This document shows positions 1-64,000 of a DNA stretch of 64,000 nt, piece by piece. Made by a program: the position numbers and the translations under genes. Every line of letters begins with the position of its first letter. Positions within the stretch are counted from its first letter, which is position 1. The notes under the pieces are model-generated. The model did not search any database and was not told the origin of the DNA. It saw nothing but the letters and a program-made list of their open reading frames with translations. This stretch comes from Xestospongia bergquistia. Its lineage: Eukaryota; Porifera; Demospongiae; Haplosclerida; Petrosiidae. The stretch lies in assembly GCA_963965975.1 (NCBI GenBank), contig OZ014414.1, positions 2,951,501-3,015,500 on the forward strand. Reading direction: 5' to 3'.

Positions 1-2099
1 GTGGAGTTGTAGGAAGTGTATTAAGCAGTGCCATGTTGGATTTAGGAGGAGTAGCTCTAGGAGCTGCAGTTGGTGGTGCCATTGGATATCATTATGCTAC
101 TAGTAAGTATTATACTGATCAGTTACACATGCATGGAATTAAATGATTAAAACAATGGTGTAATGTTATGAATAAACTTTGAATTAAAGTGAACATATTA
201 ATTATATACAATGCCACTTTAAACAGATACTGCTGAACTTCCTGACTGCAAGTATCGAGGTTATATCTTTTATGAATTAGTAAATGTGGAAACATGGAAG
301 ATGCGTTTTACAGTTGTTCAAGATAATACATATTCTGATGTAATAAGTGCTCATCAGTTTTAATGATGATTGTAATCATCAATGTTTCCTATATAGAAAA
401 CTCTAAAATTGAAATCTAAGTTTGGTAATGAAGAAGACAACTTTCCATTTCGTTTTGCTACTAAGGTATCTGAAGAGAATTTAAAATTATTAGGATTCCC
501 CGATGAAGCAGTTGATGGATGGGAAATAACACCACTACGTACACCACTTGTAGTAAGTAATCATAAATGTTATGTCTTTTGTGTGTGTGGAGGAGGGGGA
601 TGTTTTAACAAAAAATTATATGTAAATTACATGAACTGTAAGTTATCTGTTTTTACATTTAAATTACTTTGATTTAGATTAACAGGAAAGATGCTGATGA
701 CTTTAGTCAGTTAAGGAGTGTTAATCCTCCTAATATTCCAGTACAAGTAACTGCTAATCCTAGAATGAGTGACTTCAAAAATAATCTAAAACATACTATA
801 ACAATTGAAGGTATTGAAGTAACTGAGAGTCAAGCATTACCTACAATTGTGATTACTAGATCACTGATGAGTAATTTACAAAGTAAGTGTCTGTTTAATA
901 CTTATCTATGTAGTATTCTAATTATAACCTTACTCTGAGCATTCCAAATATTGTTATTAATAACTATTTTTAAGCTAAGTGCCAAAGCACAAGTCAGTCA
1001 ATTATGGTAAATACAGCTTTCAATTCTAAGCCAGAATACATATATTATGTACATTACCTTCTGTATATCCAGTAATGTTTATGTTATATAAGTTTTGTGG
1101 TTCATTATAATAACAAAAAACATGTATAAAGGATCATACGTATAATATACCTCAAAAAGTAACAACAAAGCAACCACAACCAGGCCACCACAATAGCAAA
1201 AACAACAAATATAACAAACCACAAAAAACCATCAAAGCTTAAAAATGAAGTTAAAGCTAATAAAATCGAATTTATAGTATGTATGTCTGCACTCAGTAAT
1301 ACAATTATCAATATTCAACAATGTAATAATAGATGTAGAATGAACAATGCCAGTGAGTGTGGGAAAAGTGGTGACAGACAGAGAAAGACTAAGCATACGA
1401 GATGCTTCTAATGTCCGGTCACAATGAGACAGTGAGCAAGGAAATGTAAACACAACTACAGCTTTATTCATTATCAATGAGTTAAGAAAGAGTTTCTTAA
1501 TGATACCTTACATGTAAGGATTTTACCAAAACTCCCTTATCTTGTTCAAAGGACACTTCTGTTTAAGCCATAACTATGTATTCTACAATTGACTTCCAGT
1601 TATAGATACCATCCATAATGAATATTGTGTTTGTATTTGTATTTTGAATTGTTGGCTGTTTTTGGAACAGTCTGACTTGGTAAATCGTCTATACATGTGT
1701 TAATACCAATAACATGATTTTATTTGTTTTATTCTTTAACAAAGCAAACATTGTTTTGTTTGATCAATACTAAAATTGTATATTTACCGTTTCATATTAG
1801 GTAATATAGTTAAAGGAGGTGTACATGTATCTTCTTTACCAGATCATATCTTGGATCAACAACCTACAATTCAAGAAATAACTACACATGCTAAAACTGA
1901 AAAATGGAATGAATTGGGTACACAATTACAACTGAACAGTGTCAATCTGGCTGAATGTCATAGTTTAACTAGTATGTATCAGTTATGGATTCAAGAGAAA
2001 GCTGATAAAGCAACAAGAAGGAGTTTGTTAGATGCTTTAAAAACTATTAAACAGAACAATGTAGCTATGGTTTATGAAAATTATTTAAAAAATCAATAG
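1..2099 (+). CDS. death-domain protein of the ZU5/death-domain family, 3' part
   Basis: Five exons fit in reading phase: 1-102 (enters from the left edge), 227-339, 397-552, 678-882 and 1801-2099, ending in TAG. The first exon encodes a hydrophobic Gly-rich stretch (LDLGGVALGAAVGGAIG) that looks membrane-inserted. The next three encode a region of unknown fold, with motifs ETWKMRFTVVQD, GWEITPLRTP and HTITIEGIEV. The last exon is a death domain of about 85 residues (LPDHILDQQPTIQEI to ATRRSLLDALKTIKQNNVA). The minus-strand copy at 52634-54840 has the same exon order plus an upstream ZU5 domain, so a ZU5 domain probably lies left of this window. Death domains form homotypic adaptor complexes in apoptosis and innate signalling; that role here is inferred from the family. 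A GTAAGT donor overlaps the stop codon, so a further exon is possible. No break was seen. Confidence 0.8.
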
Positions 2100-3090
2100 T
2101 AAGTTACATTTTGTATATCAATGTATATATAATTTATAGAGTGGGTACATAGCTAATCACGTCATTGTTCTATATGTACATTATCTATATACTTGTGGTA
2201 TCATAAGAGCATAGACTATGAAAACAATCTTGTGACCATTACTTAATATTACAAACTCATTTCCTAATTTTTGTAGGTAGGAAATAATTAAAGTGCTCAA
2301 TCTATATAAGTGATGTTATGTATATTAAGAAGTACATAGGTAAATGATGTATGATGTGTACATGTAATGACAGTTCATTTGAACTATTAAAAATGTTTGA
2401 ATGATTTGAGGCCAATTCTTTGTATTCAAAGATTGTCTCTTTAGACAAAACAGTTTCACTACATGTATAGCAAATTCATAATTACAGAAAAGACAAAAGT
2501 TGGGAGAATGTGGATGTCCTTTCAGTATGTTACAGGCTTAAGTGTATTTTTTATCTGTTGCTGTTTCTATAATAGTCTTGTAATAAAAGCCTTATATCAT
2601 CTTTGACTTTTATTACTGATATCCTACTTGTTGTTATTAAGAGTTATGTAGGAAAAGAGTACAGTGAACATGAGCAACAAAGTATAGTTTAATAACCCCT
2701 CACTAACACAGTCTTCTTGCTCTAGCTTGTGTCTAAAAATAATAAAATCGCTAGGATGGGAAATTTTGACATTTTAATCATTTATATAGGATCTATACTC
2801 TAATTAGCATCATTATATTGGTAGTCGGGTATATTATGTAGTTTCTACATCATTATCTATTAATTTATAATTCCACAGATTCATACCTCAATATTCTAAA
2901 AGAGAGATCCTTTTAACTGTTATAGACATATTGTTTAAACCAAGAAATGAAGCTGATTACACTACTTTAATTATGATATGTACATCACTACACATCTATA
3001 GAATAGTGTTTGTTATTTAAAATTCTTTTGTGATATTTATTAATAATAAGTAATAGTGGGCGTTACAGAATAAAGAAATATGCAATTGTG
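2100..3090. other. intergenic, no gene seen
   Basis: A+T-rich sequence between the death-domain gene and a decayed copy of its last exon. Stops are frequent in all frames, and no splice-bounded coding block or repeat structure was recognised. Confidence 0.5.
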
Positions 3091-3096
3091 TTCTTC

Positions 3097-3235
3097 GCTC
3101 AGTTCTTAGATCAATATCCTCTGTTAAAAGAACTAACTACATGTGTTAGAACTACAAAGTAGTTTGATCTGGGGACACAATTAGAATTAAGCAGTATATA
3201 TCTACTGAATGTATTGACTTGACACATGTTATAAT
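3097..3235 (+). pseudogene. death-domain exon relic
   Basis: Conceptual translation gives LDQYPLLKELTTCVRTTK, a stop, then FDLGTQLELSSIYL. It matches the first half of the death domain of the intact copy at 1801-2099 (LDQQPTIQEITTHAKTEK and LGTQLQLNSVNL). It has an in-frame stop and loses homology before the second half. It lies 1 kb downstream of the intact exon in the same orientation, so it is read as a decayed tandem duplicate. Confidence 0.6.
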
Positions 3236-3611
3236 TGTATTTTTTGGATTAACATCATTTACATGATGAGAGCATATGGATTTACAGCCATTTAATCTAA
3301 TCATATTTGGTCTAACATAATGTACAATTGTCCCACTTTGTCTAAAGTTGAAATTATCCAAATTTCAATGAGTTTTAAGTTAATACTAATTAAATGAAAC
3401 GCAGTAGCCGTACGGACTAAGATAAATATATATTGTAACTATCCAGTTCAGACTTAAGATTGGGCATTTCCTTTCTATTTTTGTTTACTGTTTTACTCTA
3501 TCATCTTGAATCAAGCCAATTTTTTACTGATTCAGACTGTTCCATTTTCATGCTGTTTCAAACATTGATTTTTTTAGCCATTATAAGTCTGAGTCATAAT
3601 CTCTCAAAAAA

Positions 3612-3884
3612 TTATGTATCAGTGTATTTAAAGATTGTTGATCCATTCAAGTGATCAAGTCTGAAAGAATACAATGTAAAGACCTTATAAAAAAAGATGA
3701 GGACAATCTGAAAAGTTCCATCCATGTAGAGAACGGGAGTCTCAGCAATAATAGTGAAGTTATTGTTAGTTGAAAAAAAGAACACATCATCTTTAGAACC
3801 CAACATAATGTCTTCACCCTTGAGTGTTTTCAACCGTTCTCCATTGAAGTCATCTATACTCTTTGGGAGGAAGTAGTCTTTCAT
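3612..3884 (-). pseudogene. MULE-type transposase fragment
   Basis: An open stretch of 90 codons contains ETPVLYMDGTFQIVLIFFYK followed by VFTLYSF. The pattern (Y/F)MDGTFxIVPxxFYQLxTIH is characteristic of the start of the MULE transposase DDE domain in animal Mutator-like and FLYWCH-associated transposases; the Asp of MDGTF is the first catalytic residue. Only about 90 residues remain, out of several hundred, and no terminal repeats were found around it. It lies just outside the left end of the large element at 4006-11773 and is not part of it. It is called a dead fragment. Confidence 0.6.
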
Positions 3885-4753
3885 GTCTTTTTATGTAAGG
3901 CTAGATAACAGATAAAAAGTTGCCATGATGGACGCAATGTTTACTTAACCTTGAAGGGTAACAGAAATGGTATTCATATTCTGATTAAACTGAAAGACCT
4001 TGTAGTAGAGTAAATTACACAAGAACGGACGTATCACTTTCGGCCGCATCTAGCAAGATAAACTACCAAGAGAACTGGCATTTCTAACTTACTGTTGTAA
4101 ACTACGACCTGATTAATTAATATACCAAGTGCTTTGAAAGTTTTAGGAAGCTTCTGTGAATAGCGACAAGGTTTTGAAAAAAATTTTTGGAGGCAGCAGT
4201 AAGCGGACAAGTATGATGTAAAATCGTTCAATTGCCAAAATTCCTTCAATAACCAAGCAAAGCGAGAAGGCTATGGCTGTTGTTATCAAGTAACAATGGA
4301 ACTACAACAGTATAATCAAACTTTTTAAATCTGCTAACACATCGTTATTTTTCAGAGGAAATTTTCTAAGTAGGTGGGGCTATGATTATTCGACCACACT
4401 TGCACGTGTTAATAGAAGTCAGTTAAGACTACTAAGCGTCATCACAGATATTCTGAAAGGTACGATAAGATTAGGTACTCAATAGATTTATTTGTGGCAT
4501 GTCACATAGTCTATAATCCTAATACTACTGTTTTATAGTGACTTGAGTAATTGGTTCAAGTATAATTGTACTGATGTATGATTGTCACCTTGACGTCTCA
4601 AATTGTTGCCTGAGCTTGAGTGACAATTAAAATTAACATTTTTTGCCAAAACACCTACCGTAAATGCTGGTTATTAAGCGCATGCGCTTGTATCTCCACA
4701 GGAAGAAAATATGCGCTTAATAACCATATGCGCTTAACAAATAGCCTTTGCGG

Positions 4754-5179
4754 ATGATGTCACTTTTCTGGGTGTGGTTCTCACTCGAGCACGTGGAGAA
4801 TATGGCTGGTGTTTCTACTGACTTCTCGTTTGACAGCGTGATTCGAGGTCATCACATTTACAAAAAAGTATGGACGCCTTCAGTTGGAGAAGTTCTTCTA
4901 TTAGTGAAAGAGGAAGGAAATGAACATGATCGTTTTGCTGTATCTGTGATGAAGGACGGATTCATCGTCGGTCATGCACCTAGGGAGCTGTCAAAACTGT
5001 TTACACACTTTTTAAACCACGAAGGAGAAATCACTGCTAGGATAACAGGACACAGAAGACTTGGGAGTGGTTTGGATTTTCCTTGTTGTTATGTCTTTAC
5101 AGGAGAAAAGAAGTTGGTGAAGAACTTAAAGGAATTGGTCCTTAAGAGAGAAAAGGTCTCTCTCTCTTGTCCATATTAA
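4754..5179 (+). CDS. HIRAN-domain protein, transposon-borne
   Basis: An intact ORF of 141 codons. Residues about 22-120 form one HIRAN domain: DSVIRGHHIYKKVWTP, GEVLLLVKEEGNEHDRFAV, then VGHAPRELS and a terminal GLDFPCCYVFTG. HIRAN domains occur in HLTF/Rad5-type repair helicases, where HLTF HIRAN binds 3' ends of single-stranded DNA; here the domain stands alone with short basic flanks. The first ATG in frame is 4754; ATG 4802 (MAGVSTDF) lies closer to the domain and may be the true start. The ORF lies wholly inside a TIR-bounded element and has no stops or frameshifts, unlike the transposase relic beside it. The role in transposition is unknown; binding of transposition intermediates is speculation. 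Confidence 0.8.
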   Translation: MMSLFWVWFSLEHVENMAGVSTDFSFDSVIRGHHIYKKVWTPSVGEVLLLVKEEGNEHDRFAVSVMKDGFIVGHAPRELSKLFTHFLNHEGEITARITGHRRLGSGLDFPCCYVFTGEKKLVKNLKELVLKREKVSLSCPY

Positions 5180-5300
5180 ATAACAATAATAATGTACAGT
5201 AATAATAATTATTATATATACCAGAACTACTTTATTTTTTAAAAAATGTATGGATATGATTATTCTTTTAAGACTACTTGTACAATACATATTAGTGCTA

Positions 5301-5414
5301 TTAGTCTTCATTGACAGAATGAATCAGAAGAATCTTTTCTTCTCTTGTGTAGCTCCTTCTTGACCGTTTTAGAGATCTTGTTTCTTTTGAAAGGATCGCT
5401 GATGCCTCAGACAT
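5301..5414 (-). pseudogene. pogo-like transposase N-terminus, truncated
   Basis: ATG at 5414 opens 37 codons ending TREEKILLIHSVNED then TAA. The segment KRSRRSYTREEKILLI matches the first helix of the helix-turn-helix region in a family of DDE_1 transposases, where it usually reads (R/K)xRxSYTREKKLxV(V/I). Everything after the first helix, including the DDE domain, is missing. It faces the HIRAN gene convergently from the right end of the 974-bp element, which suggests the full-length parent carried both genes. Confidence 0.55.
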
Positions 5415-5640
5415 ACTAAATTTCACAGACACTTCTATGACACTCGTTTTTTCACACTCGTGTTTCCACGTGGCATTAACGTAACATTGCTTATTAATAA
5501 TTCATTAATAATTTATTAATAATTCATCAGCGCTTAATAAAAAAGAGTTCTGACCAAGATAAATGTATGCGCTTAACAAACAGTATGCGCTTAATAACCA
5601 TATGCGCCTAACAACCAGCATTTACGGTATTTGGATGTTC

Positions 5641-6220
5641 ATTGTCTCTAGTGTTGTTTTAGTTAACTATAACTAATACTAAAATATTTTTAGTAGAGAG
5701 TAAAAATTTTAGTTAACTATAACTAAAACTATAACAAATATTTTTTTCAAATGTTACTATAACTAAACTAAAATTAAAACTTTCCTTTGAACTATAACTA
5801 ATACTATATTAAATAACCTCAATTATATTAGTTATTAACCACATGGAATGTGTAATGCATTTAACATAATTATCATGTTAGGTAGTGCATACCTGAGTTG
5901 TTTGTGCATTTAACCTTCCATGCATGAGTGATTTTCTAGTTATTATAGTTAAGCTTAACTAGAAAGCATGCTTACAGCTAGTATAGCAGCTGGTCCTGGT
6001 AGGCCAAGAAAAAGTGAAGTATGCATCTTCCTGAAGAAAACAAAAGTGTTTTCTTGTTAAATATGACTATAACTAAATTAAATTTCACATTAAAACTATA
6101 ACTAATACTACTAAATTAAAATTAGTATCAATACTATAACTAAAAATAAATTTTACCTTTTGCTATAACAAAACTAAAACTAAAACACCTTATGTCTACT
6201 AAAACAACACTAATTGTCTC
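5641..6220. mobile_element. 564-bp hAT-type MITE with 8-bp TSD
   Basis: The element is 5649-6212. Its termini are perfect 15-bp inverted repeats TAGTGTTGTTTTAGT, flanked on both sides by the identical octamer ATTGTCTC (5641-5648 and 6213-6220). An 8-bp duplication and a YAGTG terminus are the hallmark of hAT elements. The interior is non-coding and built mostly of degenerate repeats of AACTATAACTAA. Insertion is 12 bp from the right end of the HIRAN element. Confidence 0.85.
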
Positions 6221-7180
6221 CATAAGTATAAAACATGACATAAGACACCTTGGAGATTTTCCTATCTCTCTTATATCCATATTCAAGATATTCATGCACA
6301 TACCTTCAAAAGAAATATTTTCCATAATAAAATAATTAACTATGACAATATTCCCATTACTTTAAAGAAAAACTAGAATAGCCATCTTATAGAGTTGAGG
6401 CTAATTAACTTACATATTATTGATATCTGCTTTGTTATTTGAGATATACCTGATTGAAGGGCTAAAGTTATTGGCAGTGTTCTCAAGTATGGCAAAACAA
6501 ACTAGAGAACTTTATCAAACTTGTAGTTGTGGAGAAACCATAATTTTTATGTTAAGGTCTTTTCACTTTATGTTGCCACTAGAACCAAAAGTGCAATAGC
6601 AAGTTACAGCTTTCATATTAATAGCCTAGGGCTTTCCCCATATGACTTTTTAGTAATATTTTAGCCCAAAAAGGGCTTTTGTTGTGATGGTGACCAGCAC
6701 TGACAAGATTACAGCAGGATAACACCATACACTGCCAAAATTTTCAAGGAAGAATATTTGACAAATAGCTTCTTTGGGAGTATTTTGCAAGTGGAAATTT
6801 TCAAGAATTTCCTATCGCTCTCATCATAAAATTGTACAATTTATAAGTTTGCAAAATTCACAAATATTCTTCAAAAATTTTGCAGTGAATGATGGTTTAG
6901 CTTATAATAGTTATATATCTAAATCTAAGGCCAAATTATACAAGCATAGGGACTAGCATATATTATGTCATTGTCATTTGTGGTGTCATTCTATTTGTAA
7001 ATCCTTAGCAAACCCAATGAGATCTACAAGTGTACATTACTATTTTAAGAACAAAGTGGATGTACCTAGTCCTTAATGCACTAGTATTGTAATAGCCTCT
7101 TGTTAAATAATTTTTGTTGAACTGAAACTTAGTCTACTGCTGCTACACTTAGATTATTACAATCATTTATGTTTAGATCA
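6221..7180. other. interior of the 7.8-kb transposon, no coding recognised
   Basis: Between the MITE and the first coding relic of the large element. Short ORFs are present but none has recognisable motifs or consistent splice-bounded phase. Confidence 0.4.
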
Positions 7181-7231
7181 GTCTTCAGATGTTTGATCTG
7201 GGCAACCAAGTACATATAGAGGTATTCTATA

Positions 7232-7445
7232 GTGTTACTTATCCTGCATCAACCGATATTATCGCTATAATAACTCAAACACATTCTCTATCTGAAAAGG
7301 TAACAACCACTGTTAAGTCTCCAACAGATCAGTTTCCTTTGTATTATCCATTGATGTTGTTATGCACCTAGTGTCTCACTTTAACTCAAGTACTCTCTTT
7401 CAAACACATTCTCAATATCTCAAGACAGCTAGTAACAAATCTCTG
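7232..7445 (+). repeat. two upstream, divergent units of the exon ladder
   Basis: Two blocks, about 7245-7335 and 7375-7445, translate in part to THSLSEKVTTTVKSP and resemble the 66-bp unit repeated at 9285-10615. They lie before the transposase relic, so the ladder once extended, or was copied, on both sides of it. Confidence 0.5.
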
Positions 7446-7549
7446 ATAGGTAGGTTGTGTATGTTATTCATCTATCATTGACATACTTATCTGTAGTCTT
7501 TGTATTCCATCAAATGGCAAGTAAATCACTTCCTCTTAGTGGACGTGTA

Positions 7550-8412
7550 CTCAAAGCCCACCCAATTGTTCAACTGTGATGAAACTGGAATGCCACTAGA
7601 TCCAAAACCTCCAAAGGGTGTGACTGCTAAAGGTGTCAAACATCCAAAAGCAATAACAACTGGAAATAACACACAGATTACAGTTCTTGCATCATGTAAT
7701 ACTGCTGGATACTGCATTGATTGTGACTGACCCTTTGTGATTTTGACCGAAAGTGTCTGAAACAAGCAATGGTTGATGGAGAAGTTCTCGGGACTATGTA
7801 TGGTCTCTCAGAATCCGGGTGGATCAATAGTGAACTGTTTGATTTATGGTTTGTCCATCATTTTTTGCCTCATGCCCCAACTGTATGACCAATTCTACTC
7901 CTACTCAATGGTCATTCTTCACACTATAATCCTTCAATAGTTAATAAGACACCAGAAGAGAAAGTGATCATTTTTTGTCTACCCCCATATTCATCACATG
8001 AAAACCAGCCTCTGGGTAAAGGTCATTTGGACCATTAAAGTCTTCATGGAGGCAGGTATGCCGAAAGTTTTTAGTGGATAATCCGGGCACGGTAGTCACA
8101 AGGTTCACCTTTTCAAAACTATTTAGTGAGGCATGGGCATGTACAATGAAGGTTAAAAGTATTCAAGCTGGATTCTAATACACAGGAATCTACCCCTTGA
8201 ACAGGGATGCTATTGTTCCATCGAGAAAAGATGCCACAAGCACACTTGCACAGTGCACAGGACTGAAATTTATACCACTATATAGCCCTGCACAACTATA
8301 CAGGCCTCCCATTACTCAAGAAGCTGTATTCACAGAAGAGGAAGAATCAAGATTTCAAAAAAGGTTTCAAGAAGGTTATGATGTTACTTCTGATGATCGT
8401 TATAACAAATAG
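7550..8412 (+). pseudogene. DDE_1 (pogo-like) transposase, decayed
   Basis: Recognisable blocks in order: FNCDETGMPLDPKPPKG with the first catalytic Asp (about 7570-7620); KAITTGNNTQITVLASCNTAGY; GWINSELFDLWFVHHFLPHAPT; LLNGHSSHY, where the family has LDGHxSH, so the second Asp is Asn; SHENQPLGKG, where the family has QPLDxG, so the third Asp is Gly; FGPLKVF; TGIYPLNRDAIVP. Frameshifts and stops occur near 7728, 7886, 8040 and 8178, and the last block (8197-8412) is open to a TAG. Two of three catalytic acids are lost, so it cannot be active. It is the transposase relic of the enclosing TA-flanked element. Confidence 0.8.
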
Positions 8413-8468
8413 AAAAAAAGCATCAATCAACTAACGATGGTAGTGGATTCGTTGATCAAGAGCTTGAT

Positions 8469-8885
8469 TTGAGTTCCCAATTGTCCCACAATGACACAGT
8501 TTCTAATGATGCCACCACTCATATGTTTTCTCAATACCCATATTATCCACCAGATACTAGATACCCATATTACCTACAAGACACTCTTCCATATTTTTCA
8601 TTTTTCAAAGTTGTCCTTCCACTGCAAGTGCTGAAAGTAATATGTATCCTTTTGTCTGTCATCCTCCTGAACAACCTTCACAATCTGCAGTTCTTCAAAA
8701 ATCATCTATTTTTTTAAAGATTTTAGAAGAAGAAAGATCATTACCCTTTTGTAAGCTTCCAGTTATACCACAAAAGAAGTCTGGAAAAGTCTTAACAAGT
8801 GTAGAGAATCATGTGGCAATTGAAGAAAAAAAGAATAGGAAATTAGAAGAAATGAGAAGGAAGGAAGAAAAAAAAGAAAAAAGAA
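8469..8885 (+). pseudogene. Pro/Ser then Lys/Glu-rich linker of the element protein
   Basis: Downstream of the DDE block comes a low-complexity Tyr/Pro-rich stretch, then a segment containing SVENHVAIEEKKNRKLEEM and a run of KEEKKEKRS, ending at a good donor (AGAAGTAAGT near 8885). It is probably a charged helix or coiled coil joining the transposase to the Ser-rich ladder. There is at least one frame change near 8640. No domain was recognised. Confidence 0.45.
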
Positions 8886-9284
8886 GTAAGTATATACATA
8901 GATACTGCAACTTACACATTCTTACTTTGATTAGATCAAGCTAGGATAGCTCAGTTAAAAAAAAGTGAGAATGACATACCCAAATTTTGATTCCTCGATA
9001 TTGTTATAGAAAGTTCTTGCTCTAAAAAGTCCTGTACTGGTTCAGCCCCTATTAGCAGTTCTCAATCTACATCAAACGATCCCACTGAAGGTAGGTATTT
9101 GCATAATTTCATCTTAAGTCTAGCACCTTTTCAACCAGTATCAATGATGGTACTGTTATATTATACTGTGGTTATAGGTTGCTCATTGTTTACAATGCCT
9201 GAAGAACTAGAGAACAGTTTAAATGAAGGTATAGTGTTAATTTATTGAATTAGTTTATATACCACACCAGGTGCTGCAGGTATC

Positions 9285-10615
9285 TCCAAGTCTCCAATAG
9301 GTTAGTTTGTCTGTTATCCTCTATATTATCCATTGGTATAATAATCACGTCTCTAGTATTCAATCTCAGACACATTCTCGGTCTCAAAAGTCAACCACTG
9401 TCAAGTCTTCAATAGGTCAGTTTGTCTGTTATCTTTTTTGGTTATTCATTGTTATAATAATCTAGCCTCTAGTACTCAATCTCAGACACGTTCTCGGTCT
9501 CAAAAGACAACCACTGTCAAGTCTCTTATAGGTCAGTTTGTCTATTTCTTTTATATTATTCATTGTTATAATAATCTAGCCTCTAATACTCAATCTTGGA
9601 CATGTTCTCAGTGTCAAAAGGCAACCAGTGTCAAGTCTCCAATAGGTCAGTTTGTCTGTTATCTTTTCTATTATTCATTGTTATAATAATGTAGCCTTTA
9701 GTGCTATGTTAGGGACATGTTCTCAATCTCAAAAGGCAACCACTGTTGAGTCTCCAATAAGTCAGTTTGTCTGTTATCTTTTATATTATTCGTTGTTATA
9801 ATAATCTACTCTATGGTACTCAGTCTCAGACACGTTCTCAGTCTCAAAAGGCAACCTCTGTCAAGTCTCCAATAGGTCAGTTTGTTTGTTTTCTTCTATA
9901 TTATTCATTGTTATAATGTAGCCTCTGGTACTAAAGTCTTGGACACATTCTAATAATCTAGCCTCTGGTGCTCAGTCTCTGACATGTTCTCAGTCTCAAA
10001 AGCAACCTCTGTCAAGTCTCCAATAGGTCAGTTTGTCTGTTTTCTTCTATATTATTCATTGTTATAATCTAGCCTCTGGTACTCAGTCTCGGACACATTC
10101 TCATTCTCAAAACACAACCACTGTCAAGTCTCCAATAGGTCAGTTTGTCTGTTATTATTTGTATTATTATTGGTATAATAATTTAGCCTCCAGAACTATA
10201 TTACGGACACGTTGTGGGTCTCAAAAGACAACCACTGTCAAGTCTCCTATAGGTCAGTTTGTCTCTTATCTTCTATATTATTTATTGTTATTATTATCTA
10301 GCCTCTAGACTCAATCTCAGACACAATCTTGGTCTCAAAAGACAACCACTGTCAAATCTCCTATAGGTCAGTTTGTCTATTTCTTTTATATTATTCACTG
10401 TTATAATAATATAGGCTCTGGCACTTAGTTTCGGAAACTTTCTCAATCTCAAAAGGCAACCTCTGTCAAGTCTTCAATAGGTCAGTTTATCTGTTATCTT
10501 TTATATTATTTATAGTTATGATAATCTAGCCCCTAGTACTCAGTCTCTGACACATTCTCAGTTTCAGACAAGTTCTGAATTTCAAAAGACAACCATTGTT
10601 GAGTCTCCAATAGGT
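9285..10615 (+). repeat. ladder of about 12 exon-like 66-bp units, period about 114 bp
   Basis: Twelve head-to-tail units have copies of AAGTCTCCAATAGGTCAG near 9290, 9405, 9519, 9630, 9750, 9867, 10013, 10127, 10238, 10352, 10468 and 10600. Each unit has a 66-bp block starting after TAG and ending ATAG|GTCAGT. It translates in phase 1 to about 22 residues such as STQSQTRSRSQKTTTVKSP. The spacer is about 48 bp, A+T-rich, and runs from GTCAGT to CTAG. Because the block is 66 bp and phase-symmetric, any number of copies can be spliced without a frameshift. Alternatively some spacers are read through, since several are open. The encoded peptide is rich in Ser, Thr, Gln and Arg with SP motifs. 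Confidence 0.75.
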
Positions 10616-10671
10616 ATGTATAACACATATATTGCTCACTTGCAATAATATTTAATGTACTGCATTTGCAG

Positions 10672-10828
10672 GCAGGGGGAGTTTGGCAGAATGATTTATT
10701 GTGACAATGCAAATTGCTCAATTGGCTGGTGGCATTTTGAATGTGCTAATCTTAAGAGAAAACCAAGAGGGACTTGGTATTGTTCTTTATGTGATAATGT
10801 ATCTAAACTAGATGAATCAAACTCTTGA
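10672..10828 (+). CDS. PHD-finger exon at the end of the transposon gene
   Basis: Acceptor TTTGCAG at 10665-10671 is followed by 51 codons: GEFGRMIYCDNANCSIGWW, HFECANLKRKPRGTWYCSLC, a short acidic tail and TGA. The order C-x4-C..WWHFEC..WYC-x2-C gives six of the eight zinc ligands of a PHD finger. The first Cys pair (usually CxC just before GxM) is absent from this exon and would have to come from the one before. PHD fingers read histone H3 tails; an element protein with one could be targeted to chromatin (inference). The exon is intact although the transposase upstream is broken. Confidence 0.7.
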
Positions 10829-12182
10829 ATGTCATTTAACGAAACTTTTAATTGACCATCTGAAAAACTGAGTACATGTTACCATATATGCTTGCATAAT
10901 GTAACACCTTGTCAGTTGTCATTGAATCCTTTAACAGCCTTTACTTTATTATAATGTACATTGCCTACCTATATGTGTTAGTTAATAATCATGGCCACAC
11001 CTATTCAGCTGATTTCCTGAACAACAACTTGTTTTTAGATAATAAAGTTTTAATTGTATGACTTTTATAGTTCACTTATTACTTGATAAAAATAGCCATA
11101 GCTTATGACTGTAGACAATATGTTTAGATTATAAGACTATTATAAATAGATCAATCAATAATAATAATGGATAAGACAAACATTACCTTTACAAGAAGGA
11201 GACTTATTAGTAATCAGGTATTATTCAGAATTTGAAAAATTGGTAAATATAATTTCATTATGAATAGAGTGCAGTTACAGATAGTGAAACACAATAACTT
11301 CTGAACCAATAATTCAGTAATCATTTAAAAGCAATCACATCTAATTAAATGCACAAATAAATGCCAAGAAAAGCACTTTGTAAGCGTGGACGATTTTATC
11401 AACCACGCCTACTCAGCTAATTTTTGTCGAGAAACTCATCAGTTAACAGAAAATAGAACTTTGAGTATACTGCTGTAGCTCAGTCAGTACATGATAGCAA
11501 CGACCATAGTTCTCTTGCTCAGCTTTGTTCTTCAAGAAATTTGAGGAACTGGATGAATTTACATGATACTCGTCGAGCCACCCATGCTTCCGATTTTTTT
11601 TGGAAAAGACTGTCGCTGCTCAGAGGAGCTTTCTGAATCTTTTATAATTCCTTAAATGTGTTTTGATATCAGCGAAATTCATTTCAGTATTTTAGGAATG
11701 GCAATTCTCTTGGTAGTTTATCCTGCTAGATGCGGCCGAAAGTGAAGTGTCCGTTCTTGTGTAATTTACTCTACCATGTGGATGATAGATAGGTGGTCCT
11801 CTGATAAAGCCAAGGCTGGATACATTAAGGTCTCGGAGGAACCTATAATAAAGGTGTCACATAATCTACATAGTTAAGTTTTGATCTTAAGTTATGACTG
11901 TCCCACTCTTTGCATCTCTAGATTGATAATAAATTATTATTGTATGTACACAACCAGCCAAACCTCAGTATTATTATTGGATTAATAGGGATGTGTGAGG
12001 GGTCAATGTGGTGTGTGATTTGGGAGATGTATTTTCTGTCAGTTGAATGGAATGAATCAGACAGAGTACAAACTCACTGTAGTCAATGTATAAAGGAAGT
12101 TGACAAGTCAATTATGCTCGTTGTTCACAATTGATTAACACATTATCACATTCATATTATAATATGTATACACACACACGCG

Positions 12183-12342
12183 TATATATATATATATATA
12201 TATATATACTAAAGTATCTAAGTCTGTTGAAGAGTGCTCGATATCGTTTAGACACAGCAGGTTAGACCAGAATTGAAGGACAAAAGAACAGAACTTTCGC
12301 TTTCGCAAAGCGAAAGTTCTGTTCTTTTGTCCTTCAATTCTG

Positions 12343-12409
<67 letters not shown>
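12183..12409. repeat. (TA)n blocks flanking a perfect 41-bp hairpin
   Basis: (TA)n at 12183-12208 and 12345-12409. Between them, 12263-12347 is a perfect inverted repeat: arm AGACCAGAATTGAAGGACAA and onward for 41 bp, a 3-nt loop CGC at 12304-12306, then the exact complement. The near-zero loop suggests a recent inverted duplication by template switching rather than two separate insertions. Confidence 0.85.
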
Positions 12410-12412
<3 letters not shown>

Positions 12413-12419
12413 TAATCAT

Positions 12420-14880
12420 AATAATAATAATGCCACTGTAACGAAGGAATAGTATATCTAACTAATCCATAGTTATTCAAGTTATATAAATTATAGGATG
12501 AGTTATTTATTACAAATACAAAGTAGTAAAGATCAGACTGCTGCCATTAATAAATTACATTAATGGACAGTCATATATAGTTAATTATTAGAGTAATGAA
12601 AGTTATCTCATTGGTTGAACAAATGCTGCAAGAATGTCAATATAAGTATTCTATATAAGTCAAGTGACTATTGATAGCTAAACAACCTATAAAATTTAAC
12701 ATGATATAAAGACATTGATAGTAACAAATATCCAGTTGAATTACTATTGATAAAAAAATTTGCTGCTGGTAGAACAATTTTGACTAGTCTAGCAAGGTGT
12801 GGTACTAGCTCTTCGGTCAGGTCCAGGATGTTATGACTTGATGTTTGTGTCACACAATTTTTTCTTGGACTCTGACTATATCAATCTATTATTGTCTTTT
12901 TTTTAGTATTAAACTTATTGTGCAGTGTTATAATATTGTTTTCATTTGCTTTGTTTGTTTTTATCTGAGGTGTTTCAATGGGTTTTCTTCTGGTGTAATG
13001 TTTTTATTACAGCTAAGGTTTTCCCTCAAGAAATGTTATTTATTGAAAAGTGACATTTCTCTAAATTCATTTTGATTTCATTAAGATTTGAAAGCTTCAA
13101 CATACTTGGTTCACTGTATAAACCACCATCTAGAAGTATGAAAGTGATTGCTAATCTTGTGGAATACACAGTTAGTACACTAAAAATAATGAGGTGAGAT
13201 AAGTAATTGTGATCTATACTTACTATATAGCCTTTATTACACATCCATGTGATCTTTATTTTAAACAGGATATGATGCATTCACATCTCTTAGCTCTTAG
13301 TGTTATTAGTATAAAACAACCCATAATTTAATTTCCTCTAATAAGGTCACAAGACAAAGAAAATGCACTTTATGAGCACTAAATAGGAAGTATTCTGTAT
13401 TTGTCAACATCCTGGAGTTGATTAAATAATACTATGTTTATTACATGATGAATGATATTATGTCATATAATTAAGTTATATGTTCTCTATTTTGTTTTAT
13501 ATGGTATTCAAAACATTAGATCCTGCTGCCACAGTGACTTTATATGCATATTATGGTTGCAAGAACTTTAATGTATATTTTTATATTTTTTACTCTTTTG
13601 ACCTGGTTCAACAACTCATTCATCCCTACTATTAATAATAAAATTTTAATAATAGTGGAATAAATTGTTAACAGTACTCATTACAATTAGCTATACATCG
13701 CACCTAATGAAGTCATTGAAAATTAATTAACAGAAGAAGTCAGGTACACTATCAAAATATCATATTGCTCTCATCATCATCATCAATTTATTATAAAATG
13801 TTTTATTGACTAGAAGTCACAATGTACTATTCATATACTAATACTAATGAAGTACTAGTGTTTTTAAGATATATACAGGTTAGAAAGATATTGCAATTCA
13901 TTTATCTACTTCATCTATCTTTTTGTACTTTTTGTACTTTTAGTATATGCCTATTTAATTACATTATATTCATTAATCCATTTATCCATCTATTCATAGA
14001 TTTATCAGTTGTTTGTCTTGTCTACATTAAGTCCACTTTAAACTCAAGATACAACTCATGACATAATGATGATAAACTGGACATTTTAAGATCAATTTAA
14101 ATACATAAGAAGCTACATGTACTTACAGAATAATTATATATATATGTTCATGAAATAATTAGTAAGATAACAAAGTACATGTATTATATGCAATATACAC
14201 AATAATGCTCAATAGGATTGTAAGTTTGTTGTCTTCGCTAATTAAGAGATCATCCATACATTGACCTCTTGGCTGGTATTTTGTTACTATTAGATGAATC
14301 TACATAACCTGTGAGATCTCTTTTACTAAGTAACTCTTGATATGGTAGCCTGAATTTGATCACAATGAGGAAAATAGGACAGTTGGTAATATGTATCCGT
14401 GCTATAACTAGAATAACTTGAAGGTCCTTAGCAAAGAGAATATATAGATAGTATTCACAATAGCTAGTTTACTGACACTTTATTGACAACTATATGTATT
14501 AGCATAAAGTAGGTACATACACAATTGTGTAATTACATTCAAAAATAATCAGTGAAGACTACAGAACTAAAAAACCCTCTGAATACATGTAGTACATAGT
14601 ACATGTACATGTTTACTGCTTTTTCATACCATAATATAATGATAAGATTTTTTTCTCATAGTATAACTGCTGCTTTGACATTAACATGATAATTTAAAGG
14701 TAGATTGATCCTGTTATAGTGAAATCACTTCATAGTAATGTGGATCAAAGAGAATATTTTGAAATATGAAGTGGTCTAATGGTCAAAAACCTGTTTGTTC
14801 AAAAATACTTTCCAAAAGTAAATATGCTTTTACAAATAGGGCATAATTTAAAACTAATTATTTAATTATGTGCTAGTAGA
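12420..14880. other. long stretch without recognisable genes
   Basis: A+T-rich and stop-rich. Several short ORFs exist but lack motifs, acceptor/donor pairs in phase, or paralogues elsewhere in the window. Confidence 0.45.
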
Positions 14881-14883
14881 ATG

Positions 14884-14977
14884 GTCGGTCTTTTAACACA
14901 ACAGATATGATACAGTCTCTTCCATTACTGCTAGTTCTAAGATTAGGTTTTGTCATTACCTGAACCTCCATTGTCCA
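14884..14977 (-). pseudogene. RPA1 DBD-A exon relic
   Basis: Conceptual translation gives WTMEVQVMTKPNLRTSSNG then CIISVVLKD. This is a paralogue of the exon at 29633-29729 (WTIRALVTSKDNLRTCSN), which matches the first OB fold of the RPA large subunit. No other RPA1 exon is found nearby and the tail is altered, so it is called an isolated relic left by a segmental duplication. Confidence 0.6.
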
Positions 14978-15359
14978 ATATACTGAAACAAATACTCTAT
15001 ACATATACTATTAGATAGCCTCCATTCTAACTGATGATGAGAATGAAACAAAGAAGACATTTGTGTAGACACAAAGTGTGATAGAGTAGTCAACATTGTA
15101 TATATGATGAGCTGAAGTCATCATATATGCACAAGAGAGTCACCTGACAGCGTAGTAGTTGTAATTGATGATTGCTCACTACTTATAACCTAATAGAACC
15201 TTCTAACATTAACTACAGATACTATTGTCCATTTCCTAAACTACTATAACTTATCTTTATATAAGATATAATAATACTGATCTTCTATCATTCTCAGTAA
15301 TCTTGAATTGCATATTAAGTTCATTGTGAAAAGTGAAATGTTGATTTAACCAATATATG

Positions 15360-15560
15360 GTAATATATTATGTGAATGCCATTACACTCAGGCTATCTTG
15401 TCTTTAGGCATATTGATTACAATCGTACTTTTAGGTACATGTAAGGTGTTTACTACACTGCATACACATTTTTATAAAAACACGTGTATTCCTTTAGTCT
15501 GATTCCTGTATGTAGGCAGTGTCTCTAAAATCTGATAATTTTTTACAGTATCATAACATT
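15360..15560. repeat. segmental-duplication block, third copy
   Basis: This block resembles 43325-43525, sharing CCATTACACTC, CTGATTCCTGTATGTAGG-like and TTTTTTACAGTATCATA segments. Its first part also resembles about 34015-34060. It supplies the unoccupied site for the transposon end at 43526: here the sequence runs on as ..TCATAACATT.., whereas at 43526 it runs into the transposon terminus. Confidence 0.6.
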
Positions 15561-15589
15561 ATATTCCTAATTACTCACCAGTAACATTT

Positions 15590-15755
15590 TCAAATAATCT
15601 TCATATTTCCTTTACAACATTACTCTGTCTTATAGCTCTTAAAGAATTAATCAAATATCTTTTAACTGGTTGTATTTTCATCTTTTCCATTTATCGATAC
15701 ATACGTATCAATTCAGTATATCCAGCTATACAGATCCACATTGTTCAATTATAAA
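15590..15755 (-). pseudogene. death-domain exon relic
   Basis: Translation of the minus strand includes AGYTELIRMYR, a stop, MEKMKIQPVKRYLINSLRAI then RQSNVV and EDYLKM. It matches the second half of the death domain at 17147-17442. Stops and a diverged 5' half mark it as dead. It lies 1.4 kb downstream of the intact exon in the same orientation. Confidence 0.6.
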
Positions 15756-16030
15756 TGTATGTGTCCCCAATAAAAACTACTTGTAGTTTTAACAATGATA
15801 ATAATTACTGGATTTGTAAAAGCTGGTACAAAAAATGATAACCATTTAGCAAAATGGTGTACTTCCGTATTTTGTTACGCCCACTTAATAGTTATTACAA
15901 AAAGTATACGGGCATGTTAAAAACAAACAATAGCAAAATGTATTGAAAACAACAGTCAGTGAGTTAAAGTAATGTTGTAGTAGTAAGAATGTAATTAGCT
16001 TGTTTTAACAATAAGTCTGTCATTAGCAGA

Positions 16031-16405
16031 GCAATTATAAAGATGTCTCTTTTAGGATATTGAGATATGTATCTGTGGAAGTAATAGATAATAATTATGT
16101 ACAATAATTACAGAATATACCAAACTATCAATATAATGATGTTAATTAGACTTAGCTCCTATGTAAATAGTTAAATGTCAAGTCTTCTCATACTAGTCAG
16201 ATTACTATTTTTAGATACAAGCTTGAGCAAAAAGATTGACTATAAGTGGAACTTACTATAGTTTGTTGTTCAGGTATATTCACTCTTGTCTTTATAAGTC
16301 TTAAGTAACAAAAGTACCTAGTATACTTACTATATTGTACTTGTTAATATACATTACATCACTTATATAGATTGAACACTCTCATTATTTCCCACCTACA
16401 AAAAT
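16031..16405. repeat. 3' flank duplicated at 52030-52385
   Basis: Long near-identical runs (for example around TTATAAGTCTTAAGTAAC and TATTGTACTTGTTAATATAC) recur at 52030-52385. In both places the block lies just downstream of a minus-strand death-domain exon. The two death-domain loci are therefore copies of one segment, not merely of one exon. Confidence 0.8.
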
Positions 16406-16756
16406 GAGTAATTAAGTAATAATAAAAATGATCAAACAATGAATATTATCATATCATTTGATCCTGCCTTAAATGTGTACAAAGCATACAATACACTATA
16501 CATATGTTCGAGTTCAAAAGTAGTCAGTAATCGAAAGTGGCATCATATCCTGAGAACAAATGCTTTAACAGAGATTGAAATCTACAATGCCTTGCTATTC
16601 AAAGAACTTTATAAGGGCAAGAACAGGTTATCTTTCACTGATGCAGTTAGTATAGACAATTTATGTTTACTTCCAACCTCAACAGCTTCAATTACAGATC
16701 TCTTAGTGCCTTGTGTTAGTGGCTAAATGTATGACTCAATGTTAAGCCACACTTGC

Positions 16757-17006
16757 TACTTAGTCTGGTACACATATTAAAAAAAATAATAGCACATAAA
16801 CTAATGTGAGGAGACTAAAATTTCATTCTTTTAAAATTGACCTTTGTTTTAATTTAATCTAATAGGATATTACATTTAAAATACTTAGTCTGGTACACAT
16901 ATTAAGAAGAATAATAGCACATAAACTAATGTGAGGAGACTAAAATTTCATTTTTTAAAAATTGACCTTTGTTTTAATTTAATCTAATAGGATATTACAT
17001 TTAAAA
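16757..17006. repeat. tandem duplication, period 125 bp, two copies
   Basis: Two adjacent copies (16757-16881 and 16882-17006), nearly identical, starting at TACTTAGTCTGGTACACAT. Non-coding, just downstream of the death-domain exon. Confidence 0.85.
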
Positions 17007-17146
17007 TCAACCAAGTTGTGATTAGAATTAAAATAGATCAAAGTCAGTTAACAATATTGGGCTATTCATAGCTAAGAGGTACACTCTATGTACATGTATA
17101 CATTGATGTATGGAGTATACATTGATATATGGACAATGTAACTTAC

Positions 17147-17442
17147 CATAGTTTTTAAATAATCTTCATAAGCATCTGCTACATTATTCTGTCTAATTGC
17201 TCTTAAAGCATTTAATAAACTCCTCCTTGTTGCTCCTCTTCCTTTCTCCATAATCCATAACTGATACATACTGGTACAATCATGACATCCAGCTAGAGAC
17301 ACACTGTTTAGTCCTAGTTTCACACCCAACTTGTTCCACTCTGCAGTTTCAGCATATGTAGTTAATTCTAAAATTTTAGGTTGTTGATCCAAGAGATGAT
17401 CAGGTAAAGTAGATACATGAAGACCACCTTCAACTATATTAC
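17147..17442 (-). CDS. death-domain exon, intact but isolated
   Basis: The exon starts after an ATATTAG acceptor and ends at an excellent donor (AACTATG|GTAAGT). It is phase 1 in and phase 0 out. It encodes LPDHLLDQQPKILELTTYAE, WNKLGVKLGLNSVSLAGC and ATRRSLLNALRAIRQNN, a complete death domain. If the donor is unused, the frame stays open to a stop at 17072. Similarity to the 52.6-kb copy continues upstream to about 17620 and then stops, and the preceding exons of the family were not found. The locus is probably a truncated duplicate, or an exon of a gene with very long introns. Confidence 0.6.
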
Positions 17443-17629
17443 CTAATATGAAAGAGAAAAATATACAATTTAATATTAATCTATAACCATGTATAGATAA
17501 CTTAATAAGTGAAACTGTTCAAAAAACTTTTGATAATTAAATATGAAATACAAACACAATATTAATAGTTGGTATTGTCCATGAACACGAAGTCCATACA
17601 TCAATGAGACATTGATACTATTCTTTAGA

Positions 17630-19600
17630 CAATATATACTAAATTTTAGAGCCTAACAGTATTAATTTATATTGGAGTATGCACTTCCTGCGCCTTACAT
17701 TCTCAATTACACTTTTAATATAAACAGTGAAAAAAGCCATTAAAAATATTTATCACAACACCAGAATAAAGTATAGAGACAGTTAACTTCATCAGATAAA
17801 TCAGGTTCATGATGTAATCAATGATACAGCACTTGTAGGTTTGGATATATTTTTAGTACACTATAAAGGTATGGTACTTCCAAAACAAAGATAGATAGAA
17901 CTCATGTGATTTATAGAGAACTAGATATCAGGCAAAGCTCCACTCTCTCTATTTTGTGAATTATAAAAGTTAATATTACACTGAGATACAAGTGACAGGT
18001 AGCTATAAGGTTCAGATAATAGATGACAACAATCTATGACCAAAGAATTAACTGATAAAATAATACAAGTTATTTTTTAAAACAAGCTTGTTGAGAGTCC
18101 TTGACTTGATTTATTAATGTGCTATGATGTTATTATGATATCATAATGTTACATACTAAGTAGAAAAAAGTAATAAAGTGCCCAAAGTAAGTTATATTTG
18201 TTTGTTAACAGTGATATTGATCTAGGTAGGTACAACCTGACTTGATGAACATTAGCAAATCAAACAAATTATAATTACAAACTATTTCTATAATTATTAT
18301 AATTTCATTCTTTACACAGTTGTAAAGATGGGAGATTTGGTAGCAGTATATACATTAGGTATGATACATGGTTATACTAATATATGTGGTTGTGTGTGTA
18401 TATATATATATATTGCTATATAAATGTTCAAAGAAAACTACCTTGAAGCTTCAAGCATTCAAAAATTAATTAGTTAGACAAATGATTATAGCTGTATAAA
18501 AACATTTTCATAAAAAATTCGTTTTTGTTTTAATTATCCACACAGTAAACTGACAATTGTTCATGTAATTAGTCAAACAGAGTTGGCTAGAATCTGTGGT
18601 TTGTGACATGCATCATCTACTGGGAGAATTGTCCATACTTACAAATGCATTTACAGTAATTATAATTTCTGAAATGTATAAGAACTGAACTGATTCTTAT
18701 AAAATGAATCTTATGAATCTTCAATGAATATTATAGAATGTTAAATAAACTTTAATAAGTGTAAATGTCTTGTTGTTATAAAAATGGATACATGCTAATG
18801 ATTTAGTTTGCTAGAAAATAATCTCTAATTCTCATAAAATGGACAATGTACGTGTGACTGGGAAAGCATACAAGATACAAGATTTTCCTTCGTTAATAAT
18901 GTACTATGCCATCAAAAATAATTCATACAGAACAAAAACCAATAATAAGTTTAATTTATTCATTACCATTTCTTTTATAAACCCTATCTCTTAGCCTTAC
19001 CCTATAATTTAAGTTGAACTTAAGGCTGTCTGTAATGACTATTGCTTGTGTTTTGAGTGTTTGATAATTGTATGATTATGTGTATATTCAGGATGACTTT
19101 ACATGTGAAACTAACTTCTTACATATAATATTATGTTTTGTGATGATCATTCATATCAATATTATTAATTAATGTTATAATGTGTGAGACAACTTCTTAC
19201 TGAAAGCAAAATATACAACAATGAACTTGTTATATTGTAAGTCGTGTGGCTAAAAAAAACAATAATATACTGCCTGTGTTTGCTAGCTGCCTGTATCTAT
19301 GCTTTCACATTGTAAATCGCCAATTGGTCCTATATGGACCCAATTCACACAACTATTTTTTCGGCAAATTTTTGTCCAAATGACTAAATGTTTAATTATT
19401 TCATAGTGTAATTAATTACTTCATAATTGGTAAGCTTCTAAATATGATTATAAGCTGGTTTTTCTAATACTTTAGAATTGGACTCATCATCTTTAATGAA
19501 GCTAACAGATCCTGCTATTATTTATTTATGAGTTAAAACATGCTATCATGTGCATGTTTTAGGTTGTCCTAAGGTTACGTACGATATTGGCTATGATAAT
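17630..19600. other. no gene seen; part of a tail-exon duplication block
   Basis: Mostly featureless A+T-rich DNA. From about 19000 it begins to resemble 55200-55900, the flank of another copy of the tail exons described at 19666-20262. Confidence 0.5.
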
Positions 19601-19665
19601 GTTTAATTTGAAGCAACATATGAAATGTCACATTTATTATTATCTTAAGTTGGCTTTATCAATTA

Positions 19666-19673
19666 CTAACTAA

Positions 19674-19709
<36 letters not shown>

Positions 19710-20262
19710 ATTTCCTTTTTGATGATAGCATTTCCTCCATCTGGTTGGGTTCTTTACGACCTATAACAAAAAAGAACATCATCGTAAACTAAATTCCTGC
19801 TAGATGATATTATAATAAAAATTTCAAATACTATGATTTGTGTTAAAGGTATAGGGTAAGTTGTATTTGTAACAGTGTTATAGACATTGTTAACATAGTA
19901 TACAATAATTAAGTTAATACAATGTACGTAGAAATTGATTATAACTATTGTATACCACTATTTCTCTCTTTCTTGGCTAACATGACAATAAATCAGTAAA
20001 GTATCTTTATTACATGTCACTAAATTAGACCATATCTTTACGTGTTTGTGGTATTCTTTTAGGTAATGAAGGTTTCATTGTGTGAGATGTTTCTTTTTTT
20101 TCCTGTAAGGTCTCCTACTAGCTGGTTTCTTACCAAATCTACTTGATACATCATATGACTCTAAGTCACTGTCAGATGATACAGAATGAATTATTTCATT
20201 CTTAGAAGGTATATCTTCATCAGACTCTGATACATTTGGTTGCGCTCTCTTATATTTTTTTC
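19666..20262 (-). CDS. second pair of Roc-COR tail exons (duplicate or alternative)
   Basis: Exon 20134-20262 (KRAQPNVSESDEDIPSKNE then SSDSDLESYDVSSRFG) ends at a GTAAGA donor. Exon 19666-19760 encodes RKEPNQMEEMLSSKRKS followed by a Thr tract made from a (TAG/ACT)n microsatellite, then TTTAGTTAG stop. Both are phase 1 and mirror the pair 21110-21253 and 20815-20888 used in the Roc-COR model. They could be an alternative C-terminus of that gene or the remains of a tandem copy; the sequence cannot decide. The Thr run is a microsatellite recruited as coding sequence. Confidence 0.55.
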
Positions 20263-20814
20263 CTGTAATAATTTTAAGAAACCTTACTATTTAGAGTAGT
20301 AGAAATCATTATAGCATCAATAATTTATATTTTACTTGTACAATATAGATTAGCTTGTATACCTGATAATCTTTACAAACCTGACATTAGGAAGTACATG
20401 TAACATTTACGAAAGTTTGTGTATGTATGTACTTAGTCATTGTTTGGGATATGTATATATAAATTTAGTGTCTACTTGATCATATCATTGGTTAGCGTTA
20501 CCATATCAAGATATGATCACAAGCTTTTTTAATGCTGTGCCAACTTTAGAAGGGGATTCACATACTCCTTATCCTTAGTGAGGCTAGGGGCTCTCGCTAT
20601 TAGTTGTTTATGAGTTGACACATGATATCATTTGCTAAGCAGTCCTAAGGCTATGTTATAGGCCTTGGAAATACTTAAACATAGTGGTTAAAAACCAGTA
20701 TTATTGTTACAATTGAGATTGAAAACAATTTATGAAACAATATGTGTACTACTAAGATTGGCTTTGACATGAATGAGATACAGTTGAAATTATTAATAAT
20801 ATAGTTAATTTCAA

Positions 20815-23800
20815 TTACTGACTTGAAGAAGCAGTATGTTTCCTTTTTGGTGGTGGCATTTCCTTCATCTGGTAGGGCCATTTATAACCTACAAAAAATA
20901 ACATGACAAACTAAATTGCTAATGGATCATATTAAACTAGTTAATATAAATTATCAATAGTAGGATTTGTTTTATAAGTTAATGTAAGTTGCATTTGAAA
21001 CAGAGTTAAAAACATTGTGAGCATGTTATACAACGATCAAGTTAATACAATGTCATTTTTGTGAGATATTCTTTTGTTATGTGAAGTCTCCCATGATCTG
21101 GTTCCTTACCATGTCTACTTGATACATCATATGACTCTAAGTCACTGTCAGATGATATGTAATGAGGTATTCTTTTCCTAAGAGGTATATCTTCGTCAGA
21201 CTCTAATTGATCAGAATGCAATTCATCTAATCTCAGTCTCTTCTGTTTCTTTCCTGTAAAATATTAAATAAATATTATTCTTTGGACTTAGTGGTTTTAA
21301 CAGAATATAATATTTGCACTATTCCTAGTATAAGCATATACATATATACATAGTGTGTAATATCATTTCATCGAGTCTATGCTTTATGAACATTTTAAAT
21401 ATCTATGATATCATTTGTTCAATGTTATATTATCAGTATGTTTTGGTATTATACCTAAACATTTATATAAAGAATCTATTATAGAAAAACCAAAAAGCAG
21501 TTGAAACATGACATTTAGTCATATAGTTTGAACTAGTTATTTTGCTATTTAGACATGTAACATTTAGCTTGGGTTGTTTCCAGTAATTACAAAAGTTTAT
21601 AAGCTCCATGTTTGTTGTTTTGTTCCCAGTCACTTTAGAGCCTGCTATAAATATCATTAATCCAAACATGTAAACTCTCTGTTGTATATCTCCCTTATTT
21701 ATCTGATTCAAAAAACTATATCTATAAATTAGTCCTTTATATATACCACTGTGATAATATACTTGTTGATATATTAGGTTGATTTCTATGTGTATATATA
21801 TTGATAGAACTATAGCACAGACTATTATTATGTCTGCTAATAACAAAAAAAGTTTAGTGGATTTTTTTATATTTTGAAAGCAATTATACAAACAAATTAA
21901 CAATCATTCCAACCATAGCTTAAGTCAGTATTTTAGCCATTAATATGTAGCTCCTGACTTCTCAGGATATTGATAATATCAACCATTAATACACCATAAT
22001 ATTATAATAGTGGAATGGAAAAATACAAATGTACACTACAGGCTAATTTAGTTAAAGAAATGTTTATTGACATACCAAATAGATTATGATCTTGGTTAAC
22101 GAGATGAGGAGGCGAAACAACTACAGAGAGATAAAGGATACAATTTGAAAATAAAAGATTCAATTAGTCACACAAATCAGTGTACTGTTGGTTGACATAT
22201 ATGTCAGCTGTTCAAGTTGCAACTTTATTAAATTTATCCTTTTATTTTTGCATACAATAATAAAATAAAATGAAAATGTCACTTGATAATATGTCATAGA
22301 TTAAATTTTAATAACTAAGTGCTCCACTTAGCAATTTATAAATATAGGCAAATTATCAGATGCTGTTGTTTTTAATTGTGTGGATGTCTTTCACACAAAT
22401 GGAATGAAAACGAAGGGCAACATTTACTTAAAAATAATAAATACAATCAATATTCCTATTCTATTATATATGTATCATTACAATAAATCAAAACTCACCA
22501 TTCATGGAAAACCAAGGTTGCTGACGAGTTTTATTAATAACATTAGAAGTACTGCTTTCATAACAAACAAGTGTTTTCTTGTCTTTCTTTAACTGACAAA
22601 AATGCTCTGTACTTTTATTTGAGCATGAGAAACAGAAAAAAAATTCTTTAATATTTCCTAGGTTAGCCATATATTGAAAGTTATTTATCACCTCACAAAT
22701 TCCTGCATGTACAACATCACGTATAATACTACATCTTTTGCAAGGATCTGAATAATATACTGCAATCCAGCAAATGCCATCAACTAAAAGAACGTCACCA
22801 TTATTAGTGTGTAAAGTGATGATATTACGATAACGTGGTGTGGAGTTTAGAGGACGTTTAAGATAAAAGGCAAGCTTATTTTCAGGATATAAAAGATTGA
22901 CAACTAATGCAGGGAAGATACCTCGAGGAAATGGCTTCATATCCCAAGAAAGAATTAGAGGATCAACGTGCTGCTTAAAAGCAGATGGTATGGAGCCATA
23001 ATTCATTGAAGGTGTAGTAGGAAGGACAGTTGGAATAAAATATTTTTCCTCCTTGGGTAGATAGGCTATAATGAGTAAACTGGTCATTAAATGGAGAAAA
23101 TTGTCCACAGTAAAGTCATGAGAGAATTTATTAAATATGGGTAAAGACAATAAATCTTTTGTAAAACATCCTTCGTCTTTGAGCTCCCTATAAACTCTTG
23201 GTACGATGTTCATGCCTTTTATACAATGAAATTTGAAATAATCAACTGTTTCAGGAAAAGAGAGGCTGATCAAATCAGAGAGTATATCAAATAACGGTTG
23301 TGAATGAAGAAACACTACATTAGGTAAGATATCAGGAAAGTAAAGGAAGACAGTCAAATTATGGTAGTACATTAAAGCTGCTTCAACATCATCACTTTTC
23401 ATTTCTAAGCTTTTGCCGATAACTTGGCATTTAGATTTTCTCACAATAAATATATTGGATTGACAAAACTTCTGGTCTAATTCTAACTGAAACAAAAACC
23501 ATCGGATAGGAATTTCTGCTTTTAGGGAAAAAGCACATATTTGTGAACGTATCTCATCAGCAATTTCTTTCTCGTGGTTGTCTCTGGCAATAGCATTGAC
23601 AGGAAAGATTACTGTATTTCCTTTTTCACGATACAGAATTGCTTGATCTTTTAGATTTAATTCTTCTAATTTTGACCAAAGAATAGAATTTTTCATTATC
23701 AATGATTCACCAGAATAACCAGGCATCAGCACTTTATCATAATATGTCCCTAGTACTATACAGTGTGGCTTTTGAGCATTATTTTCATTATTCGCACTTT

Positions 23801-26800
23801 CAGAGATTACTGGAGGAATAACTGAAGTTAATGAACGAAATGAAGCTTGAAGAAGCTGTAGATTTGTAATCTGCCTTTCCATTGGCTCACTAATTTGATT
23901 TCCTTGAACACTGAAGAAGAACGTAGCTTTATCATTAAGTCGTTCATCCAGTTTGTGTGTATAAATATTGACTGAGTTATATCGTAACAGGGCTGGAGAA
24001 ATATCTATAAAAGCAGCCTGACCTCCAGTATCAATACCATATATCCAATGAGCTTTATAAAGCTCTTTTGACTCCTGAACATGAGGTAAAAGTTTGATAA
24101 TTTGCAGAGATACATTAGACTTTGTTCTGTCTTCTAGTGTGGCTGTTGGTTTAGAGTTATTTGGGTCTATGTCTTGTAATGGCTGATGTGACTCAGTTGC
24201 TACTGGGTGTTCAATTGATTGTTGACTTTCTAACTCAGGAGATATCTCCATGTTGTTTTTAATATTTCCAGCAATTATTTCCTTTACTTTGTCAGGCTCC
24301 ACCTTCATCCATAATAAATTATTATCAACTCCTTTGATGGCTGTTGTGACATGTGCTGGACGTGGGACAACTACATTAGTACTGTTATGTACATTGTCAT
24401 TATCACTTGGTTCATCATTATAAAGTAGCTTTAGAAAAGATGATTTACCAGTTCTAGGTGCACCAGATATTGAAAACTTGGAAAATTCAGCAGTTACAAA
24501 ACCCATCTTCATAGCTTTGTCCAGTAACACATCATTGCCATCTAGCAAACAAAATTATTTTATTTCCACCATAATTTGATTTTTGGCTTAAGTGGCTTTC
24601 TTTTTATGTGTGGTTCAAAATATATTATACTACTAAACTTGACAGATTTATTTCAATAAAGTGATAACATTTAAGAAGACTACAGGACTAATTTTTTATT
24701 CATAATAAATATTAATACAATAGATTAGGTAGGATTTTTTGTCAATGACATTGTTAACAAAACCTGTTGTAAAGAGGTTCTAGGGATAAACATAATAATA
24801 TATATGGTACATGGGAACAATTAGGCTGCAATATAAACGTAATTTGTAAATCTTATAATAAACTATGCTAATAAATACATGTACCTATATATTATTGTCA
24901 ACTTTATCACAAACTAGTGCTATTGGTATCTAGGAATGTTGTAGACCAGAAATCCAACATAAGTAAAAGGTGTTTTTTTCGCATTCCACCATGACTGATG
25001 TCATACATTTTTGCATATTATTAATGAAATCTAGCACAAACATTCTCCAGCTTCAGCAGAAAAATTCAGAAACTTTCAAAAATACCTTTATTGGAAAAAG
25101 TAGGCTAGATCGAGAATAGACAGTAACAATAAATCATGAAAACTTCAGTATCACTCCAAAAAAACTTTGAACTATAACACAACACCCAAGTTTGGCTGAT
25201 GACATAGTCATTAAATGGAATTCCACTAAGTCACAGTTATTCTCAATTTGAACAGATAATATTTAGATAACTTACCTGTTTGAGACTTTCTAGGATCTTG
25301 ATCAAGCTCAGAATTAGGTAACATAACATCTAAATAACGAATTATAACAAACTATAATGATCAATATTACTTAATTTAAATATTTGGCATGTTCCTATCT
25401 AGTACTGTCACATCCATTCCTAGAATACCTCAACTAGAGGATAATTTACATGGAAATAATGGAGATGATCCTAATATCCTTAAAAGCTCTGGTATGTATA
25501 TGATGGGATAGTCCTGAAATACTCAACAAAAAGACCTAAAGATAAATCCTAAAAGGAATCCTGGTAGATCCTGTGATTGTCCAATATTATACTTGTCACT
25601 ATATATATCCTCATACCCTGCAGTTATCCTGATACTTAATATCTTTGGAATCCTTGTACATCCCAAGATTGTCCAACAAACCACTACATATGTACATTCA
25701 TAGAATTGTCCACAGTTTGTCTCATACCCTAACATTTAATATGTGGCACATCGTGAACTCATTCATTATCAATTATACTAAGATACCAAAACAATCCATC
25801 AACATTGAACCTTCTAGTATCTACCTTTATGACAAAGTCTTCAAATTAATTCTTAACAGGTGTGTGACCAAGGCGACTATATTCTATCAAATTTTGTGGT
25901 ACAATAATATTCTGACATGTTCATTATGACATCTTGTGGTTAGGCATAAACATCAAATGAAACAACTTGGAAAATGTCACATGCTACCATTGAAATGTTT
26001 ACAAGGGAGTATGAGAATAATAATAATTATTTGTTAATGATGTTATCGGTGATGGTCCTTGTAGAGTTACTCATACACTAAGCGTTTGCTCTTAGACTAG
26101 TGACAATAGTAAGAATCCTGTAAAACACATGCATTATGAGTGCTCGCTTTTTGTTAAACACACACATTATACATCTTAGCAGTTATAATGATACATAGAT
26201 ATACACACTAATTCTAAGCATATGATTATAAGAATATCTTTTAAGATTATTTTGATTGTTCTTTTACTATACAAGGGACTGACTTATAGTTAACTTTTAA
26301 CACTAGAGAATTGGCAGAGGCTATGCAATTGGTTAAAAACATTCTCAAGTAACAGAACTCAGAAGCATTATTCAGCCATACTCAATTCTAAACAATAGTG
26401 GTTGAAGTACTAATATTCAATTTTGCTATGTGCATCAGTTGTTATTGTATGATGATTAATTTTATTGGTCACTCTCCAATTTGCAAACTACAATACAATA
26501 AATTGATGTCGATAAACATACTGGAATAGTTAGCATGTGGTCCAAAACAATATTAAGACCACATGGCATGTGCAGTGTGCCATTTGGAAAACATTATGCT
26601 ACTAGTAATAACATACAGAGATACTCTTAACATTATTTCTAAACATTTTTAACTTCTCATCATGTTTGTATTATATGCAACTTTAAAATTGTATCATATA
26701 AAGTAAAACAAAAATATAAATATGAGTGAATGATTCATTTAAAATGATTCATTCATGTATTTGTATCATGAAGTCACACGTGACAGCTGCCTACCATGAT

Positions 26801-27309
26801 ATAACTACATATATCTGCACTGCAGTTAATGTGATAATGATATATTAGAGGAAGGAGACAAAATGCATAGAATGTACACAAAGTCAATACCAAACGATAT
26901 AAGAATAGACATATTATGGTGTGTCTCGTATGTTATTACTACTAACATGACTGGAAAATAATCAAAGTCAGTTCTTTACATTTGGCTGAAGGCCAGAGAG
27001 GCAAGCCCCATCGTCACAAGTAGAATCATTGTTAAATAACATTTTTTGTTCTACTATGGATACCACAGCTTAATCCATCAGCAAATATGAAAACGATGAT
27101 AAACCATGCATATTTATAGTGTAACAATAACACATATACCTTAACATTTTATAATTACCATCAAAATAGATAAATTTGATGTAAATAGCACATCTCTTTA
27201 TATAAGTTATATATCATCAATTCATATTGTGTGAATCAATTTGTTTATTACCTGTTATGTTGTGATGTAATAGACCAGAGTTGCAAGAGGCAATCAATGG
27301 ATCAGAGCA
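20815..27309 (-). CDS. Roc-COR (ROCO-type) GTPase with Ser/Asp and Lys-rich tail
   Basis: Six exons join in phase: 27252-27309, 25276-25329, 22499-24541, 22076-22120, 21110-21253 and 20815-20888 (TAA). They give about 805 residues; the N-terminus is not found. The large exon holds the Roc GTPase, with P-loop SGAPRTGKSSF (about residue 64) and switch II GIDTGGQAAF (about 205). The guanine-specificity site is degenerate (LGTYYDK rather than NKxD or HKD). A COR domain follows, with WFLFQLELDQKF and LMYYHNLTVFLYFPDILPN then VVFLHSQPLFDILSDL. A C-terminal zinc-like cluster is possible (CKRCSII, FCFSCSN). The tail carries SSDSDLESYD and QMKEMPPPKRK. ROCO proteins are signalling GTPases that dimerise through COR; membrane or death-complex roles here are inference. 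No break was seen. Confidence 0.8.
25930..27240. other. intron of the Roc-COR gene, nothing recognised
   Basis: The space between the two upstream exons. No coding block, RNA gene or repeat unit was recognised. Confidence 0.4.
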
Positions 27310-27429
27310 CTAAAGAAGTACAAACATGCATAATATAAATAAATATGCTGCATTTCAATAGCATGGACATGTACAAACTGGCAAAACTCAGTGTTTACTT
27401 AAACAACTAATAGCAATTTAAATGAAATG

Positions 27430-28155
27430 CACTAAAGTACTTAACTTCACTACGGTCTCATCCAGAGACTTTCTATATTCTTTTTAGCCTCCTCAAGTGA
27501 CCTACCATTTACCTATACCACATGCACAGAATACAGAAAAGAGATATCTCACGTGATGCACAAGATAATTATTGATGACTCAAGATTTCTTTACTTCCAA
27601 ATCTCTAACTATATTCATATTATCATCATTACTTTGTATACGTGCGTCTACTGGGTACATTGCACTCTAATTGACAAAAGGTCCAATACTTTCCAACTTC
27701 TTAATAAAAGTTAGTGATTCTTCAATGACAGCTATGGTGCTAGTATTTTTAGTTTGCGCTCAATGTATTGACAAAGATAACTGCCAAAAGTTAGTAAAAC
27801 TGTCATAACTTTCCAAAGAAATATTTTGGCCAAAAATCTCACTTTTAAAAGTTGAGAAACGTCATAAGCTGTATACAGGAGGTTTTTATTGAATTTTCGA
27901 GTTTTCACTGAAAGCTGTGCTTTTCTTCAAAGGTTTTTCAGACTTTTAAAGCTTTTTGTTCATTTCATGCTTCTTTTGGCAGTATTCTAAAGAAGTACAG
28001 AAGTTTTGCTACCATCCACTATAGCTTAGTGGCTACCAGTGCCTTGTTTGCCTAGTTAAAGTAGTTCAAAGCCATTTGCCCGGGTAACAGACACACAGAT
28101 ACACACTAACAGAACCCTCACTATATGCCCATGCACAGCGAGGTTAATAAAATGT
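27430..28155. repeat. dispersed repeat family, copy 1
   Basis: Related to 45500-46765 (which contains a nested foldback element) and, more distantly, to 51490-51790. Shared marks are GGTCCAATACTTTCCAACTT, TTCTTCAATGACAGCTATGG, a CA-rich stretch, and a terminal stem CCTCRCTATG..CACAGCGAGG. It is non-coding and could be a SINE or a DNA-transposon remnant; termini were not defined. Confidence 0.7.
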
Positions 28156-28159
28156 TATA

Positions 28160-29300
28160 AAATTAATTTTGAAGATACAATGAAATATTAACTAGAGCTA
28201 CACAGATTTGTAGTTGATGGCAAACTAGCAAATGCATTTGAGGTGACTATTAAAAGTTTAAGAAAAGGCTTAAAGGCAGACATGCAAATTAGCAAGAAGA
28301 CTTGAGTATTTCAAGGTCACATCAAGTGCTTAAAGTTGAAGCTAATGAAATCTTTTGTTGTCATATGTATTGGCAGTTGCTAAAACATATATTGTAATTT
28401 TATTTGTTATGTGATCATAAATAATTATAATAATATTTCTTTGGCTTTAGTCAGTCATACCTACTTTGATTTTCGTTTTAAGTGGTGCACACAAAAACAA
28501 CCTAGGAGTCATAGTGATGCTTAGGATCACATGTTTATATATATAAATATATTTAGATAACATGTTGTTGTTTTCAACAATTAAAAGCAACCAATGAATA
28601 AAATTAAGTCACTGCCAACAGGCTTAGTAATCAAAGAATTCAATTATCTCTTGCTATAATGGAGACATATTATAGCAGTTTGGAAGCTCTTTTAAGGACT
28701 TCTGCAGAGTCACATTCAGGCATTCTAACTTCAAATTAGCAAAGTCGTATGGTGTATAGTCACTAATTGTAGCATTTTATGAACTATATATACAGTTATT
28801 TTTATTTTTAATTTTTAAAAATTGCATTATGGCAGTAATAATCTTTAAGAAGTAAATGGTAGCTATAATTTAATTGTATTAATAACTATTTCCCAAACAT
28901 TAGTATTAAGAAAATAGCATCTATATAGAGGCTACCTAGTGAAGTGATAATCTTTGTTTATGGACAAGTTAATACTATATGCACTACCCATGTAGGGATG
29001 AAATACTATATAGTGTGTTTTATGGTCAAAATCTTAACAATATTATCAAATATGGTGAGTTACACCATCTGAAATCATAATCTGATCATAATAGCTAGGT
29101 ACAATTATTGCTGTTGGCTTTTCACAATATTTTACTTTAATGAGACTAATCTAGTGTTTTTATAAAATAAGAGTTAGGTATTAATAAATCCTATAAACTT
29201 GTCTAAAGTAAGATTTGAAGTCTGCAATGGTCATTTTCCCAAACAATACTACATGTTAAACACTACAATAATTGATTATACATGTGTTGTATGCTCACAT
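28160..29300. other. no gene seen
   Basis: A+T-rich sequence between the repeat copy and the RPA1-like exons. The remaining RPA1 domains (DBD-B and DBD-C) were looked for on the minus strand here and not found. Confidence 0.4.
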
Positions 29301-29313
29301 CAATAAAACGTAC

Positions 29314-30062
29314 CTCTCTAATCTCTGTGTAATGTTTAAATATTATTTCATAATCATTCTCGCATGTTGTAAATTTTTGATTTGCACGTTTGATCCAACC
29401 ATCAGATATAAAGTAAACCTATAATAACATATATTATAATATAAGAATTTATTTTAATAACATAAGTACCAATCCATCAATTTATTTATTTATCTTTCCA
29501 TAAATTCCTTCTAAACCTTGTTTTTTTCAAGAATAGGATCAATTCTGTCTGCATTCTCATTAAAACCAGTACCATTTATTTTACCCTATCATAAAAAATG
29601 ACTCAAAAACAATAATTTGATTATCTACTAACAGAATGGTCTTTTAATTCAACGGATATTATACGGTCTCTTCTATTACTGCAAGTTCTAAGGTTATCTT
29701 TTGATGTTACCAGAGCCCTAATTGTCCACCTATTTGGAATAAATGTTCAATAATGTATTGCTCACTATCATGACAGACCTAGGATAGCTGCTATTAGTAA
29801 GCTAATGATGATCAATTAGGCCTACTAGATATGTTAATGATTAGCTATAAGGAAAGACTATCCTAATCATTATGTAACGACAACCTTACCTTCTTTGGTT
29901 TGGCTTAAGACTAGAAATAGGAACGACTTGCTGAGACCAAGTGCCAGTAGCTGTGGGTAGAGTAGCAGGCGAAGGCCCAGGAACAGACAGTGAGGTAGGT
30001 ACAGCGTGTGATTGATCTAGCGGAGGTCTTGCAATTCTTCCATCACTTAAACTAGATTGCAT
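29314..30062 (-). pseudogene. RPA1-like: RPA1-like gene, DBD-A only (3'-truncated)
   Basis: Four exons join in phase: 29890-30062 (ATG at 30062; Ser/Pro-rich linker ending VVPISSLKPNQRR), 29633-29729 (WTIRALVTSKDNLRTCSN), 29517-29585 (GKINGTGFNENADRIDPIL; donor GTTTAG is weak) and 29314-29418 (VYFISDGWIKRANQKF then NDYEIIF). Together they give 148 codons equal to the linker and first DNA-binding OB fold of replication protein A large subunit. No N-terminal protein-interaction domain, DBD-B or zinc-containing DBD-C was found, and no stop follows the last exon. The last exon ends at a good GTACGT donor, so a continuation may have been lost. RPA1 binds single-stranded DNA in replication and repair. 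It is either a truncated duplicate or a short RPA1-like gene. Confidence 0.65.
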
Positions 30063-30189
30063 TTTAATCAATGGAACGTATTTTACACTCTACACTGAGT
30101 TACAGCCTATACAACTAGTGAGGGGGGGCAAATACTGGGATACTTCAATACCACGTTCTAGTTATTAAATTTCCACGCCCAGGAACGTG

Positions 30190-30416
30190 ACTGAACAGGA
30201 AATCCAACATGCAAGGAAATTTGAGTAACATATAACAATATCTAAAGAATATTAATACCAAAATCTTTAGGAGGAAAAGTGTTATGAGTGGAAAGTAATT
30301 TTTCAGAAGCAATGACATTTGTAAACTAAAGAAAAATTATCAAACTTTGCATAATATAATTATGTCTTCCATAGATAATTGTAAATGTGTCACTGTGAAT
30401 TTTAATTTGTGATTGA
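30190..30416. repeat. segmental duplication, paired with 41000-41222
   Basis: This segment and 41000-41222 align almost throughout (shared GTGAATTTTAATTTGTGATTG-type runs). The alignment stops at about 30416, exactly where the reverse-transcriptase element begins, and resumes near 31895 versus 41690. This dates the element insertion after the duplication. Confidence 0.7.
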
Positions 30417-31857
30417 GCTTCCCTGCTAGCATCTATCAAGAAGGATGGTGGCCTTAGACCCATCGCAGTAGGGGAGGTTCTGCTTCGTCTCACTGCTAAG
30501 TTCTTAACACGCACATTAAACGGAGAAGCTAATTGGATTTTGGCACCACTACAAGTCGGAGTGGGTGTTCCGGAGGGACAGAAGCAGCAGTTCACGCTTT
30601 AAGAAACATCCAAGAGAATGTTTCTATCCAGGATTTGGACAAATGGGTATTATTGCTTGATTTTGCTAATGCATTTAACTCTATAGATCGGGAGATAATG
30701 CTGTCTGAAGTACAGTCTCGCTTGCCTGGCCTCTCTGCCTGGTTCCAGTTCTGCTATAGTAACCCCTCTTCCCTTCTGTTTGGCACTCATACTTTTGATA
30801 GTTGCTGTGGGGTACATCAGGGAGATCCTCTCGGCCCACTTGGTTTCGCATTAACACTCCAGCCTATCTTAGATAGGATTGCTACGGAAGTCCCCCATCT
30901 CTTAGCCAATGTCTGGTATATGGATGATGGCATGGGATGACTTGTTGAAGGCCCTGGATATTGTTGAGGAGATGGGTCCTTCTAGAGGGCTCCAACTTAA
31001 TAGACACAAGTCACTGTTATACATTCCACCCACTGATAGATCCACCACCAACTCCCTTCCCTCTGACATCCCTGTTGCACATGACGGTTTTGTTCTTCTT
31101 GGCTACCCTATAGGATCACCATCTTTCTGTGACTTGCATGTCCAGAAACAAGTTGAAAAACTCAGCCACACTCTGTCATTCCTGTCAGAACTAAGAGACT
31201 CCCAGATGGAGACCACACTCCTGCGTTCTTGTCTCGGTTTCCCTAAAATATCATTTCTGATTCGCACTTGCCCCCCCCCCTTATTAAAAATGCTGTGTCA
31301 TTGTTTGACTCTCTTATCCGCCAACACTTGGATGACATTGTAGGAGGCCCCCTCAATTCTTGGTCTTACACTAAGGCTTCTCTCCTTATCTCTTTAGGTG
31401 GCTTGGGACTCCGCAGGGCATCTCTCCATGCACCAGCAGCTTACATCAGCTTGATATCTTCGACTGAATGGCTCGTTTCACATATCCTTGATGGAACCTG
31501 CTCACCTCCTCCTCTACTTTCCTCTGCTTTTTGGATTTTTCACTAGGCACAAACAACTCAGATTGGTCTTCAGCAGCTGGCATAGAGTTTCCATTATCTC
31601 AAAAGAATCTCTCTCGCGCTCTGGATGAAGCATCCTATACCTCTCTCCTTCATGAGGCTCCTAATCAACGTTTTAAAGCTCTCACTCTCTCTACTTCAAT
31701 GCCCCACGCTGGGGACTGGCTTAACGTGATACCTTCACCAGCCCTTGGCTTGTCCGTTGAGGACTTGGATTTCTGCCATTGCCTACAATATTGGCTAGGA
31801 ACCCCTATGTTTCCCTCAGAATATATTATTATTATTATTATTAATTATTATTATTAA
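30416..31857 (+). pseudogene. non-LTR-type reverse transcriptase, broken
   Basis: Blocks in order: ASIKKDGGLRPIAVGEVLLR (about 30430); GGTEAAVHALRNIQENV with LLDFANAFNSIDR (RT motif A, LLDFxNAFN); GVHQGDPLGPLGFAL (motif B); NVWYMDDG (motif C, YxDD); LGGLGLRRASLHAPAAYISL; MPHAGDWLNVIPSPALGL. Frameshifts near 30573, 30935, 31270 and 31535 split it. The homopolymer of C at 31271-31280 is one such break. The 3' end is cut by a (TTA)n microsatellite at 31823-31857. It lacks the C-terminal zinc and nuclease part of its family. Long open stretches suggest a fairly young insertion. Confidence 0.8.
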
Positions 31858-31894
31858 CTTAATAATGATTAATATTATTAATAATAATTATTCA

Positions 31895-34045
31895 TTACAT
31901 AAATACACAAAATAAACAGAACGGTTAACATACATATAACACTACATTATGTCTAATACAAAAATTATTATAGTTTCTCTAAATATTTACCTTCAAATTC
32001 AATGTTTTCATTATTCTCTATTGACAATGATTAAGTACATTGCTTTTCTATCTTAAATTTCACTTGTTAGAAATTAATAGATATCTTACTCTTTAGCTAT
32101 TACTCTAAATGAAAAGCAACAGAGTGAATGGAGATTTTTTTGATTGTCCTTTACTTATTTTTCAATAATTTCTATGCAGAATCATAGATGTAGTATAGGA
32201 CTGTAAATCTTCTGTACAGAGAGAACATGATTCACATATTCTTGCTCTTAAGAACTTCTTGTAATTTAACCAAAAATAATAAATTGTCATTTTAAATAAG
32301 CAACTTGTTTTGATGTGTCCAGTAGTCCAGTTGACCAATTATAGAAGCACAGCTCAATATAAATAGAATATATACAAGCTCACTATTAAACTGTCTTTAG
32401 AATTCAATAGACTGTAGTCGAAAACATTATTATATTTGAAGTGCTACAGTAAGTCAGTTACATTAATGAAAGAATGAACTAATTAAACATCATGTCTCTC
32501 TCACTTTCTCTCTACTCCTTCCTTCTCCCTTACACAGATGTTATATTTGATGATACTACTAGATTGTGAAAGATAAAACTATGACTACTGTAGATATGCA
32601 GTTAATTTATAAGGGTGGAATTAAAGTATAGATTTTCAAAAATCAGGTATATAAGATCTTATATTACCAATCTTTGAAAATCAATACTAAATATCTACAA
32701 GATCTTCAACACTCTATACTGTATATGTAATTGTTAAAACATAGTTATATAAATATAATTATATTGAGTTGACCAGATATTATTTAAGCCAAATTACTAA
32801 ATTTTGTGTTATGTATATTCATTACACACAAGCCTCTTCTTTAGATATTGAAATATCATGATATCAACAGTTACCAGTTATTACTGTGTCTAGGATTAAG
32901 TCATCTCATAACATATAGACTATTATGTACATACCCCACTGGTACATTCCCACAAAGTTACTTCTTGAAGTAAATAAAATCATATCTTTAACAACAAACA
33001 TAGTGAAACACAAAATAATGTTACAGAATATAAACAAGTTGTAATTTCTTGCCAGTCCTAAAAAAATTTAGCAAAGTGTCATGAAAACTGTCAGCTACAG
33101 TCATTGCCTGTTGTTTAATAAGAGGTCCTTTAATAACAGAGTTAATGGAGGCGTGAGTTTCATTTTTAGCTGTATTGCCTTTGTAATTGTGACTTAGGTC
33201 ATTCAAAATATTGTAGCAAACATTAAGAGCTCAACCAAATTTGTACCAATAGTTGCCAATATCAGTAAATAGTTGAAGTAATTTTGTTCATTGACAGACT
33301 TCTAAAATACTTGAGAACTACCTGTAAAATACAAGAGATTAAAATAACACCTGTTCAATGTAATACATATAATATACATGATAAATTTAGTAGTAACTTT
33401 CAAAGGTTTTCAATAGTTAGGCAAGAGAAATTATCCTGATTCAATTAAATAATACTGTTCACAAAAGTGCTCTTAAATTTTGTGACACTATAGCTACCCA
33501 TGTTGTCTGATGAGCTAAAGTCACCATATATAACTATGAAACAATAAACTGACAATTTATATGTCTTATGTACATGTATATATCTTAGTCAGTGACCATT
33601 TATTGTGAGGAGCTAGATTTGTTCTAGATCTCCATAGCTAAAACAGCATTAACGTAATGCTTCTAAGTAATAGTAATAAAATAGTTCATGTAAAGTTATT
33701 TATATGTCCTTGAATAAAACTAGGATAAAGCATGTAGCTTTCATAACAGAAGTTAGTCATAGTAATTAAAAGGAAACACCTGAATCTGTAATGTCAACTT
33801 TAATAGATTTATTATATATATATTATATATATATATATATAATATATATATATGACAAATTGTTACTACTTTTCCTGTGGTATGTTGTAAATAATCATTA
33901 AGACATTCAGGTTTATACCTTAGTTACCTTTCAAAGATATAAGTAGCTATGATTGATACATATGATGCATGTAATTAAATAGAAGTAAATGAGACTACAA
34001 GATATTGTGACTTATATTAAGTAAATGCCATTACACTCAGCCTAT
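31895..34045. repeat. segmental duplication, paired with 41690-43345
   Basis: Long matching runs in the same order (for example TATAGTTTCTCTAAATATTTA, and CATTAAGAGCTCAACCAAAT near 33220 versus 42585). No coding content was recognised in either copy. A TA-rich microsatellite at about 33815-33855 is shortened in the partner copy. Confidence 0.75.
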
Positions 34046-34054
34046 CCTATTGTG

Positions 34055-35890
34055 TTGTAAATACTTGTCATCTAAATGTGTCCTTTTACAATATAGTAGG
34101 AGTAAGTGAGATATAATGTAGTATAAATCAAAAGAGTATTGAATATGATGTTGACATTTCTTTACCTCATTGTTTTCTTTTTCTATATCTACTATGCTAT
34201 AACTACTTGCAATCTAAATTTGTCCTTACAATATAATAGCTTATAACAGTGATGTAATATACTAAATCTATTGAATGTGTCATCGACACTTTTACCCTAT
34301 TGTTTAGTGTTTTCACGTGTATTGTGTTATGATAACTTGTCTTCTGAATGTGTCCTTTACAATATAATAGAAGGTAAATATGGTATAATAAAATATAAAT
34401 CCTAAGTATATTGAATGTGACCTCAGCACTTTTTTACACTATTAATTTGTCTTTTTTCACATCTATTGTGCTGTAATTATTTGTCATCTAAATGTGTCTT
34501 TTTAGTAGGAGTAAGTAAGATATAATGTAGTATAAATCCAAAGAGTATTGAATATGATGTTGACATTCCACTGTTTTCTTTTTCTATATCAATTGTGCTA
34601 TAATTACTTGTAATTTAAATTTATCCTTACAATATAATAGTTTTTAAGTGTGATATAATGTAGTATAAATCCTAAATGTATTGAATGTGCCATTGAAACA
34701 TTTACTATATTGTTTTTTTGTTTTCACATCTATTGTGCTGTAATTACTTGTCCTCTGAATGTGTCCTTTACAATATAATAGAAGGTAAGTGTAATATAAT
34801 GAAGTATAAATCCTAAGTGTATCAAGTTTGACCTTAGTACTTTTTTACTTTATTATTTGTCTTTTTTCACATTTATTGTGCTGTAATTACTTGTCATCTA
34901 AATGTCTCCATTTACAATATAATTGGAGTAAGTGAGATATAATGTAGTATAAATTTAAAGATTATTGAATATGATGTTGACATTTCTTTTACTCCACTGT
35001 TTTCTTTTTCTGCATCCATTGTGCTGTAATTACTTCCAATCTAAATTTATCCTTACAATATAATAGTTCAAAAGTGTGATATAATGTAGTATAAATTTCA
35101 AGTAGATTGAATGTGACATTGCAATTTTTTACTCGGTACTTTTCTTTTTTCACATCTATTGTGTTATAATTATTTGTCATCTGAATGTGTCCTGTACAAT
35201 ATAAAGGTTGGTAGGTATGATATAATGTAGTAGAAATCCTAAGTATATAGAATGTGACGTTTACATTTTAATACTCTATTTCTTCTATTTCCATTTCTAT
35301 TGTGCTGTAATTACTTGTCAGAAGTGTGATATAATATAGTATAAATCCTAAGTGTAATGAATGTGATGTTGACATTTTTTTACTCCATTGTTTTCTTTTT
35401 CTACATCTATTGTACTGTAATTACTTGTGATCTAAATTTATCCTTACAATATAATAGTTTATAAGTGTGATATGTTGTAATGTAAATCCTAAAAGTATTA
35501 AATATGATGGTGACATTTTTAACTCTGTAGTTTTCTTTTTTCACATGTATTGTGTTATGATTACTTGTCATCTGAATGTGTCCTTTACAATATAATATTT
35601 TGTAACTTTGCTATAATTTAATATAAATCCTAAGTGTATTGAATATGACCTTAACAATTTTTTACCCCATTTTTTTCTTTTTCAACATCTATTATGTTGT
35701 AAATACTTGTCATCTAAATGTGTCTTTTACAGTATAATAGTTGGTAAGTGTGATATAATGCCTTAGAAATCCTAATTATATAGAATGTGACCTTAACATT
35801 TTTTTACTCAATTGTTTTCTTTTTTCACATCTATTAGGCTGTAATTACTTGTCATTTAAATGTGTCCCTTACAATATAATAGTGGGTAAT
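34055..35890. repeat. higher-order tandem repeat, three-unit period about 410 bp
   Basis: About 14 monomers of roughly 138 bp, each with TACTTGTCATCTAAATGTGT-like and ATAATGTAGTATAAATCCTA-like blocks. Monomers fall into three types in a fixed order: GTCATCTAAATGTGTCC (34066, 34475, 34885), AATCTAAATTTRTCC (34203, 34604, 35029) and TCTGAATGTGTCC (34330, 34743, 35168). Like monomers are about 410 bp apart and resemble each other more than their neighbours. The order is disturbed after about 35300 by a short monomer. It is non-coding. Confidence 0.8.
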
Positions 35891-36328
35891 TGGACTAAAG
35901 TGAAGGATGATGCATGATTATTGAATCTTATGCAAATAATTTTTTATTATCAATACATTATTGGCCGATAGGCTGTGGATGATGAATGATTATTTACACT
36001 TGTGCAAGTCATTTAACCTAAAGGTGTGTACAGTGAATATCTTTTCTTATTTGTTTTACTGCAAGAACATGTATCATTGACAAATGTAGTACATATATTA
36101 TGCCCTAATTTTGAAGTTTGTCCTCTTGCTATAAAATTATTTATTAATGTCACAGTATCAAATTTATATTTATAATATTTTGTCAATTCTTGAGAGTGAT
36201 TTGAGTTATTTTGTTCAACCATATGAAGTATTGGCTATGTTTGTATAGCAGTGATAGTATAGGTAATGTACACATGTTATGATATCCTCTCTTGATTCAT
36301 GTTAATATAGTTAATATAATATATTTAG

Positions 36329-36418
36329 GTTGGATCTACTCCTGTCATGTCAGCAGCACACAAAGATGTTGTTTTGATTTTAACATAGAAAGGAGCCAAT
36401 CTGTATGTTGTCAATGAA
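36329..36418 (+). pseudogene. single ankyrin-repeat exon relic
   Basis: Acceptor ATATTTAG and donor GAA|GTAAGT bound 90 bp reading GSTPVMSAAHKDVVLILT, stop, KGANLYVVNE. This follows the ankyrin consensus (GxTPLMxAA..GH..IV..LL..GANLxxVN). TAG replaces a residue of the second helix, and no other ankyrin exon is close. It is a dead exon. Confidence 0.6.
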
Positions 36419-36429
36419 GTAAGTGTTCA

Positions 36430-38640
36430 TATTCATATGATTAAAGCTGTATAAGTGAAGTTAATATTTTCTTAAAAGTGCCAGTAGTTGTTATACTGTA
36501 GTTGTATCAGGTGCTCACTCCAAAATAGCACTGAAGGACTAGAGTTGAAGTATTGGTTGTTGAATATTGAACTGTTCATTTTAAAATTGTTTATAAATGA
36601 AGTGTTAAGTATATTGCTCAGCTATAATTAATGTATTTTTTGCTATTGTAACAAATCCACAATTAAAATAAGCCAGTCTTTTTTAGTGTACAGACTGTTG
36701 AAGATCTATGGTTTGTCAGATTCAATAACTGTCAGACAGAGGTAATGTTCATTATTGTTGTAGACTTGTGAAAAATACGACTAAGCTACTTCTGTACTTA
36801 GTTGTTAAGAATTTAGCATATTAGCCTGCCTTGATAGGTATGTAGTCTTCTTTTGTTATTATGCAGAAAGAAAATTTGGTGCAACTACATATAATACAAA
36901 GTCATTCTCCTTAAATAGTGAATGTTCTAATAACTAGATGATATGGCTTAATATTTGTTTGTAACACATAGATAATTGTATATTATAGATACATATGACA
37001 AGTTACTTGACAAACCTATGAAGTAAGGTTATGTTATTATTAAGTGGAACGATCTCAGTATTGTGTGCTCCTGGATGTTCTAGTTAATTGTATAAATGTA
37101 ATTACTTTTCTATATTCCAACTTTCTGTATTAAATGACATGTGTATTTGTTGATAATTGAAGTGTTCATTTGTCAAAACTTAATCAATACAACATACATT
37201 TAAAATGAAAATTTTTAAGACATTAAGTCATTTATAATGTGATAGATTATCATAATTATTTTACTGTTATCTCGGATATTACCAGTATATTAAATAAGAC
37301 TCCTACAGAAGACAAATTACTTGTTACTATTAAGTAGTCTCTAAGACTGGACCAATGTTAACACTGAGTATCCTTAAACTATGGGTATGTTTAGTACATT
37401 CATGTTTCTCAATATCAAGTATCACTGGTATATATCTTGACATAATCACAACTCAAGGTATACACATTCCTTAGTGCTAAGTATCCATACAAACTGCAAT
37501 ATATCTCGAAATGGTCAGTTCATGAGTCCTGTACATGCATATTCTTCAACACTAGTATAATTGGATAGTTTAGTACATGGATAGTAAGTCTCAGACACCC
37601 ACTGCATATCTAGACTGTAAAAAGTGATTAGTTGATTTAACCATTGTTAGGTTATACAGGTTGCAATTCAAACTTATTTTTGTCAAAAAGCTAGCATACT
37701 ACTGTTTTTACTACTAATACACTAGTGTTTATGTATTACCTACATAAAGATCAATTTCCTAATACATTAGTTTTTAATGTTTACATTTTGCGCATGCAAC
37801 CTTTATATAAGTTAAATCAATCAATCGATTTTTTACAACATATGTATCACTTAATACTAAATAATTTTTGTAATTAGAACATCTTGGGATGGTTCATTCA
37901 AGGGTTTACATATTAGTCCAGTGTATATATATCTCCTAATTATTAAGTATGGATTTATACTATTGTCATTAGAGAAGAGTTTAGTGTATGGGTAACTCTA
38001 ACAGGACCATGTGTTACTGATAGAATCCTCAACAAATTCCATTTTTTGCTTCTCATACCCACTTGTTAATATTTCAAGGACAGTATGTGAATGTTTCCAA
38101 GTTGTGTCAGTGATTCCTAACCACAAGACCTTATAACTTTACTGTGCTAATATAAATTATTAATCAATATAATAGTGACTTATTATCACAACATTACACC
38201 CACTGATTTATCAAAAAGTGATTAATATGAACCAAGTACACTTGTCAACTTAATGTGAACACTAAGCTTTTATAAACTTTATATATAACAATGAAAGTTC
38301 AAACATTACATATCATACTACTGTAAACATGCTGTTTGTAATTGTTACTAAAATTATGACTCCAGTCAGCTATACACGTGCCCATTTTTATAGTAGCCAT
38401 ATAAATTCATGTCCTATTGGAAGCACACCCACAAGTCCTATTTCTTTGTACATGTACACAAAGTTATGTACTTGTACTTCTTAAACTAAACAATAGGAAC
38501 AGACTATATACTAGCTAGTACTAAAATGTTGAATCTGAAATTTAAAATACCTACAAATTATAGCTACCAAATTTAGAAGTCTAATCAGTATGATGTGTTA
38601 TATCATCCTTCTTAACGTTGTATATTTAAATTTTATTTTA
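36430..38640. other. no gene seen
   Basis: A+T-rich sequence with stops in all frames. No repeat unit or splice-bounded coding block was recognised. Confidence 0.4.
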
Positions 38641-38652
38641 ATTATATGTTAG

Positions 38653-38899
38653 GTACTACCATGAAGTTACAGGACAAGGCTATGAAGGATGTTTGTGTCA
38701 CCGCTAAATGGACAAAGTTTCTGTTGCAGGTGCCTCTGGAACTCGCAAAGACATCACCTCTCATAAGTTAGATGAAAAGCTTAATGACAAAACTAAGTTG
38801 GTTTATGATTTGCGTGGAGGTAAGGTTGGATTGACAGTTAACAATCACACTATAGAACTTTACATCAATATCAATATCATTATCATTCAGTACTGGTGA
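38653..38899 (+). pseudogene. Roc-COR relic with internal deletion
   Basis: After a TTAG acceptor, the sequence matches the start of the large Roc exon of the gene at 20815-27309 (QDKAMKDVCVTAKWTK versus LDKAMKMGFVTAEFSK). It continues in another frame as VSVAGASGTRKD, a P-loop with the Gly before Lys replaced. It then jumps to ITSHKLDEKLNDKTK, which in the intact gene (IYTHKLDERLNDKAT) lies about 150 residues later. The switch region is thus deleted, and a TGA follows at 38897. It is on the opposite strand to the intact gene. Confidence 0.75.
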
Positions 38900-38969
38900 A
38901 CTATTTGTCAGGCCTCAGATAAGTTTTGAAAATCCAGGTCCAGACAATGTAGAAAGTAGTCACTACCAA

Positions 38970-39356
38970 CATAGGGGTAGGAAAGGGGGGCAGGGGGGGC
39001 TGAAGCCCCCCCTGATTTGTATCAAGACTATGTACACAATAGCACATTAGGCTATATCTAACCATACCAATGACGTCTTCTACAGTGGAACGTAGATTTT
39101 CAACCTTACACTGACTAAAAAATTACCTATGAAGTACTATGACCCAAGAACAACTAAACCATGTCATGCTGTTGCATACGTATAAGGACTGTACTGATAA
39201 CATAAACCTATTAGAAACAGCTAAAGAGTTTGTTTCCTTTAATGACAAACGACTTAATATTTGGGTCAATTTTGGGTCGTTTTTGATGTTTAATAATATA
39301 ACACAACTAAACATAAGATCAGCCCCCCCACCTTAACCTTCATTCCTACCCCTCTG
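38970..39356 (+). mobile_element. hAT deletion derivative with C-terminal transposase remnant
   Basis: The ends are inverted: CATAGGGGTAGGAA at the left and CAGAGGGGTAGGAA read inward at the right. Inside, the plus strand encodes TSSTVERRFSTLH and then MTQEQLNHVMLLHTYKDCTD, the hAT C-terminal dimerisation motif (SAERxFSxLRRIKTYLRSTMTQERLN). A stop falls between them. Flanks give only an imperfect candidate 8-bp duplication (around CTACC/CTACG), so the exact ends are uncertain. Confidence 0.65.
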
Positions 39357-39728
39357 CTACGAAATCATGACTGTTTGACCTTCCTACTCAGAAGATGGAG
39401 ACAAAAAAACTAAAGGAAACTAAGGTTCAATCTCCAATTGACATAGAAAAAAATAGTCTGCAGAGTCATAATGTATCATTGTCACCAAAATGTTTATTGT
39501 TCCCAAAAGTCAAAGAGTAAAACTACCAGTCCCAAATCAATCACTTTCAAAACAAAAAAAAATTCAAAACCACTGCATCCACCCACACACTCACACACAA
39601 AAAATCAGTCCACTTACTTCTCTTGGTATGTTCTGACACTGTATTCTTCTCATCTTGGTCTTTCTATCATACATTCCCATTCTCTATCTCTTTTATCTTT
39701 GATTCTTTCAACATTAACTATTTTCAAT

Positions 39729-40011
39729 TCAAGACTTGATAACCTTTCTACAACATTTCATAAAGTCTTTTGCCTCTGTTAACTTTGATATTCTTGTGAC
39801 AAAGTGAGACCTAACACTGTCAATAATAAATCTGTCTCCATCCTTGAATATCTTGCCTCTTTCACGCTGCAGTATAATACCTTTTGCTTCATTTTTGGTA
39901 AATTTGACAAACAAACCTTTATAGTCTTTAATCAATGAAATGTGGTTAACAGAGTCTAGGCACACAGTTTCTTCATCCATTATTGAAAAATGGGAAAGAA
40001 TTTTACCTAAT
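39729..40011 (-). CDS. unrecognised exon, 94 codons
   Basis: An excellent acceptor (TTTTCTTTCAG) at 40012-40022 precedes an open frame beginning LGKILSHFSIMDEETVCLD. It continues through YKGLFVKFTKNEAKGI and GDRFIIDSVRSHFVTRISKL to a stop at 39729. Composition is that of a folded, soluble protein and unlike the surrounding noise. No family was recognised and no partner exon was identified. Confidence 0.4.
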
Positions 40012-40999
40012 CTGAAAGAAAACCTTAGCATTTTTGTGTATAAATAACACCATTAACTCATTTTTAATTTAGTCACAATGTTAGAATTAGCCTGTAGAAT
40101 AAACTTTATGAAGTTCTAAATTTTTTTACAAAAAAAAAATTAGAACAAATGTTTGAAGATCCATGTTCAGTTTAAAATGGATTACAGGAAGTCAGTGTGT
40201 ATAGAGAGTGAACACTGGTCATGTGATGAATGAATGCTTAAAGTGTTGGACTTGTGGATTAAATAAACCAGTAATCTTACCTGGAGAATTTTATATATTA
40301 TATCATCATATACTCCCTCTTAATCAACTTTTGATGTCATACATGTAGAAAATATCCTCCAATTTAAGGGCAATAGTTGTATTAAATCACTACATTTACA
40401 ATACCTGTATAGTTTCCAAGATCATAGTGTCTTCCAAAGAGACAGTACTAAAGCATCTTAAATTGACTTTTTAATTTAGATTTTCTTTGATATTAATTGG
40501 CTACATCATCTATAAATTAAATCATATGTTAACATATTATAATACATTTTCCATTGCTATAATTATATTGTGTTCTGCTAACAATTTTATTTTGATATCA
40601 CTTCACTGGATATACCAATTTGACACTCTGTTTGTATGTATGTATCTATAAAACTAATTATCTTTTTTATTCGGTTTCTACAGTTTTATATAATTACATG
40701 ATGTCATATATACATGTTGATCAGTACTTGACTTATATTTAGACTCATTTTTTCATTTAATCAGTAAAAAACCAAAATACTTGAAAAGAGCAAAGAAAGT
40801 CAAACTATAAGTTATAAATTTGTAACTGATTCACTTAATAATATAGATAACAATTCTGATAGAAAGTTATTGTTGATTTGCAATTAGTATAATTCTCTAT
40901 AACATTAATAATCTTTTGTTAGACCGTTTCTGGTAATGTTTTCTTTACACAAAATAACAACAGAAATGTCTGAATTGGTAGTACATTTGGACAGAAGAA

Positions 41000-43525
41000 C
41001 AACCATATCTGCGGAAAATTAATGAATGTATAATAATGTCTAAGGAATATTTATACCGAATTCATTGTGAAGAAACATCTTGTAAGTAGGAAGTAACTTT
41101 TTCCAAGACATTGATTTGTAAACCCAAAATATCATCCATCACACTTAGTGTAATACATGTCTTCTATTAATGATAGTAAATGTTACATTGTGAATTTTAA
41201 TTTGGGATTGGGTACTATCTCCTCAAGATATGTTGCCTTTTACATCCTTTGTATCATGAATTAACAATAGATTTCCCCAAATAAAAATCATCCAGAAATG
41301 TGTTTCTGTGCTTGATTGAACTTAATACCTGACTGACACTAGCAAGGGAATGTGGAGGAACTTAAAAACGTAATGAGTATGTGACAAGATCAATGGGAGC
41401 CAATGTGGTATAAGTGTTACCAAATGCTAGTGACATAAGTCAGTAGACTACAACACATGGTGCAGGTGGTGATATATAATAGCTAACTGTATTGTCAAAA
41501 CCAATTTTTCCTATATTTGTAGGTGGGTAGCATGAACTACACTGACAGAAAATGTACTCTTGAGCTTCTATGATGTCAGTATTGAATAAACATCTTCATA
41601 AGCAATACTAAATTTTTTTCAGTTCAGATAACATACAGTAGTCTTCCTTTTATGCAACTAGCAATTCAGATTCCAATCTACACTCTTTATTAAATGACTA
41701 AAACAAGTACACAACATAAACAATAGAGTTAAAGTACATAACAGTAGGTTATATATAATATAAAAACTATCATAGTTTCTCTAAATATTTATACATGTAG
41801 CTTCACTTACATCATTTACAAGTTCACATACTCCCCACTCTACCAGAAGAATGAGAAATTAATGGTAAACCTTTTGTTTATTTTTTGATGCATATCTAAC
41901 ATGAGACACAGTAAATGTACTATAGCTATATAGTAGATTCAATGGCCAGCCTATCTTTTCCAATATTTCTAGGACATTATGTCACTAGCTCTCTTCCTTA
42001 TCTTCAGATTTTAAAGTCTGTGTCCAATTGTCATAATATAGAGAGACTACATTCATAGTACAATCTTTATATAGTTGTCATATGATGCTGCAGCAGAGCT
42101 CCATGTAGGAATGCTTTATATATGAATTGGCTATTCATTAAGCCAAATTAGTAAAGAATATGTTATTTATATTTCAATACACCCAAGCATCTCTCTAGGA
42201 ATAAAGGTATTGTAATGTCTTGACTCACCAGTCACCAGTTATTATCTGAAGCTAGAATATGTCATCTCTTACCATATGAACTATGATGTCATTCTCCATG
42301 GTACCCTCCCACATGTTAATTCTTGTAAATGAGATCATATCTTTAACAACAAACATAGTACAATATAAAATAATGTTAGTGTTTATAAACAAATTGTAGT
42401 CTATTCCTTGGCAGTCTTACACCTATTCAAATTTAGCAATGTAATCATGAAAACTGCTTGCTTTTGTTTTCCCTTGTCATTTAATAAATGTCTTTTAATA
42501 AAAAAATTAATGGAGGAGAATGAGTTTCATTTTTATCTGTATTGCAATTGCAATTGTTACTTAGGTCATTCAAAACATTGCAGCAAACATTAAGAGCTCA
42601 ACCAAATTTATACCAATTGTTACCAATATCAGTAAATAGTTGAAGTATTTATGTTCATAGGGAGATTACTTGAGAAGTATCTGTAAAATGCAATGGATTA
42701 CAATAACACCTGTTCACTGTAATATATATACACACATGCTAGCTTTAGTAGCTACTTTCAAATGTATTGAATAGTTAGGCAAGAGAAAATTATTCAGAAT
42801 CAAATAAATAATAACATTTTTCACAAGTGCTTTTAAATTTTGCGGCACTATAGTTGCCAGCATTGTCTGATGAAGTAAGCTGAGTTCAGCATAATAGCTA
42901 TGTAGTCAGTGATCATTTATTGTGAGGAGTTGGGCTTGTTCCAGACCACATAAGCTAAAATGGTAGTAATATAATGCTTTCAAGTAATAGTCATAAATAT
43001 AATTATGGTTAAAGTGAAGTTATATCCTTGAATAAAATTTTGGATAAATCATGTAGCTTTGACAAAAGAAGCTAGTCATAGTACTTGATTATTAAAGGAA
43101 TATACCACACATAGTAGATCTAATATCAAGGTTAATAGATACCGTCTATATATATATAAGACAAACTGTTACTGCTTTTTCATGTGCTACATTGTGAATG
43201 ATTATTAACACATTCAGGTTTATACTTTAGTTCCCTTTCAAAGATACAAATAGCTACAATATATATGATGTATATAATTGTATAGAAGTAAATGAGACTA
43301 CAAGGTACCTATGTTGTGACTTGGATTATGTGAACACCATTACACTCGGCATAGCCTGTTTGAAGCACATGGATCACATTTGTACTTTTAAATAAAATTA
43401 ATGTAAAGCTGACTATACTGCACAAACATCTTTTATAGAAATGTTTGTTGTGTACTCCTTCAGTTTGAAATTGACTTCCTGAATGTAGGAGCGTCTCTAA
43501 ATCTGATTAATTTTTTACAGTATCA
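41000..43525. repeat. segmental duplication partner of 30190-34045
   Basis: 41000-41222 pairs with 30190-30416, and 41690-43345 with 31895-34045. The intervening reverse-transcriptase element is missing here. At the right it continues into sequence shared with 15360-15560 and is then cut by a transposon terminus at 43526. No gene was recognised inside. Confidence 0.75.
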
Positions 43526-43800
43526 TAGAGTAAATTACGCTTTATCGGACAGATCGCTTTCAGACACTCACATCAGCAAAACACACCACAGTACCTAGCA
43601 CCATTAAGTATCTGAAACATTCATTGATACAGTACATACAAATATCAGAAGAATTGAACAGTTGATAATTTAGTTTACAGTTGTCACAGTCATTTTTGTA
43701 AAATTTTCGGGCGCAGGGGTAAACGGACAAACTTGATGCAAAAGTGTTCAATGGTCTGGTTTCCACCAGAAAGAAAGAACTGTACGTTCACTAACTTCAC
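43526..43800. mobile_element. terminus of a relative of the 7.8-kb transposon
   Basis: TA|GAGTAAATTAC at 43526 starts a sequence related to the ends of the element at 4006-11773. It shares the first 11 bp, an ATCGGAC block, and further inward GTAAACGGACAAACTTGATG-like sequence. The left flank matches 15360-15556, where the TA is not interrupted. The other end was not found, so this is a solo or truncated terminus. Confidence 0.6.
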
Positions 43801-43922
43801 TTGCATTCCATATAGTATGAAATTACAAAACTACCAGTTAGCTTCTAATTCTAATACTCTTATACTACAACAATAGTGATGAATCATAAGAGGGTGTGGA
43901 GACCTAAGTTCGTCCACTGCAC

Positions 43923-43924
<2 letters not shown>

Positions 43925-43958
<34 letters not shown>
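43925..43958. repeat. (TTA)n microsatellite
   Basis: A simple trinucleotide run of about eleven units between the transposon terminus and the LINE relic. Confidence 0.95.
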
Positions 43959-43965
<7 letters not shown>

Positions 43966-44019
43966 TGCAGAAGCAATAGATAATTAGTCGATGAGAAAAG
44001 AAAAAAAATATTATGAGGG

Positions 44020-45000
44020 AAAAATTTAAAGTGTTGCTTAACTTTGAGGGTCATTCTCCAAGATCTGGTGATGCCTAACTGTCAATGAATAAACTGAACT
44101 GGAGTAATTGAACATAACAGGCATGGACAAGAAATGTTCCAGGAGCATACATTATCCACATTAAAACTTTGTAGAAATAGCTCTATAAGATTTGTTTGAT
44201 CCTATGGTTGATGGATGCCATGCTGCCTGTAGTGTCAATAAAGGGAAGAGCATTCCAACATGAGCTATCCTATTGCAATAAAAACGTTGGTATTTTGTTG
44301 TATTACATTTGTTATTAATCAGTCTTTTGTTTAAAGTTACTCTTGTACACGTGGAAGAGAAGGTTACATATTGAAATAATTATATCAAAGTTGTCAGATG
44401 GTTCTTTTAGACATTCATAAAGATTACAATATCCTGCATTTCCAGCCAGGTAATTAATAGCAAGAGTTTTAGAGAAATTAATCTAGATTTATAATCGAAC
44501 TTAAAGTCATTTAGAATAAATTTGGTGGCTCTTTGTTGTAACAGCTCCATAGCCTCAATGTCCTTGAAGTACTTAAGCCTCCACAGTTAATAGCAATAGG
44601 TTAACTGTGAGCAAGTAAGAGATAAAAAGAAATAAGCTTTTGATAAGAATGAGCAGTCCAGTTCAAATCTGAAGATAAAATTATAAGAAGATCACCAAGG
44701 AGTGTCATTGTTTGTATTGGAGTTCCATCTAAGTAAAAACGTGAAAGATTTAGAACATAATAGTTGAGAAAAATGCATATAAACACATTTAGGATGATTA
44801 AAACTCAAGTCTCCATTTTCTACTCCAATCAAACAGAAATTCCATATCACACTGACAACGAGCAGCTGCATCAGAGATGGATTCTACAAACATAAATAAA
44901 CAGGAGTGATTGTTATATGTAGGAATATCGTTAACATAAATAAGAAATAGTAAGGGTCCCAATATACTACCTTGTGGGACTCCTGAAATAACAGATTAGT
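44020..45000 (-). pseudogene. LINE (CR1/jockey-like) reverse transcriptase, decayed
   Basis: Minus-strand blocks in order: [20 protein letters not shown] (RT motif B, near 44975); CLFMFVES where the family has the catalytic FADD, so the active site is lost; YLDGTPIQTM; SDLNWTAHSYQK; then WRPYLLKDIEAMELLQQRAT and KFILND, with a tail of C-terminal residues to about 44060. The block order is that of APE-type LINEs. Frameshifts and stops separate most blocks, and the 5' part including the endonuclease is missing. Confidence 0.8.
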
Positions 45001-45499
45001 GAGTTTGAATGTGGGTGGAAATCTTATGCAATGCTTACAAGCTGTTCCACATCCATACAATCCATATGATTAAATTAGCTTCGAGATCTTTTAGTAATTT
45101 TAGACTTGTAGAAAATTGTTGAAGAAATGGAGTGTCTCTGATCATCCATGTTTAACTAGTACATAATTGTCATATTTATCAAGCACATTTCAACAACAAG
45201 CAAATAGCAGTCAATGTAGAAAGTCTTAACAATTGCAGCTTAAAAGGCTTGGTGACATAGAGCTTTCTAATAAAAATGATGATAAATAAGTCTAACTTAA
45301 TGTTGATTTCTTTCCTTTTGTCTGAATTTTTTTTGAAGGCACAATACATGTATTATATCCATTTTGGATGTATTTGTGTGGACACTCCTTTACATTATGA
45401 AATTAACAGTATATATTTTAGACTTCAAGCAATATTATCAGTAAGATTTAGGTTAGTTATTTTTCAATTATTGCCTTTGCCTTCAAAGTTTCTTAATGA

Positions 45500-46682
45500 C
45501 TTTACCTCTCTGCGGTCTTATCCACAGACAAACGTATCTCACGTGATGCTCAAGATTATTGATGATTCAGCATATCTCTCTCCAATCAAAGTGGAAAAAA
45601 GCTTTGCCTTTTAGTGTGTCTAGTGGGTACTTTGTAGTCTCGCGTAGCCAGCCCCTCCCTCTCGGGAAGGGTCTGGTCAACTGTAAGTATAGCTCTCGTT
45701 CAGAGAACTACCGGAAATCTGGTAGTCGATAAGTGGTGTTGAGAGGGAGGAGGGCAAACACCTACTTTAAAAATGCTGACTCAATAGAAGCACAATGTAC
45801 CTTTCAGCAGGCTCCTTTGTGTACTGCCCTATGCAAAGTGCCATGAAGTTTACTGATATAAACCAGTATGTCAGGCAGGCTCCTAAAGAATAAATCTTAG
45901 TCTAGTAGCAGCAGCTTGAATTGCAGGTTCTCGATTATCCATGACAGTTTCGAAGGTTATAACTTATTACAACTCAATTGATGAAAGCTTTGGTTATTTG
46001 TAAACCTCATGGCGCTTTGCATAGGGCAGAATAAAGGAGCCTGCTGAACTCGTTTACACTAAAAAGTACCGAAAAGCTTTAGAGAACTGCTTGCGTATCT
46101 GACATTGTGGGTCAGCAATTTTAAAGTTGGTGTTTGCCCTCCTCCCTCTTAACACCACTTATCGACTACCGGATTTCCGGTAGTTTTCTGAACGAGAGCT
46201 ATACTTACAGTTGACCAGACCCTTCCCGAGAGGGAGGGGCTGGCTACGCGAGACTAGGTACTTTGCACTGTAATTGATAAAAGGTCCAATACTTTCCAAC
46301 TTCTTAGTAAAAGTTAGTGATTCTTCAATGACAGCTATGGTGTTAGTATTTTTAGTTCGCGCTCAATGTATCGACAAAGATAACTACTAGTAAAACAGTC
46401 ATGACTTTCCAAAGAAGTATTTTGGCAAAAATTCTCACTTTAAAAAGTTAGAAAATGTCATAAGCTGTATGCAGAAGGTTTTTATTGAATTTTCGAGTCT
46501 TGACTGAAAGCTGTGCTTTTTCAAAGATTTTTCAGACTTTCAAGCTTTTTGTTCCTTTGACGCTCCTTTTGGCAGTATTCTTAAGAAGTACAGAAGTTTT
46601 GCTACCGTCCACTATAGTTTGGTAGCTACCAGTGCCTTGTTTGCCGAGTTAAAGCAGTTCAAAGCCATTTGCCGGCGTAACA

Positions 46683-46715
<33 letters not shown>

Positions 46716-46765
46716 ACAGACTACAGTAACCCTCGCTATGAGCACACGCACAGCGAGGTTAATGA
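45500..46765. repeat. dispersed repeat family, copy 2, with nested foldback
   Basis: Matches 27430-28155 on either side of the insertion at 45635-46256. It ends with a (CA)n run at about 46681-46713 and the same terminal stem CCTCGCTATG..CACAGCGAGG. Confidence 0.75.
45626..46265. mobile_element. 622-bp foldback element with 9-bp target duplication
   Basis: The element is 45635-46256, flanked by GGTACTTTG on both sides (45626-45634 and 46257-46265). The related repeat at 27655 has a single GGTACATTG, showing the empty site. Ends are TAGTCTCGCGTAGCCAG and its complement, with near-perfect arms of about 140 bp. Similarity goes on further in: CAGCAGGCTCCTTT near 45820 pairs with AAAGGAGCCTGCTG near 46045. 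Most of the element can therefore fold into one hairpin. It is non-coding. A 9-bp duplication fits Mutator-like elements, and a MULE transposase fragment lies at 3612-3884, but no sequence ties the two. Confidence 0.9.
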
Positions 46766-46769
46766 AGTC

Positions 46770-47700
46770 AAGCATGGTCAGGTACACATTTCAACTGGAC
46801 AGTCTAATTATACATTGTGTGACGTATACGGATGTTAATGTGTTATGCGAGTGGGAGTCTGGATACACAACTAAGTAGGTCAAGTTTACTGGACTAGTCC
46901 CATATTGCACTACAATAACTAACAGTGATCAATTTAATACATGACTGGTGTGAAGAAACAGAAATGACATAGGCATAATAGTGCACTTAAAATAGTATTT
47001 TGTCATTTCATCCAGAATCTCATCAAGTTGCCCAATATTGAGTTACCCCAAAGCCAAAACCTGGTCTAACTTAACATGTGAAAAGCCAACTAAAAGCCAG
47101 AAGTACTCTTTGTAGTTATGTCCAATAATGGAAATTATGACGAAGAGCTAGATAGTACTTCAACTTGATTAACTTAGTATCTACTTACAGCTTCAATTGA
47201 AGCCATGATTCAACCACTATAGTAAAGTGGGTGTAAATACAATGTGATTGTTGATGTAACTAGTTGGCTTCATGCTTATTGAGTTACACTAGTATTGGTC
47301 TTATATATTGATGTAACTGTAGTAGTGAAGACCTTAGTTAAAATGACAATATGCTTTTTCAGTGTGGCTATCAAAATAAAGTACATTACATGATGAAGCC
47401 AAAAAGAAGCATGTCACCACCAATGATTTATATTAACAATATTAGTTATAACAACCAATTTTGTTATGTTAGAATCAAACCTACTAAGTGTTACAGTAAC
47501 CACAGTGCACGAAGTTAAAGTAACAGCAATTGTTACCTCAACTACTTATATCAGATGTTACTTTAACTATAGGCATGGGTTATAATCACAAGTATATTTG
47601 ACAGTTGCTTTAACTATTATTTTCATTGGGTTATTTTAACCCAAGACACGAGTTGCCTGAGTTGCAGGTGTTTTGACCCAAAAGTTTGGGTACTTTCTAC
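46770..47700. other. no gene seen
   Basis: Non-repetitive sequence with frequent stops. No splice-bounded coding block was recognised. Confidence 0.4.
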
Positions 47701-48417
47701 CCATCACTTTTTACTGTGTACAATTTGCAATTTAGAAGGCAATGATAACTCTGATGTTTTTGATGAATTTGATGATTTTCAAACTTTCCTGCAAACAGAA
47801 GGTAACTGAGTCTATAAAATACACAATTCAGTTATTAATAATTTGTGCTAACTAACAGCTGCACAAAAAATTAATTTTTGGGTCAAACACATATGACCTC
47901 TCCAACTGACGAGCATCAATTTCATTACCTTGTATAGACTACCTTATATACATAAAGAACAGTATGCATCAGTTTAGCAAAAATCATGGATTAATGCAGT
48001 TTCATAGTTAAGTTATTTTTTAAATACATAAAGCAACTATTAATAGGATTATACCTTAATATAAAGGACAACAACAAGACAACTGTGCTATCATATAACA
48101 GCGACCTTTCCCTGAGAAGTAAGCACAGTTGAGTATCCGTTATAGAGCCGATCTGACCTCTAGAGCACGCAGCCTCGTACTAAAGCGCTCGCCAATCGCC
48201 TGGTATAAAGAAATATCGGAAATAACCGTAATTCGTAAAATTGGAAAGGAAGCTAATATTAATCATGTCGCAATACATAGAAGTCGCCTCTCGCTCTCAT
48301 AATAGCCTACATATCGATTATCTTAATTACAAATATAAAGTTGTAAATGTTATGTAAGTAGAATATATTGCTGACCATATGGTGTACTGACTACTATCAT
48401 AATAGTCCATTTGCATG

Positions 48418-48535
48418 CAGGGGCGGATCTAGGAAAAAGTTCCTGGGTGGGCCCTGAGGCTAATTATTCATTATTCATATAGACATAATAAAGTAACGTG
48501 GGTGGGACAAAATTTTAGGGTGGGCCTGGCCATAG
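48418..48535. repeat. possible terminal segment of a dispersed element
   Basis: Starts GCAGGGGCGGATCTAGGA and contains GGGTGGGCC twice. A GGGGCGGATCTAG-type start is common at ends of dispersed repeats in many animal genomes (recalled). No second end or target duplication was identified. Confidence 0.35.
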
Positions 48536-49043
48536 ATTATATAGACTACGTAACCGGGATTGGAAACGGATTACGTGATCCCATAGTACTTAATAAACAT
48601 TTGAAAACGCATTCCGTGTCCAAAAAATCAATTAATTTTTATTACCCGATATTGTGACCTAGACACACTCTTACCTCTATTGTATTATTCTATAAAGACA
48701 TTAAGGTGATTTTTATTTATCAACACATTGTCTATATAATTTTCTTTATATTCTATTATTAAAAGTAATCAATAATACAGAGATTCATTTTTAAATTTCT
48801 TTTTTTACGATGAAAATAACACTAAAATACTTTTGTAGCTCTTTCTTCTTACAGCAATGTTACCACTAAAAGATTTAGCACTAATTATTTAGAACAAATA
48901 AGAACACATTGGTTTAGACTGTTTAGTAAAGTCGCGCTATTCTTATGGAAAACACTAAAACAACATAAGATATAGGTCCACTTGTGGGACTATAGCCATT
49001 TTTTAAAGTTATGTTGACATAAATTACAACTTGTCATCTAAAT

Positions 49044-49163
49044 ACAAAAGATTTCTGTGTTGGTTTAGCTTGTTATTATTTACTTTGTCAAACTCCTATC
49101 ATAACAAAAGATTTCTGTGTTGGTTTAGATTGTTATTATTTACTTTGTCAAACTCCTATCATA
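49044..49163. repeat. tandem duplication, period 60 bp, two copies
   Basis: 49044-49103 and 49104-49163 differ by a single base (TTTAGCTTG versus TTTAGATTG), so the duplication is very recent. Non-coding. Confidence 0.95.
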
Positions 49164-50215
49164 GTTATGTAAGATACAAAATACGCGTACATATTCAGTG
49201 CAAAAATTAAGTATAGTGCACTTAAATAGTTATTATTAATTAATTTCCTTTCAGATGGGAATGTGAAAAGTCAGACTGTACAATAGAAAGCACAGGTCAA
49301 TACCCAGGTCTTTAATTGTATCTCTTCCAAAGTCAATTTATATTCATGCTCCTTTTCCTTCATTGTCTGTGCTAAGAGAGAGATTCCATTCCTTGGGATT
49401 ATTACCTAAGTGTTCATTGTGTATAGCCATGTTATCACACCATTTTATTCACCTTATGTTATACTATAGCATGGCTAGACATTGATGATGACATATCAAA
49501 TACTATCAATTTCCGGAAACTTTTCAATGCTGAATGCAACATCTTTATATCACTCACAATCTATTATGGCGGTACATGGGAGCTAACTTTACATAACACC
49601 TCTATCAAATGTTCACTTCTGAATCATATCCCTGCCCAAATGAACTCTTTATCTGAGGTTTTAGCAGTTATTGATGCAGTAGATACCAGTCATTTTTGTT
49701 CTGGCAATTCAGAAGTTACATTTTGTGATGTGCAAACATTATCAGGTTAGTACTGTCTGTAAAATAATTCTACGTAAATGATTGTTTTTAGATGCCTATG
49801 TACTTGATTCCACTACATTAGAAATAAGCACAGTACGTCACAAGAATTGTTAATTACTAATTGATTGTGCTGTAAAACGATGTAACTACTGTACCAAATA
49901 TTGTGACGTTTTACGAAAAACCATTTATCGACATAGTAACCCTATTAGTAATTATGTAACATCTCCAAGAAGTCATGCAAATTATAGATACTTATTACCA
50001 AATCAATTAAAGCAAAGCATCTCGGATGAGCACAGTTGGAATAGGCAGTGTCTAACGATGCCATTAATATCAACTGATTCCTGTTGACAAAGAATTTTAA
50101 AAAATCATAATAATCATTATTATGAAATGAAACTGTACACTAAGATTGACTATTTTTGTTTATAAAGGAAAGCCATTATTATTATACATGAAATTTACAA
50201 GTTTACTTGACTCAC

Positions 50216-50310
50216 TGTAACAAATACAACAGCCTTCTCTACTTCAGTCATTTGCTTTCCATCTCGAATTGCCAATAGTAGTAAGGGTAATCCATACTTG
50301 TATACAGCAT
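50216..50310 (-). other. candidate exon, unrecognised
   Basis: A strong acceptor (TTGTTTTTTCAG) is followed by 95 bp reading DAVYKYGLPLLLLAIRDGK then TEVEKAVVFVT to a GTGAGT donor; phase 1 in, phase 0 out. It lies downstream of the two-exon gene at 50665-51007 on the same strand and may be an alternative exon or part of another copy. Confidence 0.35.
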
Positions 50311-50664
50311 CTGAAAAAACAAACAATTGTTTATTCATCCATTACATGGTTATTAAACCTTTTTCATGTTTGTATCAATTCAATAATGAAACAACATACC
50401 TGGAGATGTATCCTCTTGATTCAACTGTTTTCAAGATATTTTACACAATGTTATACTATCTATTGTATAAGCACATGGCCAAATTTCAAAATATAATGTA
50501 CAACATAGCACTATATCTATTACAAAAAGACATACTTCAAAAGTTCAAGATATTATGTACAGATGTACCAATACCAATCTATATCTACAACAAAGCACAC
50601 GAATATACTACATAATTAATTGCTGTTATTATGTTAAAACTTACTAATCATTATAGTATGTACT

Positions 50665-51007
50665 CTATTGCTCAGTTTCAGTCTTTTCAAATATTTTCCG
50701 TAAACGGTGCATCTTTACTGTGACATCCTCATTGACAATAGCTGCAACAAAATGTTCCTCTTTTAATAAGTATCCGATATAATCTAGTTAATAAGAGATA
50801 AGGTAGTAAAACTAGCTAAGTATTTACTTAATTATCTTAACCTGTTAAGAAGCCAGTACCAACACAAAGAATGTATTCGCCTTTTTCAGTCACATTTGCT
50901 GTAAGTTGATTCAAGTGATCACCATTAGCAAAGAAGTTATCAAATGGTGAATAAGAATGTAATCCTTTTCCATTATGAATTGCTATGATATGACTACTGT
51001 TAAACAT
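50665..51007 (-). CDS. small two-exon gene, 94 residues, unknown
   Basis: Exon 50842-51007 starts with ATG preceded by an in-frame TAA, within an exon that opens after a TATTTTCAG acceptor at about 51041. It ends at GTTAAG. Exon 50665-50783 starts after AACTAG and ends in TAG. Phases join. The product includes SSHIIAIHNGKGLHSYSPF, GEYILCVGTGFLTDYIGYLL and RLRKIFEKTETEQ. No family was recognised. A decayed death-domain exon lies just upstream on the same strand, so this could be the end of a death-domain-family gene that lost its upstream part. No frameshift or stop was seen. Confidence 0.5.
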
Positions 51008-51239
51008 GGTGTTTTGTTAAATTAGGTGAGTTTCTTTAATCTGAAAATATACGTTAATTTTTCTCAAATTGGTGAGGAAGGGGGAGACATTGGATTTTAC
51101 TTGGATTTACTAACAGTTGATTTGTACAATAATTTAATGACTGTAGTAACTAAAACTTGAGATATGTGCCCTAACTAGAATTTTGGGGATAGTCATTTCC
51201 TGCATACTGTTCTGTTCATTCATAAATACTGTAATCTTC

Positions 51240-51470
51240 ATATCTTCCTTAATTAGTTACTTCATGCTGTCTTATAGATCCTAAAGCATCAGGTAAATTT
51301 CTTCTGGTTGCATCATTTTTATCTTTCTCATCAATCCACTTATACATACATATTAAGTCAATAAACCCTGGTACATCTAAGCTATATATTCAATTCTAAA
51401 TGTGTCATTAAATTAAGCCACTTTTTAGTTCAAATACAGGTAGTTCATTCTGTTAGTAGAGACTGTTGAT
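51240..51470 (-). pseudogene. death-domain exon relic
   Basis: Minus-strand translation gives LDVPGFIDLICMYKWIDEKD then ATRRNLPDALGSIRQHE, matching the second half of the family death domain (SMYQLWIMEK, ATRRSLLNALRAIRQNN). The first half is recognisable only through stops. Confidence 0.65.
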
Positions 51471-51489
51471 GTAATTATAAGAACCATAG

Positions 51490-51790
51490 TACAATGGAAA
51501 GGACTAAAGTGTGGAACTCTTGCAGCAGTTTCTGTACTGATGTTAGTTTGTTTACCCTTGTTCCATCTTTCCTGTGCTTTTCAAAGGTCTTTCTGGTTTT
51601 TCAAGCTTCATGTTCCGTTCACATCCTTTTATCTAGAAGGAATTGCTATTTTTGCTGTTTTCCTGTGACATTTAACCTGTAGACACTGGTGTTCCTGAGT
51701 TAGAGCTATTTGAAATGCTTTGCCAACTAACAGACAGACATGCCAATAATGTTCATGCACATAATAAGTGACAAGAGTTAATGAAGCAAA
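51490..51790. repeat. dispersed repeat family, copy 3 (divergent)
   Basis: Shares TTCAAAGGT-TTTC-GGTTTTTCAAGCTT-like and CAGACAGACATGC-like blocks and overall order with 27900-28155 and 46500-46765. It is older than the other two copies. Confidence 0.5.
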
Positions 51791-52029
51791 GCTATTAGAG
51801 AACACAAATTGATATTTTGTATGCTGTAATGCCAACTATTTAAAGTTATTATTGCTAAACACCACGAGTATTTTCCACATCAAATAATATATCATAGAAG
51901 TAATGATGTGATGTAGTGATGCATGTGACATCTCCTATTACATACATGTACATATAATCGCTTAAAATGCAGGTAGATCAATAAAGTAGTATAATCAGCT
52001 TCAACAATATATCTAGAGCAATTAGAAAG

Positions 52030-52385
52030 ATCTTTCTTCTATGATATTGAGAGAGACATCTGTGGAATTAATAGATAATAATTATGTACAGTAACTACAT
52101 GATGTTAATTAGAATATAGCTTTTATGAAATGGTTAGAATGTCTAATTTTCTTAGATTAGTCATGTTATTAGTATTAGACAGAAGTTTAAGCAAGAAAAG
52201 TGACTGTAAGTGAGTGCTTACTAAGCTATAGTTTCTTGTTCAGGTACATTCTACTCTTGTCTGTTTATAAGTCTTAAGTAACAAAAGTAACTAGTATACT
52301 TACTATATTGTACTTGTTAATATACATAACATCACTTATATAGATTGAACACTCTCATTATTTCCCACCACAAAAATGAAAAAAA
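52030..52385. repeat. 3' flank duplicated at 16031-16405
   Basis: Partner of the block at 16031-16405, in the same position relative to a minus-strand death-domain exon. Confidence 0.8.
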
Positions 52386-52633
52386 TGAGTTTATAATATT
52401 AATTTATGGTCACAAGCTGTTTATGTAGTCTATGCTATCAAGAATGCACAAATATAAAAATAATATACACATCAGTACACTAATATATATATATAGGCAA
52501 ATGACAGGGAATTATTTCTTAGTTAAGCAGTCTACTCTATTAATTTTATATACATATACATAATGATGCACATACAATATAATTTACCATTGTTTTTAAG
52601 TAATCTTCATAATTCTCAGCTACATTATCCTGT

Positions 52634-54840
52634 CTAATAGCTCTTTAAGCATCTAATAAACTCTCCTCTTGCTTTCTCCTCAATCCACAACTGATATATA
52701 CTGGTATAGTCACGACATCCATCTAAAGCCACATTGTCTAGTCCTAGTTTCACACCTAACTGAAACCATTCTGCTGTTCTAACATGTGAAACTAATTCTT
52801 GTAGTGTAGGTTGTCGATCCAAGGAATGATCTGGTAAAGTAGATACATGTACACTTCCTTCAACTATATTACCTAATATGAAATGGAAAAACATACAACT
52901 TAGTATTGATCTAAGAAAATGTTATTTGCTTAGTTAAACAATGTAATAAGTGTAATTATATTATTGATATTCACACATATGTACATGACTTAACAAGTCA
53001 GACTGTTCAAAAAAATTCAAGCTACCAACTATAAACACAATATTTAAAGTTGGTGATGTCTACAAACAGTCCATACGTCAAAGACTGGTCTCATATACTG
53101 GAAGAATTGTCCATAATTATTGATGCTACAAAAATACTACAAAGATAATTATTAGACAAGCACTCACTTTGTAAATTACTGGTCAGTGATCTAGTAATCA
53201 CAATTTTAGGTTTATCATCAGCTGTTGTTTCACTACCAACAATTTCAATACCTTCAATTGTTATAGGATGTCTAAGTTTATTTCTGAAGTTACGCAATCT
53301 TGGATTAGCAGATACTAGTATAGGAATATTAGGAGGATCACGATTCCATGATGCAATAAAGTCACAAGGATTATTTCCACTAATCTATATAACATACATC
53401 ATGTAATTTAAATATATTTTTTCATTTAAATCTCACACCCACACACACATGCACACAAAACATATAACATCACTTACTACTGTAGGTGTACGTAGTGGTG
53501 TTATTTCCCACCCATGAACTGCTTTTTTAGGGAATCCTACTAACTTTAAATTCTTTTTTGTATAAATATCTCTTCTGGCTGCTTCACCCTGTTTTCTTGA
53601 TGAAGGTATTGTAGACACAAAACGAAATGGAAAGTTATCTTCTTCATTACCAAACTTAGATGTTGATTTTAGAATTTCCTATATAAGAAATGTTAATGAT
53701 TAAAGTAATAATTTAAGGCAAAAAACATTTATTACATTAGAATATGTGGTATCTTGAACAACAGTGAATCGCATCTTCCATGTTTCCTCATTTACATCTT
53801 TATAGAATATATAAGCCTGATAGTTGCAGTTAGGGACTTTAGTACCTGTATAAAGTAAGTATTGTGTATAATTAATATGTTGGGATTAATTCAATATTGA
53901 CAATAAGCATACAATTGCTGACTCACTAAGACTGTTCTAAACATTCTATTCCATACATGTATAACTGATCAGTATATACTTACTATTTACATAATGACAT
54001 TTAATAGCACCACCAACTGCACCTCCTAGAGCTACTCCTCCTAGACAAAATATGGCACCACCAACTACACCTCCTAGAGCTACTCCTCCTAGACCCAATA
54101 TGGCACCACCAACTGCACCTCCTAGAGCTACTCCTCCTAGACCCAATATGATACCAACCAACTGCACCTCCTAGAGCTAATCCTCTTAGACCCAATATGG
54201 CACCACCAACTGCACCTCCTAGAGCTACTCCTCCTAGTCCCAATATGGCACCACCAACCACAGAGCCTAGAACTATAATAGCTAGGTATGAAAATTGTTT
54301 GAGATGTATAGTGCCATATTGTGAACCAGGACAAAATGATCCTCCTGATAGATATTCAAACTTAAAAGGTGGACCAGATTTAGCAATGACAAAACTGAGA
54401 TATTTTGTTTGTTTCTTATCAGTAATGTTAGCACAATGTTCTAGCAGAACTGTAACTGGTTTTTTGAGCTGAGATGAACTAGATACCGATATATAACACA
54501 CACCACTGATAAGTTGGCTATTTTCAGGAAATTCAAATTTGCTACTCCACAATCCATTAATAGTAATTTCATATGAAGTGTCTACTGGTGTGATAACTTG
54601 TGCAGGTATTAAAATTTTTAACCCGCACTCTTCAACTGATAGCTGTTGATCTTTAGCAGCACTAACCTTAGAATAGTTCTTTCCTACTATCACTATTTCT
54701 TCTGAATAGATCAGTTTAATAATAATTATATCATATACTAGCAATACCTTCTTCTAGTTGAGTTGATTGTTCCTTTTCTAGTTGCAACTTTTCTACTATA
54801 TGATGTTCAGTTTCACTATGTTGCATCATTCTTTCTGCAC
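52634..54840 (-). pseudogene. ZU5 - Gly-repeat - death-domain protein, frameshifted
   Basis: Exons in phase: 54748-54840 (coiled-coil, HHIVEKLQLEKEQSTQLEE), 53984-54701 (ZU5: VSAAKDQQLSVEECGLKILI, DTSYEITINGLW; then the hydrophobic Gly repeats), 53736-53845, 53478-53678, 53168-53384 and 52634-52872 (death domain LPDHSLDRQPTLQELVSHV). ZU5 plus a death domain is the layout of UNC5, ankyrin and PIDD signalling proteins; a UPA domain was not recognised. Two lesions are visible. A 1-bp insertion in the Gly repeat (near 54150) makes the 718-bp exon one base too long for the next phase. A deletion of about 8 bp in the death domain removes its last helices. Copying of the repeat may have caused the first lesion. 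The N-terminus was not found. Confidence 0.75.
54001..54252 (-). repeat. about five tandem 48-bp units coding a hydrophobic Gly repeat
   Basis: Each unit encodes LGLGGVALGGAVGGAI, 16 residues, small and hydrophobic with GxxxG spacing, as in packed membrane helices. Each unit is close to the length of one membrane span. The plus-strand paralogue at 1-102 keeps one similar unit. One copy has an extra base (near 54150) that shifts the frame. Confidence 0.85.
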
Positions 54841-55899
54841 CTAATAATAACAAATTAAGATGATAAAATATAACACATACAGGTACAACAAGGTTAGCAA
54901 CATGATCAGTTCATGTAATGTATTATATCAATTAATTAGGAGCAGATTATAGGACCAATGAAACCATAAACAAATTATAGTCTCCAGAGTAGTAACTATG
55001 AAGTCAAGCATAGACAGTCAAAGGCTTATTTGACTAACAAACTTTAAATCTAGTCAATAGTTCACTAATTGTTAATAAACTTCAGTCAAGTGACTTTGTT
55101 TCAGAGCAAGCTTTATTGGTGCTAAGGCAATAAGTTACTTCAAAAGCTCTATCTCCAAACCATACTGGGCCCAAAATTTTGAGTTGCTGAGGTTAAGGCT
55201 GTCTACATTGCCACTTATTGTTATTTGAGTGTTTGATAATTGTGTGAATTATATTTTGAGGTCAAAGAAAATGATCAGAGACATTTCACATAAATGCAAA
55301 AGTAACTGGTTATCACTTTTTGTTTTATTCATATCACAATTGCTAAATAATTTCTGTATAGCATGTGAGACAACTATTCAATGAAAGGAAAATATACAAC
55401 AATGAATTTGTCATTGCAAGCCATGTGGCTGACAACACAATTATAGACTACCTGTGCCTGAAAGCTGCCTATGCCTATGCCTATGCCTTCATGTTGTAGG
55501 TGCCAACTAGTCCTATATTGACAAGGTTCACAATAGTATTTATTTCCAGCAATTTTTATTAATAGCCATATAACAAAATGTTTGATTAAATTCCTAGCAT
55601 AGTTAATCATATTCAGAGTTGTTGTTAACCTTCTAACTATGATCATGAGCTAGTTTTTTAACACATTAGAATGAGATTTGCACACTCTTCCTCCTTAATG
55701 AAGCTAAGAACTCTTTCTATTTGTTATTTGTAAGTTGACACATGCTATGGTGTGCTAAGTGATCTTTAGTTATGTTATTGTCTTTGACAACACTATTGAT
55801 TTCAAACATTATATGAAAGTGTCACATGTACAATTATCTTAAGTTGTCTTTAATATGAAAGAGGTCTAATTCAAATAATGTCTAATATAATTAATTCAA

Positions 55900-56488
55900 T
55901 TACTGACTTGTAGTAGTAGTGGATTCTCTTTTTGATGATAATGTTTCAATCATCTGGTTCATTCGTTTATGACCTATACAAAATCAAATGTGACAAACTA
56001 AATTTCTAATGGATCACATTAAACTACTTAGCATAAATGAAGAATACTATGATTTGTGTTAAAGGTTAAACATTAAATTGCACTCGTAACAGAGTTAAAA
56101 TATAGTTAACATGTTATGCAATAATGAAGTTAATACAATATATATAGAAATTGATCCAAACTATTGTCTTTCCTATTTCCCTCTTGTTTATCAAACATAA
56201 CAATGAATCAGTAAATTATCTTTATTACTTGTCAGTAAAACAGAATATATACCTTTATGTTCATGTGGTATATTTTTAGGTAATGAAGGTGACATTTTCT
56301 GAGAAATTGCTTTTTTGTGAAAAGGTTTGCACTAGTTGATCCATTATCATGTCTACCTGATACATCATAGGACTCTAAGTCACTATCATATGATACATGA
56401 TCAGATCTTCGTTTACGAAGAAGTACATCTTTATCTAAATCTGATTGAAGAGAATATGGCTCTAATCCCAGTCTCCCCTCTCTCCTTT
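55900..56488 (-). pseudogene. Roc-COR tail-exon pair, copy 3
   Basis: Exon 56348-56488 encodes the Ser/Asp segment with DLESYDVSGRH, but its donor has changed from GTAAGG to ATAATG. Exon 55900-55973 encodes HKRMNQMIETLSSKRES and a Thr/Ser end, then TAA. The surrounding 55200-56560 matches 19000-20280. With the donor lost and no upstream GTPase exon found, it is probably dead. Confidence 0.65.
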
Positions 56489-56940
56489 CTATGGAAAATT
56501 AAAAATATTATTAGTGATTTTGACCTGTATAATGAATACACCATTATAAATACTATGATTTGTGTTATCATGTTTTGTGATTATTCATATTACAATTGTT
56601 AAATAATCTTATTAGTGTGTGAGACAGTTACTTATAATGAATTTTTTTATTATGAGCTTAGTGATTGAAAAAAACAATTTTAGACTGCTTGTGACTGCAA
56701 GCTGCCTATGGCTAATGGGATTTGCATATTCTTTTCCTTGGTGAGGCCAAGGGGTATTGCTGTTTGTTATTTGCGAGTAGACACATGCTTATTGAGTGCT
56801 AAGTGATCCTAAAGTTATGTTATTGCCTTTGAAAACACTTTTGATTTGAAGCAACATATGACATTGTCACATGTAATATTAAGTTGTCTTTAATATGAAA
56901 GAGATCTAACTGAAATTATGTCTAATATAATTAAATTCAG

Positions 56941-57001
56941 TTACTGACTTGATGTATTTCTCTTTTTATTGATGACATTACCTCCTTCTGTTGATTATGA
57001 C
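56941..57001 (-). pseudogene. terminal tail exon, copy 4, frameshifted
   Basis: After a TATAG acceptor the frame reads HNQQKEVMSSIKREIHQV. The Pro/Lys block is shortened by a deletion and the TAA at the homologous place is out of frame. The flank 56570-57000 repeats the flank of the other copies. Confidence 0.6.
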
Positions 57002-57062
57002 CTATACAAAAAGAACAACATTATAAGCTAAATTCCATTGGATCACATTAAACTAGTTAATA

Positions 57063-57720
57063 TGTGTGGTATTTCATCAAGTAATTAATGCATTATTCTA
57101 TGACGTAATATTTTTGTGAGTAAGTATTTAATATCTTTCTTTGTTTTGTTTAGTCAGTTGTTGTGTTATGTTATGGTTGTAAAGTTAGTCACTTGCTAAG
57201 ATACGACATATTTGGTGACAAGGGTAAAATATAGATGAACGAACGATATGGCTCGACATGGCACTCTAGCTTCATTTGATTCATCCAAAGAAAGCTGGTT
57301 ACATTATGTTGAGAGGCTAGGATACTACTTTGTAGCAAATGATGTAGAAGGAGAGACAAGACACACTCCATATTGCTCTCCATTTGTGGGCATCAGACCT
57401 TCAAGTTAATAAGAAGTTTACTCGATGCACAGGCACTTGAAACCAAGTCATACAGTGACTTAGTGAAGATGGTTATGGACTATTATGATCCAAAAAGGTC
57501 TATTTTATTGTTCAGACATACAAGTTTAACTCTCGTGTTAGAGTAGTAGATGAGTCTGTTGCGATGTATGTAGCAGTTCTGTGTCATATAGCTGAATATT
57601 GTGACTATAAAGACTCGCTACAAGACATGCTACAAGATCAACTCATATGTGGAGTTAATCAACAGTCTATCCACTGTAAGTTGCTGGCCAAGAAGGACCT
57701 TACCAATGAAAATCATTAGA
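57063..57720 (+). mobile_element. Ty3/gypsy-type LTR retrotransposon remnant (LTR and Gag)
   Basis: 57063-57208 begins TGTGTGGTATTTC and ends GATACGACA, as an LTR would. It is followed at once by TTTGGTGACAAGG, a typical primer-binding/leader sequence in this group. From 57240 the plus strand encodes a capsid-like Gag in pieces: SKESWLHYVERLGYYF, FKLIRSLLDAQ, YKFNSRVRVVDESVAMYVA and LQDMLQDQLICGVN. Stops and frameshifts separate the pieces and nothing follows the capsid region: no pol and no second LTR. It is a dead fragment. Confidence 0.7.
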
Positions 57721-57724
57721 TTTA

Positions 57725-58560
57725 CCTAAATCACTCAATATACTAACTACAAGTTAATACAGTTATTAGCTATATTAAATTGTAGTTAACCTGTACCATA
57801 CTATGACTTAATTAACCAATCAGATTGCTCTATTTCAGGTCAATAAATAAATAGGTTTACATATTCTTATACAATCTTTTTTAAGGTTATAATTTCCAAG
57901 GTTATAGATATTTTAAATTTCAAATTCAATCCTATAATACTAGCTAGAATATAGTCAGTTCCTATTGTCCAGTTTAAGAAGTACAAGTACATAAATCTTT
58001 GTGTACATGTACAATAGATATTATAGTAAAAAAAAGGGATAAGACTTGTGGGTGTGGTTAAAAAAAGTCATAAATTTATATGGCTACAATAAAAATAGAC
58101 ACATGTACAGTTGACTGGAGTCATAATTTCAGTAACAATTACAAACAACATGTTTGGTAAATAAAAATGTACTGCAAATAAAAATACAAAATAATAAAGT
58201 CATATTATTTCTATCACAAGAAAAATGGTAACAAGCACATTTGACACACATATATCAGTAGCAAATGCTGAGTATCGCATACATTTATTGAAATGAAGCA
58301 ATCTTATTGGTCAATATGGTCCAAGTATGTTAGACAAACATTTGAATTGAAAACATTACTTTAGAAATAAATAATTATTTTGATATTTTATTCTGACTTA
58401 TCTCCAAATAATTCACCATTAAAATTAATATCCTGTAGTATTCTAATTATGAACCATACTTGACAAGTGTGTTTACATGTGATATCATGGAGATGACTAA
58501 ATGTAACAGCCATTAAAAATACAAGCTCTACATCTACCTCTAACTTTGTAAAAATAATTA
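57725..58560. other. no gene seen
   Basis: A+T-rich sequence between the Gag relic and the next tail-exon flank. No coding block was recognised. Confidence 0.4.
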
Positions 58561-58837
58561 TTGTTTAATTATATTCCTAATGTAGTTAATCATATTCATA
58601 ATTGGTAAGCTTCCAAAGATGATCATGAGCTAGTTTTTTCTAATCATTTAGAATGGATTTGTACACTCTTCCTCCTTAGTGAGGGTAAGGGGTCCTCCAT
58701 TTAGTTAAATATGAGTTGACACATACTGTCATGTACAAGTGATTCAAAATTTATGTTAATGGCTTTGAAAACACTTTTGATTTGAAGCAATATATGAAAG
58801 TGTCACATGTAGTACTATCTTAATTTTGTTTTATCAA

Positions 58838-61148
58838 TTACTGACTTGAAGTAGTAGTAGGTTTCCTTTTTGGTGGTGGCATTTCCTCCATCTGGTTGGG
58901 TCGTTTATGACCTATATAAAAAGAAAAACATGAATAAAATTCCTAATGGATCACATTAAAGTAATTAATATAAATTATCAAGACTAGGATTAGCGTTAAA
59001 AAAATGCAAGTTGTATTTGTAACATAGTCAAAAAAATTATTAACACATTGTACAATAATCAAGAAAATACATTATACATTGAAATTATTTTTTTGGCATT
59101 AAAGATAAACAAATAAATAAGGTCATTCAAGTGTATATAAAAAAAGGTGATAAGACAATATTGCAAATATATAGATAATATAAGAAAGATAAGAAATACA
59201 CATACAACAAAACTAGTTGTCCTTGTAAGACAAAACTTAAATTATTCAATGTGACCTTCAGCCATTTGGAGGTCAATAGGTTCCTCCACATCCTCAGATG
59301 CTGGATGCTTTCATGATGATCTAAACCCCCTTATGGACATGATGGATGCTCTTAGAAGAGCAAAACTTAAGTGGCAGTGAATCCAGTTCAGTGTTTTACT
59401 ATATGGAACATCTCTCTTGTCACTGATCATAGATGCAAGCCTCTTATAGAAAGTTGTTGCAGCCTTGCCCATTGCACCTGTTGTTGACATCACAAGTGGT
59501 GTAAATGTAGCATGTTCAACTTCCAGTATACATTGCTCATATTGTTTTTTCTTTTCTTGTTCATGTCTTTTATACACAGATGCTAAAGGACCATGACAAT
59601 TTGATTGGGCGCTAGGGTTGAACACCCTCACATCTAAAAATGCCTTCTCAAATCTGCCTCCCCAGAAACCATACATAGAAATATCCAAACGAGCACCATC
59701 GTCAATAATTGCAGAGAGATGTGACAAAGTCTCACCTGAGAGTGGCTGCAGGTGAGGTTCTATTGAAACACAATGGCAGACCTCAGACAATAATGAGACT
59801 GTGATGTCTCTCACTTCATTATGTCTCACCGCAGGAAAAACCCCAGTTTTGCAAGTTAGGGCATGATCAATACTGAATGGCTGGCTGCAGCTACAGTGAG
59901 AGGGTGGATTCTGAAGTGTCCAGTCATATCGAAGAGAGAGGGCATCCCTTAATGCAGATTTATGTAGAGCAAAACCATGATCATCAATGGGCAATGCTGT
60001 CAGCCATGTTGAGGCTCTTTTTTCTTGTAAAAGCTCCATAGAACGTTGTAATGGAGCTGGAAGTCAGTTTTGAAGATTCCTGGCATCCTCCTTCTGCCTA
60101 GATCGATTGTTAGAGCGAATTCTGGCTTTAATATCTTGTTGAAGAGCCTGGCAGTCAGCAAGCTGATGGTCTTGTTGAAGGATTCATTCAATAAGAGGAA
60201 CACAAATAAGTTGTGAAGTGTCGTGTTGTTCTTCAGCAATAGCAACAGGATTCATCAAGCCTAAACCCTTTAGTCTTGCAGGAAGTGCCAGCAATTCCAG
60301 GACTAACTTGCCTGGGGAGACTGTATTTTATTACTTATTCTTTTAAAGTGTCATTTTGGGAGACATGCCTTTTTTATGAAAGGTCTTCCACTAGCTGGTT
60401 CCTTACCATATCTACGTGATGCATCATATAACTCTAAGTCACTGTCAGATGATATGTAATGAGATATTCTTTTCCTAAGGAATACATCCTCATCAAACTC
60501 TGATTGATCATAATAAAAATATTCTAACTTCAGTCTCTTCTTTTTCTTTCCTTTAATCTTTTTCAAATTGTTTGTAATATCTATGAAATAAAAAGAAAAA
60601 AATCAGCAACACATCATCACATCATAAAAGTGTCTAGAGGTCCAGCAACAAGTCTATACATTGAATGATATATTTTTTTAAAATATTATCAGTAACTAAT
60701 TAAGTACAAACATCCTGTTAGATCCCTATCGCTATCAAAAATAAAAGTATGTTATAAAAATATAATAGAGCTATAATATGAATACACATTATACTGTGTG
60801 AATGTGGTATGATGGTTACAATAATTATGGTAATTAAAAAATCAGTTCAGTTCACCACAGTTGAATGTCAAGAGGCAAATATTTACCTGTTAAAGGTCCA
60901 GGATTGAGTTCAACATCACCTGATAATATAAAAAGCAACAAAAGGAACATAACCAGGGAGAAAACCAGATTTGTAACATCTCCATTTTCAGAACACAGCA
61001 ATGACTCCACCAATCCAGTAACATTGACAGCTCCTTTTGTAGCACTACGTAGTACATGACAACAATGCCATAATCTAATGTTGATTGTCCATTGAGAAAT
61101 ATCAATCATTCCAAATGGAAGCAGTGAGGTAACAGAGAATAGTTCCAT
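58838..61148 (-). CDS. 2A-leader protein with the Roc-COR-type tail
   Basis: Three exons join in phase: 60887-61148 (ATG), 60407-60580 and 58838-58911 (TAA); 169 residues. Residues 60-75 are a hydrophobic segment (LVFSLVMFLLLLFIL). It runs straight into SGDVELNPGP (residues 76-85), a full match to the 2A consensus D-x-E-x-N-P-G-P. 2A makes the ribosome skip the Gly-Pro bond, so two products are expected: an 84-residue leader ending in Gly and an 85-residue protein beginning with Pro. The latter is basic then acidic (KKIKGKKKKRLKL, SSDSDLELYD, QMEEMPPPKRKP), with nuclear-signal-like Lys clusters. Its tail exons are paralogues of those of the Roc-COR gene. 2A-linked signal peptides on sea-urchin NLR genes are a known precedent. 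No break was seen. A retroelement fragment fills the second intron. Confidence 0.75.
59311..60330 (-). pseudogene. C-terminal part of a retroelement protein (5'-truncated insertion)
   Basis: An open frame of 242 codons (59311-60039) contains ASTWLTALPIDDHGFALHKS, CSCSQPFSIDHALTCKTG (a CCHC-type zinc motif), ARLDISMYGFWGGRFEKAFL then DVRVFNP, and KKQYEQCILEVEHATFTPLV. Upstream to about 60330, in shifted frames, are LPARLKGLGLMNPVAIAEEQ and QALQQDIKARIRS. The LxGLGLxxP block corresponds to the one in the reverse transcriptase at 30416-31857, so this is the downstream part of a related element. A zinc motif followed by D..DVR is the layout of a restriction-like endonuclease in R2-type LINEs; that assignment is inference. 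It sits in the second intron of the 2A gene. Confidence 0.6.
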
Positions 61149-61176
61149 CCTACACCAACTTTTCAAACTTGCCTCC

Positions 61177-61226
61177 GCTTTTACGTTGGGATGGGTTTCC
61201 TCCGCCCCATCCCAATGTGAAAAGCT
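61177..61226 (-). promoter_or_regulatory. hairpin just upstream of the 2A gene start
   Basis: GCTTTTACGTTGGGATGGG and GCTTTTCACATTGGGATGGG (read from the other side) form an inverted repeat with a 10-nt loop. It lies 29 bp before the ATG, in the only locally G+C-rich patch. It could be promoter or 5'-UTR structure; function is inferred from position only. Confidence 0.4.
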
Positions 61227-61405
61227 GAATCTTAAAATTGAAATTGGCGCTTATCATTCTGTATGTTAAAACAATGTACATAATCATTGTTATAGTACAT
61301 TTTCATACATCACTTGTATAATAATTTTAAATTACATGTGTGCTATAAGATAAGAATGTACACATATTTAGTAATTATCAGAGGCAGAGACACCACTCAA
61401 AATAT

Positions 61406-61421
61406 GGGGGGGGGGGGGGGG
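61406..61421. repeat. G homopolymer
   Basis: A run of about 16 G within ATATGG..GCAGTAAAG, just past the 3' end of the hAT relic. It may mark the end of an inserted element; no second end was found. Confidence 0.6.
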
Positions 61422-61638
61422 CAGTAAAGAAATTCTTATATGTAGAGTTAAACAATATTTTTTAAAGAAAAAAGGATAACTTGAAACACATTTAAAAGCA
61501 CACAGTATACATCTTCATGAGTCCAAAAAGTTCATAAAGTAGTTTTTTCATTCATCATATTTAGAAACAAATTCTCGTGCAATGAAAGGTGAATCTAATG
61601 AATCTGTGAGTTCCTTATGGATGTGCAGCAATAGGCAG

Positions 61639-62740
61639 TTATTTAGTCATTTTTCTGGCATCATTGATCGAAATATAAGTATAAAGGTGCTTTGGAGCTG
61701 AAAATGTTCTTTCAGACGTTGCAGACGTTATTGGTGAAGTTAATGTTAAACAAAGCAAAAGATGTACTGAAGAGAATATGTCCTTAAAGATATCATTTAT
61801 GTTCATTGCGTCACATATAGTATTAATTGAAGTGACCAACAGTTGGCAAGGCAGTTTTTAACATATCATGAAGAAGTGGAAGTTGCTTGCTTAGCTCTGT
61901 AAAGGCAATATCTTTTGAAAAGCATGACTCTTGCATCTTTTTCACCTCACTTTCAAAATTTTCGTTATTTGCTGCTTTTATAAGTAGCTGCTCCATGGAT
62001 AGCACTGGTGAAATGTACTATGCTTGAAAGCAACATTCCAGCTCACCAGACAAGAGATCACACGCTTCATAATACAATTGCTTAAAGTAGTTTTTCACAT
62101 CAGAAAAAACATAGGGTTCAGCTCCACTATCATATCGCTTAGGACATTTTTTTCTCCTTGGCACTACTGGTTGTTCAATTTCATGCTTCTCAGCAAAGCC
62201 AACAACCCTTGTATAGAAGTCATTGTCAGATTATAAACATTTGAAATGTGCCTTTGCAGCTTCTTAGGCTGAGATTGTGCCATGAATAGTAATTTTTTTT
62301 CTGAAGAGAAAGGGAGACTTGTTCAGAAGCAGAGAATAAATGAAAACTCACCATTAGGCCAAAAAGTGTGTTGAATTTCTCCACTATGGATTAAAAGCAT
62401 ATGGACTCTTACAGAGTCCATATGCTTTTAATCCATACTCATCCATTGTTGTCTCGTACATTTCCTCCAAAGTTTTAATGAACACTTTGTAATCTTTGAA
62501 AATGACATTGATAGCACCAGTTTGAGCAGTCACCTAGTCATGCATAATGACTTAAGACTGGTTGTGCTTTCATTAGTTTCATCAAGCTTTGTAGAGAATA
62601 TTTGAAGACGTTTGGGTGAAAGTTTGATTAACTTTCCCACTTTACGCACAAGCTCCAAGGCATCTCTAATGCAAATGATATTTCTGCTAATGTCTTGAGG
62701 ACATAAGTTTAATGAGTGTGCATAGCAATGCACAGGCACA
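61639..62740 (-). pseudogene. hAT transposase (DUF4371/dimerisation type), decayed
   Basis: Blocks in order on the minus strand: PVHCYAHSLNLCPQDISRNI (62735), IRDALELVRKVGKLIKLSPK, then SMEQLLIKAANNENFE, LPLLHDMLKTALP, and SPITSATSERTFSAPKHLY, the hAT dimerisation signature (61720). Frameshifts and a palindromic insertion at 62385-62437 separate the blocks. The RNase-H acidic residues could not be placed. It is dead. Confidence 0.75.
62385..62437. repeat. perfect 25-bp hairpin inside the hAT relic
   Basis: TATGGATTAAAAGCATATGG and onward for 25 bp, a 3-nt loop TAC (62410-62412), then the exact complement. It has the same small-loop form as the hairpin at 12263-12347. Confidence 0.85.
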
Positions 62741-62749
62741 GAAGCAGGA

Positions 62750-63235
62750 TTAATGGCTAAGAATCGTGTTGCAACTCCTGATCAGCGGCCTAGCATGTAC
62801 TCCTAATCCCACTGAGCTTAAGCTGTCGCTATTTTTACAGCGATTCTTTACTGAAACAAACAGAGTAGACAAAAAGTGGATGGTAAAATGTAAACTTGGT
62901 GACAGGACAATATTGGTATCTACAAGAGGGAATTGCAATTTTTGAAGACATTTAAGACGAAGTCGTTTTAACTTATTATTAGGGAGATGAATTTTTGTGG
63001 GATTACCATTGATATATGGACTACAGTCAAATAAAATGTTATCTTGATGTATTTTGTCACATGATAGATTCTGTGTTCCATTTTCAACCACTTTTTTGGC
63101 TTGTCACCACTTACATGGCATGCACAATGCTAAGAGAATTGCTTCAGAACTTAAGGATATTTTGGATTCATAGAATATCTGTCACAAGGTTATGATAAAT
63201 GGATGTTATACTCTATTTCTACGAATTGAGTACTG
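62750..63235. other. junction between two opposed hAT relics, nothing recognised
   Basis: An open minus-strand stretch of 113 codons (62750-63091) has no recognisable motif. It may be a diverged part of the left relic. Confidence 0.35.
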
Positions 63236-63239
63236 GGAT

Positions 63240-63990
63240 ATCCTTCTTACAGGTTGTATGCACTATGACAGACCATGCAGCAAATATGAAAAAACCATGG
63301 TCACTTTTAGGTTATCTGAATAATGAAGAGGAGGACCAAGGAGACAATGATTATGATGAGAATTAAGTGGATAGCTAAGCAGAAGTCTCATATATGAAGA
63401 AGACAAAGCTTCAGTGATCATTCTTTACAGCATGTAGTCAACAATGTACTATAGGTTAGTTGATACTTCAGTAATGGTTTTAATGTTGCTTCTAGTTGTT
63501 GGTGAAATGAAAGAGTGGCTTCATTAATATTAAGATGTTGCATAAACGTTTCATTAATACCAAGATCTTCCTTTTTTAGGCTTTTACATGCACTATTAGT
63601 AAAATTAGTCATCTGGTGTCTTCAGTATGTAAAAGGAAATAGACATTGTTATTGTGCTACAAGCCACTAGCAAGCGTTTGCTTGTTATGAATGCTACTTG
63701 ATGGAGTTCTCAATTGAAAATGTTAAGAATGGTGGATGAGATATTTAAAATAGATCCTGATATTCAAGACAAGCTTAATATTTCAATAATGACGTTAAAC
63801 CTGATAACTTGAAGACACTCCACGAACGTCTTTACCTTCTATATAGCTCTTTGAGGATGCCACAAATGTTTTACAAGCTAAAAAAGCAAGTGTGATCTTA
63901 TCAGCTATTGTTGACCTCAAAACAAAGTTTAATAAATTAGAAGAAAAAAATATTATTCAACATTCTAAATCAATGATGGAGAATTTGAAG
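63240..63990 (+). pseudogene. second hAT (ZBED-like) transposase relic, opposite strand
   Basis: Plus-strand pieces TMTDHAANMKKPWSLLGYLN (63262; family VTDNAANMxKA, containing a catalytic Asp), MVDEIFKIDPDIQDKLNIS (63731) and LFEDATNVLQAKKASVILSA (63850; family LxPFExAT..LS) are in the order expected for a ZBED-type hAT RNase-H domain. Stops and frame changes separate them, and it runs out of the window. It is oriented against the hAT relic to its left. Confidence 0.55.
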
Positions 63991-64000
63991 TCAAACCTCA

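Follow-up and report, generated by a model that had tools for sequence, protein, structure and literature searches.

Does a cellular gene of a sponge begin with a 2A sequence, and if it does, what would that sequence do for the proteins encoded behind it? The question is raised by the window analyzed here, a stretch of 64,000 nucleotides from Xestospongia bergquistia (contig OZ014414.1, positions 2,951,501 to 3,015,500), on the reverse strand of which a complete 2A/StopGo octapeptide, DVELNPGP (60894-60917), directly follows a hydrophobic run, LVFSLVMFLLLLFILSGDVELNPGP, as the initial annotation had described. Across the six reading frames of the window, this is the only complete D(V/I)ExNPGP. 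Evidence for the exon that carries it comes from 149 genomic places resembling it, 190 database relatives and proteins of Amphimedon; its features are the following:

60887..61109, reverse strand: leader exon, coding part (74 codons plus 1 nt, donor in phase 1)
61068..61109, reverse strand: conserved N-terminal module MIDxxQWRxxIGLW (from the alignment; dN/dS 0.20)
60924..60977, reverse strand: hydrophobic segment, residues 45-62 (Kyte-Doolittle mean of 2.72 over 18 residues)
60894..60917, reverse strand: 2A/StopGo octapeptide DVELNPG/P (six-frame motif scan and codon reading)
between codons 60897-60899 and 60894-60896, reverse strand: expected skip point

In the window copy the module reads MIDISQWTINIRLW, with R8 and G12 altered relative to MIDxxQWRxxIGLW. 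Translation probably starts at the MID codon at 61109 rather than at 61148, from which a leader of 84 residues had been counted, because among the 120 database homologues listed, 102 have their first residue no more than one position from the module, and in several copies of the genome it is immediately preceded by a stop codon. The MID start gives 71 residues up to the skip point, with Pro as codon 72. A helix was predicted at residues 45-62 in a weak, low-confidence structure model (pLDDT 67), and Pfam returned no family for the leader ORF or for the ORF of exon 2. The residues upstream of the octapeptide, LFILSG, are L-rich and end in A/S/C-G, so that by eye they fit the class described in PMC12846837.

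A protein search with the leader against the assembly to which the window belongs (146 Mb in 21 contigs) gave at least 150 matches, two of them pieces of one copy, and hence at least 149 leader-like places, many of which form tandem clusters. E-values were at or below 7e-7 in 134 of the 150 matches listed, and the weakest 16 include short, partial ones. The octapeptide-coding pattern occurs at 161 sites genome-wide and the reversed pattern at none; taken with the leader matches, these counts rule out a chance origin of the motif and argue that the leader itself is not a product of chance. Inside a leader match lie 76 of 100 listed octapeptide sites; among the other 24 are some PHD-finger elements and one divergent leader (L032), read before a NACHT exon. 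The exact D(V/I)ExNPGP is found in 64 of the 75 leader places listed on contigs C1-C8 and is absent from 11. In 38 genome copies the leader measures 64-78 codons to the Pro, and the hydrophobic segment is present in all 38 aligned sequences (lowest 18-residue mean, 2.09).

Selection on the leader was estimated from these 38 sequences (251 pairs), which had been selected by their 2A and start-module pattern. The dN/dS values were 0.20 for the N-terminal module and 0.15 for the octapeptide, both lowered by this choice of copies, 0.25 for the hydrophobic part and 0.97, in a gappy alignment, for the spacer between module and hydrophobic stretch. The spacer is thus near-neutral, and its contrast with the hydrophobic part should be free of the bias of copy choice. 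Synonymous codons of the octapeptide were less variable than those of the other conserved codons of the leader (Mann-Whitney P 0.037, 7 versus 19 columns), an observation to which we give little weight since PMC12846837 reports no codon rule for StopGo.

Database proteins resembling the leader numbered 190, and D.E.NPGP was present in 113 of the best 120 of them, in a search whose query itself had a 2A. Five NACHT-named UniRef proteins of Amphimedon queenslandica have LLLLSGDVELNPGP near their start and four also have MIDVSQWRASIGLW: in P0233, P0234, P0244 and P0246, MIDVSQWRASIGLW and then LLLLSGDVELNPGP are followed by NACHT (Pfam) and by stretches that are Death/CARD-like by eye. In P0247, also from Amphimedon, the 2A is present and the module absent. 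Compared with the leaders of the window animal, those of Amphimedon are longer, the octapeptide starting at residue 122 or 127, and include extra hydrophobic stretches. The occurrence of the module in Amphimedon NACHT proteins implies that it probably predates the split of the two animals. Behind the 2A, the sequences of P0233, P0234, P0246 and P0247 differ (e.g., IGRVWN..., ITGNPKDIL..., MIDDQPD...), which suggests exon shuffling or alternative splicing at this point. A search for a spliced protein derived from transcripts led to P0121-P0124 and other entries that, by eye, look like genomic ORFs in which tiny introns are read in frame; besides such ORFs and the Amphimedon gene models, the database search found no proven cDNA of a leader protein.

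What the leader precedes was read at 20 loci, about one per cluster and from across the leader list, to a depth of ~10 kb. The junctions read at these loci have splice sites in phase 1, from which splicing is predicted. Ten ORFs from the 20 loci were compared with Pfam at E≤0.001, and six had families: Death in two, one of them below cut-off, and NACHT, GBP, Roc-COR and ankyrin. At the same threshold nothing was returned for exon 2 and the ZU5-like ORF of L009, the GTPase-like ORF of L023 and the ORF of L027, and the L023 ORF still had no match at E≤0.1. Further Pfam scans placed NACHT in L016 and ankyrin in L017. Genome-wide, at least 75 of the 149 listed leaders are followed within 2 kb, on their own strand, by a type-A Death-like exon (38-1415 bp away, median 58), at least 23 by a type-B exon, and at least 96 by one or the other; the wrong-strand control gave 0 for either type and the upstream control 1 for each. 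NACHT was found less than 8 kb downstream of at least 48 of the 149, with 0 on the wrong strand and 30 in the upstream control, a count that we put down to the tandem arrays. Either kind of domain, within these distances and on the same strand, follows at least 106 of the 149 listed leaders (0 on the wrong strand); for 43, neither was present among the matches listed.

In the reverse direction, again among the matches listed, a leader is present for 78 of 103 type-A and 25 of 150 type-B Death-like matches. GBP follows at least 5 leaders (20 of 27 GBP matches compared) and COR at least 3 (7 of 146 COR matches compared). Of 95 listed NACHT matches, 47 have a leader upstream and 48 have none, although two of the 48 (C1:27370103 and C1:27476556) have an upstream 2A site that the leader search missed. 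Among the 48 is every one of the 29 matches listed on C2 (G000 C2 8.83-9.15 Mb), none of which has an upstream 2A leader, and this group offers a natural comparison set inside one genome. The Death-like fold is argued from Pfam together with a structure model; Pfam Death matches only 3 of 12 type-B members, and profile searches of the PDB with the Death-like exons returned nothing at E≤0.1. These results suggest that the leader precedes mostly domains of cell-death and immune-receptor type, namely Death, NACHT, Ank, GBP, ROCO and ZU5, and they bear out the view that the genes concerned are of host type.

The gene in the window probably departs from this picture in its state of preservation. 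Downstream of the leader exon, the following features were read:

60407..60580, reverse strand: exon 2 (174 nt, phase 1-1), the first nine codons of the Death-like exon joined to a charged linker exon
59090..60345, reverse strand: insertion in intron 2 relative to the paralogue L010, from the colinearity comparison
59311..60063, reverse strand: transposon-like ORF of 250 codons within this insertion, absent from L010
58846..58911, reverse strand: exon 3, a 66-nt linker cassette (phase 1-1)
from 57001, reverse strand: 53-nt, out-of-phase copy of the 66-nt cassette
56349..56486, reverse strand: second copy of the linker exon
55908..55973, reverse strand: 66-nt cassette, second copy in phase
54262..54702, reverse strand: ZU5 exon (Pfam ZU5, 23.2 bits; cut-off 21)
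52670..52873, reverse strand: partial C-terminal Death domain (Pfam E 0.14, below cut-off), then a frameshift and a stop

The predicted junctions of the initial annotation, 60887/60580 and 60407/58911, are plausible, agreeing with GT-AG and holding the frame in phase 1. Its gene end at 58838 is probably premature: exon 2 and exon 3 each have phase 1-1 boundaries, a possible donor of exon 3 (A followed by GTCAGTAA), which recurs in other copies, lies just before the stop codon at 58838-58840, a ZU5 exon lies downstream in the window, and the paralogue L010 is colinear over 10 kb. The tail that had been taken for an 85-residue, Lys-rich nuclear protein is probably no such thing; it looks like a linker and the remnant of a Death exon, ahead of a ZU5-Death body. 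Colinearity with L010 extends over 61337-51001 with ~85-94% identity in five main blocks, broken by the insertion at 59090-60345 and by smaller gaps. For the ORF at 59311-60063 Pfam gave no confident family; it may be the 3' end of a LINE. Four cassettes resembling exon 3 were recognized by their acceptor and donor pattern; the window has three of them and L010 the fourth, and of the four, three are in phase at 66 nt and one is out of phase at 53 nt; this pattern was found in neither L009 nor L011. Relatives of exon 3 at protein level, at 20889 and 19761, lie outside the acceptor and donor pattern.

Compared with ZU5-Death proteins, the window gene has the ZU5 domain and lacks an intact C-terminal Death domain, which in the paralogue L009 is matched by Pfam at E 2.7e-6. 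The body of the Death-like exon, present in L009, is also absent, and the reading frame breaks in a Gly-rich repeat directly after ZU5. In comparisons of the window leader with L009, L010 and L011, synonymous and nonsynonymous codon changes stood at 4:5, 3:8 and 6:6, and no purifying selection was seen on the leader within this subgroup. Among the genome matches listed there is no NACHT at the window's place; the window gene and L010 belong to the 43 leaders that have neither a Death-like nor a NACHT match, and both have a ZU5 exon downstream. From the lost frame, the cut Death domain and the subgroup's want of purifying selection, the window copy is probably a decaying ZU5-Death member, its Death exon mostly deleted and its frame lost after ZU5. 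It is thus probably a poor working example, and the phenomenon to be explained is the leader family.

Other observations concern the surroundings of this gene. The Gly-rich, hydrophobic tandem repeat (ILGLGGVALGGAVGGA) after ZU5 lies at 54004-54275 on the reverse strand and is shared by the window and L010. Upstream of the leader is a relic of a hAT transposase (61639-61857, reverse strand; Pfam hAT dimerisation, E 2.6e-4, just under cut-off). At 17153-21254, reverse strand, a second set of linker cassettes occurs with a C-terminal Death domain and with no leader or ZU5 match nearby. A C-terminal Death exon at 1800-2096, forward strand, has the same protein sequence as that of L009; by its position it would belong to the L011 leader gene, which starts upstream of the window, so that a second leader gene extends into the window.

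We think it rather probable that the leader is a shared first exon fronting a large set of sponge innate-immunity and cell-death genes, in which partial StopGo gives the products two locations; the proposal of StopGo and dual targeting draws on the sea-urchin leader (PMC4981915) and on the L-rich class (PMC12846837). The exon is ordered as module, free spacer, hydrophobic segment and 2A, and a ribosome at NPG/P would still hold the hydrophobic segment within its exit tunnel. Where StopGo occurs, a leader of ~71 residues would be released, and the receptor (Death/NACHT/Ank/GBP/ROCO/ZU5), beginning with Pro, would be cytosolic. Where the bond forms, the hydrophobic segment would emerge later and could tether the fused receptor to a membrane or send it there. 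One mRNA would then serve two locations, in a ratio fixed by the 2A. A bolder version, unlikely in our judgement, makes the leader a regulated co-translational switch, with a factor on the module choosing between skipping and not skipping and so setting the membrane/cytosol ratio of the whole receptor battery. Between the conserved W14 and the skip point lie 49-63 residues in the 38 copies from the genome; the 109 measurable copies from the databases have 51-65. The exit tunnel of the ribosome holds roughly 30-40 residues, so the module would already be outside at the 2A pause.

As an alternative, skipping might be nearly complete, the receptor always cytosolic and the released, hydrophobic-tailed peptide functional through its MIDxxQWR module. 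The conservation of that module (dN/dS 0.20, biased by copy choice), its presence in four Amphimedon proteins and a canonical octapeptide in an L-rich context, of a class active in vitro (PMC12846837), agree with this; we nevertheless regard it as unlikely, for it leaves unexplained why so many different receptors have the leader, and the sea-urchin leader is a dual-targeting signal (PMC4981915). Conversely, the leader might be an ordinary signal anchor, with a 2A that is inactive in the ribosomes of this animal. A hydrophobic segment retained in 38 of 38 aligned copies would be expected of an anchor, and the existence of NLRs bound to the membrane in sponges has been suggested (PMC12909245), but an inactive octapeptide would hardly be kept in 64 of 75 listed places and 113 of the best 120 homologues while the spacer drifts, which makes this reading quite improbable.

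Two further readings would confine the matter to a single gene or to mobile elements. That the window holds a small gene of leader plus 85-residue Lys-rich nuclear protein is suggested by a frame open over 61109-58838, plausible splice sites and an in-frame TAA next; we consider it very improbable, given that exon 2 and exon 3 are both symmetric phase-1 cassettes, of which additional copies exist, and that a ZU5 exon lies downstream both in the window and in the colinear L010. The least credible reading is a transposon-borne 2A, part of the 5' region of a LINE and merely present in the genome. Local elements do have a Leu-rich run and a 2A before a PHD finger, and one of them weakly matches reverse transcriptase, but the MIDxxQWR module is missing from them, and type-A Death-like exons follow at least 75 leaders at a median of 58 bp (38-1415 bp). 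The leader is thus not confined to LINEs, and a LINE origin of the window copy was rejected: Death-like, NACHT, Ank and GBP domains follow the leaders, and the PHD/RVT elements are separate. The shared first exon with partial StopGo remains our preferred reading. If it is true, sponges would be a major cellular user of StopGo, with at least 149 leader-like places in front of several immune-type architectures, and with Amphimedon as a further case; and the suggested membrane-bound sponge NLRs would gain a concrete reading, as receptors whose leader may in many cases come off while they are being translated.

Among systems open to comparison, the PHD-finger elements of the same genome, L029 (G000 C4:8604200-8607200) and L030, are of LINE type and share with the leader a Leu-rich run and a near-N-terminal 2A, placed right before the PHD finger, yet lack the module. 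The PHD finger was matched by Pfam in L029 and below cut-off in L030, which also has a weak RVT_1 match; L033 is similar by eye. On C4, at 8.60-8.91 Mb, ten sites have near-identical octapeptide codons, one of which was read. The 2A of the leader may derive from such elements or be related to theirs. The structural study PMC12846837 (2026) describes an L-rich upstream class (motifs 2/6, 'LLLLSG-like'), motif 6 of which was active when tested; like this class, the sponge leaders have LLILSG or similar before D(V/I)ELNPGP. The class sequences given there are from RNA viruses, whereas the sponge leader is a repeated cellular first exon. StopGo in cellular genes is described as rare in the same source, and large cellular use is what the sponge counts would amount to if activity holds.

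The closest parallel, aptly drawn in the initial annotation, is to the sea-urchin NLRs, whose 26-residue leader was shown by Roulston et al., 2016 (PMC4981915) both to skip and to target. Among the open PMC papers listed by our literature searches, none described 2A leaders on immune genes of sponges. As for the novelty claimed for the locus, the kind of leader was already known from the sea-urchin genes, but the pattern is far wider than the one gene for which it was proposed. As in SpNLR2A, a 2A at the N-terminus is joined in the window leader to a signal-like hydrophobic segment, and the family at large shares with it a hydrophobic run ending in SGDVExNPGP, the many gene copies and, for at least 48 of the 149 listed leaders, a NACHT match less than 8 kb downstream. 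The SpNLR2A leader has 26 residues and, by eye from the primer given in PMC4981915, no MIDxxQWR module; the sponge leader has 64-78 codons to the Pro, its own exon, several architectures behind it and probably another phylum as its home. Activity has been demonstrated for SpNLR2A (PMC4981915) and is predicted from sequence in the sponge. By this analogy the sponge leader may work like the SpNLR2A signal, from which its greater length and conserved module set it apart.
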